From positions 186,001-250,000 of the forward strand of contig JAJEKV010000344.1 of assembly GCA_021234155.1 (NCBI GenBank): a stretch of DNA of 64,000 nucleotides. Reading direction: 5' to 3'. How positions within the stretch are numbered: the stretch's first letter is position 1; each line of letters opens with the position of its first letter. Origin of the DNA: Isoetes taiwanensis (lineage: Eukaryota; Streptophyta; Lycopodiopsida; Isoetales; Isoetaceae). Positions 1 to 64,000 of this stretch are shown here, one piece after another. Under the pieces are notes generated by a model that was given only the letters and a program-made list of their open reading frames with translations, was not told the DNA's origin and searched no databases. A program made the translations under genes and the position numbers.

Positions 1-369
1 GAAATTTATCTTGCAGCCTTCTAAACCGATATTGTAACCACATACCGATGCATATAAGCAAGGCTTTGATATGCCTAATAATTCCACCCCATTTCGGCGG
101 GGCCTTTCACTTTTGGAGCGAAGGGTAGAGACCTTGCAAAAAAGGAGAAGGAAGGTATGATTTAGTTTGGGCATTTCGTTTTTGGTTCTTTCATGAAGTT
201 TTGGAATTATTATTGTTCGGTTTAGGCTTTCTGTCCAGTGCAAGCTAGAAAAAGAGGACGCAAAGCAACCACTGTATGTTCATTTGCAGCATACGGCTAT
301 GGCTTCTGCACAATTTAGAAATTTATCTTGCAGCTTCTAAACTGATATTGTAACCACATACTGATGCTA
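1..369. repeat. Direct repeat pair, ~52 bp, spaced 317 bp
   Basis: Bases 1-53 recur almost unchanged at 318-369, sharing the core AAATTTATCTTGCAG and then ATATTGTAACCACATAC. The first copy starts at the window edge, so this may be the end of a longer tandem array with a period near 317 bp. No coding function is seen in the interval. Confidence 0.7.
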
Positions 370-1614
370 TTGAATCTAACAACCAAATTCTTCAATTACA
401 TAATCCGGACCCAGTGTAAATAGCATTTAAAATATTTAATAGATTTTTTCCTGTCAAAATACAGTTAAAATGTGTGCATTTATGGTCTGCTCATGGATTG
501 CTAATGACATCAATATGAGACCACCAGCTACTTTTCCAGCTAAAATGACCTGAAATGCCAAAGAATCATTTTGCTTTATACTTCCATTTTTGAAATACTA
601 AGTTTTTGACACTTGCATAGGATGCATGCATTTTTTACATTGCTTTGAAATTTATAGCAGAAGCATGTTTTGTGACATTTTTTAATTTTAACATTGTTTT
701 GACCGTGTGCAGCCCTACTGCTTCAGGTTTAATGGGATGTTATCAGAGGCCAGTTCTCAATATATCCTCATCCATTATCATGCAAATGTTTTTATATTCT
801 TTGTGGATTATAAAACATGATGTTTATTATTTAAATGACAGTGGTAAATTCTTCTTTGTAACGATTGGGAAGAATGATTTGCGATCTTCACTTACTTCAG
901 GTTTCTATGTTTTACTTTAGGAGCAAATCCACCTTCAAGCAAGTCGAAGCAGCATAGACGACAGGCTGAAAGCACAAGTAATGTGGTTCTTCTTATTAGG
1001 TGCATGCTTAAGCCTCAAGAACAAGCATCTGGCTTGAAACAATAGAGGTCTGAAGGGAGCTTTGGAGTGTGCCTGCATTGCTTGCAATGGTTTTCTTAGA
1101 TCTCTCCTTATGATGGATGGCATTGGAGATCTATCTCCATTTGTGTCTGCATCTTGGATTCCAGTTCAAGGCATGTAGGCGATAACTTAAATTGCTGGTA
1201 TTGTTTTGAGTTTACGGATTTCTTGCATGGTCGGTTTGTTGCTTGGGCTTCCACTGTTATTGCATGTCAAATTTTGATACTTATGTTCCTGCTTGCAATG
1301 CAAAACTCTATCCAACCAGCACACTGAAGTTCAAGTTTGGAATCTATGCTGAAAGAATGGGTATGTATATCAACTGTGTCACCAATTGTGGAACAGAACT
1401 GCTTCTTTCTCATGTTCAAAGTTCTGATTTCACAGGATTGTAGCCTTTCTGTTTTTGTGAAAAGGTATTTTCTCTGAAGAAAAAAGATTGTCTTTTCCAG
1501 CAAGTGTAAGAGAAACATGGTATTCATTCATTTATGCGAGGCATCCATTTTTCACGTTTCCAACTTTTTATTTGTTTGGGTTTGGGCGCAAGTGTGATTT
1601 CGTCCTAATGCTTG
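370..1614. other. AT-rich stretch without a supported gene
   Basis: Only short ORFs of 60-90 codons are present on either strand, without domains, splice context or codon structure that would support a gene. I see nothing else in it. Confidence 0.5.
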
Positions 1615-1705
1615 AAAATGGATTAGGTTTAGTGGGTTAAGGATTAGGGTCTAACAGTTAGAGGGTTTAGGTTTCCTGGTTTTATGGGTTTATGGTTAGA
1701 GGATT
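1615..1705 (+). repeat. Degenerate telomere-like TTTAGGG-rich stretch
   Basis: Several imperfect copies of the plant telomere word occur together (GGTTTAGTGGG, GATTAGGG, GAGGGTTTAGG, GGGTTTATGG). None are in a clean register, so this could be an old interstitial telomeric remnant or chance G/T-rich sequence. Confidence 0.3.
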
Positions 1706-1932
1706 TATTATATCATAAATGCCATGCAACTTTGGATTGAAAAAATAATCATACATATCAACCATGTCATCGATCATATCAAACAAACCGATTAGACTAG
1801 ATTCCCAGATACTTCTACCATCTCCCATTCCACACACCCTCTTTTCAATTGTAGTTATGTTGACTATTCCTAAGGTATGTAGTCTTTGCTAAAAGCTTAA
1901 ACTATTATAAACATCAACCAATACCCTAAACT

Positions 1933-2505
1933 CTAGAGAGTCCATAGTCTATTCATTGTATCCACACTATGCATTGCATTATTCATATCCATTCCATGCA
2001 TCGCCACAACTATATTTAACCATTCCACACGTCCACGACTAATGCCCGGCATTGCCGGGCTCACGTTTCTAGTAATTATTTGAAAATATAAACTCACGTA
2101 CCTTTTTAAAAAATCCCACCAATCTTTTGTCAAGTCTGAGTCATATAAAGCTCCCTCGTATTCAGGACCATCTCTAAAAAGAGGGTTCACTAAATATCCT
2201 ACTCCATGCAATGGACTATGCATCATTTCCCATCTTGCGACCAATCCATCATGTGGTAATTTGATGCAATTAATGATGACGTCAATTTTTGACGCATCCA
2301 TTTTATCTTTCATTCCACCAAGAACTTTAACCAAGTGATCCATACACTCATATAGCAACCCCATGGTTGATCCCTCTCTATCCGCTAATCTCAACACTTT
2401 CAATAAAGGCGTGAGGATATAGACTATCTCTTTGGCTTCTGTAAAAAATTCAACACTTCTAATCAAGTGATAAACTTCTTGACCCGCAGGTTTTCTTGTA
2501 AGCAA
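1933..2505 (-). pseudogene. hAT-family transposase fragment (DUF659-like region)
   Basis: The 190-residue reading frame carries signatures of the central part of plant hAT transposase-like proteins. These are a leucine-rich stretch ending in LLKVLRLAD, then GLLYECMDHL, and further on RWEMMHSPLHGVGYLVNPLF, which corresponds to the 'W..HPLHAAGYLLNP' stretch of that family. The zinc-finger BED domain, the DDE catalytic residues and the C-terminal dimerisation domain are not seen, so it cannot encode an active transposase. The fragment could be one exon of a longer gene, but no other hAT sequence is visible nearby. A dispersed 305-bp repeat begins right next to its upstream end (2509), which may be non-coding sequence of the same element. 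Family assignment is by motif recognition only. Confidence 0.7.
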
Positions 2506-2508
2506 AAT

Positions 2509-2814
2509 TCAAAATTCAAACGTCTGCATCACTCTATGTAAGCATAAAAAAGATGGGAGAAAAGCAAATCAAACACTCCCAAAATAGTACAAATTTTGTA
2601 GGATAGTATCAAATGCATACGAAATTGGTAGTTAGAATATGAACAGGAAGAATGATAACAAATATCATGCAGTACATATCAACACCCACATCTGTTCCTC
2701 GAAAAGTACATGTCGTCAGCTATTAAACCTTGTAATAATTCTATATATAATCTACTTCTTGCACTCTAGCTTCTTACATAGTGGGAAGTAATATTGAGTA
2801 TGCTTTTTTAGTAT
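2509..2814. repeat. Dispersed 305-bp repeat, copy A
   Basis: This stretch recurs in the same orientation at 24135-24435 with only a handful of substitutions. Both copies contain CATGTCGTCAGCTATTAAAC and end at GAGTATGCTTTTTTAG, after which the sequences diverge. No terminal inverted repeats are visible. It may be a solo LTR piece or non-coding part of the adjacent hAT relic. Confidence 0.85.
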
Positions 2815-4032
2815 GTCATGAATGGCACAAGGATGACTTGCATCTGACTGCTAAACTGGTGTATGTATAGGCATTTTATTCTTCTAGTTGAGCAGTAGCT
2901 TTATTTTTGTCAATTTGTGCTATATTGTTGGCATAGTGCTGAACTTCTGCTGAAATCTGTAAATGTCAAACTGTCTTATTTGCAAGCTATCTTTTGAAAT
3001 TGTTTTGGCAGTGATTATGTCTAATCTCTGTCAATCTCTAGTCTCTTTAACACCCGAAATAGAATATGCCTGTATGCTTTTCCAATTCCATGTCTAGCTC
3101 TTTATTGAATGACAAATATCACTTCCCATTATTCTTCAAATCTGTTGCCCTTTATAGAGTCCGTTATAGAGTCCAGAAAGGTAAGGTTATCGGTCTTTAT
3201 CTCGGCTGATAACCCGAAATGCGTGGCCTTGGTTGTAAGTCCTCGGCCAGATATTTGCACGTAAGGCCTCGGCCACCTTATGCGAGGAACAGGCAGTTGC
3301 AGAAAGAAGGGCCGAGGAAGAGCATGCTGCTCATAATTCCACATGGATGGTATTTCCCTAACGCATCAGCCTTTGGAAATTAGGTTGGTTAAGAAGTAGT
3401 TAATGTTTAAACTTTTGCTGAATATAATTGGCAGTCAGTAGAGAAACAGAATTAGAACAGTGTGTTCATGATGCAACTACAACGATGATACAAACATAGG
3501 TATGTAAAGTCTCCAAGTTGGAGATCATTGTAGAAAATTGCCTGAAGAAAGATGTTAGACCATTGTAATATACATTTAATGTGTCCTTCTATTATTGTAT
3601 TTCCTTTTACAGAAATGCAGCGGATGAACGCTTTTTAAGAACTGTCGAGTTGGAGCAAAAGATCACAGTACACAGTACTTGAGGTGCAAATGCCTTAAAT
3701 TTAATATAATGAGGAGTCTTTGTCTGAATTGTTACCTTTCCACATAGAATGTGCCACGCTCAATCAAGAACCGCATTCTACACGAACAAAAGCATCAAGT
3801 TGCTGAGGATGCCACTCAAAATGTTCAGTATTCCTAGGAGGCAGAGCATTTTACATAAGGTTGTTGCATAAGTTTGTTCAGCCATAAACAAAGTAACTAT
3901 GTGAATACAGAATGTACTGGCATGCAACTTCAGATTGTTGGATTGTTGTGTTCGAAATGGATATATATGAAAAAATATTTCTATTAGCTTAAACATATTC
4001 TAAAGTTTTTAAGATACCATTTTTATCATAGC
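2815..4032. other. Region without a supported gene
   Basis: It holds short ORFs only. The stretch 3150-3340 is locally GC-rich with repeated CTCGGCC words, reminiscent of degraded retroelement sequence, but no domain could be recognised. Confidence 0.4.
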
Positions 4033-4336
4033 CTTGGGGCATAAGCATGCTACACCCTATCAAAAAACGTAACATTTAGGAACCATAAAACTACAAAAAA
4101 AAGTACCCAACACTGGGTGCTTTTATAATATCTCAATAACTACAAATGTTAAATTGAATGCATTCATTTTGGCCTCCAATAGTATTGACATTGATATGCT
4201 TTTGACATTTTATATTGAACTTTTGAATTAGTTTTGACCAAAAGAACAAGAAAATTGTACCCAATCCAAAAGTACCTAGTGCAGGTACTTTGACAGGTTC
4301 CAAAAATGGCAGGGTGTAGCATGCATATGCCCCTTG
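4033..4336. mobile_element. MITE with ~26-bp terminal inverted repeats, copy A
   Basis: The left end contains GGGGCATAAGCATGCTACAC, and its reverse complement (3 mismatches over 26 bp) closes the element at 4311-4336. The interior is AT-rich, non-coding, and carries inverted AAAAGTACC/GGTACTTT words around ACTGGG or AGTGCAG. A second, diverged member lies at 23524-23849 with the same GCATGCTA core in its ends and a similar ~310-bp length. The target-site duplication of this copy is unclear (TT or TA). Confidence 0.75.
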
Positions 4337-5277
4337 TGCTATAATAGGCTGCATGCATCCTTCAGGAGAGCATGTGTGCTTTTGCTTTTCCTAGCTCCGG
4401 ATAGGCATGGAGAGAGGAAGTAAAACGTGCAAGGTCATCTCAATGTGAAGCAAAAACAAAAATGGCAATGCTAGAGGTGAATGACATTTCTACTTATGTT
4501 TTGAGATGCCACAGAAAATTCTGCCTAATTATAAATCTAGTCTTAAGTGTAGGTCGAATGCCAAAAGTTATGAATTGAATTGATAAGCACAAAATAGGAG
4601 TCTGATCTTGAAGTAAAGCATGTACATATCTTGAACATGAACACAAAATATATATTTTCTGCTCCTTAGGTACTCGGTCTTTAATTGCTCCTTAGGTACC
4701 CCTTTGTGTATAGATATTGCTCCAAATCGGTGCCTAAAAATACCCCTAACTCCTAAGTATACGTACACAAATGGTCCAAAAAACACCCCTCCGTTGAACT
4801 CTCATGGGTTATACGCTGATCAAAGGTGAATCCCCCGGGGTATATTTAGGGCATATTACTAGCTTTTTTGTTCTCACAATTTCATTGAAATTAGAGACGA
4901 AGCAATAAAATTAGCAATAAAATGAAAAACAATCAGGGCATGAGCACGTGTTCAGTAAGAACTTTAAGTAGAGTTATGTCAAGTTTGAATTTGAGACGAC
5001 CATGGTGTCCAGGATTGCAATTGCATCACGCTGCTTTTTTTGACTGAATAAATATTATCCTCTCTCATCTTATTACGATAGGTATTTTCAAACCTGACAT
5101 AACATAAGCTTTCTAATAAAACCACTCTTCAATTATGACACAACCGGTGCTAACCATTGAAACAAGTAGAATATATTTTCTACTAATTTCATGCTAGCTA
5201 TTGCACCTTGGCTCTTTGTTCATGTCGTTCATATATTGTTGCATGAATATGAAGATAATTATCAACATGATTATTTC
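4337..5277. other. Region without a supported gene
   Basis: Short ORFs only. Repeated CTCCTTAGGTAC words occur at 4660-4700. Nothing else recognised. Confidence 0.4.
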
Positions 5278-6098
5278 GTAAACCGCCGCTTAGGGGAAAT
5301 TCCTCAAATATTCCTTATTTGTTTACTTCAGGTAATTTTAGTTTATAGGGTCACGGGTGGTAGCAAACTACGCCCATAGTTCGAAAGGGGCATTTGGCGT
5401 CAGCAGGCAGGGCATTCGACGTACCGGCCGGGCATTCGGGTAGCGCAGGGTATTCGCCAACCAAGCAACTTCGGCCAAGAGCGTGAACTCGCCAGTGATA
5501 ACTCCGCCAAGAGCAGTGAACTTCGGCAACAAGCAGAACTTCGGCCAAGAGCGGGGAAGACCAAGAGCATCCCGAAGAGCATTCACAAGAAGATCATCCG
5601 CAAGAGCATTCGCCCGAGGAAAGATCATCCGCAAGAGCATCCAGGTTAGCGAGATCATTATGTTTTGCGTTTTGCAGCAGATCCCCATTTGTGTTTGGAG
5701 CGGCCGGCGATCCCCCATTCTTGAGGCATGCTAGATCTCTTGTTCGTTTCGAGATCCACCAACGCCGGAAAGAAAAGAAGGTTGATGTGTATTTTTTGCA
5801 TGAAACAAGAAACTTCATGAAGATTTTTGCATGAAGATTTGCAGATCCCTGTTTTCCATTTAGTCCTCGATTTACTCGTCATACTAGCGATTGATCTGGA
5901 TATGGTACTTTCTTTGCATATGAAGCCTCTGTTCTCTATTTTTTTTGGTCTTTTGTGCATGAAGATTTGCAGCAGCCTTACAAATCCAAGCTTCTAAACA
6001 ATGGCATGAAATAAGAAACAACACATGAAACCCAAAATCGGCCTGCAAAAATCTGTATGAAAAAACAAGAACGGAATTTTCCCTAACCGCCGGTTTAT
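5278..6098. mobile_element. Candidate ~820-bp TIR element with GC-rich interior
   Basis: An imperfect inverted repeat of about 25 bp (left end AAACCGCCGCTTAGGGGAAA, right end its complement with about 4 differences at 6073-6098) brackets a segment whose first half is unusually GC-rich. That half is built from degenerate CCAAGAGC / AAGAGCATTCG words (5440-5650). Overlapping ORFs there have low-complexity composition and are probably not genes. No clear target-site duplication is visible, so the element status is tentative. Confidence 0.4.
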
Positions 6099-7909
6099 GT
6101 TTGTTAATGCATTTCCATGGGCGGCCGCCTTCAGGTTTACCGGCCGGAAACCCTTCAATCCGGCCGGGTAGGGACGCCTCACATGTCACCGACAAAAACT
6201 TGCCGGACGTCAAGCCATTGGAGACGCTCAAAATAAGGTCACCTAGCAAACGCACTAATGACCTGCGTTTGCACCACAAAAAAGAATCTTTCAAAGATTC
6301 CCTAAAAAAACCCTAAATTTTGCCACTTTTGGGGGGTCATTAACAAAAATGGCCCTCCGTTTCAAATTTAAGGTGTCGTTTTAGGATGGTCATGTCATAA
6401 CTTGAACATGTTTTTTTATTTCAACATGCATATTTGGGGTCTAAAAATGTAAGTTGTATTTAGTCTTTTATGCAAACTTGTCTAACATGCCAAAATCAAG
6501 AGAGTGCAAAAAATCTTGTTTTTCTACATTGCGGAAAGTGCAAATGAAGCTCCTAAGCATTTATGTAGTAAAATTATGTATACATTTACACGGTGGCTTG
6601 AAAGTGAGCAAATGCTAATAGGGCAAGCAATCTGCACTTTGCTACCCAAAAAAAAAATTGTTGTCAAGCTATGAGCCCATAGCATGAAAAAACAATGTTG
6701 TCGGGCTACACATTATGCAGCTAAATAAAGAGAGAAAAAAAGTCAGATAGCAAAAGATAATACTTGGATAATACATGCAGCTTTTAGGAAAGGCCCATAA
6801 AAGCAGTAGGTAAGAAAACAATCAATTAGGTCGTGGAGTGAAAAATAAGTAGGTTTGAAAAAAACGTTAGGTAAGAAAATGACCGGTAGGTAGTGCCTAT
6901 GCGGCGCATGGGCAAAGTTTTGATTCTATGCTATGCGTGCATAGGAAAGGTTTTCTTTGTTACGAGTTGGCCCTTTTTTCTCTTAGAAATCTACCGACAT
7001 GCTTTTGCTTTTGCCTTTTTGGTGAGATTGCAGCGGATTGGCTCTGGATTTAAGCGCCGGATTGCAGCTTAGAGGTGGATTATGCGTTGTCAAGTAAGTA
7101 TTTCAAACCCTTTTTGGCGTTTAGGAAATTTGGTCGGCCAAGCTCTTCTCGGTCGGCATCATGGGCCGATTCTTATTGATCGGCGGGCTCTTCTCGGGTC
7201 GGCCAAGATCTTCTCAGATCTTATCATGGATAGATACTTTCATAGCTGCAAAATTGCAAAACAAGGGTTTTGGCGCAGTGCAGGTTCTCCAAAATGACTT
7301 TTCTGTTGAGAAAGCATGGGTTTTGGTTTGTTTTGTTTTGATCAATGGACATCTTCTTCAAAGCGGATTGAATGTTTTTTGCGAAACTACATAACGAGGA
7401 AGGCCAAACAACAAAGGAAAAGAGAAAATGATATAGCTTGTTTTATAGTTTGTTGTTTCACATTGCTTCAATGGTAGGTTGGATCATTTTGTGGGTTTGG
7501 AGGTTGAATCCTCTGCCTTAATCTCTACGCCATTATTTTTCCTCTGTCTTGTTTAAATGCGTGATCATTTCTTTTGGCTCAGAGTTTTTGCTTGCATAGG
7601 TTTTGAATATGGGCTCTGGAATTAGTTTTAAAAGCACTTGTGTCTATTATTAAGCTTTGAGTGCATCTTTCATCAGAGCTCTTGCATCTTGTGTCTTGCT
7701 TTGAATGCTTCACAACATTAATGACACTTTGCGAGCAATCTTGCATAAGAGTTCTTGCAACCGAGCTTTTTAGCATGAGGTAAGAAGATAATATGTACTA
7801 GGAGCGGTGCTTGGCGTTCTTTGGGCATAAGTTGACTAAGACCCTGTAAATGATACACAATGGCAATGAAAGAATAACCTTGAAAGTACTCCATTGTTAA
7901 CATATTCGA
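6099..7909. other. Region without a supported gene
   Basis: It contains a 30-bp motif at 6236-6265 that recurs inverted at 17173-17204, and isolated CTATGC...GCATAG palindromes at 6897-6950. At 7135-7220 TCGGCCAAG/TCTTCTCGG words recur with ORFs of 71-77 codons that I do not recognise. No gene is supported. Confidence 0.4.
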
Positions 7910-9715
7910 TACCATTCTTTCTGTTTGCTTTTTACTCTTTTCTTTTCCTTTTCCTCGTTTTCACACTTCCCTTTTTCCTTTTCTTTTTTTTTTTTCATTT
8001 TCCTTGCATGCTTCCTTTTTCTTTCTTTCTTTTTTTTTTTTCTTCTTTTTTTTCACATCCTTGTTTTCCCCTACGTTGCCCTTCCCTTTTCCCTTCTTCC
8101 CAAACCTCTTTTCCCCACCCTTTCCCTCTTTTTCTTTTCTTTTTCCCTTTTTCCATGCTCTTCTTAGCTTCTTTTTCCCTTTTTTTTAAGCCCTTTTTCT
8201 GTGCCTTTTTCCCCTTCTTTTCCCATTTAAGCTATTCCTCTTTTCCCCACCTTTATTTCGTTTCCTTTTTTCCCTTCCATTTTCCTCCTTTCCCCACCCT
8301 TTTCCTTCCCCTTTTTCCCCTCTCTCTATTTTTCCTTTTCCCTTTCCCTTCTCCCATGACATTATTTCCTTCACTTTTCTAATTTTCTTGCTCTTTCCCT
8401 CGTCCCCTTTTCCCCATGCCTTTTTTTTCCCTTCCATTTTGCATGCTCTTTTAAGCTTCCCTTTTACCCTTTGTTCACCCTTTTCCTCTTCCCTTTTTTC
8501 GTGTCCTTTCCCCTCCCTTTTCCCCTATCCCTCTTCCCCTTTTCCTCTTGCTTTTTTTTTAGGGTTCTTTTTTCCACTTTCTCCCTCCTTTTTATTTTTT
8601 CATTTCCCTTTTCCATTTTCAAGTACCCTTTTCCCTTCCCTTTTCCTCTTTTTCCCACCCTTTCCCTCTTCCCCTTTTGATGGTGCCCTTTTTCCCTTCA
8701 TTTTTCCCTTTCGTTTTCCGCTCCCTCTTCCAAGCCATTTATTCCTTCCCTTTTTCCTTTTCCCTTTTCTCTTTTTCCCATGCCTTTTTTCCTTCCCTTT
8801 TTTGCATTCTATTTTTTTTTTTCCTTTTCCTCGTGCCTTTTTGCCCTTCACATTCTCCCTTTCCTTCTTTTTTTTTTCCCCCTTTTTCCTTTTCCCATGC
8901 CTTTTTCTTTTTCCCCCACCCTTTTCCTACTTCCCTTTTTTTGATTTACCCATTTTCCTTCCCTTCTCCTCCTTTTCCTCTTCCCCCCGTTTTCTCTTTC
9001 CTTTTATCCTCTCATTTCCTTTTCGATTCAGCTTTTCCCTTTCCTCACCCTTTCCTTTTTTCTTTTTTCCCGTGTGCCCTTTTCTTCTTTCCTTTTCAGC
9101 GTGCCCTTTTTCCTCTTTCCTTTTTCCGCGTGCCCTTTTTCTCTTTTTCTCGTGCCCTTTTTCCTTTTCCTCACCTTTTTCCTCTTCCCCTTTTTCCCTT
9201 TCCCTCTTCCCTTGCCCTTTTCTTCCTCATATGTTACTTTCCCTTTCTCTTTTCCCATGCTTTCCCTTTCCGTACCCTTTCCCTCTTCCTTCTTCTTTTC
9301 CTCTTCCCCTTTTTCCCCTCCCTTTTTCTTTTTCGCTCCCTTCCCTTCTTCCTTTCCTTTTTCTCTTTTTCTTCTCCTCTTGTCCTTTTCCTTCCTTTTC
9401 CCCTCCCCCTCACACTTTCCCTTAATTCCCAATGTCCTCTCTTTCTTCCCACACCTCCCCCGCCTTTTTCCTTTCCCTTTTCCCATGCCCTTTTCCACCC
9501 CTACCCTTTTCCTTTTTTCACTTTTCCCTTCCCTTTTTCCCTCTTTCCCTTTTTCTCGGTGTCCTTTTTCCCTTCCCTTTCTCCCTTTCTTTTTTTTTTT
9601 TTCTTTTCTTTTCCCCCTGCCCTTTTCTCCTTTCCCTCTTTCCCTTTTGTCCATGCCTTTTTGCCCTTCACTTTTCCCCTTTCCTCCTCCCTTTTCCTTT
9701 ACCCTTTCCTCTTAA
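7910..9715 (+). repeat. 1.8-kb polypyrimidine (C/T) tract
   Basis: For about 1.8 kb the plus strand is almost entirely C and T, in irregular units such as CCCTTTTTCCCTTCC broken every few tens of bases by CATGCC or CGTGCCC. Open frames of 345 and 370 codons (Phe/Pro/Ser/Leu on plus, Lys/Gly/Arg/Glu on minus) exist because such sequence lacks stop codons; they are composition artefacts. It ends abruptly at GAGATCAAAGCATGGCC. Polypurine-polypyrimidine tracts of this length can form triplex DNA in vitro; any biological role here is inference. Confidence 0.95.
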
Positions 9716-10489
9716 GAGATCAAAGCATGGCCAATCGCGGTGGTGGGAAGTCGTGCGATAAATCTCGACCTCCGAATGCAATCGGATGATCTCAACCATC
9801 CAAATTAGGGTTTCATTCATGACATACTTACGCTATAACATTATAATATAAGATGATCTAAAGATTTTGCAATATCTACTCTGAAACTTTATGGAAAAGC
9901 ATTTTGCACATGTTTGGAGATGAATTTGTTCCTTTTTCTTTTGTGAATAGAGTTTAAGGTGATTTGAAAGATGATTTTGCAGGTGGATTTTGTCAATTTT
10001 GCAAGTACTTTAAGGTAAAATTTTAAGAGTTGTTTCTTTTCTTTGTAAGAAATTTCTAGAGCCAAATACGTGTAGTTGCCATGTTTTTGGAAGAGTTGCT
10101 TGTCTCTGAAAGCATGTCAAATTAATTTATGCTTTAGACTCTTACTTGTAATGGAATATGGAAGTTGATAACCTCTTGTGAACTCTTTGCAAAGATATAG
10201 CAATTGAAATATAGCATTTGGATCATCAGTTACAGTTTATAAGACTTTGTGTAGGAGGTTCGTTTCTGCCAAAGCATCCAGGTTCTCCATTCCCTTTTGC
10301 AGCCTTTTGCAAATTGGTCCATACACATATCAGCAATTTTGTTCTCGAGATGTATTCTTGTTTTACATTTTGAGTTCAATTGGATCATGCTTGACTGCTT
10401 GCAGGTGTTTGGATCCTCTAGAATTTGGAAGTCAATAGGTTTTGTATACTTAAGTGACAACTTTACAAGTCTAGACAACCTAGCATAAG
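9716..10489. other. AT-rich region without a supported gene
   Basis: Short ORFs only on both strands; nothing recognised. Confidence 0.4.
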
Positions 10490-10765
10490 TGAGAAAGCTT
10501 TGCCTTTGTGTGCATAGTGACGGACAAACAACAAAACTTTTGCCTATGCTCGCATAGACACAGACATAAACAAAAAATATTTTGCCTATGCGCGTATAGA
10601 CTCGGACAAACAAAAAAGCTTTTGCCTATAAACTTTGGCCTATGTGTGCGTGAAGACAAACAAAAAAAGATTTTTCCTATCGCGCATAGTATGCAAACAA
10701 ACAAAAAAACTTTTATGTGGCGCATGGACCACAGACAAACAGAAAAAATATTTTGAAAATACGCC
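10490..10765. repeat. Degenerate ~50-bp tandem repeat carrying a palindrome
   Basis: About five to six units follow one another. Each has GACAAACAAAAAA, then CTTTTGCCTATG and a near-palindrome of the type CTATGCGCGCATAG. Units differ by several substitutions. Apparent ORFs on both strands follow the repeat and are not credible genes. Single copies of the palindrome also lie at 6897-6950, 11105-11130 and 11288-11305. Confidence 0.75.
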
Positions 10766-12085
10766 GTTTTGAGCTTAGACAAAGAAAGCCTCCGAACACA
10801 AGAGCATTTGGTTACACAAAAATTATAGCTATGCTTGTAGCTCATTCCTCTTGAAGACCTTCAAAATCTTGAAGAGGAGAAAAATGTTCCAGAAAGTGAG
10901 GAAGTTCGGGGGGTTATAGCATGTTATTTTGGGACATATCAATTTACACAATCTTTTGCATTAGAATGAGCGTGATTACTCAAAGATAATGGTCATATAT
11001 ATGGACTTATTATTTATATGCGTGGAGGCAAAACAAATCTTATCAAAAGCTCTTTTTTCATGATTATTTCACAAACCTAGGGTTTTTGAAGGAATATAAA
11101 TTGTGTCCGTCTATGCACGCATACACAAATGCTATACACGATAGAAAAAGACTCAAAAGATTTACACATAAAAACACTATCTGGCGCTCATTGATATTGA
11201 TATTAAAGAAGAAGTTCTGAAAAAAAAATGTCCCCTTGATATTAAAAAGCGTTTGTGAAATATTAATTGAATTGATATCTTGCCATATCTATGCGGCGCA
11301 TAGACATTTTTCTTTTCCCTTGCATTTTAGTGTTTCAAAATAGTACTATTTTTGGGTTGCCCCTAGGGGCAAACCTTTGTTTATGGGCTTTTGGCATATC
11401 CTAGGTATATCCTAAAATATCCCTAGGATATGCCGCGGACGCTAAAAACCTGATGTTGAGGTAAATGGGCCGCCCGGTGTTCTTGGGCCGGTGTGGAAAC
11501 CGGATAACCGCAGTAGCTAGATAGCTAGATGCGAAAGCCTTCGAATTTCGGATGTTCCCCGTTAACTTAACGGGAGGCGGATGGAAGCTTCGGATTTGAT
11601 GAATATGGCAAAAGACAAATTGCAAGAGCGGTCTTGAAATGCCGAAAGCAAGGTCGCGATTTTTTTCTCTAACAGAGCAAGAGGTTGCTTGCTATTTTGA
11701 TCAATCTGCAGATTTCTTTGTTGCCGATGCCATCCGAACAACTCCACGTGATTTTTGTTTATTTGCCACAGATTTGAGCGGCATGGCAAGGCATTCTTAT
11801 CTTTGATGCCTTTCGGGTTCCATTTTGCATTTTTATTCACCGATTTTAGAACACCGTTTCCATGCCATGCAAAAATTTAAGGGCAAAGAACCAACGAAAC
11901 AAATGGAGGAATTCGTAATTCCACCGCCAGTTCACGGTTACTGGGCTGCCCACCAAACTTTCTTCCTTTGCATCCGTGGATTTGCGATCCAGATTTGCAT
12001 ATGCTACGGGATATGCAATTAATTGCCGAGAAGTTCTGGGTTAGTGATGTTCTTTTTGCATCTCACATTCAATTCTTTGTGCTAA
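10766..12085. other. Region without a supported gene; short perfect palindromes
   Basis: It includes a perfect 16-bp palindrome TTGCCCCTAGGGGCAA at 11357-11372, the hairpin listed next, and a GC-rich block at 11450-11600. No reading frame of note. Confidence 0.45.
11393..11434. repeat. Perfect 13-bp inverted repeat, 16-nt loop
   Basis: GGCATATCCTAGG at 11393-11405 is exactly complementary to 11422-11434. With the palindrome 21 bp upstream it may be part of a small foldback element or an LTR edge; no transcript context is visible. Confidence 0.7.
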
Positions 12086-12086
12086 A

Positions 12087-13496
12087 CTAGAAGTACTAAC
12101 TGTGCATTCATTTTCTTTAATTGTTTCCTAAAGCATCCTACTCAAAGATCCTTCCATGAGATAAATGTGTCCTGCAACTGATCTTCTTTAAACAATTATA
12201 AAATAGCAGCACTAGCAAGAACCCCAATGATTACCTAGCAGCATGCTCCACATGTTTCAATGCTGGTGCATTAGAAAAAACTAGCTCACAGGGTTACATC
12301 TACATGCTGAAGTTGGAAGATGTTTATAGGTGGGGATCCATTTAACAAATTTTTTCCAGTAAAGCCGATATCTCATGAGAAGAAGGCTGCCAATGCAAAA
12401 GTGGTATGACAAGGGAGGATCCTGGGACTTGGACTTGACAAATAACAATAAAGATTCCCAATTAGCGACAAATGGGCATGGAAAAAAAATTGCGAGGCCA
12501 TGATGAAGAGGATCACCATAACAACAAAGTCGACAAGCTCTCCTTCTAAATCTGCTTATTTGGAAGACCATTTGTGGCATTTTTCAAAGCGCTTGACATT
12601 CTTTGAATGTTCTTGTTGGTCCATGTTCCATCTTTCTTTGAAGGCTTTGGGCACAGTGGGTGGTGGTTGCATAAATGTGTAGTTATGGGAAAGAAATCGT
12701 CCTCCACAACATCCAAGACAAACAGATGCAACATCTTCAATACACGCAATTTGTCTTACGGAGGATCACAGCCAGGAACATTTTGGAGATTTATTGGTGG
12801 ATCTGTGTGATCGTGTGATCGACATCAACCGATGCTGCTTCAAGTTGCCTAGATCCAATTCTTGGTAGTATGGATGCAAGTAAGGGTATGTTTTCTTTGT
12901 AGAATCCTCTAGAACCTTCTTAGGAGCATAACCCATAATTTAAAAACTCGCAAGATTATGGGGCTTTCTCATTTATATGTTGCTTATCAATATTTTTACT
13001 TTTTGGAGGCCATAACAAGCATGACAAAGATGTTAATCGAATGGATGTTCTAACTGCGGCAGGTTGTGAATTTCATCCAATTTTGCATCTAATGAGAAAA
13101 TGCATTTGTTGTTTCTTCATTATTACATTTGTTTCATCGCCATCATATACCCGGGAGCAGATCAATTCGTTATCTTTGCTTTTTCTTTTTTATGATCTCA
13201 TATATATCTAATATACATGGACTTTCTTGTAGAATGGTGCATGTTTTAAATTCTTGTAAAATGATGCTTATGTATTTGACGAGGAGATGGAGAAGTCTAG
13301 CCAAGCTTTGCTCCCTTGTGCCTTCTAGATTCTCATTCCGCAGAAAGGAATGTCTCCGTCCGGGCAATGAAGTCGGCTATGAAGCCTTGCAATTTTTTTT
13401 TGTATGGGTCGGCAAGATTGATTTTGGGCTATAGATTGAGGTTTTATGAGGTTTTATTTAGGATTAACTAGAAGTACTAACTGTGCATTCATTTTC
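12087..13496. repeat. 31-bp direct repeat bracketing ~1.35 kb
   Basis: The sequence beginning AACTAGAAGTACTAACTGTG occurs at about 12087-12117 and again at about 13466-13496, identical over 31 bp. The interval holds only short ORFs, none recognised. It could mark a partial duplication or an excision/insertion product. Confidence 0.6.
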
Positions 13497-14091
13497 ATTG
13501 CGGTTATTGAGGGATGGCGGTAAAAATTTTGCCTGCATCATTCTGGCTGGATTGCAGATGAACAGGTACGCATCCTCGGTCCTCTTTAAACAATCACATT
13601 TTAAATCGCTTTCTAGGAATAACACCAGCATGGCTGAAACAGACTCATTTGACAAGAGCCCCATTTGCAGAGGCAAGCATCGTCCTATATTGACTACTTC
13701 TAACAAGGAAATTCTAAGGAACTGAGTGTCTTTGGCATTATTCATTTTCCATGTCTTATGAGTATTACAATGGTGTAAGACTTTCTAATTACCGTTATGC
13801 ATTAGCTCATTGGCAGGACAAGATCTTGGTTATCTTATGGTTCTTGTCCCTGAGATAGAGGTACATTTGAAGGCAAAATATGAGAAGATAGCCGCAGCTT
13901 TTCAGACAGATGACATAGGTATGCAAGTGCACTTGCATTAAGTTATATATCCATTTTTTTCTATCTGGATCTTAGGAATTTTACTGTTTCATTTAGATAA
14001 CATTGGTTCACACTTGGGAAAGGGTTCTACCGCCTTAGCAGACATTGTGTTGGTATTTACTATGTTTTGAGTTCCTCATTTTAAAATTTAG

Positions 14092-14820
14092 GAAAGGGAA
14101 GGGGTAGAGGATCAGCATCCATAAAGCCCGATGCAGTAAAACCTAAGGACGTGGAGGATTTGGTAAAGGCGGGCATGGTTTCTATGGTGCGCCTCAAACA
14201 ACTCCTCCACACAAAGGAGAGAAGGTTAGTATGTAAGTTTTATGAGAATTCTGGAAAATGAATGTGGCTTACAATATATTTACCTCATCTATAGGAAATC
14301 CCAGAGGGCGCAGATAACTGTTTGGCAGGGTTGACATTCGTCATTAGTGGGACACTTGATAGGTACTTACATATTAACTAGAATGGAGCTTTAATCTTTG
14401 AATGCTTGTAATATATGGGGATCGTGAATGTTCAAGGCATGACATCAGATTATTCTACTTTTCAGCCGTGAGAGGGAAGAGAGCGAGAAGATCTTATCAA
14501 AAGATATGGTGGTCGAGTCACCTCTCGCATCGGCAAGAAGAAAACGATGCATTATATGTTACATACAATATTCTTTCTTGGATGTGAATAAATTTTAATG
14601 TCCAAACAGAGCTATACGCTGGATGAGGATGTTGGAGGACAAAAATATAAAAAGGCTCATGAGCTTCAATCAAGAAATATTCCCCTTGTTTTATCTCTTT
14701 TTGAGACTTACAAGGTGATTATTGCTTGGGATTGCGGGGATACCATTTCTTAAAGAGGACAGTCTTTTGGATATGATTCGAGTATCTAGGCCCAAGTCAA
14801 CAATAACAAAAAAAGAGTAG
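14092..14820 (+). pseudogene. RFC1: Broken fragment of replication factor C large subunit (RFC1), BRCT region
   Basis: Exon-like blocks match plant RFC1, the large subunit of the PCNA clamp loader, around its BRCT domain. A Gly/Arg-rich linker and TTPPHKGEK lie at 14092-14224, CLAGLTFVISGTLD at 14295-14362, and DLIKRYGGRVTSRIGKKK near 14485-14540. EDVGGQKYKKAHEL is at 14610-14705, and LKEDSLLDMIRVSRP precedes a stop at 14820. Splice-like GT/AG boundaries are mostly kept. At least two frameshifts break the protein (in the linker near 14160 and after REREESE near 14487). The AAA+ ATPase and C-terminal domains are absent from the window. This is most likely a partial duplicate of the host gene; the functional copy must be elsewhere. 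A related-looking block at 13815-13918 could be an upstream exon, but I cannot assign it. Confidence 0.8.
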
Positions 14821-16482
14821 ATTTAACACCAACTTCGTAGTTTGCAAAGACATGATAGGTTTTTTTCTTTTAAAAGGTAAGCGTGATGTGTATAGTAAAG
14901 ATTTGAGGCCAGAATTATCGGTGGTGTCGAGGAATCCTAAGAAAGCACAAAGAGATAAAAATATGTATAGATATGGGCCAATTCATTTTCTAAAAAGACT
15001 GGTGCTTAGAAAGCACAATGGATTTAAAGCCCCTTAGACACGGCAAGGGGAAAAAAAGGTTGAAGCTTGACCTAAAATATGCAAGATCCTTTTCGTCCCT
15101 GGTCCCCCTTCTATGTGCATACATCTGCATTTAACCAGGACAAGTCTGGGACTTTTCTAGCCTAAATAGTGTATCTAGCCTAAATAGTGTATCCGTGACC
15201 AAAAAGGACATGTAATTTTTGTGTCTTATTTGCCTGTTCTTGATTTGAATAGGCTTTCAAGTAAGCATGGCATGGTTTTTACCAAAGATATTTCAACGTG
15301 TAGCGTTGCAATGGAGGGAAAATTTATGTAGTGATTGTTTTTTTGGTGTTTTAGATCTAGCACAGAAAAGAAAAAAAGGGTATGAACTACATTTTGCATT
15401 TGCAGATCCGGGTTGTGTATCTTAAATTTTCAGGTATGGCCCATTTCAAGAATGGAGAAACACTTAAAGAAACTCAAAAAATTTGAGCTTTCAATGCTTG
15501 GGCTTCTTTGGTTTTTTTTTGTTGTTTGACTTTGGACAAAGTTGAAGCTCACATTATTATTGATGACTATTATTGTCTTTTCAATAAGGATAGTTCAACA
15601 TTTCTATATTGTTTATTGTTTTGTCCCTTTTAGTGTGTGGAAAGAAGAATTAGTTTATTTACACTTGCCCTTTTGTTAGAGGCCATATATTTGTTGCCAC
15701 TTTTGTATTGTGATAATGACTCCCACCTTGTGCCTTAACCTTAAAGCAATAAAAAGAATCCATCCATGTTCGTTTCTGCTCTTAGTGAAGGAGGCTTTAG
15801 CAACATGTCCGTTGCAAAGGGTGCAGTGTCTGATTTGTTTGCAAGACCTCTGTTTTTTGCCATGTATGATTGGTTTATTGAGGTGAGTTGTTAAATTAAT
15901 CGAGCCTCGTTTATGGCATGTGGGAAATTGCGGTGATGCAGAAGAAATTAACCACTTCAAACTTTGAATATATTAATCAGTAATACAAAATGGTGGTGCT
16001 CAAGTTTATAATAGATTATTTGGGAACGAAAGGATGGCAAGAGTATAGGTAAAGAGAATAAGCCCGATCACCCAAGCAAGGGGAAACTTGGGTTGTGAAA
16101 TCATTTTTGAAGCGGAAGAGAGGAGCATTAGATCTTTCTAGCAAAGGTTCTATGGTTCGGAAAGATCAAGTCAATTTGAAAAAACCACTTGAACAGAAAA
16201 GATAGTTTCAACATCTAGAGAGAAAGCAATTTATGGTTGTTATCGCGGAAGTCACAAAGAGTAGAAAACAGAACTCCAAGTTCTTTGTTTGATCTAGCGT
16301 CAATGAAATTCTTAATGAAAAGCCATGGTGTTGCAACAAGGTGGTTTCCCTTGTTGGACATTCTCAATTGTTGTGGTCGCCCTCTAGGAAACAGATGATG
16401 GAAGAAGTTCTCAAGCAATTAAGTGACTGAAAGTCATCATCTGCTTTGTCTATAGAAGACCATACCATGATAGGCCAGGAAA
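14821..16482. other. Region without a supported gene
   Basis: A 94-codon minus-strand ORF (15676-15960) and other short frames carry no recognisable domain. An 18-bp unit TAGCCTAAATAGTGTATC is tandemly doubled at 15158-15193. Confidence 0.4.
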
Positions 16483-16483
16483 C

Positions 16484-16579
16484 TGCCAACTGATGTTAGG
16501 CATCAACTACAAACAAATATCTATGTATGACTTGCCAACTGATGTTAGGCATCAACTACAAACAAATATCTATGTATGA
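16484..16579. repeat. Perfect tandem duplication, 49-bp unit
   Basis: The unit starting TGCCAACTGATGTTAGGCAT occurs twice back to back (16484-16532 and 16533-16579) with essentially no differences. This points to a recent slippage or duplication. Confidence 0.9.
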
Positions 16580-17336
16580 TTGGCAATGTTCTTTTCTTGG
16601 AATTGACTAGATGTGATTTTTCAGCTGAGATATGCTAGAAACTGTGTAAAGAACTGCCATGCCAAATGGTTTTCTTCTTGCCCTGTCGACTGGGATGAAC
16701 TGTCAGCCATTTTTTATAGGAGACAACATTTCTCAATTCCTATAATTAAATTCATTCACTTTGCACTATTGCCAAAGTAATACATTCAAATTTGAATGGC
16801 TATTTATAATGGCTAACATTTCAACAAATGAATTAGATATTAATTTTGCTAGATTTATTTTTGTCATCTCTTAGAAGTTTACACATGAAAATGACTCCAA
16901 TGCTCCATGGTCAATGTTTTAAAATAGCAATTTTGATTGATTGTAAACACATAAATTTCAAGTATGATTTAAGCCACCTTAACCTCCGGCCATAGAGGGC
17001 AACCCTCCGTGCGCAGCACCTTGTTTAGTTTGACTTGAAGCAACAAATGTCGTCCTCTGTTAAATGTGTACCTTTTGGATTGAAACTTTTTTTCTGCTGC
17101 CCGTTTTCTTTAAAAGAGGTCAAAAATACCGAATTTACGTGTTTTCAAAAAAGGAATCTGCAATTGCACCACAGGTCATTAGTGCGTTTGCGAGGTCACC
17201 TTGTTTCAAGCGAATCGCTCCAGCTAGATTCGAGGATCTAACGGCCGGACGTCAAACCGGCCGTCTCAGATGAACTCCATGTGAATGCCGAAAAATTTAC
17301 ATGCGAGGCGCCTCTTACCTAGCACATAACGTATTA
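16580..17336. other. Region without a supported gene
   Basis: It contains the inverted partner (17173-17204) of the 30-bp motif at 6236-6265, sharing GCAAACGCACTAATGACCTG in complement. Nothing else recognised. Confidence 0.4.
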
Positions 17337-17480
17337 GGGAAAATGCCTCACGAGGATTTTCCGGGATAATAATCAGGCGCGGCCCGGCGGCGGGCGCGAA
17401 TGGCCCGGAAGCTTGCCCGCCACCGGCCCGGCCCGGGCCGAAGCGGATTATCCGGAGGAAAACCGAGTGAGGCATTTTCC
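17337..17480. repeat. Foldback element with ~35-bp arms and GC-rich loop
   Basis: GGGAAAATGCCTCAC at 17337 runs into a 35-bp arm whose reverse complement (a few mismatches) ends at 17480. The ~74-bp loop is extremely GC-rich, with runs such as GGCCCGGCGGCGGGC. It lies directly outside the left inverted repeat of the recombinase-containing segment and could form a stable hairpin. Confidence 0.75.
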
Positions 17481-17631
17481 CGTGCATAATGCACGCCACC
17501 TGGGATTACGTCCAATACTGGGCCTCCACGTCACTGCCACGTCATGATGAATATATTGTACTTTTTTCTGTCATTTTTTTGCGGAGCTCCTGGCTATGGC
17601 GCATGCCGACGTATTGCTGGAGCTCCCATGA

Positions 17632-18130
17632 TGGCGCTGTGCTTCATTATGATGGCGCTTGGTTTGTAGGCCATGGCAGATGTGTTTTAGTGGATTATTA
17701 GGCGGATTGACGATGGATTTGGTGATGATTTTGTGTTTTCTGCACAGATTTGTTGATCTGTTCTTCGGTGATGCTTGCATGTCAGTGAAACTTGTTGGAT
17801 AGGATCTTGGCGACGTTTCTTGGAAGAAATTGTTGGCGGTTTTGTTGTGAGGTTTCTTGTGAGGTTTATTGGAGCTTTCGGACGATGGCGTGCTTCATTA
17901 TGATGGCGCTTGGTTTGTAGACCATGGCAGATGTGTTTTAGTGGATTATTAGACGGATTGACGGTGGCTTTGGTGAGGATTTTGTGTTTTCTGCAGAGTT
18001 TTGTTGATCTCTTCTTCGGTGATGCTTGCATGTCAGTGGATGTTGTTTCATAGGATCTTGGCGATGTTGCTTGGAAGAAATTCTTGGCGGATTTGTTGTG
18101 AGGTTTCTTGTGAGATTTTGTTGGCCGATT
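17632..18130. repeat. 251-bp tandem duplication, two diverged units
   Basis: The unit around GCTTCATTATGATGGCGCTT occurs at about 17632-17883 and 17884-18130, roughly 90 percent identical by eye. It lies just upstream of the recombinase start codon, so it may be leader or promoter sequence. The 173-codon minus-strand frame across it is Lys/Asn/Thr-rich, repeats with the DNA and is not credible as a gene. Confidence 0.85.
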
Positions 18131-18407
18131 TCTTCTCATTTGTGGCAGATTTTTGATTATCCTTGGTCTTAAAGATTCTGTGGCCGATATTGGCGACTTT
18201 TGGAGCATATCTTTGGTGATCTTTTGGTCGATCCTTGTGATCTTTTTGTGATTTGGTGGCTTTTCATTACTGGCCGAGTTCAGAGTATGGATTGCTTTGT
18301 ACCTTACTTGAAGATGGATCTTTATTTGATTCTGATTTTGTTGTTAAGTAGAATGGCTGAGAATCCGGGCCTTCACAAGATTTTCGTTTACACTCGCTGC
18401 TCTAGAC

Positions 18408-20507
18408 ATGACAAATGATGATGTTTCTTTGGAAGAAAGTGAGCGGATCTTAGCAGAGTTGTCTGATGATAACGAGAGTGATTGTGAAGAATATGACACA
18501 AAGGATGACTGGCTGCCTCTTGATGAAGATGTGCTTTCTGAGGCATTGAATGGTGGAATAGATCGTTCAAAATCGGTTAATGCATGGGCTAGGCGCAGGT
18601 TTGATCAGTGGAGAAAAGACTTTAAGCAGCAGGTTCATATTCCTATAGAGAAGCTGCCATTAAAGATATTGAACGAGATGCTGACCAAGTTCCTGATTCA
18701 GGTAATTTTTTTCCATGCATAATTTGTTATTATTTTTTCTGTATTTGCATAATTTTTTACTTATGTTATGTTGTTATTGTAGGCAAAGAAGAAAAATGGG
18801 AAACTCTATCCTCCTGGAACGTAAGTTTTTTCATTTGTTTTTTGGGTGTTATTTAGTGAGATTTAATTGTGTTGTTTGTTTGCAGACTTAACTCTTTGTT
18901 TAGAGGTGTTGGTAGAATAGTTAGAAGAGAGCAAGAGAAACTAATTGAGAGAGTGGTGTCCGTGAACATCCTTTCAATATCGAGGCCGATCCTCTTTTTT
19001 CTGTATGCCGAGCCGTGGGAGGCTTTTGTTGGCATGGTGAAGAAGTCGAGGAAGGAGGGAAATTATGAAAAGGCAAAGAAGAAGGCTCCTGTTATTACAT
19101 TCAGCCTTGAGAGAGAAATTCTTTCTGATATCGATCATCAGATTTCACATCCTTCAGGTTGTATCAAGCGCCTTGTGTATTACATGTTGACACGTTTTGG
19201 GATTAGGGCATCAAAGGAGTTATATCAGGTAAAAGACTGTGATATGTGTTTGGATAGAGATGAAATTAGGGAGATGGTGAAATATGGGGAGAGAATCAGT
19301 AAGAATTACAGTCCTACTATCACTAAATTTGACGACGAGCACTTCAGAAAACCAGTGTGGACGCATGAGAAGGATTTTGTGCTTACATTTAAGCAGTATA
19401 TTCGCCACTTACATGCGAAAGAGAAGGACGATGAAGCGCGGCACTTCTTTCTGCAACCGATCCCTAATTTCAGAACTATGGTGAGTTTTTTTGATATGTT
19501 TTTGAATTTTATATTTTGTAGTTAATTTTCTAATATTTTGTGTATTGCAGACTTGGTATGCGGTGACACCAGTTGGGATTAATTCACTTGGCAAGTGGTT
19601 TTACTATGGCTTACATTTGTGCATCCGAAGCGGAGATTTGTAATAAGTCCGGCAGAGTTTCATTGGTTTACTGCGTCTTGCCGCTTCCGATGCTCCTAGC
19701 GGGGTCTTTTTTGGAATGCGACATTGAGAGGGCATAAGAGTGTAGATGGATTTTTGAAGTAAGTTGAGTTCTTTTTCCTTTGCTGTTTTTTCTATGATGT
19801 ATATTTTTCATGATGTTTATTTAATATGTTTTAGGTACGACAGAACTGGAGATTCGAAGATTAATGCATGCATGGAAATAATCGGACAGCCATGTAATGC
19901 CGACGGGTCGGCACGTTCTTACAAGGATGTGCTTGCAGGTAATTTCAGATAATCACATTGTTTATTTGTTTTCTTCGTATCTTTTTTTCAAATTTTAATT
20001 ATTGGTTTTTTACAGCTGAAGTTCAAAAGCAGACCTCTGCTATAACAGATTCTAATGCAGTTCTTGCGGAGGTTGATGGCACATCTTGCGTGTGGTCAAG
20101 TTCTTTTTACGCTTGAAATGATGTTTAACGAGATGTTGGGAAGGAAAATGTCAAGGATTCTCGAGGTTCTATTTTGGAATTGAAAGGTTCTTCAAAGATC
20201 CGTTATGGAATTGAAGGATTACGGAGTTGCAATCATGCGGTTGCATCGATATTGGATGGTCAACACTAACAAATTCGAGGTTGATGATGATCCATATGAC
20301 GAAGATTTCTATGCTACTTTGAGCAAGGAACATCCTGAGAGTGCAAAGGCGATTGGGAGGTTCATTGGTCCTGTTATCAATAATCGAGGTACTTTTTCTA
20401 ATTGCACTTTCAACTTCGGCGGCGTTGATATCAAGGATTTAGCAGTGGTGATACGTGATGTTTTGGATAAAAATCGACATGCTTCTAGTTCTGGCAGTGC
20501 AGTGTGA
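18408..20507 (+). pseudogene. Crypton/DUF3504-like tyrosine recombinase, multi-exon, catalytic exon broken
   Basis: Exons with GT-AG borders are 18408-18701, 18783-18820, 18886-19480, about 19551-19755, and from 19834. The N-terminal part is acidic, then NAWARRRFDQWRKDF and KLPLKILNEMLTKFLIQ lead into KKKNGKLYPPGTLNSLFRGV. This is the layout of the core-binding domain in Crypton elements and their domesticated relatives (QRICH1, ZMYM, KIAA1958). The catalytic part shows the first arginine in FGIRASKELYQVK, then WYAVTPVGINSLGKW and KSGRVSLV (second basic motif, K where His is common). GHKSVDGFLK is spliced to YDR, which supplies the GH...Y nucleophile motif. Exon 4 has an in-frame stop near 19640 and about three frame changes before the GHK motif, so the catalytic domain is not intact as read. 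A last block (20205-20507) ends with GTFSNCTFNFG, resembling a short motif downstream of the catalytic domain in related proteins. Introns are unusual for a Crypton and could point to an old or domesticated gene. Confidence 0.75.
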
Positions 20508-20986
20508 TCTTTCTGGCAGTATGAAGATAATGTTTCGGCAAAGAATTGCGTGTGTATCGAAAAAAATTTTTTTTGAACTTTGTGATCTTGAGTCCTTTTG
20601 GTATAATCATAAACTTTGGATGATAAGAAACTTTGTAATTTTGTGATCTTTTTGTATAAGGGAAACTTTGATGACATAAAACTTTGTTATTTTTGATGTG
20701 ATTAAGTGTGTAATGGTTGTAATGGATAAACTTTATAAAAATTATGGCTGTGGTGGACGTGAAATTACCTAAAATAATTTTAAGCTAAAATACCAGTAAT
20801 CCCAAGGTGGCGTGCATTACTCTTCTACTTTTGGTTAAGTGAGAAAGAAAATTCCTAGCAGAAGTCTCAATTGGCCGCCAAAATTTTGAGACGTGGTATA
20901 GCCGGTTTGTTTAATATCGTGACATAACCGTGTTAAAAAGACGTGCTAGACAAATCTAGGGAATAGTACCTTCGGCAGAAGAGAAA

Positions 20987-22846
20987 ATGGGCCTCTTATT
21001 TTCGAACAGAGCAGCAAGAAGAAACATGGAGGACTTTGTGATAACATGGTCTATATTTTTTCTATCAATTATTTCAGCTGGAGCAGGCTTATGTAATGCT
21101 CCAGATGCATGTGGAAATTATGGCATCTGCAACATAGGGAATGGCAAGTGTTCTTGCCCTGTTACATTTGTTCCAAAATTTGCTGCAAATATTAGTGGTG
21201 GATGCAACCCAGGCACAGGCTACACTGATGAATTCTTCGAGGTAACTGGTGTAACATACTCTACCCACCAAGAGTATGACTATAGCTTGTTTACCTTCCA
21301 CTACACGACTTTAGCCAAATGTAAGAGTTTCTGTGGGAGTACCCACCCGCACTGTGGCGCAGTATTCTATGATGGATCAGGCAAGTGTGTTTTGATGCGA
21401 TCACAATTTGGCTCTCTCTTATCTACTTATGATCAGACCAATGTTGTTTTTTTGAGGGTACATAAGGATGGTGCATTTCTTTCTAATAAGGCCATTGCAG
21501 GAATTGTTGTAGGAGCTTTTTTGTTTGTGGTTTTTGCAGTCTTGGCTGTAATCTTTTTACTTAGAAACAAAAAACCACATACAGATGTGGAGACACCTAA
21601 AGTTGAGACAATAAGATTGGATGATGATGCTACACCTGATATTCCTAGGAAGACTTGCTGGTTTTTCTCAAGCAGTAAAAGTGCCTTACCATGTTTTAAG
21701 ATGGTAGCAACCAAGGAGGACAAGCCTAGACCTGGCATCCCTCAAATTACATCTGAAATTTCTCAAACCACTGGGGGAAATGTCCAGGACGAAGATTGTG
21801 GCCAGAATGTGACATTAGGTCCAAAAACTTACTCCTATGCTGAGATAATGGAGATGACCAAAAATTTTAGGCACAAAATTAGAGAAGGAGGATTTGCTGA
21901 TGTTTACAAAGCATGGCTGAAGGAGGGATCTGATGCAGCTATCAAAGTCTTCAAGCCTGCCAGCAATAGTAGGTCGCGCGAATTTATGCGCGAAATCTCT
22001 GTGCTCTCAATGATTCATCACTGGAATTTAGTTGAGTTTATTGGCTACTGCAACGAGAAATCTCACAGAATTCTAGTCTATGAATACATGGTGAATGGCT
22101 CACTGGACAATTGGATCTTCAACAACATAAATCGTCCTTTAAGCTGGGAGAAAAGGTTCAATATCATTACTGGAGTTGCTTCTGGCATTATTTACCTTCA
22201 TGATCAATGCAGAAACAGGGTTCTTCATTTAGATCTGAAGCCTCAAAACATACTTCTAGATGCCGAATTTGATCCCAAAGTTGCTGATTTTGGTCTATCC
22301 AGGCTGCTTGAAAGGGATCAAGCCATGACCATGACACAAACCATCAGAGGAACACCTCATTATATTGCTCCAGAGTGCTTCATGGGTGCAGGTCTAAACG
22401 AGAAGATGGACGTGTACAGCTTTGGTATTATTCTGCTAGAGATTATTGCAGGGCAAGGAATTGCAGATATCCCAGGATCAGAACTTGCAAATGCACTGGC
22501 AATGTGTGAGAGAGAAGATTTTTTTCCGTATGATATTGTAGACCGTGCTATTCAAAATTCTGTGGATAAAACCCAAGCCAAAAGAGTGATGGAGGTTGCT
22601 TTTCTGTGTGTGCAATTGGCCCCCTCTGAACGGCCTTGCATGTCTGTTGTTTCTCAAATGCTTCAAGGCACAGTACCGCTGCAGCGCATGCCTCTTCCTC
22701 AACAACAAATGCTGAGGGATTGTTTCATTTCCAAACAAGCCGGCGGATCCAGATCTTTTATTAGCACCGCGTCTTCTCCCAGCATCCCTGATACTTCTGC
22801 TGCTAGTAGCACTCAAGGGCCGTTTTCTGCCTTACGAGGAAGATAG
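20987..22846 (+). CDS. Receptor-like protein kinase with EGF-like and apple-like ectodomain (SD2-5-type)
   Basis: Single-exon gene of 619 codons, the only clearly intact gene here. A hydrophobic signal segment lies at residues 17-33; a second Met at codon 14 (21026) would give a cleaner signal peptide. A Cys-rich EGF-like stretch follows at 36-58 (CNAPDACGNYGIC...CSCP), then a PAN/apple-like Cys cluster at 112-134. One transmembrane helix sits at about 169-192, followed by a Ser/Thr kinase domain at about 295-560. Kinase residues seen: modified Gly loop REGGFADVY (299-307), Lys320, Glu336, catalytic loop HLDLKPQN (414-421), DFG 434-436 and APE 461-463. The loop has Leu where RD kinases have Arg, so it is a non-RD kinase. 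The usual B-lectin domain of G-type lectin kinases is missing, which makes the ectodomain short. It probably signals at the plasma membrane; the ligand is unknown. Confidence 0.93.
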   Translation: MGLLFSNRAARRNMEDFVITWSIFFLSIISAGAGLCNAPDACGNYGICNIGNGKCSCPVTFVPKFAANISGGCNPGTGYTDEFFEVTGVTYSTHQEYDYSLFTFHYTTLAKCKSFCGSTHPHCGAVFYDGSGKCVLMRSQFGSLLSTYDQTNVVFLRVHKDGAFLSNKAIAGIVVGAFLFVVFAVLAVIFLLRNKKPHTDVETPKVETIRLDDDATPDIPRKTCWFFSSSKSALPCFKMVATKEDKPRPGIPQITSEISQTTGGNVQDEDCGQNVTLGPKTYSYAEIMEMTKNFRHKIREGGFADVYKAWLKEGSDAAIKVFKPASNSRSREFMREISVLSMIHHWNLVEFIGYCNEKSHRILVYEYMVNGSLDNWIFNNINRPLSWEKRFNIITGVASGIIYLHDQCRNRVLHLDLKPQNILLDAEFDPKVADFGLSRLLERDQAMTMTQTIRGTPHYIAPECFMGAGLNEKMDVYSFGIILLEIIAGQGIADIPGSELANALAMCEREDFFPYDIVDRAIQNSVDKTQAKRVMEVAFLCVQLAPSERPCMSVVSQMLQGTVPLQRMPLPQQQMLRDCFISKQAGGSRSFISTASSPSIPDTSAASSTQGPFSALRGR

Positions 22847-22894
22847 AATATTAGTTTCAGTATCCTCATGCTTGGCCCTTACATATTCTGAAAG

Positions 22895-22900
22895 AATAAA
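22895..22900 (+). terminator. Poly(A) signal AATAAA of the kinase gene
   Basis: A canonical AATAAA lies about 50 bp after the stop codon at 22846, in AT-rich sequence, consistent with the 3' end of the receptor kinase transcript. Confidence 0.55.
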
Positions 22901-23208
22901 GGAAACTCTAAGTAGAGAGCCCGAGCTCGAATGCCTTCATCCAAAGGCCATTAAGTAAAATAATAAAAGAGAGAAAATAGGAAATGAAAACTGAATCACC
23001 TTTTGGAGACAAATGTTTAAAATGGATTTATCAATGCAGTGTAATTGACTTTATAATGGTTCTCAATGCCAAATCAAACCACCATGATCATAATCGTCTA
23101 CAACACGAATTGCGGGTCACAATAAATGACATCGCTGGTAAAGCACACCATAACGAATTGGTGAGACTTACAAATTTGCATAGATTTGACCAATTTTAGA
23201 AGGATGTA

Positions 23209-23317
23209 TAGAGGAGGCGGAAATGGGGGCTCCCTTTCCTTAACAAAAGGAGGGCCGAGCGGCCGGAAATGGAGCTGGTCCCCTGCTATGAAAGGGAGCC
23301 CCATTTCCGTTCCTCTA
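23209..23317. repeat. 109-bp foldback with ~29-bp arms
   Basis: TAGAGGAGGCGGAAATGGGG and the following CTCCCTTTC at 23209-23239 pair with 23290-23317, with two small indels. The loop contains GCCGAGCGGCCGGAAATGG. It looks like a small MITE or the conserved edge of another element. ORFs across it are shadows. Confidence 0.75.
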
Positions 23318-23523
23318 CAAAATGGAAGTTTGGGAGCCGTTTTTTGCTTCAATCGTTATTGTTTTCTTTGTGGATTTGTCTTTTAGATCCGGCGAGCTTT
23401 GGGGTGTAGATCCGCCGCAGAATAGATCCGGTGTAGATCCAAGAGAATCCGCACGTGTAACAAAATCATATGGTGTTGATATTTTTGCCTTTGAACAGAA
23501 CACTGAACTGATCCGGCACTAAA

Positions 23524-23849
23524 GGGTAAAAGCATGCTACGGTGTCCCACTTTTGGAACCCTCAAAAGTACCTACACTGGGTACTTTTAAAACTGGTACT
23601 TTCTGTTTTTTCTTTCCATTAAAATCAATCGAATTTTTTTGAATTGAAGGCCAATAACATGTCAATCTATAGTATTAGAGGATAACAATACTATTAGAGA
23701 CTAATATAAATGGATTAACTCTCAAACTTATTATTTATTGCAGCATTTATGCAAGTTCGATACTAAAGTCTTTGGGTACTTTTTCTGGGTAGTTTTCAAG
23801 ACTCCCTAAAAAAGTACTTTAGATGGTACACCCTAGCATGCTTTCACCC
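23524..23849. mobile_element. MITE copy B, with TAAA target-site duplication
   Basis: The ends GGGTAAAAGCATGCTACGGT and its complement (2 mismatches over 22 bp) bound a 326-bp AT-rich, non-coding element. TAAA occurs directly outside both ends (23520-23523 and 23850-23853). A duplication containing TAA would suit PIF/Harbinger (Tourist-like) insertion, whose 3-bp duplications are TWA. The AAAAGTACC...GGTACTTTT words and the GCATGCTA core relate it to the copy at 4033-4336. Confidence 0.8.
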
Positions 23850-24134
23850 TAAACAGAATTTGAATGAGATCGACAGAGCTAAAATCATCTGGTAAGGTTC
23901 TTTTATTAGATCTTTTATCTTTGGGTGTAGATTCGGGCCCAGACAGAGCTCAAGCTGAAAACATGTCGGAGGTTTACCGCTTCGTCCAGTTTTTTGACCT
24001 GTTGAGCGGAATGGTTGGGCCTATTTCCATTCCGCGTTGTAGAGACATGGCACGTGGCGGCACCACATTCAAAACGGCGACCCAACTTCCATTTTGATAT
24101 AGCCAACGCAACCTCAGCCAATGACACATTTAGA

Positions 24135-24435
24135 TTCAAAATTCAATGTCTGCATCACTCTATGTAAGCATAAAAAAGATGGGAGAAAAGCAAATCAAAC
24201 GCTCCCAAAATAGTACAAATTTTGTAGGATAGTATCAAATGCATACGAAATTGGTAGTTAGAATATGAACAGGAAGAATGATAACAAATATCATGCAGTA
24301 CATATCAACACCCACATCTGTTCCTCGAAAAGTACATGTCGTCAGCTATTAAACCTTGTAATAATTCTGTATATAATCTATTTCTTGCACTCTAGCTTCT
24401 TACATAGTGGGAAGTAATATTGAGTATGCTTTTTT
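24135..24435. repeat. Dispersed 305-bp repeat, copy B
   Basis: Near-identical to 2509-2814, same orientation. Here no hAT sequence is adjacent; the 3' boundary GAGTATGCTTTTTTAG is the same, which suggests a defined element end. Confidence 0.85.
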
Positions 24436-24784
24436 AGTTTGCTATGAAGCTTCAATTTTGGCAATTTAAACATATGCATCAAGGTTTCCATAGCACAATC
24501 ATTTTCAAGATTAGACCAATGGCTCACCTTTAAAGAAAGAACATTTGTATGTTTGTGTCGCATGCTAAAACATTTAGAGTGAAAGAAACAATATGTGAAA
24601 TATCCTCAGATTGTTAATGGCAAAACTTCCTTTTGAATCAAAACCTCACGTCACTTTGCTTTTGTAAAAGCACCCCATGTAAACACTGTAAAAAAAAGCA
24701 GCCTCTTGTTAAAAGGACAGAGAATAATCTAGAAGTTTTTTTGACACTGTAGCTCATGGATTCTATGGTAATGCACCGGCACTT

Positions 24785-24834
24785 CATAGAGACTCCATGG
24801 GGAGTGATCCATAGAGACTCCATGGGGAATGATC
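24785..24834. repeat. 25-bp tandem duplication
   Basis: CATAGAGACTCCATGGGG plus seven bases occurs twice in a row with one mismatch. It sits just outside the gypsy relic. Confidence 0.85.
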
Positions 24835-24839
24835 TGATA

Positions 24840-25990
24840 GTAGCAAACTTAATATTACCCTACTCAAACCGGCACTTCTCCAGCTTGGCATAAAGTCCAT
24901 GTTCCCATAGCCTTTGAGGGACCTTCTGGCCATGTGCTAAAAAACTGTTGGAGCATTAGTAAGGCCGAGGAGCATGATAGTGTAGTCAAAATGGCCGTAC
25001 CGAATTTAGAATGCTGTCTTAACCTTTCCTAATCCAAATAAGATTATAGGTGCCTCGAAGATCAATCTTGGTGAGGTATTGTGCGCCTTACAATCGCTCA
25101 AGTAACTTTGGAATCAGAGAAAGGAAATATCGATAATATCGACATGTTCAAATGATCTTATTAAGGCCATGATAATCTACAACCAACAAAGAACCCTCCT
25201 TCTTGGAGATAAAGAAGATGGAAGCCCCTGCGGTGCTAAGAATGTCGAATAAACCCGGTCGAAGACTTTCTTCGATATAGGTTCATAAAACCTCCAACTC
25301 TGTTGGTGACAAAGCCATAGATAAGGCCATATGGTGGGGTCATCTCTGACTGGAGATCAATGGGGCAGTCATAGGGATGATGTTCCGAAAGCTTGCTGGC
25401 TTTTACCTTATCAAAGCAGCAAAATTCTTGCACTTATTAGCAAGGACAGGGCGAACATCACTGAAACAGAGCTAGTCGAAGGATGAACTTGAATTGAAAA
25501 TGTTGAGCTTGAATCTTGCCTTCTAGATCTAATAAACTTGTAGAGAAATCTTTGAGATATGGAGTTGAAGGCATGACTGGGATGAAGGTTCCATAGGAAC
25601 ATGAGCTTATACAGAAGCAATGATAAGAGTAGGAGTAGGAACATGAGCATGAGCAGGAGCTGGAGCTGGAGCAGGGACTGGAGCAGGTGGAATATAGCCT
25701 TCAATACATGTGGAAGGAGTCTGAGAAATGGCGGCCAGTCATCAAGAGACTCCTACTACTCAGACTGGTTCCTAGAGTTTTCTAACTTTGGTTTGGACGC
25801 TTAACATGACATCCACGAGCATTATGACCAGTTCCTTCACAGTCGAGACAAAGATTAGCCTCTCTCTGGCACTGCTTCTCGACAGTAGACAAGGGCCCTC
25901 GAACTGCATGATCAATCTTCATAAGTACAAGGTCGTCTGTCTTAGAGAGCATGGGCAGCACAGAAGCTGACGTGAACACTGGTGCTTACG
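24840..25990 (-). mobile_element. Degraded Ty3/gypsy retrotransposon (zinc knuckle to reverse transcriptase)
   Basis: Read on the minus strand, the segment starts with a CCHC zinc knuckle CLDCEGTGHNARGC (gag nucleocapsid type, within 25782-25979). A Pro/Ala-rich, low-complexity linker follows, then YDCPIDLQSEMTPPYGLIYG, which matches the stretch before reverse transcriptase in gypsy pol. Pieces of reverse transcriptase come next, corresponding to 'DYRGLNK' and 'TKIDLRGTYNLI' in different frames. Many frameshifts and stops are present, and the RT core, RNase H, integrase and LTRs are not recognisable. It is an old, inactive relic. Confidence 0.75.
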
Positions 25991-26393
25991 GTTAATTCTA
26001 GTGTCAAGGCACAAGGGGTATTACACAGATATGCAGTTGTTTATTTAAGTGTTTTGTGATTCTCATTTTTCTTATCTTCATTTGAAAAGATGGTTATCAC
26101 AAGATATACCTTCAAGTACAGCAGCCCCAAATCTCCCATGCAAATCCCCTTCCCTAGAATATCTGATAACATAGATATGTTCAGGCTTTCAGCATGCTTG
26201 CAGTTAGAGAAGGTGGATGATTGAAAGCCTATTTTACCAAAGCCTTCCCTCCTTTATATCAAAATCTCCTAACACTCTTCTCTTAAAAAGCATTTCATAT
26301 AAGCATTGTACAAAAAAACATATGTTGAAAGAGTACTGACGTTATAGCACATGGATTCTATTATAATGCAAAAAATATTGAATATTATGGTTA

Positions 26394-26422
26394 GAATGAG
26401 AATGAGAATGAGAATGATATTT
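26394..26422. repeat. (GAATGA)n microsatellite
   Basis: About five consecutive GAATGA units. Confidence 0.9.
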
Positions 26423-26546
26423 TATAGATCCACCGAGGCCAATCGGCCTATGGGACCCATAAGGAGCGCAACAAACTTATTAATGTAGGGTTAAAACCCC
26501 GCCCCAGAAGGGTTTTCGAGGGAAAACGTGGCGTAATAAGAATTTA

Positions 26547-27136
26547 TCAAACCGCATAAGTATACATCAATGTATATATACATGTCAAGTGTGTGCCCGA
26601 GGACATAGCTGATCTCGCATGTCCATAACCTCGAAGGTATGATCCCAAACACCCGCACGGATCTTTGTGCTCAATGTCACATGTAACGGTGGCCGGGCCG
26701 ACCAACTCAAAGATAGCACGTCCGAATTTGATCATATGCTGGGCATCTTTGAAGGGTATGAGATTCATCCTCAATGACTCCCATTTGGCAGCATTGACAG
26801 AGCCTGTCCTGGCGTGGCTCACCAATCCATCTGCGCCTTTTCATGGGCAAGTGGGTACGCAGTAGCATTGCGGGCCTCGTTCGAAAGTGTGGGGTTTATG
26901 TGGCTCGGTAGTGTCTTTGTCTTGACTGTTCAAGGGCATTGGCATCCCAAAGCTTCTTTGAGGAAGCAAGCGTCAAGATATTGCCTCAAGCTATAGCGAT
27001 CTGCCTCTGTTTGCACATGTATGCACCTGTGCTCCTGCACATTCCATCTAGCCATCCATTGAGCTCTCTTTTCCCTCCAGCAGGCCTTGAGGCACTGCGG
27101 CCCCAATGCCATGATATACGCTAGTTTAGTAATCAT
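26547..27136 (-). other. Unrecognised minus-strand reading frames, possibly retroelement-derived
   Basis: Two frames (26930-27136 and 26547-26825) have ordinary amino-acid composition and lie in the same direction as the gypsy relic. The second contains HARTGSVNAAKWESLRMNL and an acidic/Cys tail. I do not recognise a domain. They may be gag remnants of a second element or exons of a lost gene. Confidence 0.3.
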
Positions 27137-27776
27137 TCACCTAAATTTATTTTATTGCATAGAAGGCATTGCGATTTTTCACACAATAGCTGATTTTTCA
27201 CACAATAATTGGTCTCTGCTCCAAAATCAAAGGATGCTTATCTATAGATGAATTATCAATCAGAGGTTGCTTACTGATAAAAGGACCACCAGTATGAAAA
27301 GGAAATTCAAAGAATGCAAGAATATAGAAAATGAAAAAGTGATTATCTATAGGATGATCCAAGCGGTAATAGATGGAATTTTTTTCCCTCCACTCTACTG
27401 CTGTTCGAAATCCCAAATCCTAGAAATGATCTGACATCTGGTTTGTCATTTCTACAATGACTTTACCAAAATAGAATTTAGTGCCTTCACAAAAACTGTT
27501 GTTGCAAATGATGCCTCCACTATTCCCAAATGTGTGACATGTAAAAACATGGTTGTGCAAAATAGCATTTTTTCCCCTCGAAAGGAATTTTCTTACCTTT
27601 TGATATTGAAACATAAATAGAGCGGTTATTTGCTTATAAACTTGGCCCTTCTTGAGGCTAGAACCGGTTTGATCTTGGCTAAATCTATGAGATTTCATTT
27701 ACGGCTAAAGAATACTGACATGAAGTCAAAAATCAAGAATTTGGGTGAAGGGGTTTGCTCTGGAGTTGCTTAAAAC

Positions 27777-30700
27777 TCATCCACCTAGGACCCCAAGCTT
27801 TTCGAAGTTGTAATCAAATGCTAGTTCTCGGTGAAATCTAGGGTCGACAGTGGAAGAAAGATCAAAAGCAGCTGAAGAACCAAACACAGACATAGATACG
27901 TACCCATTCAAAACATTCCCGCAAGGGGCAGAGGGGACGCCGCATGTGTCTACACATCTGGCATATTGGTACGCAACCCAACACCCTTTCTTTCTATATC
28001 TAGCATAATAACAGGGGTTTTTTTTTAAATTTTGTACACTTTTTCCAATGGTTTTACTATGATTTAGAGGTCGTATTGCGTGGAGTGTACTAATGCGTAC
28101 ATCTAGAGTGCGCACTAAATTTTCATCTTTTAATTCCACTTTTCTATGGTTTGATCTATGACATCCTCTTCCATGCCATTCCAACGGTTAAGATCAACCC
28201 TGTTACTTTTAATCTAAGGGCTTGTAATTTTTTATTGTTATTTTTCCTCACATCTCAGAGATTACATGCACATGTCGAGCCCTAGTTTGCCCTAGTTTTT
28301 GCTTTGGTGATTGCGGTGCGGCGTAGGTGGAAGCTCTGGTTTTTAACTCCATAATTGCCTTCGGTCATAACGGGATCCCTTTTTGTGATATTTTTGTTTC
28401 GGTCTTCTATCTGCTGCGTTGATGGCCTGCGGAGCAATTCAGTCCTAAGGGGAAGTCCACAAAAATCAAGTCTGAGTAGCGGTTCTTACCTCAGAGCCCG
28501 CTAGTTTTTTCCTTCTATTACAATCAGAGTAGACTCCGCAGAGTTTCCTTTGTGGTCGGCTGCACCAATTGATACGGCAATTTAGCCCTCCGGCGAGTTC
28601 TTCCTTGAGTTCGCATTTTGATTTGGGGCAAGGGGTTTCAAGCCGGAAGGCCTGCAGAGATAAAAGATCCATTAAAGTTAGAGCACAAGGGGCGGCACGT
28701 CTGTTTCAGATGATTATGCAACTCTAGGTATCACTACGAAAAAAGGTGCTCCAATACCCCGAAAAATACCCCCCAAAAATGCCTGTAAAATCCCCTTTTT
28801 CTGTCGAACAACAGGGGATAAAATCAATTTTCGGAACCGTGGTATTTGGCCACAATCCCCCTTTTCCACATTTGTAAGATAATGGCCCGTTACGCTGGTG
28901 TCACAATCCCCTCTTCGTAAATGTAAATTCATACCCTGTTTTAGATAATACCCTGATATAGCATGCCCCGTTATCATTTGTAAGATAATATCCTATTTCA
29001 GATAATACCCTGTTATCATTTAAAGATAATATCATTTCAAAAACAAGTTGATAAGTAACAAATTGATCACAGACGATAAGTAATAAACGGATAAGATTTC
29101 TCATTATTTTAGAAACAACAATAACAAATTGATCAAATGTCAAGAAACAAATCTGATACACAAAATTCTGCTTGACCAAGCTGTTTCTTGGCAGCTAAGT
29201 AAGAGATTTTGATCAACAAATACTCTACCACTAAGTCCAACTATATTTGCTGCAGGGGCAATGGCAGTAAGATCCAAACAATGTATTCTTCTACTAGCCA
29301 GAGCGTATTCACTTCTTAGATTGTACACTCTATCCACCATTTGAATAGCAACTTCTTACAAGAATGTCATTCTTGATATCATAGTAACACTTGGTATTCA
29401 CAAAATTCTGCATATACATCACAAGACTATCACATTTTCTTTTCTTTTTTTTTGGGAAATTTCTAAAACTACCCTTATATCTTAACATAATTATTAAATT
29501 ACCCCTATATTTATAGAAATTATCAAACTACCCTTTTCTTTTTAGCAACGATTTGTTTCCCTTTTTGCGTCGGAAGAACCTCACGCAGGCAAAGGATGAT
29601 CTTGAATCGAGTATAAGCATGATGCATTAGGATGATCCGAATCCGGGAGGGGGATGGAGTCGTGGTTGCCTGGGCCGCCGAGTTCTTTCTCAGTATCTTC
29701 ACTTAGGAATGCAAGCTACGCCTTATTTTTCATCAATCCACCTTCTCAAATCCGCCTTACCTTGCCATAATTCCTCCAAATTCCGGCATTAGATCATTAA
29801 AATCACCCAAAATGGAGCAGATTAACCAAAATCCGTGTTAAATGGTTCAAAATTGCCCACAAATCATCAAATGTTGTAGTGCGGATTAGGTGTAAAAGCA
29901 AGCACAACACCGGATTTGAACTCACTCATTGGGCTTTGAGAATCGTTATGTAATTGCAGTAGAAATTGAGGTTGGTTGTTACATTTTTGGATAATTCCAG
30001 CGTTGGAATTTGGAGGTGAAGAAAATTGTTGAGTGATCATCGATAAGGTCCGGTTTCACGGGCCTCGAATGTTTTATGAGGCCAAAGAATGAGCAAAAAT
30101 CTGCCCCATGTTCTCCGATCAAGCCATTGAATGTTCTCCGATCAAGCCATTGATCAAAAGGCTTGACGACCAAATTGCTCTGCTCAAACATAAGCTGCAC
30201 CTCATCCATTAAGGATTGCTTAGCATTCAACAGGAAAAGGACCAAAACTGCCCCATCTCAGGGACGTACACAATACAAGGGCATATCAACAAATTCAGAA
30301 AATACAAGGGCATTATAACAATTTCGAACAAAATCAGGAGCATTTTTAAAATTTTCCCTTTTTTTTTCACTTTAAAATACAGACTTACATTGCCTACAAT
30401 GCTTCCCTACAAAGTTCTCTATGACTTTCAGGACCAATAATAGTGATTAGCAGATGGAAGAAAAAATATATGACTTTGCATACTCTGAGGATAGGCTAGA
30501 ACCTTTGTTACAAACCAGATGCTAGATGGTGTTGCTTCTACTTTTGCCAAGCAATTCTGCAATTTCATGGTTTTGTGCTCAACTTCAACTAGCCTTCTGT
30601 TCTGCAAATCCATCATACAAGGATTAGCATGATTTCGTGATCATAACAATATAAGAACATGCCAAGCCAGCATGCCTTTTTTATTATATAAATTAGAATC

Positions 30701-31343
30701 CAACCTGACAAAGTTCAAGAACTACATTAATCTTTATGGACTCTGTAGAAGGCACAAGATTAGCTCACCTTTAGCTTGATCTAATACTGCAACTTAATAT
30801 ACTGGACCTCTGGAGACAAAATCTTCCAGAGTTGTCATTGGTTATCCAAATTAATGTGTCGCCTACTCCATTTCCTAATTTCTTGTTTAGTAGTAGAAAA
30901 GTAAAAATAGGTCTTATATGTCGGTCTCTCGAATCTTGATAAGAATTTTCTTCAAGGCAAGATCTAAGCTTCAGAAAGGATATAAATCATCTTTCGAATG
31001 GTAAATTGCGAGAACAGATGCAGGTAATGTTTAACCTATAGATTTAAAGATTCAAAAAGACTCGAATAGAGTTCTATCAAGGCTTACCCGTCTGACGCCA
31101 CACCAGCCTCAAAAGAATAGCCTGGATAGATATTCTCTAATATCTTGCTCATGCCAGAGACTACGACCGAAAACGTCTGCACAGATCGTTCCTAATCTGC
31201 ATAACATATCATCCATGGCCAATGCGCTGAAGCTCGTTGCCGGAGGAAATGGTAGAGGGATTTTCCCTCCAAAATTGGTCGTAGAATATTTGTCGTATAT
31301 AATGTTGTATAAATTTTGATGCGTATAAAGCTTGGTGCCCAAC
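27777..31343 (-). other. Candidate minus-strand exons in unit 1
   Basis: Several open blocks share one direction. At 31343-31088 an 85-residue block starts after CTATAG and ends at a GTAAGC donor (contains GGKIPLPFPPATSFSALAMDD). At 30609-30436 is a block with RLVEVEHKTMKLQNCLAKVE, following TTTGCAG. At 30245-29979 are 88 residues (MFEQSNLVVKPFDQWLDRR), and at 29340-29140 a block with NLRSEYALASRRIHCLDL. At 28184-27777, 135 residues include a CGVPSAPCGNVLNGYV stretch. The composition is protein-like and splice-like borders exist, so a spliced gene is plausible, but phases do not all agree and I recognise no family. Confidence 0.4.
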
Positions 31344-32234
31344 CTATAGGGAAAATGAAAATAAAACTAAACTGTCAAACTTGGAGCATCATGATGGCCT
31401 ATTGCTGATGATAGCCCATTGCTATTGGGTGTCACCATTACCTCAGTCTTACATCTTTAGGAGATTTCAACCTGAATTATTTGGGTTCCATCTGTAGGAA
31501 CAACATGGGTTCTTTCTTTGGATGAGACCTCTTTGAAGGCATAGTTTATCAGTTGTTTAGTCCAAAAATTCATTCTTATTCCACATCGTGAAGGTACAAT
31601 TCTGGCTTATGAGCTAATCTGACCACCTACATATGACCATTTAATATGTTGAAAGTAGATAGATTTTGGAAATGCAAACTGACTTGAGTAAATATTTAGC
31701 CAGCATACAACCATAAATTCACTTTTAATTGAAAATACCCTTTTCCTTGAAACTACCCTCTTGCTAGAAAATACCCTGGTATTTATTGCAATCCTCTAGT
31801 TTTTTGGTAATTTCCCTTTCATTCAATCCCCTTTTATTTGAAAATACTCCAATCCATTTGCAAATTCTCTTCTGAACCAGTCCCCCTTTCATGAAAATTA
31901 GCAAATGGGTGTAAATATGGTAATGCTACCCAAAAAGCATTGTCCGGACAAGTGCTGTAAGTGCTTTAGGTGCTTTACCCTCGAGTGCTTTTTCGTTCAA
32001 CGACATCGTTTGATGATTACTCCAGAAATAGAACGGATCATCCCGTGGAGGTAGGGATCGATGACATGGATGATCCCGCGCGTAATTGGGAGATGAATTT
32101 TCATGTTTGGCGGGATTTCTAGATGGCCGGATTCTTGGGGAAATTCTTGGTTGTCATTCTTTCAAGATTTCCGTGAACGAGATTTTTCCCGGCTGCCTTC
32201 AATTCCAATCCAATTCAATCTTTGATCTGTTCTC

Positions 32235-33448
32235 ATGGCTGATAATTCACTTGCAATTCTCAATCCAAATGCCAATCCCAATTCTAATTCGAGAGCATTG
32301 CTCGATCGGGAAAGGAGAATTTATCCGGATTTTGAAGCCAAGAGGAAGAGAGAATCCGTAAAGAGATTGAAACTAAAGGAAAAAGAAAACATTGCACCAA
32401 ATGAGAAGAAGAGAAAACATTTTCTCGGTGATAGAAGGTTGCAAGAGTCGCCAAAAGAGCTAATCGACTCTTTTAATCACATTGTGAGGAATGTTTAGGA
32501 GGATTTAGACAAAGGGAGAATTCTTCAAAGACTTTTGAAGAAAAATACACATTTACCATTGCAAGGAGAATTACCGGATCCCAAGAACCGGGTCGTAATG
32601 CATTATACCATGATTTCCAATGTCCGAGAGACAATGCAGCCCAAAAATGCAAGAAAAAAGCGATATTTTGCAAGCAAGAAAGAGCACTCTACAAATGGCG
32701 ACTGTTAGGGGCCCGTGGATCAATCAATCTGCAATTTCAAGGGTTCTATCTATTCCACTTAAAAACTATTTGCCATGGCATTTAGAAGACAATTTTTGCG
32801 AGAATCAAGTCGGCCCCCGGGTCAATGTTTGGAAGGAAGAGAAGAAAAGATGCCTTCACAGCTGAAGAAATAGCCACAGTCAGGAAGTATTGGGATGAAA
32901 ATACCAGAGTATCACCTTATAAGAAGCATGTGAGGAAGCATTTGAATGATAAAGGTGAGAAAATTGATCATCCTATTCATCTGCTAGAGATGACACAGGT
33001 ATAGTTTCGACCATACATTTTGAATGCTTTCTTTCTTTCTTTTTGTTTAGAAAGTAACTAAATTTTTTCATTGTGCAGGTTCAACTATATCTTGGTTTCA
33101 AGAAGGAACATCCAGATATGAAGATGTCCCAGCAGGCTTTCGAGAAACTGAAGCCAAGCTACATTAGAAAATTAAAAGAAAGGGAGACCTGTTGCTGCCA
33201 ATACCATTTGCATTTAGAATTTGTAAGGCAGGCCATCAATAATATGAGGACAGATCCTCATAGTGTTCACAAGGAATGTAAATGTAAGTGCAAAGTTTGT
33301 GGCCTGTGTCGATCAGTATGGCCAAGGAGAACACCATTAAATCAACTAGTGATTATTGGAGAATGGTGGTGTGCCAAAAGGATGAGAGTGAAGAGTGGCA
33401 TAAGCACGTGTGTTTGATGCAGACTTGTACAAAGTGTGGGTTAAAGAA
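32235..33448 (+). pseudogene. Unit 1 copy of the HTH/Cys-rich array gene
   Basis: Starts at an ATG followed by ADNSLAILNPNANPNSNS; exon 1 to 32998 and exon 2 at 33079-33448 have GT-AG borders. N-terminal third: very basic and helical (KRKRE, KRLKLKEKENIAPNEKKR). Then a helix-turn-helix-like QSAISRVLSIPRKTVAMAFR, then a conserved-looking domain with RKDAFTAEEIATVRKYWDE, RVSPYKKHVRKH, HPIHLLEMTQ, FKKEHPDMKMSQQAFEKLKP and CCCQYHLHLEF. Last is a Cys cluster ending HVCLMQTCTKCG. The arrangement resembles uncharacterised proteins I recall from plants and animals, often multicopy; this is memory, not a search. In this copy a TAG at 32496 and a frame change near 32830 interrupt the frame; both may be sequence errors. 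More exons probably follow 33520. Confidence 0.6.
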
Positions 33449-34644
33449 GTAAGTATGGTTTCCTTTTGCTTGTACATTACTTTTAAGTAGTATCTAATCT
33501 AAACCTGTTTCCTGTCTGATAGTCTTGGTCATCTTTTCCTCAACAGAGTTATCTTGTCCAGGTTGTATGTGAGTGTCCCTGCTTGATAGGAATGCTCAGC
33601 TTCACTCAAACACAGGAAAAGATTGAGTGTTCATGCCTGCAGATTTATAAAACAAATTTCAAAGTCCGCTACCTTGAAATAACTAAGTCTCAGAACTAAA
33701 TCACATTGTGCCTTGCTTTTATTTGAAGCACTAAGGTTTTGGTGTATTCTCAGAGTTGTCAGAGTCTAATCCAGGTGATAGAATTCCAAAATTATCCTAT
33801 TAGAGTGATGTGCAAAATCTTGGATTCTGCCAGGGACATTGACCAATTCTTGACCCGGTCAGTGTGATCATTTTCAACAAGCTCTGATGCAAGACTTCAG
33901 TCCAGACTGAATCCACATATTCTCAGCCCCTTTGAGTTCATGCCAAGATTAAAATCATTTGCAAAACCATTAGGTTGTGGCTGTAAGGAGTCTTAGAGTC
34001 TAGACTGTTTTTTCTTGAATTGGGAAAGTTACTGTAACTGATACATCTGCCATTATTGTTTTTGTATTGCAGGTTGCAGTGATTATCTATAGGATGATCC
34101 AAGCGGTAATAGATGGAATTTTTTTTCCCTCCACTCTACTGCTGTTCGAAATCCCAAATCCTAGAAATGATCTGACATCTGGTTTGTCATTTCTACAATG
34201 ACTTTACCAAAATAGAATTTAGTGCCTTCACAAAAACTGTTGTTGCAAATGATGCCTCCACTATTCCCAAATGTGTGACATGTAAAAACATGGTTGTGCA
34301 AAATAGCATTTTTTTCCCCTCAAAAGGAATTTTCTTACCTTTTGATATTCAGAAACATAAATAGACAGTTATTTGCTTATAAACTTGGCCCTTCTTGAGG
34401 CTAGAACCGGTTTGATCTTGTCTAAATCTATGAGATTTCATTTCTGGCTAAAGAATACCGACATGAAGTCAAAAATCAAGAATTTGGGTGAAGGGGCTTG
34501 CTCTGGAGTTGCTTAAAACTCATCCACCTAGGACCCCAAGCTTTTCGAAGTTGTAATCAAATGCTAGTTCTCGTGAAATCTAGGGTCGATAAGTGGAAGA
34601 AAGATCAAAAGCGGTGAAGAACCAAACACGTATATAGATACGCA

Positions 34645-37600
34645 TTACCCATTCAAAACATTCCCGCAAGGGGCAGAGGGGACGCCGCATGTGTCTACAC
34701 ATCTGGCATATTGGTACGCAACCCAACACCCTTTCTTTCTATATCTAGCATAATAACAGGGGTTTTTTTTTAAATTTTGTACACTTTTTCCAATGGTTTT
34801 ACTATGATTTAGAGGTCGTATTGCGTGGAGTGTACTAATGCGTACATCTAGAGTGCGCACTAAATTTTCATCTTTTAATTCCACTTTTCTATGGTTTGAT
34901 CTATGACATCCTCTTCCATGCCATTCCAACGGTTAAGATCAACCCTGTTACTTTTAATCTAAGGGCTTGTAATTTTTTATTGTTATTTTTCCTCACATCT
35001 CAGAGATTACATGCACATGTCGAGCCCTAGTTTGCCCTAGTTTTTGCTTTGGTGATTGCGGTGCGGCGTAGGTGGAAGCTCTGGTTTTTAACTCCATAAT
35101 TGCCTTCGGTCATAACGGGATCCCTTTTTGTGATATTTTTGTTTCGGTCTTCTATCGGCTGCGTTGATGGGGCATGAGCAATTCGGGCCCTAAGGGGAAG
35201 TCCACAAAATCAAGTCCCGAGTAGCGGTTCTTACCTCAGAGCCCGCTAGTTTTTTCCTTCTATTACAATCGAGTAGACTCGCAGAGTTTCCTTTGTGGTC
35301 GGCTGCACCAATTGATACGCAATTTAGCCCTCCTCCGAAGTTCTTCCTTGAGTTCGTGATTTTGATTTGGGGCAAGGGGTTTCAAGCCGGAAGGCCCGCA
35401 GAGATAAAAGATCCATTAAAGTTAGAGCACAAGGGGCGGCACGTCTGTTTCAGATGATTATGCAACTCTAGGTATCACTACGAAAAAAGGTGCTCCAATA
35501 CCCCGAAAAATACCCCCCAAAAATGCCTGTAAAATCCCCTTTTTCTCGCCGAACAACGGGGATAAAATCAATTTCGGAACCGTGGTATTTGGCCACAATC
35601 CCCCTTTTCCACATTTGTAAGATAATGGGTTCAAGCTGGTGTCACAATCCCCTCTTCGTAAATGTAAATTCATACCCTGTTTTAGATAATACCCTGATAT
35701 AGCATGCCCCGTTATCATTTGTAAGATAATATCCTATTTCAGATAATACCCTGTTATCATTTAAAGATAATATCATTTCAAAAACAAGTTGATAAGTAAC
35801 AAATTGATCACAGACGATAAGTAATAAACGGATAAGATTTCTCATTATTTTAGAAACAACAATAACAAATTGATCAAATGTCAAGAAACAACTGATACAC
35901 AAAATTCTCGCTTGACCAAGTCAAGTTTCTTAGCGACTAAGTAAGAGATTTTGATCAACAAATACTCTACCACTAAGTCCAACTATATTTGCTGCAGGGG
36001 CAATGGCAGTAAGATCCAAACAATGTATTCTTCTACTAGCCAGAGCGTATTCACTTCTTAGATTGTACACTCTATCCACCATTTGAATAGCAACTTCTTA
36101 CAAGAATGTCATTCTTGATATCATAGTAACACTTGGTATTCACAAAATTCTGCATATACATCACAAGACTATCACATTTTCTTTTCTTTTTTTTTGGGAA
36201 ATTTCTAAAACTACCCTTATATCTTAACATAATTATTAAATTACCCCTATATTTATAGAAATTATCAAACTACCCTTTTCTTTTTAGCAACGACTGTTCC
36301 CTTTTGCGTCAGAAGAACACTGCCGGCAAAGGATGATCTTGAATCCAGAAGTAAGCATGATCTGCATTAGGATGATCTGAATCCGGAGCAGGGGATGGAG
36401 TCGTGGTTGCCCAGGCCGGCCAGAGTTCTTTCTGTATCTTCACCGGAATGCAAGCTACGCCTTATTTTTCATCAATCCACCTTCTCAAATCCGCCTTTAC
36501 CTTGCCATAATTCCTCCAAATTCCGGCATTAGATCATTAAAAATCACCCAAAATGGAACAGATTAACCAAAATCCGTGTTAAATGGTTCAAAATTGCCCA
36601 CAAATCATCAAATGTTGTAGTGCGGATTCGTGTAAAAGCAAGCACAACACCGGATTTGAACTCACTCATTGGGCTTTGCGTAATCGTTGCGACTCAGTAG
36701 AAATTGAGGTTGGTTGTTCTGCTTTTGGATAATTCCAGCGTTGGAATTTGGAGGTGAAGAAAATTGTTGAGTGATCATCGATAAGGTCTGGTTTCCTGGG
36801 CCTCGAATGTTTTATGAGGCCAAAGAATGAGCAAAAATCTGCCCCATGTTCTCCGATCAAGCCATTGAATGTTCTCCGATCAAGCCATTGATCAAAAGGC
36901 TTGACGACCAAATTGCTCTGCTCAAACATAAGCCGCACCTCATCCATTAAGGATTGCTTAGCATTCAACAGAAAAGGACCAAAACCGCCCCATCTCGGGG
37001 GGCGTACACAATACAAGGGCATATCAACAAATTCAGAGAAAATACAAGGGCATTATAACAATTTGAACAAAATCGGGAGCATTTTTAAAATTTTTCTTTT
37101 TTTTTTTCACTTTAAAAACGGACTTACGTTGCCTACAATGCTTCCCTACAAAGTTCTCTATGACTTTCGGTGACCAATAATAGTGATTAGCGGATGGAAG
37201 AAAAAATATATGACTTTGCATACCTCGAGGATAGGCTAGAACCTTTGTTACAAAACCGGATGCTAGATGGTGTTGCTTCTACTTTTGCCAAGCAATTGCA
37301 GAATTTCATGGTTTTGTGCTCAACTTCAACTAGTTTTCTTCGTTCGCAAATCCATCGCACAAGGATTAGCATGATTTCGTGATCATAACAATATAAGAAC
37401 ATGCCAAGCCAAAGATGCCTTTTTATTATATAAATTAGAATCCAACCCGACAAAGTTCAAGAACTACATTAATCTTTATGGACTCTGTAGAAGGCACAAG
37501 ATTAGCTCACCTTTAGCTTGATCTAATACTGCAACTTGATATACTGGACCTCTGGAGACAAAATCTTCCAGAGTTGTCATTGGTTATCCAAATTAATGTG

Positions 37601-38092
37601 TCGCCTACTCCATTTCCTAATTTCTTGTTTAGTAGTAGAAAAGTAAAAATAGGTCTTATATGTCGGTCTCTCGAATCTTGATAAGAATTTTCTTCAAGGC
37701 AAGATCTAAGCTTCAGAAAGGATATAAATCATCTTTCGAATGGTAAATTGCGAGAATAGATGCAGGTAATGTTTAACCTATAGATTTAAAGATTCAAAAA
37801 GACTCGAATAGAGTTCTATCAAGGCTTACCCGTCTGACGCCACACCAGCCTCAAAAGAATAGCCGGATAGATATTCTCTAATATCTTGCTCATGCCGTAG
37901 ACTACTTAATCGAAAAAACGCCCGCACGGATCGCTCCTTTCTAATACAACATAACATATCATCCATGGCCAATGCGCTGAAGCTCGTTGCCGGAGGAAAT
38001 GGTAGAGGGATTTTCCCTCCAAAATTGGTCGTAGAATATTTGTCGTATATAATGTTGTATAAATTTTGATGCGTATAAAGCTTGGTGCCCAA
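34645..38092 (-). other. Candidate minus-strand exons in unit 2
   Basis: Equivalent of the unit 1 blocks: 38092-37826 is open through GVASDG, 37022-36666 extends the MFEQSNLVVKPFDQWL block to 118 codons, and 34929-34645 is the shortened CGVPSAPCG block. Differences from unit 1 sit mostly at CHG sites. Confidence 0.4.
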
Positions 38093-38982
38093 CCTATAGG
38101 GAAAATGAAAATAAAACTAAACTGTCAAACTTGGAGCATCATGATGGCCTATTGCTGATGATAGCCCATTGCTATTGGGTGTCACCATTACCTCAGTCTT
38201 ACATCTTTAGGAGATTTCAACCTGAATTATTTGGGTTCCATCTGTAGGAACAACATGGGTTCTTTCTTTGGATGAGACCTCTTTGAAGGCATAGTTTATC
38301 AGTTGTTTAGTCCAAAAATTCATTCTTATTCCACATCGTGAAGGTACAATTCTGGCTTATGAGCTAATCTGACCACCTACATATGACCATTTAATATGTT
38401 GAAAGTAGATAGATTTTGGAAATGCAAACTGACTTGAGTAAATATTTAGCCAGCATACAACCATAAATTCACTTTTAATTGAAAATACCCTTTTCCTTGA
38501 AACTACCCTCTTGCTAGAAAATACCCTGGTATTTATTGCAATCCTCTAGTTTTTTGGTAATTTCCCTTTCATTCAATCCCCTTTTATTTGAAAATACTCC
38601 AATCCATTTTGCAAATTCTCTTCGAACCAAGTCCCCTTTCATGAAAATTAGCAAATGGGTGTAAAAATATGGTAATGTTACCCAAAAGCATTGTCAGGAC
38701 AAGTGTTGTAAGTGCTTTAGGTGCTTTACCCTCGAGTGCTTTTTCGTTCAACGACATCGTTTGATGATTACTCCAGAAATAGAACGGATCATCCCGTGGA
38801 GGTAGGGATCGATGACATGGATGATCCCGTGCGAATTGGGAGATGAATTTTCATGTTTGGCGGGATTTCTAGATGGTCGGATTCTTGAGGGAAATTCTTG
38901 GTTGTCATTCTTTCAAGATTTCAGAATCGAGATTTTCTCGGCTGTCTTCAATTCCAATCAATTCAATCTTTGATCTGTTCTC

Positions 38983-40189
38983 ATGGCTGATAATTCACTT
39001 GCAATTCTCAATCCAAATGCCAATCCCAATTCTAATTCCGAGAGCATTTCGATCGGAAAGGAGAATTTATCCGGATTTTGAAGCCAAGAGGAAGAGAGAA
39101 TCGAGAAAGAGATTGAAACTAAAGGAAAAAAAAAAACATTGCACCAAATGAGAAGAAGAGAAAACATTTTTCTCGTTGATAGAAGGTTGCAAGAAGAGTC
39201 CAAAAGAGCTACCCGACTCTTTTAATCACATTGTGAGGAATGTTTGAGAGGATTTAGACAAAGGGAGAATTCTTCAAAGACTTTTGAAGAAAAATACACA
39301 TTTACCATTGCAAGGAGAATTACCGGATCCCAAGAACACGGGCTGTAATGCATTATACCATGATTTCCAATGTCAGAGACAATGCAGCCCAAAAATGCAA
39401 AGAAAAACTGGATATTTTGCAAGCAAGAAAGAGCACTCTACAAATGGCAACTGTTCGGGCCTAGGGATCAATCAATCTGCAATTTCAAGGGTTCTATCTA
39501 TTCCACGAAAAACTGTTGCCATGGCATTTAGAAGACGAATTTTTGCAGAATCCGTTATTTTTGGTCAATGTTTGGAAGGAAGAGAAGAAAAGATGCCTTC
39601 ACGGTGAAGAAATAGCCACGGTCGAGGAAGTATTGGGATGAAAATACCGAGTATCACCTTATAAGAAGCATGTGAGGAAGCATTTGAATGATAAAGGTGA
39701 GAAAATTGATCATCCTATTCATCCGCTAGAGATGACACAGGTATAGTTTCGACCATACATTTTGAATGCTTTCTTTCTTTCTTTTGTTTAGAAAGTAACT
39801 AAATTTTTTCATTGTGCAGGTTCAACTATATCTTGGTTTCAAGAAGGAACATCCAGATATGAAGATGTCAAAGGGCTTCGAGAAACGGAAGCCAAGCTAC
39901 ATTAGAAAATTAAAAGAAAGGGAGACACATTCTTTTGCCAATACCATTTGCATTTAGAATTTGTAAGGCAAGGCCATCAATAATATGAGGACAGATCCTC
40001 ATAGTGTTCACAAGGAATGTAAATGTAAGTGCAAAGTTTGTGGCCCAGTCGATCTGTATGGCCAAAGGAGAACACCATTAAATCAACTAGTGATTATTGG
40101 AGAATGGTGGTGTGCCAAAAGGATGAGAGTGAAGAGTGGCATAAGCACGTGTGTTTGATGCGGACTTGTACAAAGTGTGGGTTAAAGAA
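38983..40189 (+). pseudogene. Unit 2 copy of the HTH/Cys-rich array gene
   Basis: Same start and layout as the unit 1 copy. Frame breaks occur near 39050 (Ile/Ser region), at a TGA near 39244, and through the HTH and Cys domains. Here the HTH stretch reads ISRVLSIPRKTVAMAFRRR in one frame. Domain text around FKKEHPDMKMS is preserved. Confidence 0.55.
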
Positions 40190-41253
40190 GTAAGTATGGT
40201 TTCCTTTTGCTTGTACATTACTTTTAAGTAGTATCTAATCTAAACTGTTTCTGTCGATAGTCTTGGTCATCTTTTCCTCAACAGAGTTATCTTGTCCAGG
40301 TTGTATGTGAGTGTCCACGCTTGATAGGAATGCTCACTTCACTCAAACACGGGGAAAAGATTGAGTGTTCATGCCCTGCAGATTTATGTTCTCTCGAAAT
40401 TTCAAAAGTGCTACCTTGAAATAACTAAAGGCAGAACTAAATCACATTGTGCCTTGCTTTTATTTGAAGCACTAAGGTTTGCAGGTATTCTCTGAGTTGT
40501 CGAGTCTAATCCGGTGATAGAATTCCAAAATTATCCTATTAGAGTGATGTGCAAAATCTTGGATTACGCGGGGACATTGACCAATTCTTGACCCGGTCGG
40601 TGTGATCATTTTCAACAAGCTCGATGCAAGACTTCAGGTCGGTGAATCCACATATTCTCAGCCCCTTTGAGTTCATGCCAAGATTAAAATCATTTGCAAA
40701 ACCATTAGGTTGTGGCTGTAAGGAGTCTTAGAGTCTAGATTTTTTTTTTCTTGAATTGGGAAAGATTCAGAATCGATACATCCGCCATTATTGTTTTTGT
40801 ATTGCGAGGTTGGTGATTATCTATAGGATGATCCAAGCGGTAATAGATGGAAATTTTTTCCCTCCACTCTACTGCTGTTCGAAATCCCAAATCCTAGAAA
40901 TGATCTGACATCTGGTTTGTCATTTCTACAATGACTTTACCAAAATAGAATTTAGTGCCTTCACAAAAACTGTTGTTGCAAATGATGCCTCCACTATTCC
41001 CAAATGTGTGACATGTAAAAACATGGTTGTGCAAAATAGCATTTTTTTCCCCTCAAAGGAATTTTCTTACCTTTTGATATTCAGAAACTTATAAATAGAC
41101 AGTTATTTGCTTATAAACTTGGCCCTTCTTGAGGCTAGAACCGGTTTGATCTTGGCTAAATCTATGAGATTTCATTTCTGGCTAAAGAATACTGACATGA
41201 AGTCAAAAATCAAGAATTTGGGTGAAGGGGCTTGCTCTGGAGTTGCTTAAAAC

Positions 41254-44200
41254 TCATCCACCTAGGACCCCAAGCTTTTCGAAGTTGTAATCAAATGCTA
41301 GTTCTCGGTGAAATCTAGGGTCGACAGTGGAAGAAAGATCAAAAGCAGCTGAAGAACCAAACACAGACATAGATACGTACCCATTCAAAACATTCCCGCA
41401 AGGGGCAGAGGGGACGCCGCATGTGTCTACACATCTGGCATATTGGTACGCAACCCAACACCCTTTCTTTCTATATCTAGCATAATAACAGGGGTTTTTT
41501 TTTAAATTTTGTACACTTTTTCCAATGGTTTTACTATGATTTAGAGGTCGTATTGCGTGGAGTGTACTAATGCGTACATCTAGAGTGCGCACTAAATTTT
41601 CATCTTTTAATTCCACTTTTCTATGGTTTGATCTATGACATCCTCTTCCATGCCATTCCAACGGTTAAGATCAACCCTGTTACTTTTAATCTAAGGGCTT
41701 GTAATTTTTATTGTTATTTTTCCTCACATCTCGGAGATTACATGCACATGTCGAGCCCTAGTTTGCCCTAGTTTTTGCTTTGGTGATTGCGATTAGGCGT
41801 AGGTGGAAGCTCACGGTTTTAACTCCATAATTGCCTTTGGTCATAATTGGGGATCCCTTTTTGTGATATTTTTTGTTTTCGGGTCTTCTATCTGCTGCGT
41901 TGATGGCCGCTGGAACAATTCAGATCCCTAAGGGGAAGTCCACAAAAATCAAGTCCGAGTAGCGGTTCTTACCTCGAGCCCGCTAGTTTTTTCCTTCTAT
42001 TACAATCGAGTAGACTCCATGAGAGTTTCCTTTGTGGTCGGCCGCACCAATTGATCTGACAATTTAGCCCTCCGTGAGTTCTTCCTTGAGTTCGCATTTT
42101 GATTTGGGGCAAGGGGTTTCAAGCGGAAGGCCTGCAGAGATAAAAGATCCATTAAAGTTAGAGCACAAGGGGGTTGCACGCCTGTTTCAGATGATTATGC
42201 AACTCTAGGTATCACTACGAAAAAGGTGCTCCAATACCCGAAAAATACCCCCAAAATGCGTAAAATCCCTTTTTACGTCGAACAACGGGGGATAAAATCA
42301 ATTTTCGGAACCGTGGTATTTGGCCACAATCCCCTTTTCCACATTTGTAAGATAATGGCCCGTTACTTTGGTGTCACAATCCCTCTTCTAAATGTAAATT
42401 CATACCTGTTTTTAGATAATACCCCGATATAGCATGCCCCGTTATCATTTGTAAGATAATATCCTATTTGAGATAATACCCGTTATCATTTAAAGATAAT
42501 ATCATTTCAAAAACAAGTTGATAAGTAACAAATTGATCCACAGGGCGATAAGTAATAAACGGATAAGATTTCTCATTATTTTAGAAACAACAATAACAAA
42601 TTGATCAAATGTCAAGAAACAAATCTGATACACAAAATTCTGCTTGACCAAGCTGTTTCTTGGCAGCTAAGTAAGAGATTTTGATCAACAAATACTCTAC
42701 CACTAAGTCCAACTATATTTCTTTCTAGGGGCAATGGCAATAAGATCCAAACAATGTATTCTTCTACTAGCAGGCGTATTCACTTCTTAGATTGTACACT
42801 CTATCCACCATTTGAATAGCAACTTCTTACAAGAATGTCATTCTTGATATCATAGTAACACTTGGTATTCACAAAATTCTGCATATACATCACAAGACTA
42901 TCACATTTTCTTTTCTTTTTTTTTTGGGAAATTTCTAAAACTACCCTTATATCTTAACATAATTATTAAATTACCCTATATTTATAGAAATTATCAAACT
43001 ACCCTTTTCTTTTTAGCAACGCATTTGTTTCCTTTTAAGTCGAGGAAGAAGAACTGCTGTAGGCAAAAGGATGATCTTGAATCAAGTAAGCATGATCGCA
43101 TTAGGATGATGCGAATAGGGCGGGGATGGAGTCGTGGTTGCCCAGGCCGCCCGAGTTCTTTTTGTATCTTCACAGGAATGCAAGCTCGCCTTATTTTCAT
43201 CAATCCACCTTCTCAAATCCGCCTTACCTTGCCATAATTCCTCCAAATTAGGCATTAGATCATTAAAATCACCCAAAATGGAGCAGATTAACCAAAATCC
43301 GTGTTAAATGGTTCAAAATTGCCCACAAATCATCAAATGTTGTAGTGCGGATTAGATTGTAAAAGCAAGCACAACACGGATTTGAACTCACTCATTGGGC
43401 TTTGAGAATCGTTCGCTTGAGTTACGTAGAAATTGAGGTTGGTTGTTCTGTTTTTTGGATAATTCAGCGTTGGAATTTGGAGGTGAAGAAAATTGTTGAG
43501 TGATCATCGATAAGGTCTGGTTTCCTGGGCCTCGAATGTTTTATGAGGCCAAAGAATGAGCAAAAATCTGCCCCATGTTCTCCGATCAAGCCATTGAATG
43601 TTCTCAGATCAAGCCATTGATCAAAGGCTTTGACGACCAAATTATCTGCTCAAACATAAGCTGCACCTCATCCATTAAGGATTGCTTAGCATTCAACGGA
43701 AAAGGACCAAAAGCGCCCCATCTAGGGGGCGTACACAATACAAGGGCATATCAACAAATTCAGAAAATACAAGGGCATTATAACAATTTCGAACAAAATC
43801 AGGAGCATTTTTAAAATTTTTCCTTTTTTTTTCACTTTAAAATACAGACTTACGTTGCCTACAATGCTTCCCTACAAAGTTCTCTATGACTTTCAGGACC
43901 AATAATAGTGATTAGCAGATGGAAGAAAAAATATATGACTTTGCATACTCTGAGGATAGGCTAGAACCTTTGTTACAAAACCGGATGCTAGATGGTGTTG
44001 CTTCTACTTTTGCCAAGCAATTCTGCAATTTCATGGTTTTGTGCTCAACTTCAACTAGCCTTCTGTTCTGCAAATCCATCGTACAAGGATTAGCATGATT
44101 TCGTGATCATAACAATATAAGAACATGCCAAGCCAGCATGCCTTTTTTATTATATAAATTAGAATCCAACCTGACAAAGTTCAAGAACTACATTAATCTT

Positions 44201-44812
44201 TATGGACTCTGTAGAAGGCACAAGATTAGCTCACCTTTAGCTTGATCTATCTTGCAACTTGATATCTTGGACCTCACGGAGACAAAATCTTCCAGAGTTG
44301 TCATTGGTTATCCAAATTAATGTGTCGCCTACTCCATTTCCTAATTTCTTGTTTAGTAGTAGAAAAGTAAAAATAGGTCTTATATGTCGGTCTCTCGAAT
44401 CTTGATAAGAATTTTCTTCAAGGCAAGATCTAAAGAGAAAGGATATAAATCATCTTTCGAATGGTAAATTATGAGAACAGATGCAGGTAATGTTTAACCT
44501 ATAGATTTAAAGATTCAAAAGACTCGAATAGAGTTCTATCAAGGCTTACCCGGACGCCGCCACACCAGCCTCAAAAGAATAGCACGGATAGATATTCTCT
44601 AATATCTTGCTCATGCGGAGACTACGACCAAAAAACGTCTGCCTGAGGATCGTTCCTAATGCGCATAACATATCATCCATGGCCAATCTCTTGCTGAAGC
44701 TTCGTTGCGGAGGAAATGGTAGAGGATTTTCCCTCAAAATTGGTAAAGTAGAATATTTGTCGTATATAATGTTGTATAAATTTTTTTGATCATTATAAAG
44801 CTTGGTGCCCAA
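41254..44812 (-). other. Candidate minus-strand exons in unit 3
   Basis: Equivalents of the unit 1 blocks: 41661-41254 is identical in protein to unit 1, and 44812-44546 is altered. At 45190-44930 an additional open block is seen in this unit only, because one stop is missing (YFQHIKWSYVGG ... RTHVVPTDGTQIIQ). That block reads sensibly and may be a further exon. Confidence 0.35.
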
Positions 44813-45696
44813 CCTATAGGGAAAATGAAAATAAAACTAAAACTCATCAAACTTGGAGCATCATGATGGCCTATTCTTTGATGATAGCCCATTGCTATTG
44901 GGTGTCACCATTACCTCGATCTTACATCTTTAGGAGATTTCAACCTGAATTATTTGGGTTCCATCTGTAGGAACAACATGGGTTCTTTCTTTGGATGAGA
45001 CCTCTTTGAAGGCATAGTTTATCAGTTGTTTAGTCCAAAAATTCATTCTTATTCCACATCGTGAAGGTACAATTCGCTTATGAGCTAATCGACCACCTAC
45101 ATATGACCATTTAATATGTTGAAAGTAGATAGATTTTGGAAATGCCGTGACTTGAGTAAATATTTGCTTGACATACAACCATAAATTCACTTTTAATTGA
45201 AAATACCCTTTTCCTTGAAACTACCCTCTTGCTAGAAAATACCACGGTATTTATTGCAATCCTCTAGTTTTTGGTAATTTCCCTTTCATTCAATCCCCTT
45301 TTATTTGAAAATACTCCAATCCATTTGCAAATTCTCTTCTGAACCAGTCCCCCTTTCATGAAAATTAGCAAATGGGTGTAAATATGGTAATGCTACCCAA
45401 AAAGCATTGTCCGGACAAGTGCTGTAAGTGCTTTAGGTGCTTTACCCTCGAGTGCTTTTTTCGTTCAGCGACATCGTTTGATGATTACTCAGAAATAGAA
45501 CGGATCATCCGTGGAGGTAGGGATCGATGACATGGATGATCCGTCTTAATTGGGAGATGAATTTTCATGTTTTGGGGATTTCTAGATGGCGGTTCTTGGA
45601 GGGAAATTCTTGGTTGTCATTCTTTTCGAAGATTTCTGTATCGAGATTTTCCGGCTGTCTTCAATTCCAATCCAATTCAATCTTTGATCATTTCTC

Positions 45697-46907
45697 ATGG
45701 CTGATAATTCACTTGCAATTCTCAATCCAAATGCCAATCCCAATTCTAATTCGAGCATTCTTGTCGGGGAAAGGAGAATTTATCGGATTTTGAAGCCAAG
45801 AGGAAGAGAGAATCGGAAAGAGATTGAAACTAAAGGAAAAAAAAACATTGCACCAAATGAGAAGAAGAGAAAACATTTTTCTGATGATAGAAGGTTGCAA
45901 GATGTCAAAAGAGCTAATGACTCTTTTAATCACATTGTGAGGAATGTTTCGAGGAGGATTTAGACAAAGGGGAGAATTCTTCAAAGACTTTTGAAGAAAA
46001 ATACACATTTACCATTGCAAAAGGAGAATTACGGATCCCAAGAACACCGCTGTAATGCATTATACCATGATTTCCAATGTCCAGAGACAATGCGGGGCCC
46101 AAAAATGCAATGAAAAACTGATATTTTGCAAGCAAGAAAGAGCACTCTACAAATGGCGGTACTGTTAGGGCCCGGGGATCAATCAATCTGCAATTTCAAA
46201 GGGTTCTATCTATTCCACAAAAACTGTTGCCATGGCATTTAGAAGGCAATTTTTGAGAATCCGGCCGGTATTTTGGTCAATGTTTGGAAGGAAGAGAAGA
46301 AAAGATGCCTTCACAATTTGAAGAAATAGCCACTGATCGGGAAGTATTGGGATGAAAATACCGAGTATCACCTTATAAGAAGCATGTGAGGAAGCATTTG
46401 AATGATAAAGGTGAGAAAATTGATCATCCTATTCATCCGCTAGAGATGACACGTGTATAGTTTCGACCATACATTTTGAATGCTTTCTTTCTTTCTTTTT
46501 GTTTAGAAAGTAACTAAATTTTTTCATTGTCGCGAGGTTCAACTATATCTTGGTTTCAAGAAGGAACATCCGGATATGAAGATGTCCCAAAGGGGCTTTG
46601 AAAAACCAAGCCAAGCTACATTAGAAAATAAAAGAAAGGGAGACTATTAACGCCAATACCATTTGCATTTAGAATTTGTAAAGGGGCAGGCCATCAATAA
46701 TATGAGGATGCCAGATCCTCATAGTGTTCACAAGGAATGTAAATGTAAGTGCAAAGTTTGTGGCCCAGTCGATCTGTATGGCCAAGGAGAACACCATTAA
46801 ATCAACTAGTGATTATTGGAGAATGGTGGTGTGCCAAAAGGATGAGAGTGAAGAGTGGCATAAGCACGTGTGTTTGATGCGGACTTGTACAAAGTGTGGG
46901 TTAAAAA
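45697..46907 (+). pseudogene. Unit 3 copy of the HTH/Cys-rich array gene
   Basis: Same start and layout; open for 88 codons, then broken repeatedly by small indels. The Cys-rich end is readable in this copy as WRMVVCQKDESEEWHKHVC followed by CTKCGLK (46724-46945 frame). This shows the frame the intact protein probably uses there. Confidence 0.55.
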
Positions 46908-48112
46908 GTAAGTATGGTTTCCTTTTGCTTGTACATTACTTTTAAGTAGTATCTAATCTAAACTGTTTTCTGTCTCGATAGTCTTGGTCATCTTTTCCTC
47001 AACAGAGTTATCTTGTCCAGTTGTATGTGAGTGTCCACGCTTGATAGGAATGCTCGGCTTCACTCAAACACGGGGAAAAGATTGAGTGTTCATGCCCGCA
47101 GATTTATGTTCTCTGAAATTTCAAAGTCGCTACCTTGAAATAACTAAGTCACAGAACTAAATCACATTGTGCCTTGCTTTTATTTGAAGCACTAAGGTTT
47201 GCGTGGTATTCTACGAGTTGTCGAGTCTAATCCGGTGATAGAATTCCAAAATTATCCTATTAGAGTGATGTGCAAAATCTTGGATTCGCAGGGACATTGA
47301 CCAATTCTTGACCCGGGTCGGTGTGATCATTTTCAACAAGCTCGATGCAAGACTTCAGTCGGCCTGAATCCACATATTCTCAGCCCTTTGAGTTCATGCC
47401 AAGATTAAAATCATTTGCAAAACCATTAGGTTGTGGCTGTAAGGAGTCTTAGAGTCTAGATTTTTTTTTCTTGAATTGGGAAAATTCGTAAGAATCGATA
47501 CATCCGCCATTATTGTTTTTGTATTGCAGGTTCAAAGTTGATTATCTATAGGATGATCAAGCGGTAATAGATGGAATTTTTTTTCCCTCCACTCTCTACT
47601 ATTTTGTTCGAAATCCCAAATCCTAGAAAATGATCGACATCCGGTTTGTCATTTCTACAATGACTTTACCAAAATAGAATTTAGTGCCTTCACAAAAATT
47701 GTTGTTGCAAATGATGCCTCCACTATTCCCAAATGTGTGACATGTAAAAACATGGTTGTGCAAAATAGCATTTTTTTTTTCCCCTCAAAAGGAATTTTCT
47801 TACCTTTTTGATATTCGAAAATATAAATAGGCAAGTTATTTGCTTATAAACTTGGCCCTTCTTGAGGCTAGAACCGGTTTGATCTTGGCTAAATCTATGA
47901 GATTTCATTTCGGCTAAAGAATACTGACATGAAGTCAAAAATCAAGAATTTGGGTGAAGGGGCTTGCGGAGTTGCTTAAAACTCATCCACCTAGGACCCC
48001 AAGCTTTTGAAGTTGTAATCAAATGCTAGTTCGGTGAAATCTAGGGTCGATAAAGTGGAAGAAAGATCAAAAGCAACTGAAGAACCAAACACGGACATAG
48101 ATCATTACCCAT

Positions 48113-51100
48113 TCAAAACATTCCCTTAAAGGGGCGGAGGGGGCCGCATGTGTCTACACATCCGGCATATTGGCACGCAAACCCAACACCCTTTCTTTCT
48201 ATATCTAGCATAATAATGAGGGTTTTTTTTAAATTTTGTACACTTTTTCCAATGGTTTTACTATGATTTAGAGGTCGGTATTGGTGGAGTGTACTAATCA
48301 CATCTAGAGTCGACTAAATTTTCATCTTTTAATTCCACTTTTCTATGGTTTGATCTATGACATCCTCTTCCATGCCATTCCAGCGGTTAAGATCAACCCC
48401 GTTACTTTTTAATCTAAGGGCTTGTAATTTTTATTGTTATTTTTCCTCACATCTCGGAGATTACATGCACATGTCGAGCCCCTAGTTTGCCCTAGTTTTT
48501 GCTTTGGTGATTGCGGTGCTTGGCGTAGGTGGAAGCTCGGTTTTAACTCCATAATTGTAACCGGTCATAGCGGGATCCCTTTTTGTGATATTTTGTTTCG
48601 GGTCTTCTATCTGTGGCTGCGTTGATGGCTGCATGAACAATTCAATCCCTAAGGGAAGTCCACAAAAATCAAGTCCGAGTAAGCGGTTCTTACCTCGAGC
48701 CGCTAGTTTTTTCCTTCTATTACAATCGAGTAGACTCATGAGTTTCCTTTTGGTCGGGTGCACCAATTGATACGTCAATTTAGCCCTCGAAGTTCTTCCT
48801 TGAGTTAAGCATTTTGATTTGGGGGCAAGGGGTTTCAAGCGGAAGGCCCTGCAGAGATAAAAGATCCATTAAAGTTAGAGCACAAGGGCCGCACGCCGTT
48901 TGGATGATTATGCAACTCTAGGTATCACTCACGAAAAAAGGTGCTCCAATACCCCGAAAAATACCCCCCAAAAATGCCTGTAAAATCCCCTTTTTCTGTC
49001 GAACAACAGGGGATAAAATCAATTTTCGGAACCGTGGTATTTGGCCACAATCCCCCTTTTCCACATTTGTAAGATAATGGCCCGTTATTATTTGGTGTCA
49101 CAATCCCTCTTAAGTAAATGTAAATTCATACCCTGCTTTTAGATAATACCACGATATAGCATGCCCCGTTATCATTTGTAAGATAATATCCTATTTCAGA
49201 TAATACCCTGTTATCATTTAAAGATAATATCATTTCAAAAACAAGTTGATAAGTAACAAATTGATCACAGACGATAAGTAATAAACGGATAAGATTTCTC
49301 ATTATTTTAGAAACAACAATAACAAATTGATCAAATGTCAAGAAACAAATGATACACAAAATTAGCTTGACAAAATTTGTTTCTTGGCGACTAAGTAAGA
49401 GATTTTGATCAACAAATACTCTACCACTAAGTCCAACTATATTTCTTTGCGGGGCAATGGCAAGAAGATCCAAACAATGTATTCTTCTACTAGCGAGGGC
49501 GTATTCACTTCTTAGATTGTACACTCTATCCACCATTTGAATAGCAACTTCTTACAAGAATGTCATTCTTGATATCATAGTAACACTTGGTATTCACAAA
49601 ATTCTGCATATACATCACAAGACTATCACATTTTCTTTTCTTTTTTTTTGGGAAATTTCTAAAACTACCCTTATATCTTAACATAATTATTAAATTACCC
49701 CTATATTTATAGAAATTATCAAACTACCCTTTTCTTTTTAGCAACGACTGTTCCCTTTTGCGTCAGAAGAACACTGCCGGCAAAGGATGATCTTGAATCC
49801 AGAAGTAAGCATGATCTGCATTAGGATGATCTGAATCCGGAGCAGGGGATGGAGTCGTGGTTGCCCAGGCCGGCCAGAGTTCTTTCTGTATCTTCACCGG
49901 AATGCAAGCTACGCCTTATTTTTCATCAATCCACCTTCTCAAATCCGCCTTACCTTGCCATAATTCCTCCAAATTCCGGCATTAGATCATTAAAAATCAC
50001 CCAAAATGGAACAGATTAACCAAAATCCGTGTTAAATGGTTCAAAATTGCCCACAAATCATCAAATGTTGTAGTGCGGATTCGTGTAAAAGCAAGCACAA
50101 CACCGGATTTGAACTCACTCATTGGGCTTTGCAGAATCGTTGCAGAATTCTGTAGAAATTGAGGTTGGTTGTTCTGTTTTGGATAATTCCAGCGTTGGAA
50201 TTTGGAGGTGAAGAAAATTGTTGAGTGATCATCGATAAGGTCTGGTTTCCTGGGCCTCGAATGTTTTATGAGGCCAAAGAATGAGCAAAAATCTGCCCCA
50301 TGTTCTCCGATCAAGCCATTGAATGTTCTCCGATCAAGCCATTGATCAAAAGGCTTGACGACCAAATTGCTCTGCTCAAACATAAGCTGCACCTCATCCA
50401 TTAAGGATTGCTTAGCATTCAACAGGAAAAGGACCAAAACTGCCCCATCTCAGGGACGTACACAATACAAGGGCATATCAACAAATTCAGAAAATACAAG
50501 GGCATTATAACAATTTCGAACAAAATCAGGAGCATTTTTAAAATTTTCCCTTTTTTTTTTCACTTTAAAATACAGACTTACGTTGCCTACAATGCTTCCC
50601 TACAAAGTTCTCTATGACTTTCAGGACCAATAATAGTGATTAGCAGATGGAAGAAAAAATATATGACTTTGCATACTCTGAGGATAGGCTAGAACCTTTG
50701 TTACAAACCAGATGCTAGATGGTGTTGCTTCTACTTTTGCCAAGCAATTCTGCAATTTCATGGTTTTGTGCTCAACTTCAACTAGCCTTCTGTTCTGCAA
50801 ATCCATCGTACAAGGATTAGCATGATTTCGTGATCATAACAATATAAGAACATGCCAAGCCAGCATGCCTTTTTTATTATATAAATTAGAATCCAACCTG
50901 ACAAAGTTCAAGAACTACATTAATCTTTATGGACTCTGTAGAAGGCACAAGATTAGCTCACCTTTAGCTTGATCTAATACTGCAACTTGATATACTGGAC
51001 CTCTGGAGACAAAATCTTCCAGAGTTGTCATTGGTTATCCAAATTAATGTGTCGCCTACTCCATTTCCTAATTTCTTGTTTAGTAGTAGAAAAGTAAAAA

Positions 51101-51530
51101 AATAGGTCTTATATGGTCTCTCGAATCTTGATAAGAATTTTCTTCAAGGCAAGATCTAAGCGAGAAAGGATATAAATCATCTTTGAATGGTAAATTGCGA
51201 GAACAGACTGAGGTAATGTTTAACCTATAGATTTAAAGATTCAAAAAGACTTCGAATAGAGTTCTATCAAGGCTTACCCGCCCGACGCCACACCAGCCTC
51301 AAAAGAATAGCCCGGATAGATATTCTCTAATATCTTGCTCATGCGGAGACTACGACCGAAAACGTACGCATGCATCGTTCCTAATCGCATAACATATCAT
51401 CCATGGCCATCTTGTCAAGCTCGTTGTCGAGGAAATGGTAGAGGGATTTTCCTCCAAAATTGGTCGTAGAATATTTGTCGTGATATAATGTTGTATAAAT
51501 TTTGATTTATAAAGCTTGGTGCCCAACCTA
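48113..51530 (-). other. Candidate minus-strand exons in unit 4
   Basis: Blocks at 50437-49997 (146 codons, the longest version of the MFEQSNLVVKPFDQWL block), 50806-50621 and 49536-49126 are open. The block near 51530-51270 and the CGVPSAPCG block are disrupted by small changes. Confidence 0.35.
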
Positions 51531-52424
51531 TAGGGAAAATGAAAATAAAACTAAACTGTCAAACTTGGAGCATCATGATGGCCTATTGTCGATGATAGCC
51601 CATTGCTATTGGGTGTCACCATTACCTCCCTTCTTACATCTTTAGGAGATTTCAACCTGAATTATTTGGGTTCCATCAGTAGGAACAACATGGGTTCTTT
51701 CTTTGGATGAGACCTCTTTGAAGGCATAGTTTATCGGTTGTTTAGTCCAAAAAATTCATTCTTATTCCACATCGTGAAGGTACAATTCGGGCTTATGAGC
51801 TAATCGACCACCTACATATGACCATTTAATATGTTGAAAGTAGATAGATTTTGGAAATGCAAACCCGACTTGAGTAAATATTTAGCCAGCATACAACCAT
51901 AAATTCACTTTTAATTGAAAATACCCTTTTCCTTGAAACTACCCTCTTGCTAGAAAATACCCTGGTATTTATTGCAATCCTCTAGTTTTTTGGTAATTTC
52001 CCTTTCATTCAATCCCCTTTTATTTGAAAATACTCCAATCCATTTGCAAATTCTCTTCTGAACCAGTCCCCCTTTCATGAAAATTAGCAAATGGGTGTAA
52101 ATATGGTAATGCTACCCAAAAAGCATTGTCCGGACAAGTGCTGTAAGTGCTTTAGGTGCTTTACCCTCGAAAGTGCTTTTTTCGCTCAACGACATCGTTT
52201 GATGATTACTCCAGAAATAGAACGGATCATCCCGTGGAGGTAGGGATCGATGACATGGATGATCCCGTGCGAATTGGGAGATGAATTTTCATGTTTGGCG
52301 GGATTTCTAGATGGCCGGATTCTTGGAGGGAAATTCTTGGTTGTCATTCTTTCGAAGATTTCCTGTAACGAGATTTTCCTGGCTGTCTTCAATTCCAATC
52401 CAATTCAATCTTTGATCTGTTCTC

Positions 52425-53631
52425 ATGGCTGATAATTCACTTGCAATTCTCAATCCGAATGCCAATCCCAATTCTAATTCCGAGAGCATTGCTGATCAGG
52501 AAAGGAGAATTTATCTGGATTTTGAAGCCAAGAGGAAGAGAGAATCCAGAAAGAGATTGAAACTAAAGGAAAAAGAAAACATTGCACCAAATGAGAAGAA
52601 GAGAAAACATTTTCTCAGTGATAGAAGGTTGCAAGAGCTGTCAAAAGAGCTAACTGACTCTTTTAATCACATTGTGAGGAATGTTTCAGAGGATTTAGAC
52701 AAAGGGAGAATTCTTCAAAGACTTTTGAAGAAAAATACACATTTACCATTGCAAGGAGAATTACCAGATCCCAAGAACCTGGCTGTAATGCATACCATGA
52801 TTTCCAATGTCCGAGAGACAATGCAGGCCCAAAAAATGCAAAGAAAAACTGATATTTTGCAAGCAAGAAAGAGCACTCTACAAATGGCGGGCTGTTGGGC
52901 CCGGGGATCAATCAATCTGCAATTTCAAGGGTTCTATCTATTCCACGAAAAACTGTTGCCATGGCATTTAGAAGGCAATTTTTGCAGAATCAAGCCGGCC
53001 CCGGTCAATGTTTGGAAGGAAGAGAAGAAAAGATGCCTTCACCGGTGAAGAAATAGCCACGGTGTGAAGTATTGGGATGAAAATACCAGAGTATCACCTT
53101 ATAAGAAGCATGTGAGGAAGCATTTGAATGATAAAGGTGAGAAAATTGATCATCCTATTCATCCGCTAGAGATGACACGGTATATAGTTTCGACCATACA
53201 TTTTGAATGCTTTCTTTCTTTTTTTTTGTTTAGAAAGTAACTAAATTTTTCATTGTGCGGGGTTCAACTATATCTTGGTTTCAAGAAGGAACATCCGGAT
53301 ATGAAGATGTCCCAAAGAAGCTTTTCAGAAACCGAAGCCAAGCTACATTAGAAAATTAAAAGAAAGGGGAGACATTCTGTTGCCAATACCATTTGCATTT
53401 AGAATTTGTAAAATGGGGCCATCAATAATATGAGGACAGATCCTCATAGTGTTCACAAGGAATGTAAATGTAAGTGCAAAGTTTGTGGCAGTCGACTGTA
53501 TGGCCAAGGAGAACACCATTAAATCAACTAGTGATTATTGGAGAATGGTGGTGTGCAAAAGGATGAGAGTGAAGAGTGGCATAAGCACGCGTGTGTTTGA
53601 TGCAGACTTGTACAAAGTGTGGGTTAAAGAA
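52425..53631 (+). CDS. Unit 4 copy of the HTH/Cys-rich array gene, best preserved first exon
   Basis: The longest open version: 207 codons from the ATG at 52425 to 53048, covering the basic N-terminal region (FEAKRKRESRKRLKLKEKE, ELTDSFNHIVRNVSEDLDK) and part of the HTH-like stretch. It then shifts frame compared with the unit 1 domain reading (RKDAFTAEEIATV). The downstream exon begins near 53260 and ends at a GTAAGT donor at 53632. Basic N-terminus, HTH-like stretch and Cys/His clusters suggest a nucleic-acid-binding or mobile-element protein; this is inference. The start is chosen because all four copies share it with an identical flanking CTCATGGCTG. Confidence 0.55.
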
Positions 53632-54269
53632 GTAAGTATGGTTTCCTTTTGCTTGTACATTACTTTTAAGTAGTATCTAATCTAAACTGTTTTCTGTCCC
53701 GATAGTCTTGGTCATCTTTTCCTCAACAGAGTTATCTTGTCCGGGTTGTATGTGAGTGTCCCCGGGCTTGATAGGAATGCTCGCCTTCACTCAAACACAG
53801 GAAAAGATTGAGTGTTCATGCACCAGATTTATGTTCTCTCAAATTTCAAAGTCTCGCTACCTTGAAATAACTAAGTCTCAGAACTAAATCACATTGTGCC
53901 TTGCTTTTTATTTGAAGCACTAAGGTTTGCTTGTGTATTCTACAGAGTTGTCGAGTCTAATCCAGGTGATAGAATTCCAAAAATTATCCTATTAGAGTGA
54001 TGTGCAAAATCTTGGATTACGCGGGGACATTGACCAATTCTTGACCCGGTCGGTGTGATCATTTTCAACAAGCTCGATGCAAGACTTGAGTCGATTTGAA
54101 TCCACATATTCTCAGCCCCTTTGAGTTCATGCCAAGATTAAAATCATTTGCAAAACCATTAGGTTGTGGCTGTAAGGAGTCTTAGAGTCTAGACTGTTTT
54201 TTCTTGAATTGGGAAAGTTACTGTAACTGATACATCTGCCATTATTGTTTTTGTATTGCAGGTTGCAGT

Positions 54270-55568
54270 GATTATCTATAGGATGATCCAAGCGGTAATA
54301 GATGGAATTTTTTTTCCCTCCACTCTACTGCTGTTCGAAATCCCAAATCCTAGAAATGATCTGACATCTGGTTTGTCATTTCTACAATGACTTTACCAAA
54401 ATAGAATTTAGTGCCTTCACAAAAACTGTTGTTGCAAATGATGCCTCCACTATTCCCAAATGTGTGACATGTAAAAACATGGTTGTGCAAAATAGCATTT
54501 TTTTCCCCTCAAAAGGAATTTTCTTACCTTTTGATATTCAGAAATATAAATAGACAGTTATTTGCTTATAAACTTGGCCCTTCTTGAGGCTAGAACCGGT
54601 TTGATCTTGGCTAAATCTATGAGATTTCATTTCTGGCTAAAGAATACTGACATGAAGTCAAAAATCAAGAATTTGGGTGAAGGGGCTTGCTCTGGAGTTG
54701 CTTAAAACTCATCCACCTAGGACCCCAAGCTTTTCGAAGTTGTAATCAAATGCTAGTTCTCGGTGAAATCTAGGGTCGACAGTGGAAGAAAGATCAAAAG
54801 CAGCTGAAGAACCAAACACAGACATAGATACGTACCCATTCAAAACATTCCCGCAAGGGGCAGAGGGGACGCCGCATGTGTCTACACATCTGGCATATTG
54901 GTACGCAACCCAACACCCTTTCTTTCTATATCTAGCATAATAACAGGGGTTTTTTTAAATTTTGTACACTTTTTTCCAATGGTTTTACTATGATTTAGAG
55001 GTCGATTAGGTGGAGTGTACTAATGCGTACATCTAGAGTCGCACTAAATTTTCATCTTTTAATTCCACTTTTCTATGGTTTGATCTATGACATCCTCTTC
55101 CATGCCATTCCAAGCGGTTAAGATCAACCCCTGTTACTTTTTAATCTAAGGGCTTGTAATTTTTTATTGTTATTTTTCCTCACATCTCGAGGAGATTACA
55201 TGCACATGTCGAGCCCTAGTTTGCCCTAGTTTTTGCTTTGGTGATTTGCGGTCTGGCGTGGGTGGAAGCTCTGGTTTTTAACTCCATAATTGCCTTGGTC
55301 ATAACGGGATCCCTTTTTGTGATATTTTTGTTTAGGTCTTACGTCTGCTGTGTTGATGGCCTGCGGAGCAATTCAGTCCTAAGGGGAAGTCCACAAAAAT
55401 CAGAGTGCGAGTAGCGGTTCTTACCTCGAGCCGCTAGTTTTTTCCTTCTATTACAATCGAGTAGACTCATGAGAGTTTCCTTTGTGGTCGGCCGCACCAA
55501 TTGATACGGCAATTTAGCCCTCCTACGAAGTTCTTCCTTGAGTTCGCATTTTGATTTGGGGCAAGGGG
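54270..55568. repeat. Array unit 5, truncated (1.3 kb)
   Basis: It contains only the first fifth of the unit. The junction to downstream sequence is at a GCAAGGG triplication. Confidence 0.95.
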
Positions 55569-56640
55569 CAAGGGGCAAGTGGTGGGAACTACCGAATTTG
55601 TAGTGGGAGAGGGAGTTATTTTTTCAAAAATACACATGATTACTTATTCAAAATTTTGTCCTTTCGGTCTTATTGGGGCTTATTCAGCAAGCACGCATAC
55701 GATCATTTTCCCTCAAAACTCTCGATCACGCTCCCTTAATCCGGCAAGACCATTTCCGATTACGAATTTTCATTTTCCCTCAAAAACTTCGATCCACGCT
55801 CCTTAATCCGCCAAGACCATTTCTGATTTACGGCAAGAAGATCGATCCGCGAAATGGTTACGATCATACCGGACTTGAATGCCACGCGGGATACACCTAC
55901 AAAGAAAATGTAGGCAAGAAAAGCATTACGCCACACAAGAAGAAATCGAGTCTGTTTGGGGACCGAAAGTATTAGGAAAATCCACTTACGAGGTGGGTTG
56001 CATTCTAGATCCGGGATGCCCATGATTCTCTGTTGTTTAGAATATTGTTTTGTTTCATCATGCAAAAAGTTGAAGAATCGAGCAAGGAGAGGTATAATGA
56101 ATATATGTGCCTTTACAAAAAAATCACAAAGTGAGGAAGTGTGCACGGGGAGGCATGGCCTCCAGACTATGGTCTGTTGCGTATTACCTTCACACAAAAG
56201 GAAAAGAAATAAACCGGTTGAGTTTCACGGCAATAGTTAAGAGAAAAGGGTGCGAAGACTCTCTCATCCCAACGAAGAGGAAGCATGCAAGCATTTCAAA
56301 TAGTGTGGAAGCGAGCAACCCGCCCGCAGATGATGCTTCCTCTCTTGAAATGACTAGGCCACAATTCAAGCCTCCTGTATGTAAGAAGAATCTCTGGGAA
56401 AATCACGAAAAAAATAGGTACTTTTCAACCCTCTTCTTCGGAACCACTATATGATGCAATTTAATATTGGGCAATTTATTTTCCAATAAAGGTCTAGCAA
56501 GCTTGAACAATCGGGTACACCACTTACTTCTTCATTTGGGTGTGTTGTGAGTTATGTGTAGGAAATTTGTCTTTGCTAGTTTTGAGTTGTGGTGGATAAT
56601 TTCAGTTCCACGTAGTATGTAGCTCCAAATGTGTTGGGGG
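55569..56640 (+). other. Region right of the array; unrecognised ORFs
   Basis: Plus-strand frames at 55956-56240 and 56107-56454 have ordinary composition. The second includes GGMASRLWSVAYYLHTKGKE and a basic, Ser-rich tail. They overlap in different frames, suggesting one broken frame. The stretch 55690-55810 repeats CATTTTCCCTCAAAA and CGATC(A/C)ACGCTCC words. No family recognised. Confidence 0.3.
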
Positions 56641-56759
56641 GACAGTCATATGGTGCCAATTATATGTTAATAATGTAGTTCAGTAGCATATGTAGTGTCA
56701 CATATAGTACCAAACATGGTACCTTTGAATAGTGAATTGGCTTCCATATGTTTCTATAC

Positions 56760-57240
56760 TTAGTGTCATATGTGATGTTAGATATGGTGATACTTGTGAA
56801 TGGTGGATTGTGCGCCATATGTGGTGCCAATCGCTGGCTTTGCGCTAAATATTGCACCACGCTATCCGCCACATATGGGGTGGTGGATGCCTTGGGATGT
56901 GGTGCCTTCTTTTGCATTGTGGTGCCACATGTGGTGTCTAATGTGGCACCACTATGGATCCACATTTTGCACCACATGTGGTGTCTTTGACGCCATTTGT
57001 GGTGCCGGTAATGGATTGCCATATGTGGTGCCTTGGGTGCATTGTGGTGCCATAGGTGGTGTGTCATGTGGCACCAGTTTGGTGCCACATGCCACACCAC
57101 ATGTGGTGAATATGACGCCACCGGTGTTACATGCCACACCACATGTGGTGAATATGCGCCATTTGTGGTGCAAAGTTTGTCATGATGGAATTTGTGGTGT
57201 GTAAAGTGGTGCCTGTTGTGTCATGTGGTACTAACCTTGG
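56760..57240. repeat. Minisatellite of GTGGTGCCATATGTGG-type units
   Basis: Irregular units of about 15-30 bp built from CATATGTGGTGCC, CACATGTGGTG and GTGCCAC are repeated for about 480 bp. Many units are self-complementary around CACATGTG. The ORFs on both strands (up to 160 codons, rich in His/Trp/Thr or Cys/Val) come from the repeat. Confidence 0.85.
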
Positions 57241-57292
57241 ATTACTTTCCAGTTGAATTCAACAGGACACTGGGAGAATGGATCAACTCTAC

Positions 57293-57344
57293 AAGATCAG
57301 AAGTGATTCAGTGTAAGGCAAGATCAGAAGTGATTCAGTGTAAG
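57293..57344. repeat. 27-bp tandem duplication
   Basis: AAGATCAGAAGTGATTCAGT plus five bases occurs twice without mismatch, period 27. Confidence 0.9.
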
Positions 57345-57679
57345 TCTGCTCAGCCTCTTGAGGTACTTCATAACAAAATTCCTGAAGTGCTTAGTATAAT
57401 TGTATTCTCATTGACAAATTTGCGTTCTCTTTGCAGGATTTGCAATCATTGTTGCATTGAGAATTGCTGTCATGAATTTTCTACAGCATGGGTACAAGCC
57501 TTAGGTGTGAGTAGGGAGGATCAAAAGCAACTTCAAGCTACTGAGGCACTTACAGGTGAGCACTTATAGGTAGCTTAGTTTACATGCTAAGGGCCTGATG
57601 TAAGGGACAGATGCCAATTAGGATTAGTGGACTTCCTAATCTTTCACCCTGGCTTAGTCTCTTTCGTTTGTCCTGTTTG

Positions 57680-57960
57680 ATGTGTCTAATTTGCCCCCTA
57701 GGATGAGGTCGCTCACTCATTTTAGGTGGCTTAATTAGATACATCAATCAGGAAACTCAAAAGAGAGTAAGCCCGGCTTAATCTCCTTAGTTTTTGTTTT
57801 GCGGTATCTAATTTGCCCCTAGGATGACATCGCTCACTCGGGTGGCAAATTAGATACATCAACGTAAAACTTCGAAAAAGGGAGTAAGCCCGACATAAAA
57901 CAAGATCCTGGCTGGCTTAGTCTCTTTTGCTTCTCCTGTTTTGTGTATCTAAAGTGCCAA
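57680..57960. repeat. ~122-bp direct repeat with internal inverted repeats
   Basis: TCTAATTTGCCCCCTAGGAT at 57684 recurs, slightly changed, at about 57806, with a partial third copy near 57945. Each unit also contains the complement GGC(A/T)(T)AATTAGATAC, giving hairpins such as 57805-57858. GGAGTAAGCCCG words link units. Confidence 0.75.
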
Positions 57961-58689
57961 GTCAAGTCAAGCTCCAGTAGGTGCTCCAACTGGACAACAA
58001 TCTGCCAGATCAGCAGATGCATTAAGTCATGCTCCACACCAATCTGCCAAATCAGCAGATGCATCAGGTTATGATCTGAACAAATCGTTTGGTGAATGTA
58101 AGTCACAAGGTAACTTCCAACCTTTTGTGCCTGTCTTCTTTTTAATTTGACCCATATAGTTACCGAATCTGTTAAATTTTTGCAGCTGGAAGTGTCTCAG
58201 AGAAAAAGCAAGAGCGAGAATTCAAAAAAAAGACACCTCCAAGACATTCTGAAGCATATATGTGTCTTGCTATATGTGTCTTTGTAAAGCATGTTGTGGC
58301 TGCAGTAATGCGAGACTTGGACATACTATCCCAATGCAAGGTGAGTTCGTAAATTTGAAGGTATTACTCATCCAATGTGAGGCCTGATATGTTTGTTGCA
58401 GGGTGTACCAATTTCTAGTTGTTGTTGGACCGCAGCGAGAATGATGATTGATGTTGTAAAGCACGATTCTTTGTAGTAATGAAGTTGAGGTTGGTGGATC
58501 AATAGATCTTTACTTGTAATCACATGTTTGTATTATTGTAACCAAAGAGGTTATTCTTGTAACCTATTCTTTCATTGACACTCTAATGTACATTGTTGTA
58601 TACTATTGTATACAATAGACTTTTTCGGCTGACGAGCAACACTCGGTGGAGTTCAAATCTCGGAAGAAATTGATGTATTCAAAGATTCA

Positions 58690-59420
58690 TGACAATGTGG
58701 TGTTACATGTCGTGATAGATGTGGTGATGCAAATGGTGCATGTGGTGAATCATGTGGTGCGTTTGGTGAACCATGTGGTGAATCATGTGGTGAATCATAG
58801 GTGGCATCTTTGGAGCTTACGTGGCATGTTGGAGCCTAGGTGGCATGTTTGAGCCACCTTGGCATATTTGAGCCTAGGTGGCATATTTGAGCCACCTTGG
58901 CATGCTTGAGCCTTTACATGACCTTTGTTACATGTTTGACTTTCATTGACCAACATGTTTGGTGATGCAAATGGTGCATGTGGTGAATCATGTGATTCAT
59001 TTGGTGAATCATGTGGTGAATCATAGGTGGCATGTTGGAGCTTCGTGGCATGTTGGAGCCTAGGTGGCATGTTTGAGCCACCTTGGCATGTTGGAGCCTA
59101 GGTGGCATATTTGAGCCACCTTGGCATGCTTTTGAGCCTTTACATGACCTTTGTTACATGTTTGACTTCCATTGACCAACATGTTTGGTGATGCAAATGG
59201 TGCATGTGGTGGATCATGTGGTGCATTTGGTGAATCATGTGGTGAATCATGCGGTGAATCATAGGTGGCATGTTGGGGCTTACGTGGCATGTTGGAGCCT
59301 AGGTGGCATGTTTGAGCCACCTTGGCATGTTGGAGCCTAGGTGGCATGCTTTTTCGGTCTATGTGGCATGCTTGACCCTTTCTGCGTGGCATGTTGGAGC
59401 CTAGGTGGCATGCATGCAAA
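58690..59420. repeat. Higher-order minisatellite, ~230-bp unit, three copies
   Basis: GGTGATGCAAATGGTGCATG marks units at 58723, 58961 and 59187 (periods 238 and 226). Within each unit a smaller repeat of about 25 bp alternates (GAGCCTAGGTGGCATGTT / GAGCCACCTTGGCATGTT), and GTGGTGAATCAT is repeated two to four times. Minus-strand frames rich in Pro/His/Met (up to 119 codons) are repeat artefacts. Confidence 0.9.
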
Positions 59421-59587
59421 CGTCCCTTTCCTCTTACGCCTCATTCCCAAAATCGTATGGATGCCTACAATTTGCATCCCTTTTATTCCCAAAAATTACG
59501 CCTTTGCGGCTTCATTAAAAGTCCCCATCGTCTATTCGCCATCTCCTTCACTCCTTCCCCATTCCGTCCATCTCCTTCACTTCCGCC

Positions 59588-59827
59588 ATGGCCAAGTTCA
59601 AGACTACACTCGGCGGGGAACACTATCCCGGCCATTGTGCCTGCTCCTTCGCAGCCAGCACGGTCAGAATCCGTGGCTTCCTGCGGAGGATCCGTGTCTT
59701 CCTCCACCAGAGGAGGCCGCCCGATTACAGTGGTGGCCAAGTTCACTCCACCGGAGGTCGGGGCTCATCATGGATCATCAAGTTAGCCGGCCGTTGCGGG
59801 TGCTCGGTGGGTGCATGCAGGTTATGA
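59588..59827 (+). CDS. Unrecognised 79-codon frame in a GC-richer block
   Basis: Starts at GCCATGGCC, a good plant initiation context, in a block (59540-59860) of much higher GC than its surroundings. It encodes MAKFKTTLGGEHYPGHCAC and an Arg/Gly-rich remainder. Two other frames are open across the same block, so the true frame is uncertain. It may be the 5' exon of a gene or a captured fragment. No family recognised. Confidence 0.25.
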   Translation: MAKFKTTLGGEHYPGHCACSFAASTVRIRGFLRRIRVFLHQRRPPDYSGGQVHSTGGRGSSWIIKLAGRCGCSVGACRL

Positions 59828-59859
59828 TGGCGAGGCGACTCCTCGAAATGAAGATGTAA

Positions 59860-61660
59860 TACTGCGAGGGCGACCTCCATATAGAGCTCAAGATGGCCCC
59901 GCGATTAGTTTAGATTACCGTATTGTAATCCTTGGTTTCAATTTTTTTTTGGCAATAGTCCTTGTGACTATTCTTTGTAAAGGCTTTTCATTAATGATGT
60001 AACTTGTTTTGCAATAGTTCTTGTTTTGCAATAGAACTTGTTTTGCTTTTAATTGTTCTCGAGTTTCCAACGTTCTTTTCGGTTAGCTGAACTTTTGTCA
60101 TTAATTATAAAATGCAAACAAGGAATTTGAAGGTGCGTAATCTATGATCTGCACACTAACAAAATATGGTAACCCATTTCGGCAAATAGGAAAATATGAG
60201 ATGGGTGGTTCGGGTTCAAAAGAAATAGAGTTCAAAAGAAAAGAAAAAGAAAAACACGTAATTCCCTGAAGCAAAAGTTAGTGGCCTTGCAAGAATCTTT
60301 GCACAAAGCAAGAGCTCAATGAATTTTGGCCTCATATCAATTCGGGGACCTAATTTGGGATCCATATATTGTTGTCACCAAAATCGGTCAAGATACTATC
60401 GGGGAATCCACGAGAGCCATTCCATTTTTCGGACAGGGTCAAAATGGTCAATGCCCCCGTGATGATGGCTTAAATCGTGGTGAAAGCGTGGTGAAAAAAT
60501 GTGGTGAAAAACTGTGGTGAAGCTGTGGTGATGCAAACGTTGTTTTTATATTTCAAAGGGAGAAAAATACATATGGAAATCTACCACACCGGTTAGAATA
60601 GTTCATACTTCTTATGAAATGAAGTATGCGAAAAATCGGGGAAAAACTATAACCCCGAGCTTCTAGTATTATCAAAATGCATTAGAGATATAATAATAGG
60701 CTGTTTTGAAGAGGTTAATGATGACATACATTTCTTGGGCCTCAATCGGATCTGCATTGTGAGATCGTAACTCTTCTTCTTCCAAGTATGTCCAAGATTT
60801 CATCAAGTTTTTCTGCTGAATAGTTGGTGAAATCCAAAGAACACTAAAACATGAGCTTCTGCGTTTACGCTTCCCACTTATGATACTGATTCACAAAGTA
60901 TTGTCTCGGTTGTTGTGTCTCCATGCGGTGGCCTGTTGAGCACTTTTTTAATGGTGAAGCATGGATCATTTCTGCTTTAGTTCGATGAACATATCCTCTT
61001 CCTCAAGCATGGGAGAGCTGCGAACTCATCCACCGAGAATCATACGCCACCCCAGAACCACCTAAATTTTGCACCAGCTCTGTTCGTCTCGGCCGCATCG
61101 GTAAAAACAACATCATTAGTAATAAGAAAGGCAACCGCCTATCACTACCTTGGCTTCTAATTCTTTAAGCCCATCGGGAATTAACCTATGTTTTAAGCCT
61201 AGAATACCTCGAATTCATGGGTCCTCCGCTCCTCTAATATCCGCCTCGTTTCTGGTTTATTTGCTCAAAGATAGGTCTTACCGGATCATTTTGCATTTGA
61301 AGCTGGCGAAATTGTTTGTGCCCGTGTTCTCCTTACGTTTTTCTTCCGCCATAGTTTGGATCCGGGATAAACCAATATGCATGCAAAACTAGATTTAGGG
61401 TTTCCCTCCAATCTTTCTGCCGCGACCCGACTTTTGAATGATTGAACTTGCATTTGATGTGACAGATTTCGAGTGGTGGGTTTCATCATGTGTTTTCTCT
61501 GTCCCATTCCGTTTCATCCTTAATGTAATTTTTACGTGGTGTCACTTTCACCCCTGTCAATTAAACAATAAAAGATTGAAGAGTGAAGATTTATATTAAA
61601 CATATAAAATGATTACATAAGGTTACATTTCAGATTATATACACTTGTTTTCATTCACGT
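59860..61660. other. Region without a supported gene
   Basis: Short ORFs only (for example 61150-61392, 80 codons, unrecognised). GTGGTGAAA-type words recur at 60475-60540, related to the minisatellite motif. Confidence 0.4.
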
Positions 61661-61667
61661 GGGTCTA

Positions 61668-62570
61668 TCAAAAGAGATCCGGGTCCGGCTCCTCCTCGTC
61701 ATCTTCTATGATCACCGGGGATTGGCCGGGGAATTCGACTTCCCGGTCTATTTGCTCCCATTCGGAGGGAAAGCAAAAAAACCATAATGGTGGAGTGTTA
61801 CCAAGCAGAATAGCGACTTCTCCATGTCCATCCTGCAAAGGCCTTGTGATGATAGTACATATCCCCGAAGTGAAGGAATTGGTCCTCTCAGTAAACAACC
61901 TATCATAGCAAAAGAGGAACATTTTAAGCGTAAAGGCTTGGTAGCCATTAAGCGAGAAAAAGGTCTCAACCTTTGCGGATCCTGGTCAATAGTATGAGGA
62001 GCGGGCCAAAGATCTTTGGTGTGTAAAATTTCGATGGAGAGGCAGTAAGTTGAGAGGTCAGGGGCGTGGTGGCTGTACAATTCAACCTCCCCGTGAGAGT
62101 TTTCAGCATTTCGTGGTCATATTCTCATCCGTGAATAGAGTAATTTACGTATCGAGCATGTCCATCCATTCTCGCATGGCTGAAAATCGGGACAGCACGC
62201 CTAGGTATTATGGGCTCTTCTTCTCTGGTCACATTGTCCCATTCCGGCACTCCATCGTTTTGCAGCATCCAAGAGGTGAAGTTGGCCATGTCTGCTGTAG
62301 TAGCTTCTTTAAAAGTTTGTCGCTCTTAAATGTACTTCCCACCAGTAAACCGTAAACCGAACTGCTTCCCAAGGACCTCTTTCTTTGAACCGTATGCGCT
62401 CCTCGAGCTAACGTAATAAAGCGTAAACTTCGGTCGGGAGCAAGAAGAATGGCATCTCGGGCCTTTTGGGTTGCCCGAGGTCATTAATTTTCGCCATCCC
62501 ATAATGATTTTCGGGTACGGCTGTCAGCCAAAGGATGATGAGAGGAATTGATGGGACCGAGAGAATTTAA
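61668..62570 (-). pseudogene. Broken minus-strand gene of unknown family
   Basis: Read from 62570 downward there is coherent protein in successive frames: LTAVPENHYG, then MAKINDLGQPKRPEM (Met at 62497) and PFFLLPTEVYALLR, ended by a TAG. In the same frame follow PWEAVRFTVYWWEVHLRATN and, after another break, MANFTSWMLQNDGVPEWDN and VPIFSHARMDGHARYVNY. The end is GEVELYSHHAPDLSTYCL, then GHGEVAILLGNTPPLWFFC, and an acidic tail EDDEEEPDPDLF stopping at 61668. Two stops and about three frame changes break roughly 270 residues. The composition and clear acidic C-terminus show it was once a real protein. I recognise no family; it could belong with the next minus-strand relic to one mobile element. 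Confidence 0.5.
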
Positions 62571-62639
62571 GGAAAAGGAAAGTATTTCAGTAGAAAAACT
62601 TGAAGAAGGATCTATCGTATTAGGGAGAAGAGACGTAAA

Positions 62640-62725
62640 GTGAAACACGTGGTGAAACATGTAGTGAAACACATGTGTCACCACATGTGGTGAAACACAT
62701 GTGGTGAAACATGTGGTGAACCTGG
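62640..62725. repeat. GTGGTGAAACATG repeats with perfect inverted core
   Basis: Five to six GTGAAACA(C/T)(A)TGTGGT units; the centre CACATGTGTCACCACATGTG is largely self-complementary. Same word family as the arrays at 56.8-57.2 and 58.7-59.4 kb. A direct repeat, GGGACATCAAAATACAATT, follows at 62740 and 62796. Confidence 0.8.
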
Positions 62726-62956
62726 GGCATGTTACATCAGGGACATCAAAATACAATTACATATTACATCAGAAGCAAACATATTACATTGAAACAAGGG
62801 ACATCAAAATACAATTGAGCATGGAATTGAGTTTTTATATTATTCCCAAACAAGGCAAGACACAACAACATATTCAAAATTTCGAATCATTTCTAACTTT
62901 CGTAAGAATGTGTTCAGCTATTCTTCATCGACATGCTATCTTCATCGAGATAAAAC

Positions 62957-63980
62957 CTAGGGCAAGTTTTCTAGAATCTTTTCCTCATCGGCTTTGGTCA
63001 GCCTCACGTAAACAGATTCGAGCACCTTTCTTGATCTCGGCTTTGCATGGGAACTCGAATAGCACAAATTTGAGTAGAGAATACAAGTGATTTTGGCTGC
63101 GTTTGTCAACAACTCATACATCACCTTTGACCGAGGCTTCTTTCTATAGTAAATGCCCTCCACAACGGTTTCACCTCTCATAAACAAGTTTCCGTTCTGC
63201 TTGAAGTCATTTTCAACTTCAAATTTTGGCTTGGTGCATAGCAACATCCAAAATCTGTAATCCTCCTTTCCCTTTAGGTGCGAAAGAAGCGCAAATCTTC
63301 TTCTTCTCTAAGTGCTTCGCAAGTACATTTGCCAAGGTTGAGTATAGTGGCACGGTAGACTTGCGGGTCTCTTCCACATCCGCATGAACATTGGAGGATG
63401 GTTCAACGACTACAAGGTCCCATTCATCTACATACAATTAGTTCTCACACATGTCCCATTTTCCATCCAAACAATTGCTTTGCCAAAACATGATAGCTTT
63501 TACGGTATGTAGGCGTGTTGGATTTCATCTTGAATCCATGGATTTGAATGAATTTGCCTTTGGTTTCGGAATTGTCTCTCGCACCCCAAGCCTTTTTCCT
63601 GTTGATATCCTCGGGTTTTATTTCCCGAAGTATCTCAGAACTTTTCTTCCATTTTCAGTCCTTTCGGATGTACCACATTGAAATTGTTTCTCTCGCAATT
63701 TTCACCACATCATGGGCATTATCTAGTTTAATGTCGGGATGTTTAATTTTGTAGACCTCATTATCCATCTTTTCAATTCTGCGCCTTCCCATCATGTTCA
63801 CCTTTTCCATGGTTTGATCCAAAGAAGTTCCACATCATGTTGACCTCCGTATCCAACCGTACCTTCCAACAAAATAAAATGATCCGGCTGCTTTGAATTG
63901 TGATGCAAGACCATCCGAAAATACATAGTCTTTGTTTGGGGACATTGCCCTTTTCGCTTTAAGTACTCAAAATGTTTCAT
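62957..63980 (-). pseudogene. Broken minus-strand gene of unknown family, right edge
   Basis: Successive blocks read as one protein in changing frames. 63980-63798 has FILLEGTVGYGGQHDVELLW. 63810-63655 has MGRRRIEKMDNEVYKIKHPD and ARETISMWYIRKD, then a stop. About 63654-63441 has REIKPEDINRKKAWGARDN and KSYHVLAKQLFGWKMGHV. 63437-63219 has YVDEWDLVVVEPSS and LEKKKICASFAPKGKGG, and 63247-62957 has GETVVEGIYYRKKPRSKVMY, ending ADEEKILENLP. That is about 330 residues with two stops and two frame changes. Lysine-rich and globular, not low complexity. I recognise no domain. It shares strand and state of decay with the relic at 61668-62570. Confidence 0.45.
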
Positions 63981-64000
63981 AAAACAATGTTGAACAAAAA

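Follow-up and report, generated by a model that had tools for sequence, protein, structure and literature searches.

Positions 17331 to 20820 of the window, the 64,000 nucleotides of Isoetes taiwanensis contig JAJEKV010000344.1 analysed in this study, probably represent a dead copy of a DNA transposon mobilised by a tyrosine recombinase (YR), and we read the family to which it belongs as a Crypton-like group of lycophyte YR transposons whose end structure is new. An earlier note on this DNA had described 18408-20507 as a Crypton-like tyrosine recombinase gene; this interval proved to be the coding part, but the whole element, a member of a mobile family, spans 17331-20820. The excerpted text of PMC3212892 calls YR genes rare in eukaryotes, and according to an excerpt of PMC11397423 Cryptons had not been identified in plants. 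Table 2 of PMC4438587, available as an excerpt, lists Crypton in all groups studied, and similarity-based plant Crypton annotations may thus exist. None of the literature matches listed for Crypton with plant or YR, a scope outside which Repbase and most subscription journals lie, described elements of this kind in a lycophyte, and a search for Crypton with Isoetes returned no paper. A repetitive family in which one copy is uninterrupted, the ends are defined and empty sites exist would open to testing the way in which YR transposons of eukaryotes are excised and inserted. The features of the window copy are listed in Table 1.

Table 1. Features of the YR transposon copy in the window (window coordinates)
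Feature	Position	Strand	Basis
Whole transposon, 3,490 bp, without target-site duplication	17331..20820	+	Ends common to copies in other flanks
Left terminal motif GTATTA (GTATWA in most copies)	17331..17336	+	Left-end comparison
Long G+C-rich imperfect hairpin; outer arms GGGAAAATGCCTCAC / GTGAGGCATTTTCCC	17337..17481	+	DNA folding, pair counts
Left copy of inverted repeat, 24 letters, one-base gap versus right copy; the hairpin lies outside it, towards the left end	17486..17509	+	
Tandem duplication, 251-bp, 1.9 copies, upstream of ATG	17639..18118	+	TRF
Exon 1	18408..18701	+	15-copy alignment
Exon 2	18783..18820	+	15-copy alignment
Exon 3; catalytic Arg I at codon 19205-19207	18886..19480	+	15-copy alignment
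Exon 4; K-x-x-R box codons 19645-19647 and 19654-19656, GHK His 19733-19735; frameshifted here	19551..19758	+	
Exon 5; catalytic Tyr codon 19836-19838 (YDR)	19835..19938	+	15-copy alignment
Exon 6; C-terminal region, frameshifted in window copy	20016..20507	+	15-copy alignment
Right inverted repeat, 25 bp, ends ATTAC, at extreme right end	20796..20820	+	Pattern matches in genome

The window feature is one copy of a mobile family that has siblings, short copies and empty sites. In the genome searched (1,658,258,908 bases in 1110 contigs), its DNA gave at least 50 matches (40 of 150 candidates scored), and a protein search listed at least 192 matches (119 of 2656 first-look candidates scored), many of which are single exons and do not amount to a copy count. 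The ends are sharp across copies in differing flanks, with GTATWAGGG at the left and ATTAC at the right. The terminal letters of the window copy, GTATTAGGG at the left and GTGCATTAC at the right, both recur in copies with other flanks, and the empty sites of three sibling copies gave boundaries identical to those set for the element. The left terminal motif was present, with at most one substitution, in 24 of the 30 left ends examined. The right-end repeat pattern, allowing up to three mismatches, occurred at 53 places in the genome compared with one for the reversed pattern, and the inner left repeat pattern occurred at 26 places compared with none for its reversed control. Furthermore, seven short copies (L031-L033, L036-L038 and L040) have both ends approximately 0.8-1.4 kb apart, a spacing that leaves insufficient room for the recombinase gene. 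The 251-bp tandem duplication is also present in L014, L021 and L027.

The alignment of 15 copies predicts a gene of six exons separated by five GT-AG introns, in agreement with the introns that the earlier note had placed in it. All ten splice dinucleotides are intact in nine of the 15 copies, including that of the window, and at least one is lost in each of L013, L015, L016, L025, L026 and L029. The motifs that had been named were all located on the + strand in the DNA of exons 2-5: KKNGKLYPPGT/LNSLFRGV marks the exon 2/exon 3 join, FGIRASKELYQV lies in exon 3, exon 4 holds WYAVTPVGINSLGKW, KSGRVSLV and GHKSVDGFLK, each in a different frame, and exon 5 begins with YDR. The suspicion that the window copy is a relic was borne out by a frameshift in exon 4, after which reading ends at codon 340; because it is frameshifted from exon 4 onward, we regard this copy as dead. 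L019, a natural copy on contig C1027, encodes 574 codons without a stop, and the remaining 14 of the 15 aligned copies are interrupted in the aligned reading. The dN/dS ratio was 0.06 for L019/L023 (420 codons), 0.11 for L019/window (306 codons), 0.08 for L023/window (306 codons) and 0.07 for L019/L020 (245 codons), these being the four computable pairs, with four more distant pairs saturated at silent sites. The range of 0.06-0.11, together with DNA recurring in at least 50 matches, argues against a gene arisen by chance. The recombinase protein was kept under selection in this lineage.

As far as residue positions and profile searches can tell, it was right to predict a tyrosine recombinase, with DUF3504 as its nearest Pfam family. 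In the hhalign alignment, R217, K249, K341-x-x-R344, H367 and Y376 of L019 align to R148, K172, H244, R247, H270 and Y279 of XerD, which we take to be its catalytic residues, so that the R, K/H-x-x-R and Y positions picked out beforehand fall on the catalytic positions of XerD. The R-H and H-Y spacings (23 and 9) equal those of XerD, with R-K at 32 versus 24, and the box II spacing [HK]xxR-x21-G[HKW]-x8-Y is also that of XerD and is contained in 109 of 200,000 protein shuffles. The element is thus like bacterial XerC/XerD and phage integrases in its catalytic positions and box II spacing, but overall similarity is low: the hhalign comparison with 58 Xer/phage integrases was weak (probability 0.8%, E 0.068 over 176 columns; reversed control E 0.2). 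DUF3504 (PF12012; Pfam gathering cut-off 29.7 bits) was the first Pfam match of L019 but scored 17.1 bits (E 0.0061), or 18.9 bits in the trimmed form, both below the cut-off. When seven protein rows were used, the other six being 36-88% identical to the first, DUF3504 was found in five (best E 2.6e-4) and the phrog_1 integrase likewise in five (E 2.3e-4). PF00589 gave E 0.15 for L019 and 0.029 at best among the seven rows, and L019 matched three integrase families of PHROGs (E 3.4e-4, 0.033 and 0.2). In the seven-row alignment, IR, SK, KSGR and TG are invariant, and YDR or YDK is present in all six rows reaching exon 5. The tetrad reads R-K-R-Y, K replacing the first H of R-H-R-Y in all seven rows, and the GH histidine is replaced by R or Q in some of them. 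NCBIfam and PDB sequence searches with the recombinase family gave no match, no relative was detected when viral contigs were scanned with the L019 protein, and Pfam on pieces of the window DNA returned nothing notable. An AlphaFold model of the window's exon 3 alone was unusable (mean pLDDT 35.8).

Insertion is precise. None of the 16 copies whose two ends were both defined carried a target duplication of at least 3 bp. In four of 15 cases (L014, L023, L032 and L038; 40 of 1044 candidates scored), the joined flanks had a DNA match spanning the junction, the match of L038 lying inside a tandem repeat and covering only part of the length. The eight paralogous empty sites aligned for L014, L023 and L032 lack the element and continue across the junction with minor differences, and one of those for L032 is identical at 160 of 160 bases. 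Among the 40 of 1044 candidates scored, none proved to be an empty site of the window copy itself. The target motif is WTTAY^G: after one left and five right duplicate flanks were dropped, T occupied -4 in 19 and -3 in 15 of the 23 distinct left flanks, with A at -2 in 20 and T or C at -1 in 21, and 26 of the 41 distinct right flanks had G at +1. Weak further signals were A at -5 (13/23, p 0.007) and A at +10 (22/41, p 0.002), and no dyad pattern was seen within 12 bases of the insertion point. The right end reads ATTAC at 38, ATTAT at two and ATTAG at one of the 41 distinct junctions, and 17 of 23 targets end in T. It follows that the target supplies the left flank and the element supplies the right end. 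As to short terminal direct repeats of 4-6 bp of the CryptonF/S kind, between two and five of the five bases of the right-end ATTAC are matched by the left flank, and all five in two of 16 copies.

The hairpin of the window copy, folded from 17331 to 17485, has an energy of -53.0 kcal/mol (z -7.7 versus 30 mononucleotide shuffles), and 23 of 24 left-end hairpins have z of -5.4 or lower against the same number of such shuffles; the exception is L045, whose hairpin (z -1.1) is no better than shuffles. The outer stem keeps its pairing while its letters change. Its 15 outermost pairs were compared in 17 distinct rows from 24 copies, which are related by shared ancestry, are not independent and include L024 with its degraded right arm; 90.2% of the 255 cells are paired, and two-sided changes occur in seven of the 15 pairs (22 cells), with slid partners, the control, pairing at 27-66%. 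None of 500 shuffles reached the outer stem in paired cells, two-sided cells or score; the remaining two covariation measures of the five, two-sided pairs (17/500) and pair types (11/500), were equalled by some shuffles. Because pairing is kept and sequence is not, we infer that the hairpin may be a working part of the attachment site, and it offers a direct means of testing the use of a folded DNA site by a eukaryotic recombinase. Gene conversion between the arms could alternatively keep the pairing. A scan of the 64-kb window for stems of at least 24 pairs returned one, at 56925-57106; the interrupted hairpin of the element itself fell below this threshold.

Some diverged families in the genome repeat the layout of hairpin and inverted repeat with other letters, while other tested ones do not. 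On the left side of 11 related loci, the stem scan found a stem in seven (L071, L074, L075, L076, L077, L078 and L081) and none of at least 24 pairs in L072, L073, L079 and L080; stems away from the left side occur in L072 (7329-7404) and L081 (4290-4399 and 4708-4824). With windows overlapping the query repeat excluded from the controls, the inverted repeat exceeded all 300 windows and 300 shuffles in L014, the window copy, L075-L078 and L081, was marginal in L071 and L072 (reached by 4/300 windows each, and by 0/300 and 1/300 shuffles, respectively), and was not above controls in L074. Both hairpin and inverted repeat, in other letters, are present in L076/L077 (51-52% protein identity), L078 (52%), L081 (39%) and the short L075. 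A PHROGs scan of the L080 and L081 frames found no integrase, and Pfam Phage_integrase gave E 0.082 for L080 and no match for L081, L076 and L078. L076 and L077 (C1042 and C1039), which lie in different flanks, share 99.2% identity along 2,087 bp, an indication of recent movement. The short element L075 (C1082:5864900-5866620) belongs to another family, has inverted repeats as well as a left hairpin, and starts precisely where L040 ends on the right. A second group in the genome comprises 13 DUF3504 matches, two of them over the cut-off (C31, 33.4 bits; C606, 31 bits), with L071-L074 at 21.3-24.2 bits, below it. In an eight-sequence database, tblastn with L019 gave E 7e-6 and 1e-12 for the two loci C31 and C606, and 6e-14 to 1.2e-12 for the six other second-group sequences, which represent five places, L012 lying inside L071. 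L071-L074 (C1040, C1035, C1038 and C1089) are multi-copy, 93-98% identical over approximately 0.9-4.1 kb, and distant from L019.

On C1072, a right end is directly joined to another left end (ATTAC^GTATAAGGG), a fixed natural junction. Its 191 bases, inverted repeats and hairpin together, fold into one stem-loop of -53.7 kcal/mol with the crossover at the hairpin foot (z -11.7 versus 50 mononucleotide shuffles). We propose the following scenario for the movement of the element. The YR would cut beside ATTAC at the right end and beside GTATWA at the left end, and the excised element would circularise, giving the circle junction ATTAC^GTATWA, at which both inverted repeats would face each other around the hairpin. 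The YR may then recombine this junction with a WTTAY^G site, the hairpin presumably being a functional part of the attachment site. A bold minority hypothesis, unproven and in our estimate rather unlikely, goes further and takes the element for a eukaryotic counterpart of integron cassettes. Both repeats and the hairpin would form a giant stem-loop in one strand, recognised by its folded shape; ATTAC^GTATWA would be exchanged as a single strand with duplex WTTAY^G, replication would complete the insertion, and the elements would form an order of YR transposons apart from Cryptons. One reason for this attC-like reading is the constancy of ATTAC at the right end, which fits a fixed crossover point. 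If it were true, structure and not sequence would define the site, which would explain the paired stems with changing letters, the short asymmetric target and the fixed crossover point. By analogy with attC, as excerpted accounts of integrons present it, both may be regarded as YR systems with a palindromic site, but the host system here is a eukaryotic transposon and use of a folded strand is hypothetical.

A rival with a substantial though less than even chance is an ordinary, CryptonA-like Crypton in an unreported host, whose hairpin and inverted repeats would be lineage-specific and play no role in recombination. DUF3504 is the best Pfam match, no other enzyme was seen in the tested frames, target duplication is absent, and integration of a circle has been proposed for Cryptons in the excerpted PMC3212892. 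The same source, as excerpted, also provides for CryptonA/CryptonI the YR as sole enzyme seen, a DUF3504-type domain, non-autonomous derivatives and a proposed circular intermediate, all in common with the present elements. However, no terminal repeats, direct or inverted, were found in animal Cryptons (PMC3212892, in excerpt), and the 24-25-bp inverted repeats, long left hairpin, five introns, K for His in box II and plant host set the elements apart. The Crypton kinship claimed at the outset is plausible in that DUF3504 is the nearest Pfam family, but the inverted repeats, the left hairpin and the K in place of the first H are unlike described Cryptons. The recurrence of hairpin and inverted repeat with other letters in L076, L077, L078, L081 and L075, and the retention of both ends by short copies, also count against a layout irrelevant to recombination. 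It is unlikely, in turn, that the left hairpin is a foldback MITE trapped at the end of an ancestral copy or serves as a chromatin or terminator element, rather than as a recombination site: its palindromic appearance is MITE-like, conversion between arms is able to keep pairing, and some related loci were found to have no left hairpin, but it occupies one and the same position in 24 of the 30 left ends examined and recurs, in different letters, to the left in seven of 11 related loci.

A cut-and-paste TIR transposon that uses a DDE enzyme encoded elsewhere and has captured the YR gene could account for inverted repeats of 24-25 bp; it is made highly improbable by the lack of a duplication of at least 3 bp in all 16 paired copies, by the absence of a DDE match in the tested frames and by the asymmetric placement of the repeats, the left one approximately 155 bp inside the end and the right one at the end. 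Helitrons insert without target duplication, and a Helitron or other rolling-circle element would share with the present family this property, insertion at an A-T step and a hairpin near one end. Such an origin is very improbable indeed, given ends of the form GTATWA..ATTAC instead of the 5' TC and 3' CTRR of Helitrons (PMC7385966, in excerpt) and the lack of a Rep or helicase match in the tested frames; the likeness to Helitrons as excerpted there lies in the hairpin near one end and the AT-step insertion, with ends and enzyme different. Between the ends, reverse transcriptase, DDE, Rep and helicase had no match among the 6 + 10 longer reading frames tested, and a DIRS/Ngaro retrotransposon was rejected for want of a reverse transcriptase match there. 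A domesticated host gene with segmental duplicates, although suggested by the introns and by dN/dS far below 1, is hardly credible, since the copies have unrelated flanks, paralogous empty sites exist for three of them, and many are broken. The domesticated DUF3504 (PF12012) genes of animals are akin in the YR region, and C31 and C606 of this genome pass the cut-off for that family, but published DUF3504 domains, in the excerpts available, lack most catalytic residues; in the transposon family proposed here, the YR positions are kept except for K in place of H, and the gene is mobile.

Several other features of the window were recorded. Directly downstream of the element lies a 628-codon protein-kinase frame (Pkinase E 1.2e-45). 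At 7928-9711, approximately 1.8 kb consists almost entirely of C and T on one strand, with degenerate CCCTTTTTCC-like repeats, and the skews over 8001-10000 are -0.685 (GC) and -0.70 (AT). From approximately 29400 to 55000, identical short tandem repeats recur every 6.7 kb or so (30108, 36846, 43575 and 50300), suggesting a tandem array of approximately four 6.7-kb units. Dense TGTGGTG / CACCACAT repeats fill 56800-59416, a region that also holds the single hairpin of the 24-pair scan, and an array with a 226-bp period lies at 58722-59347.
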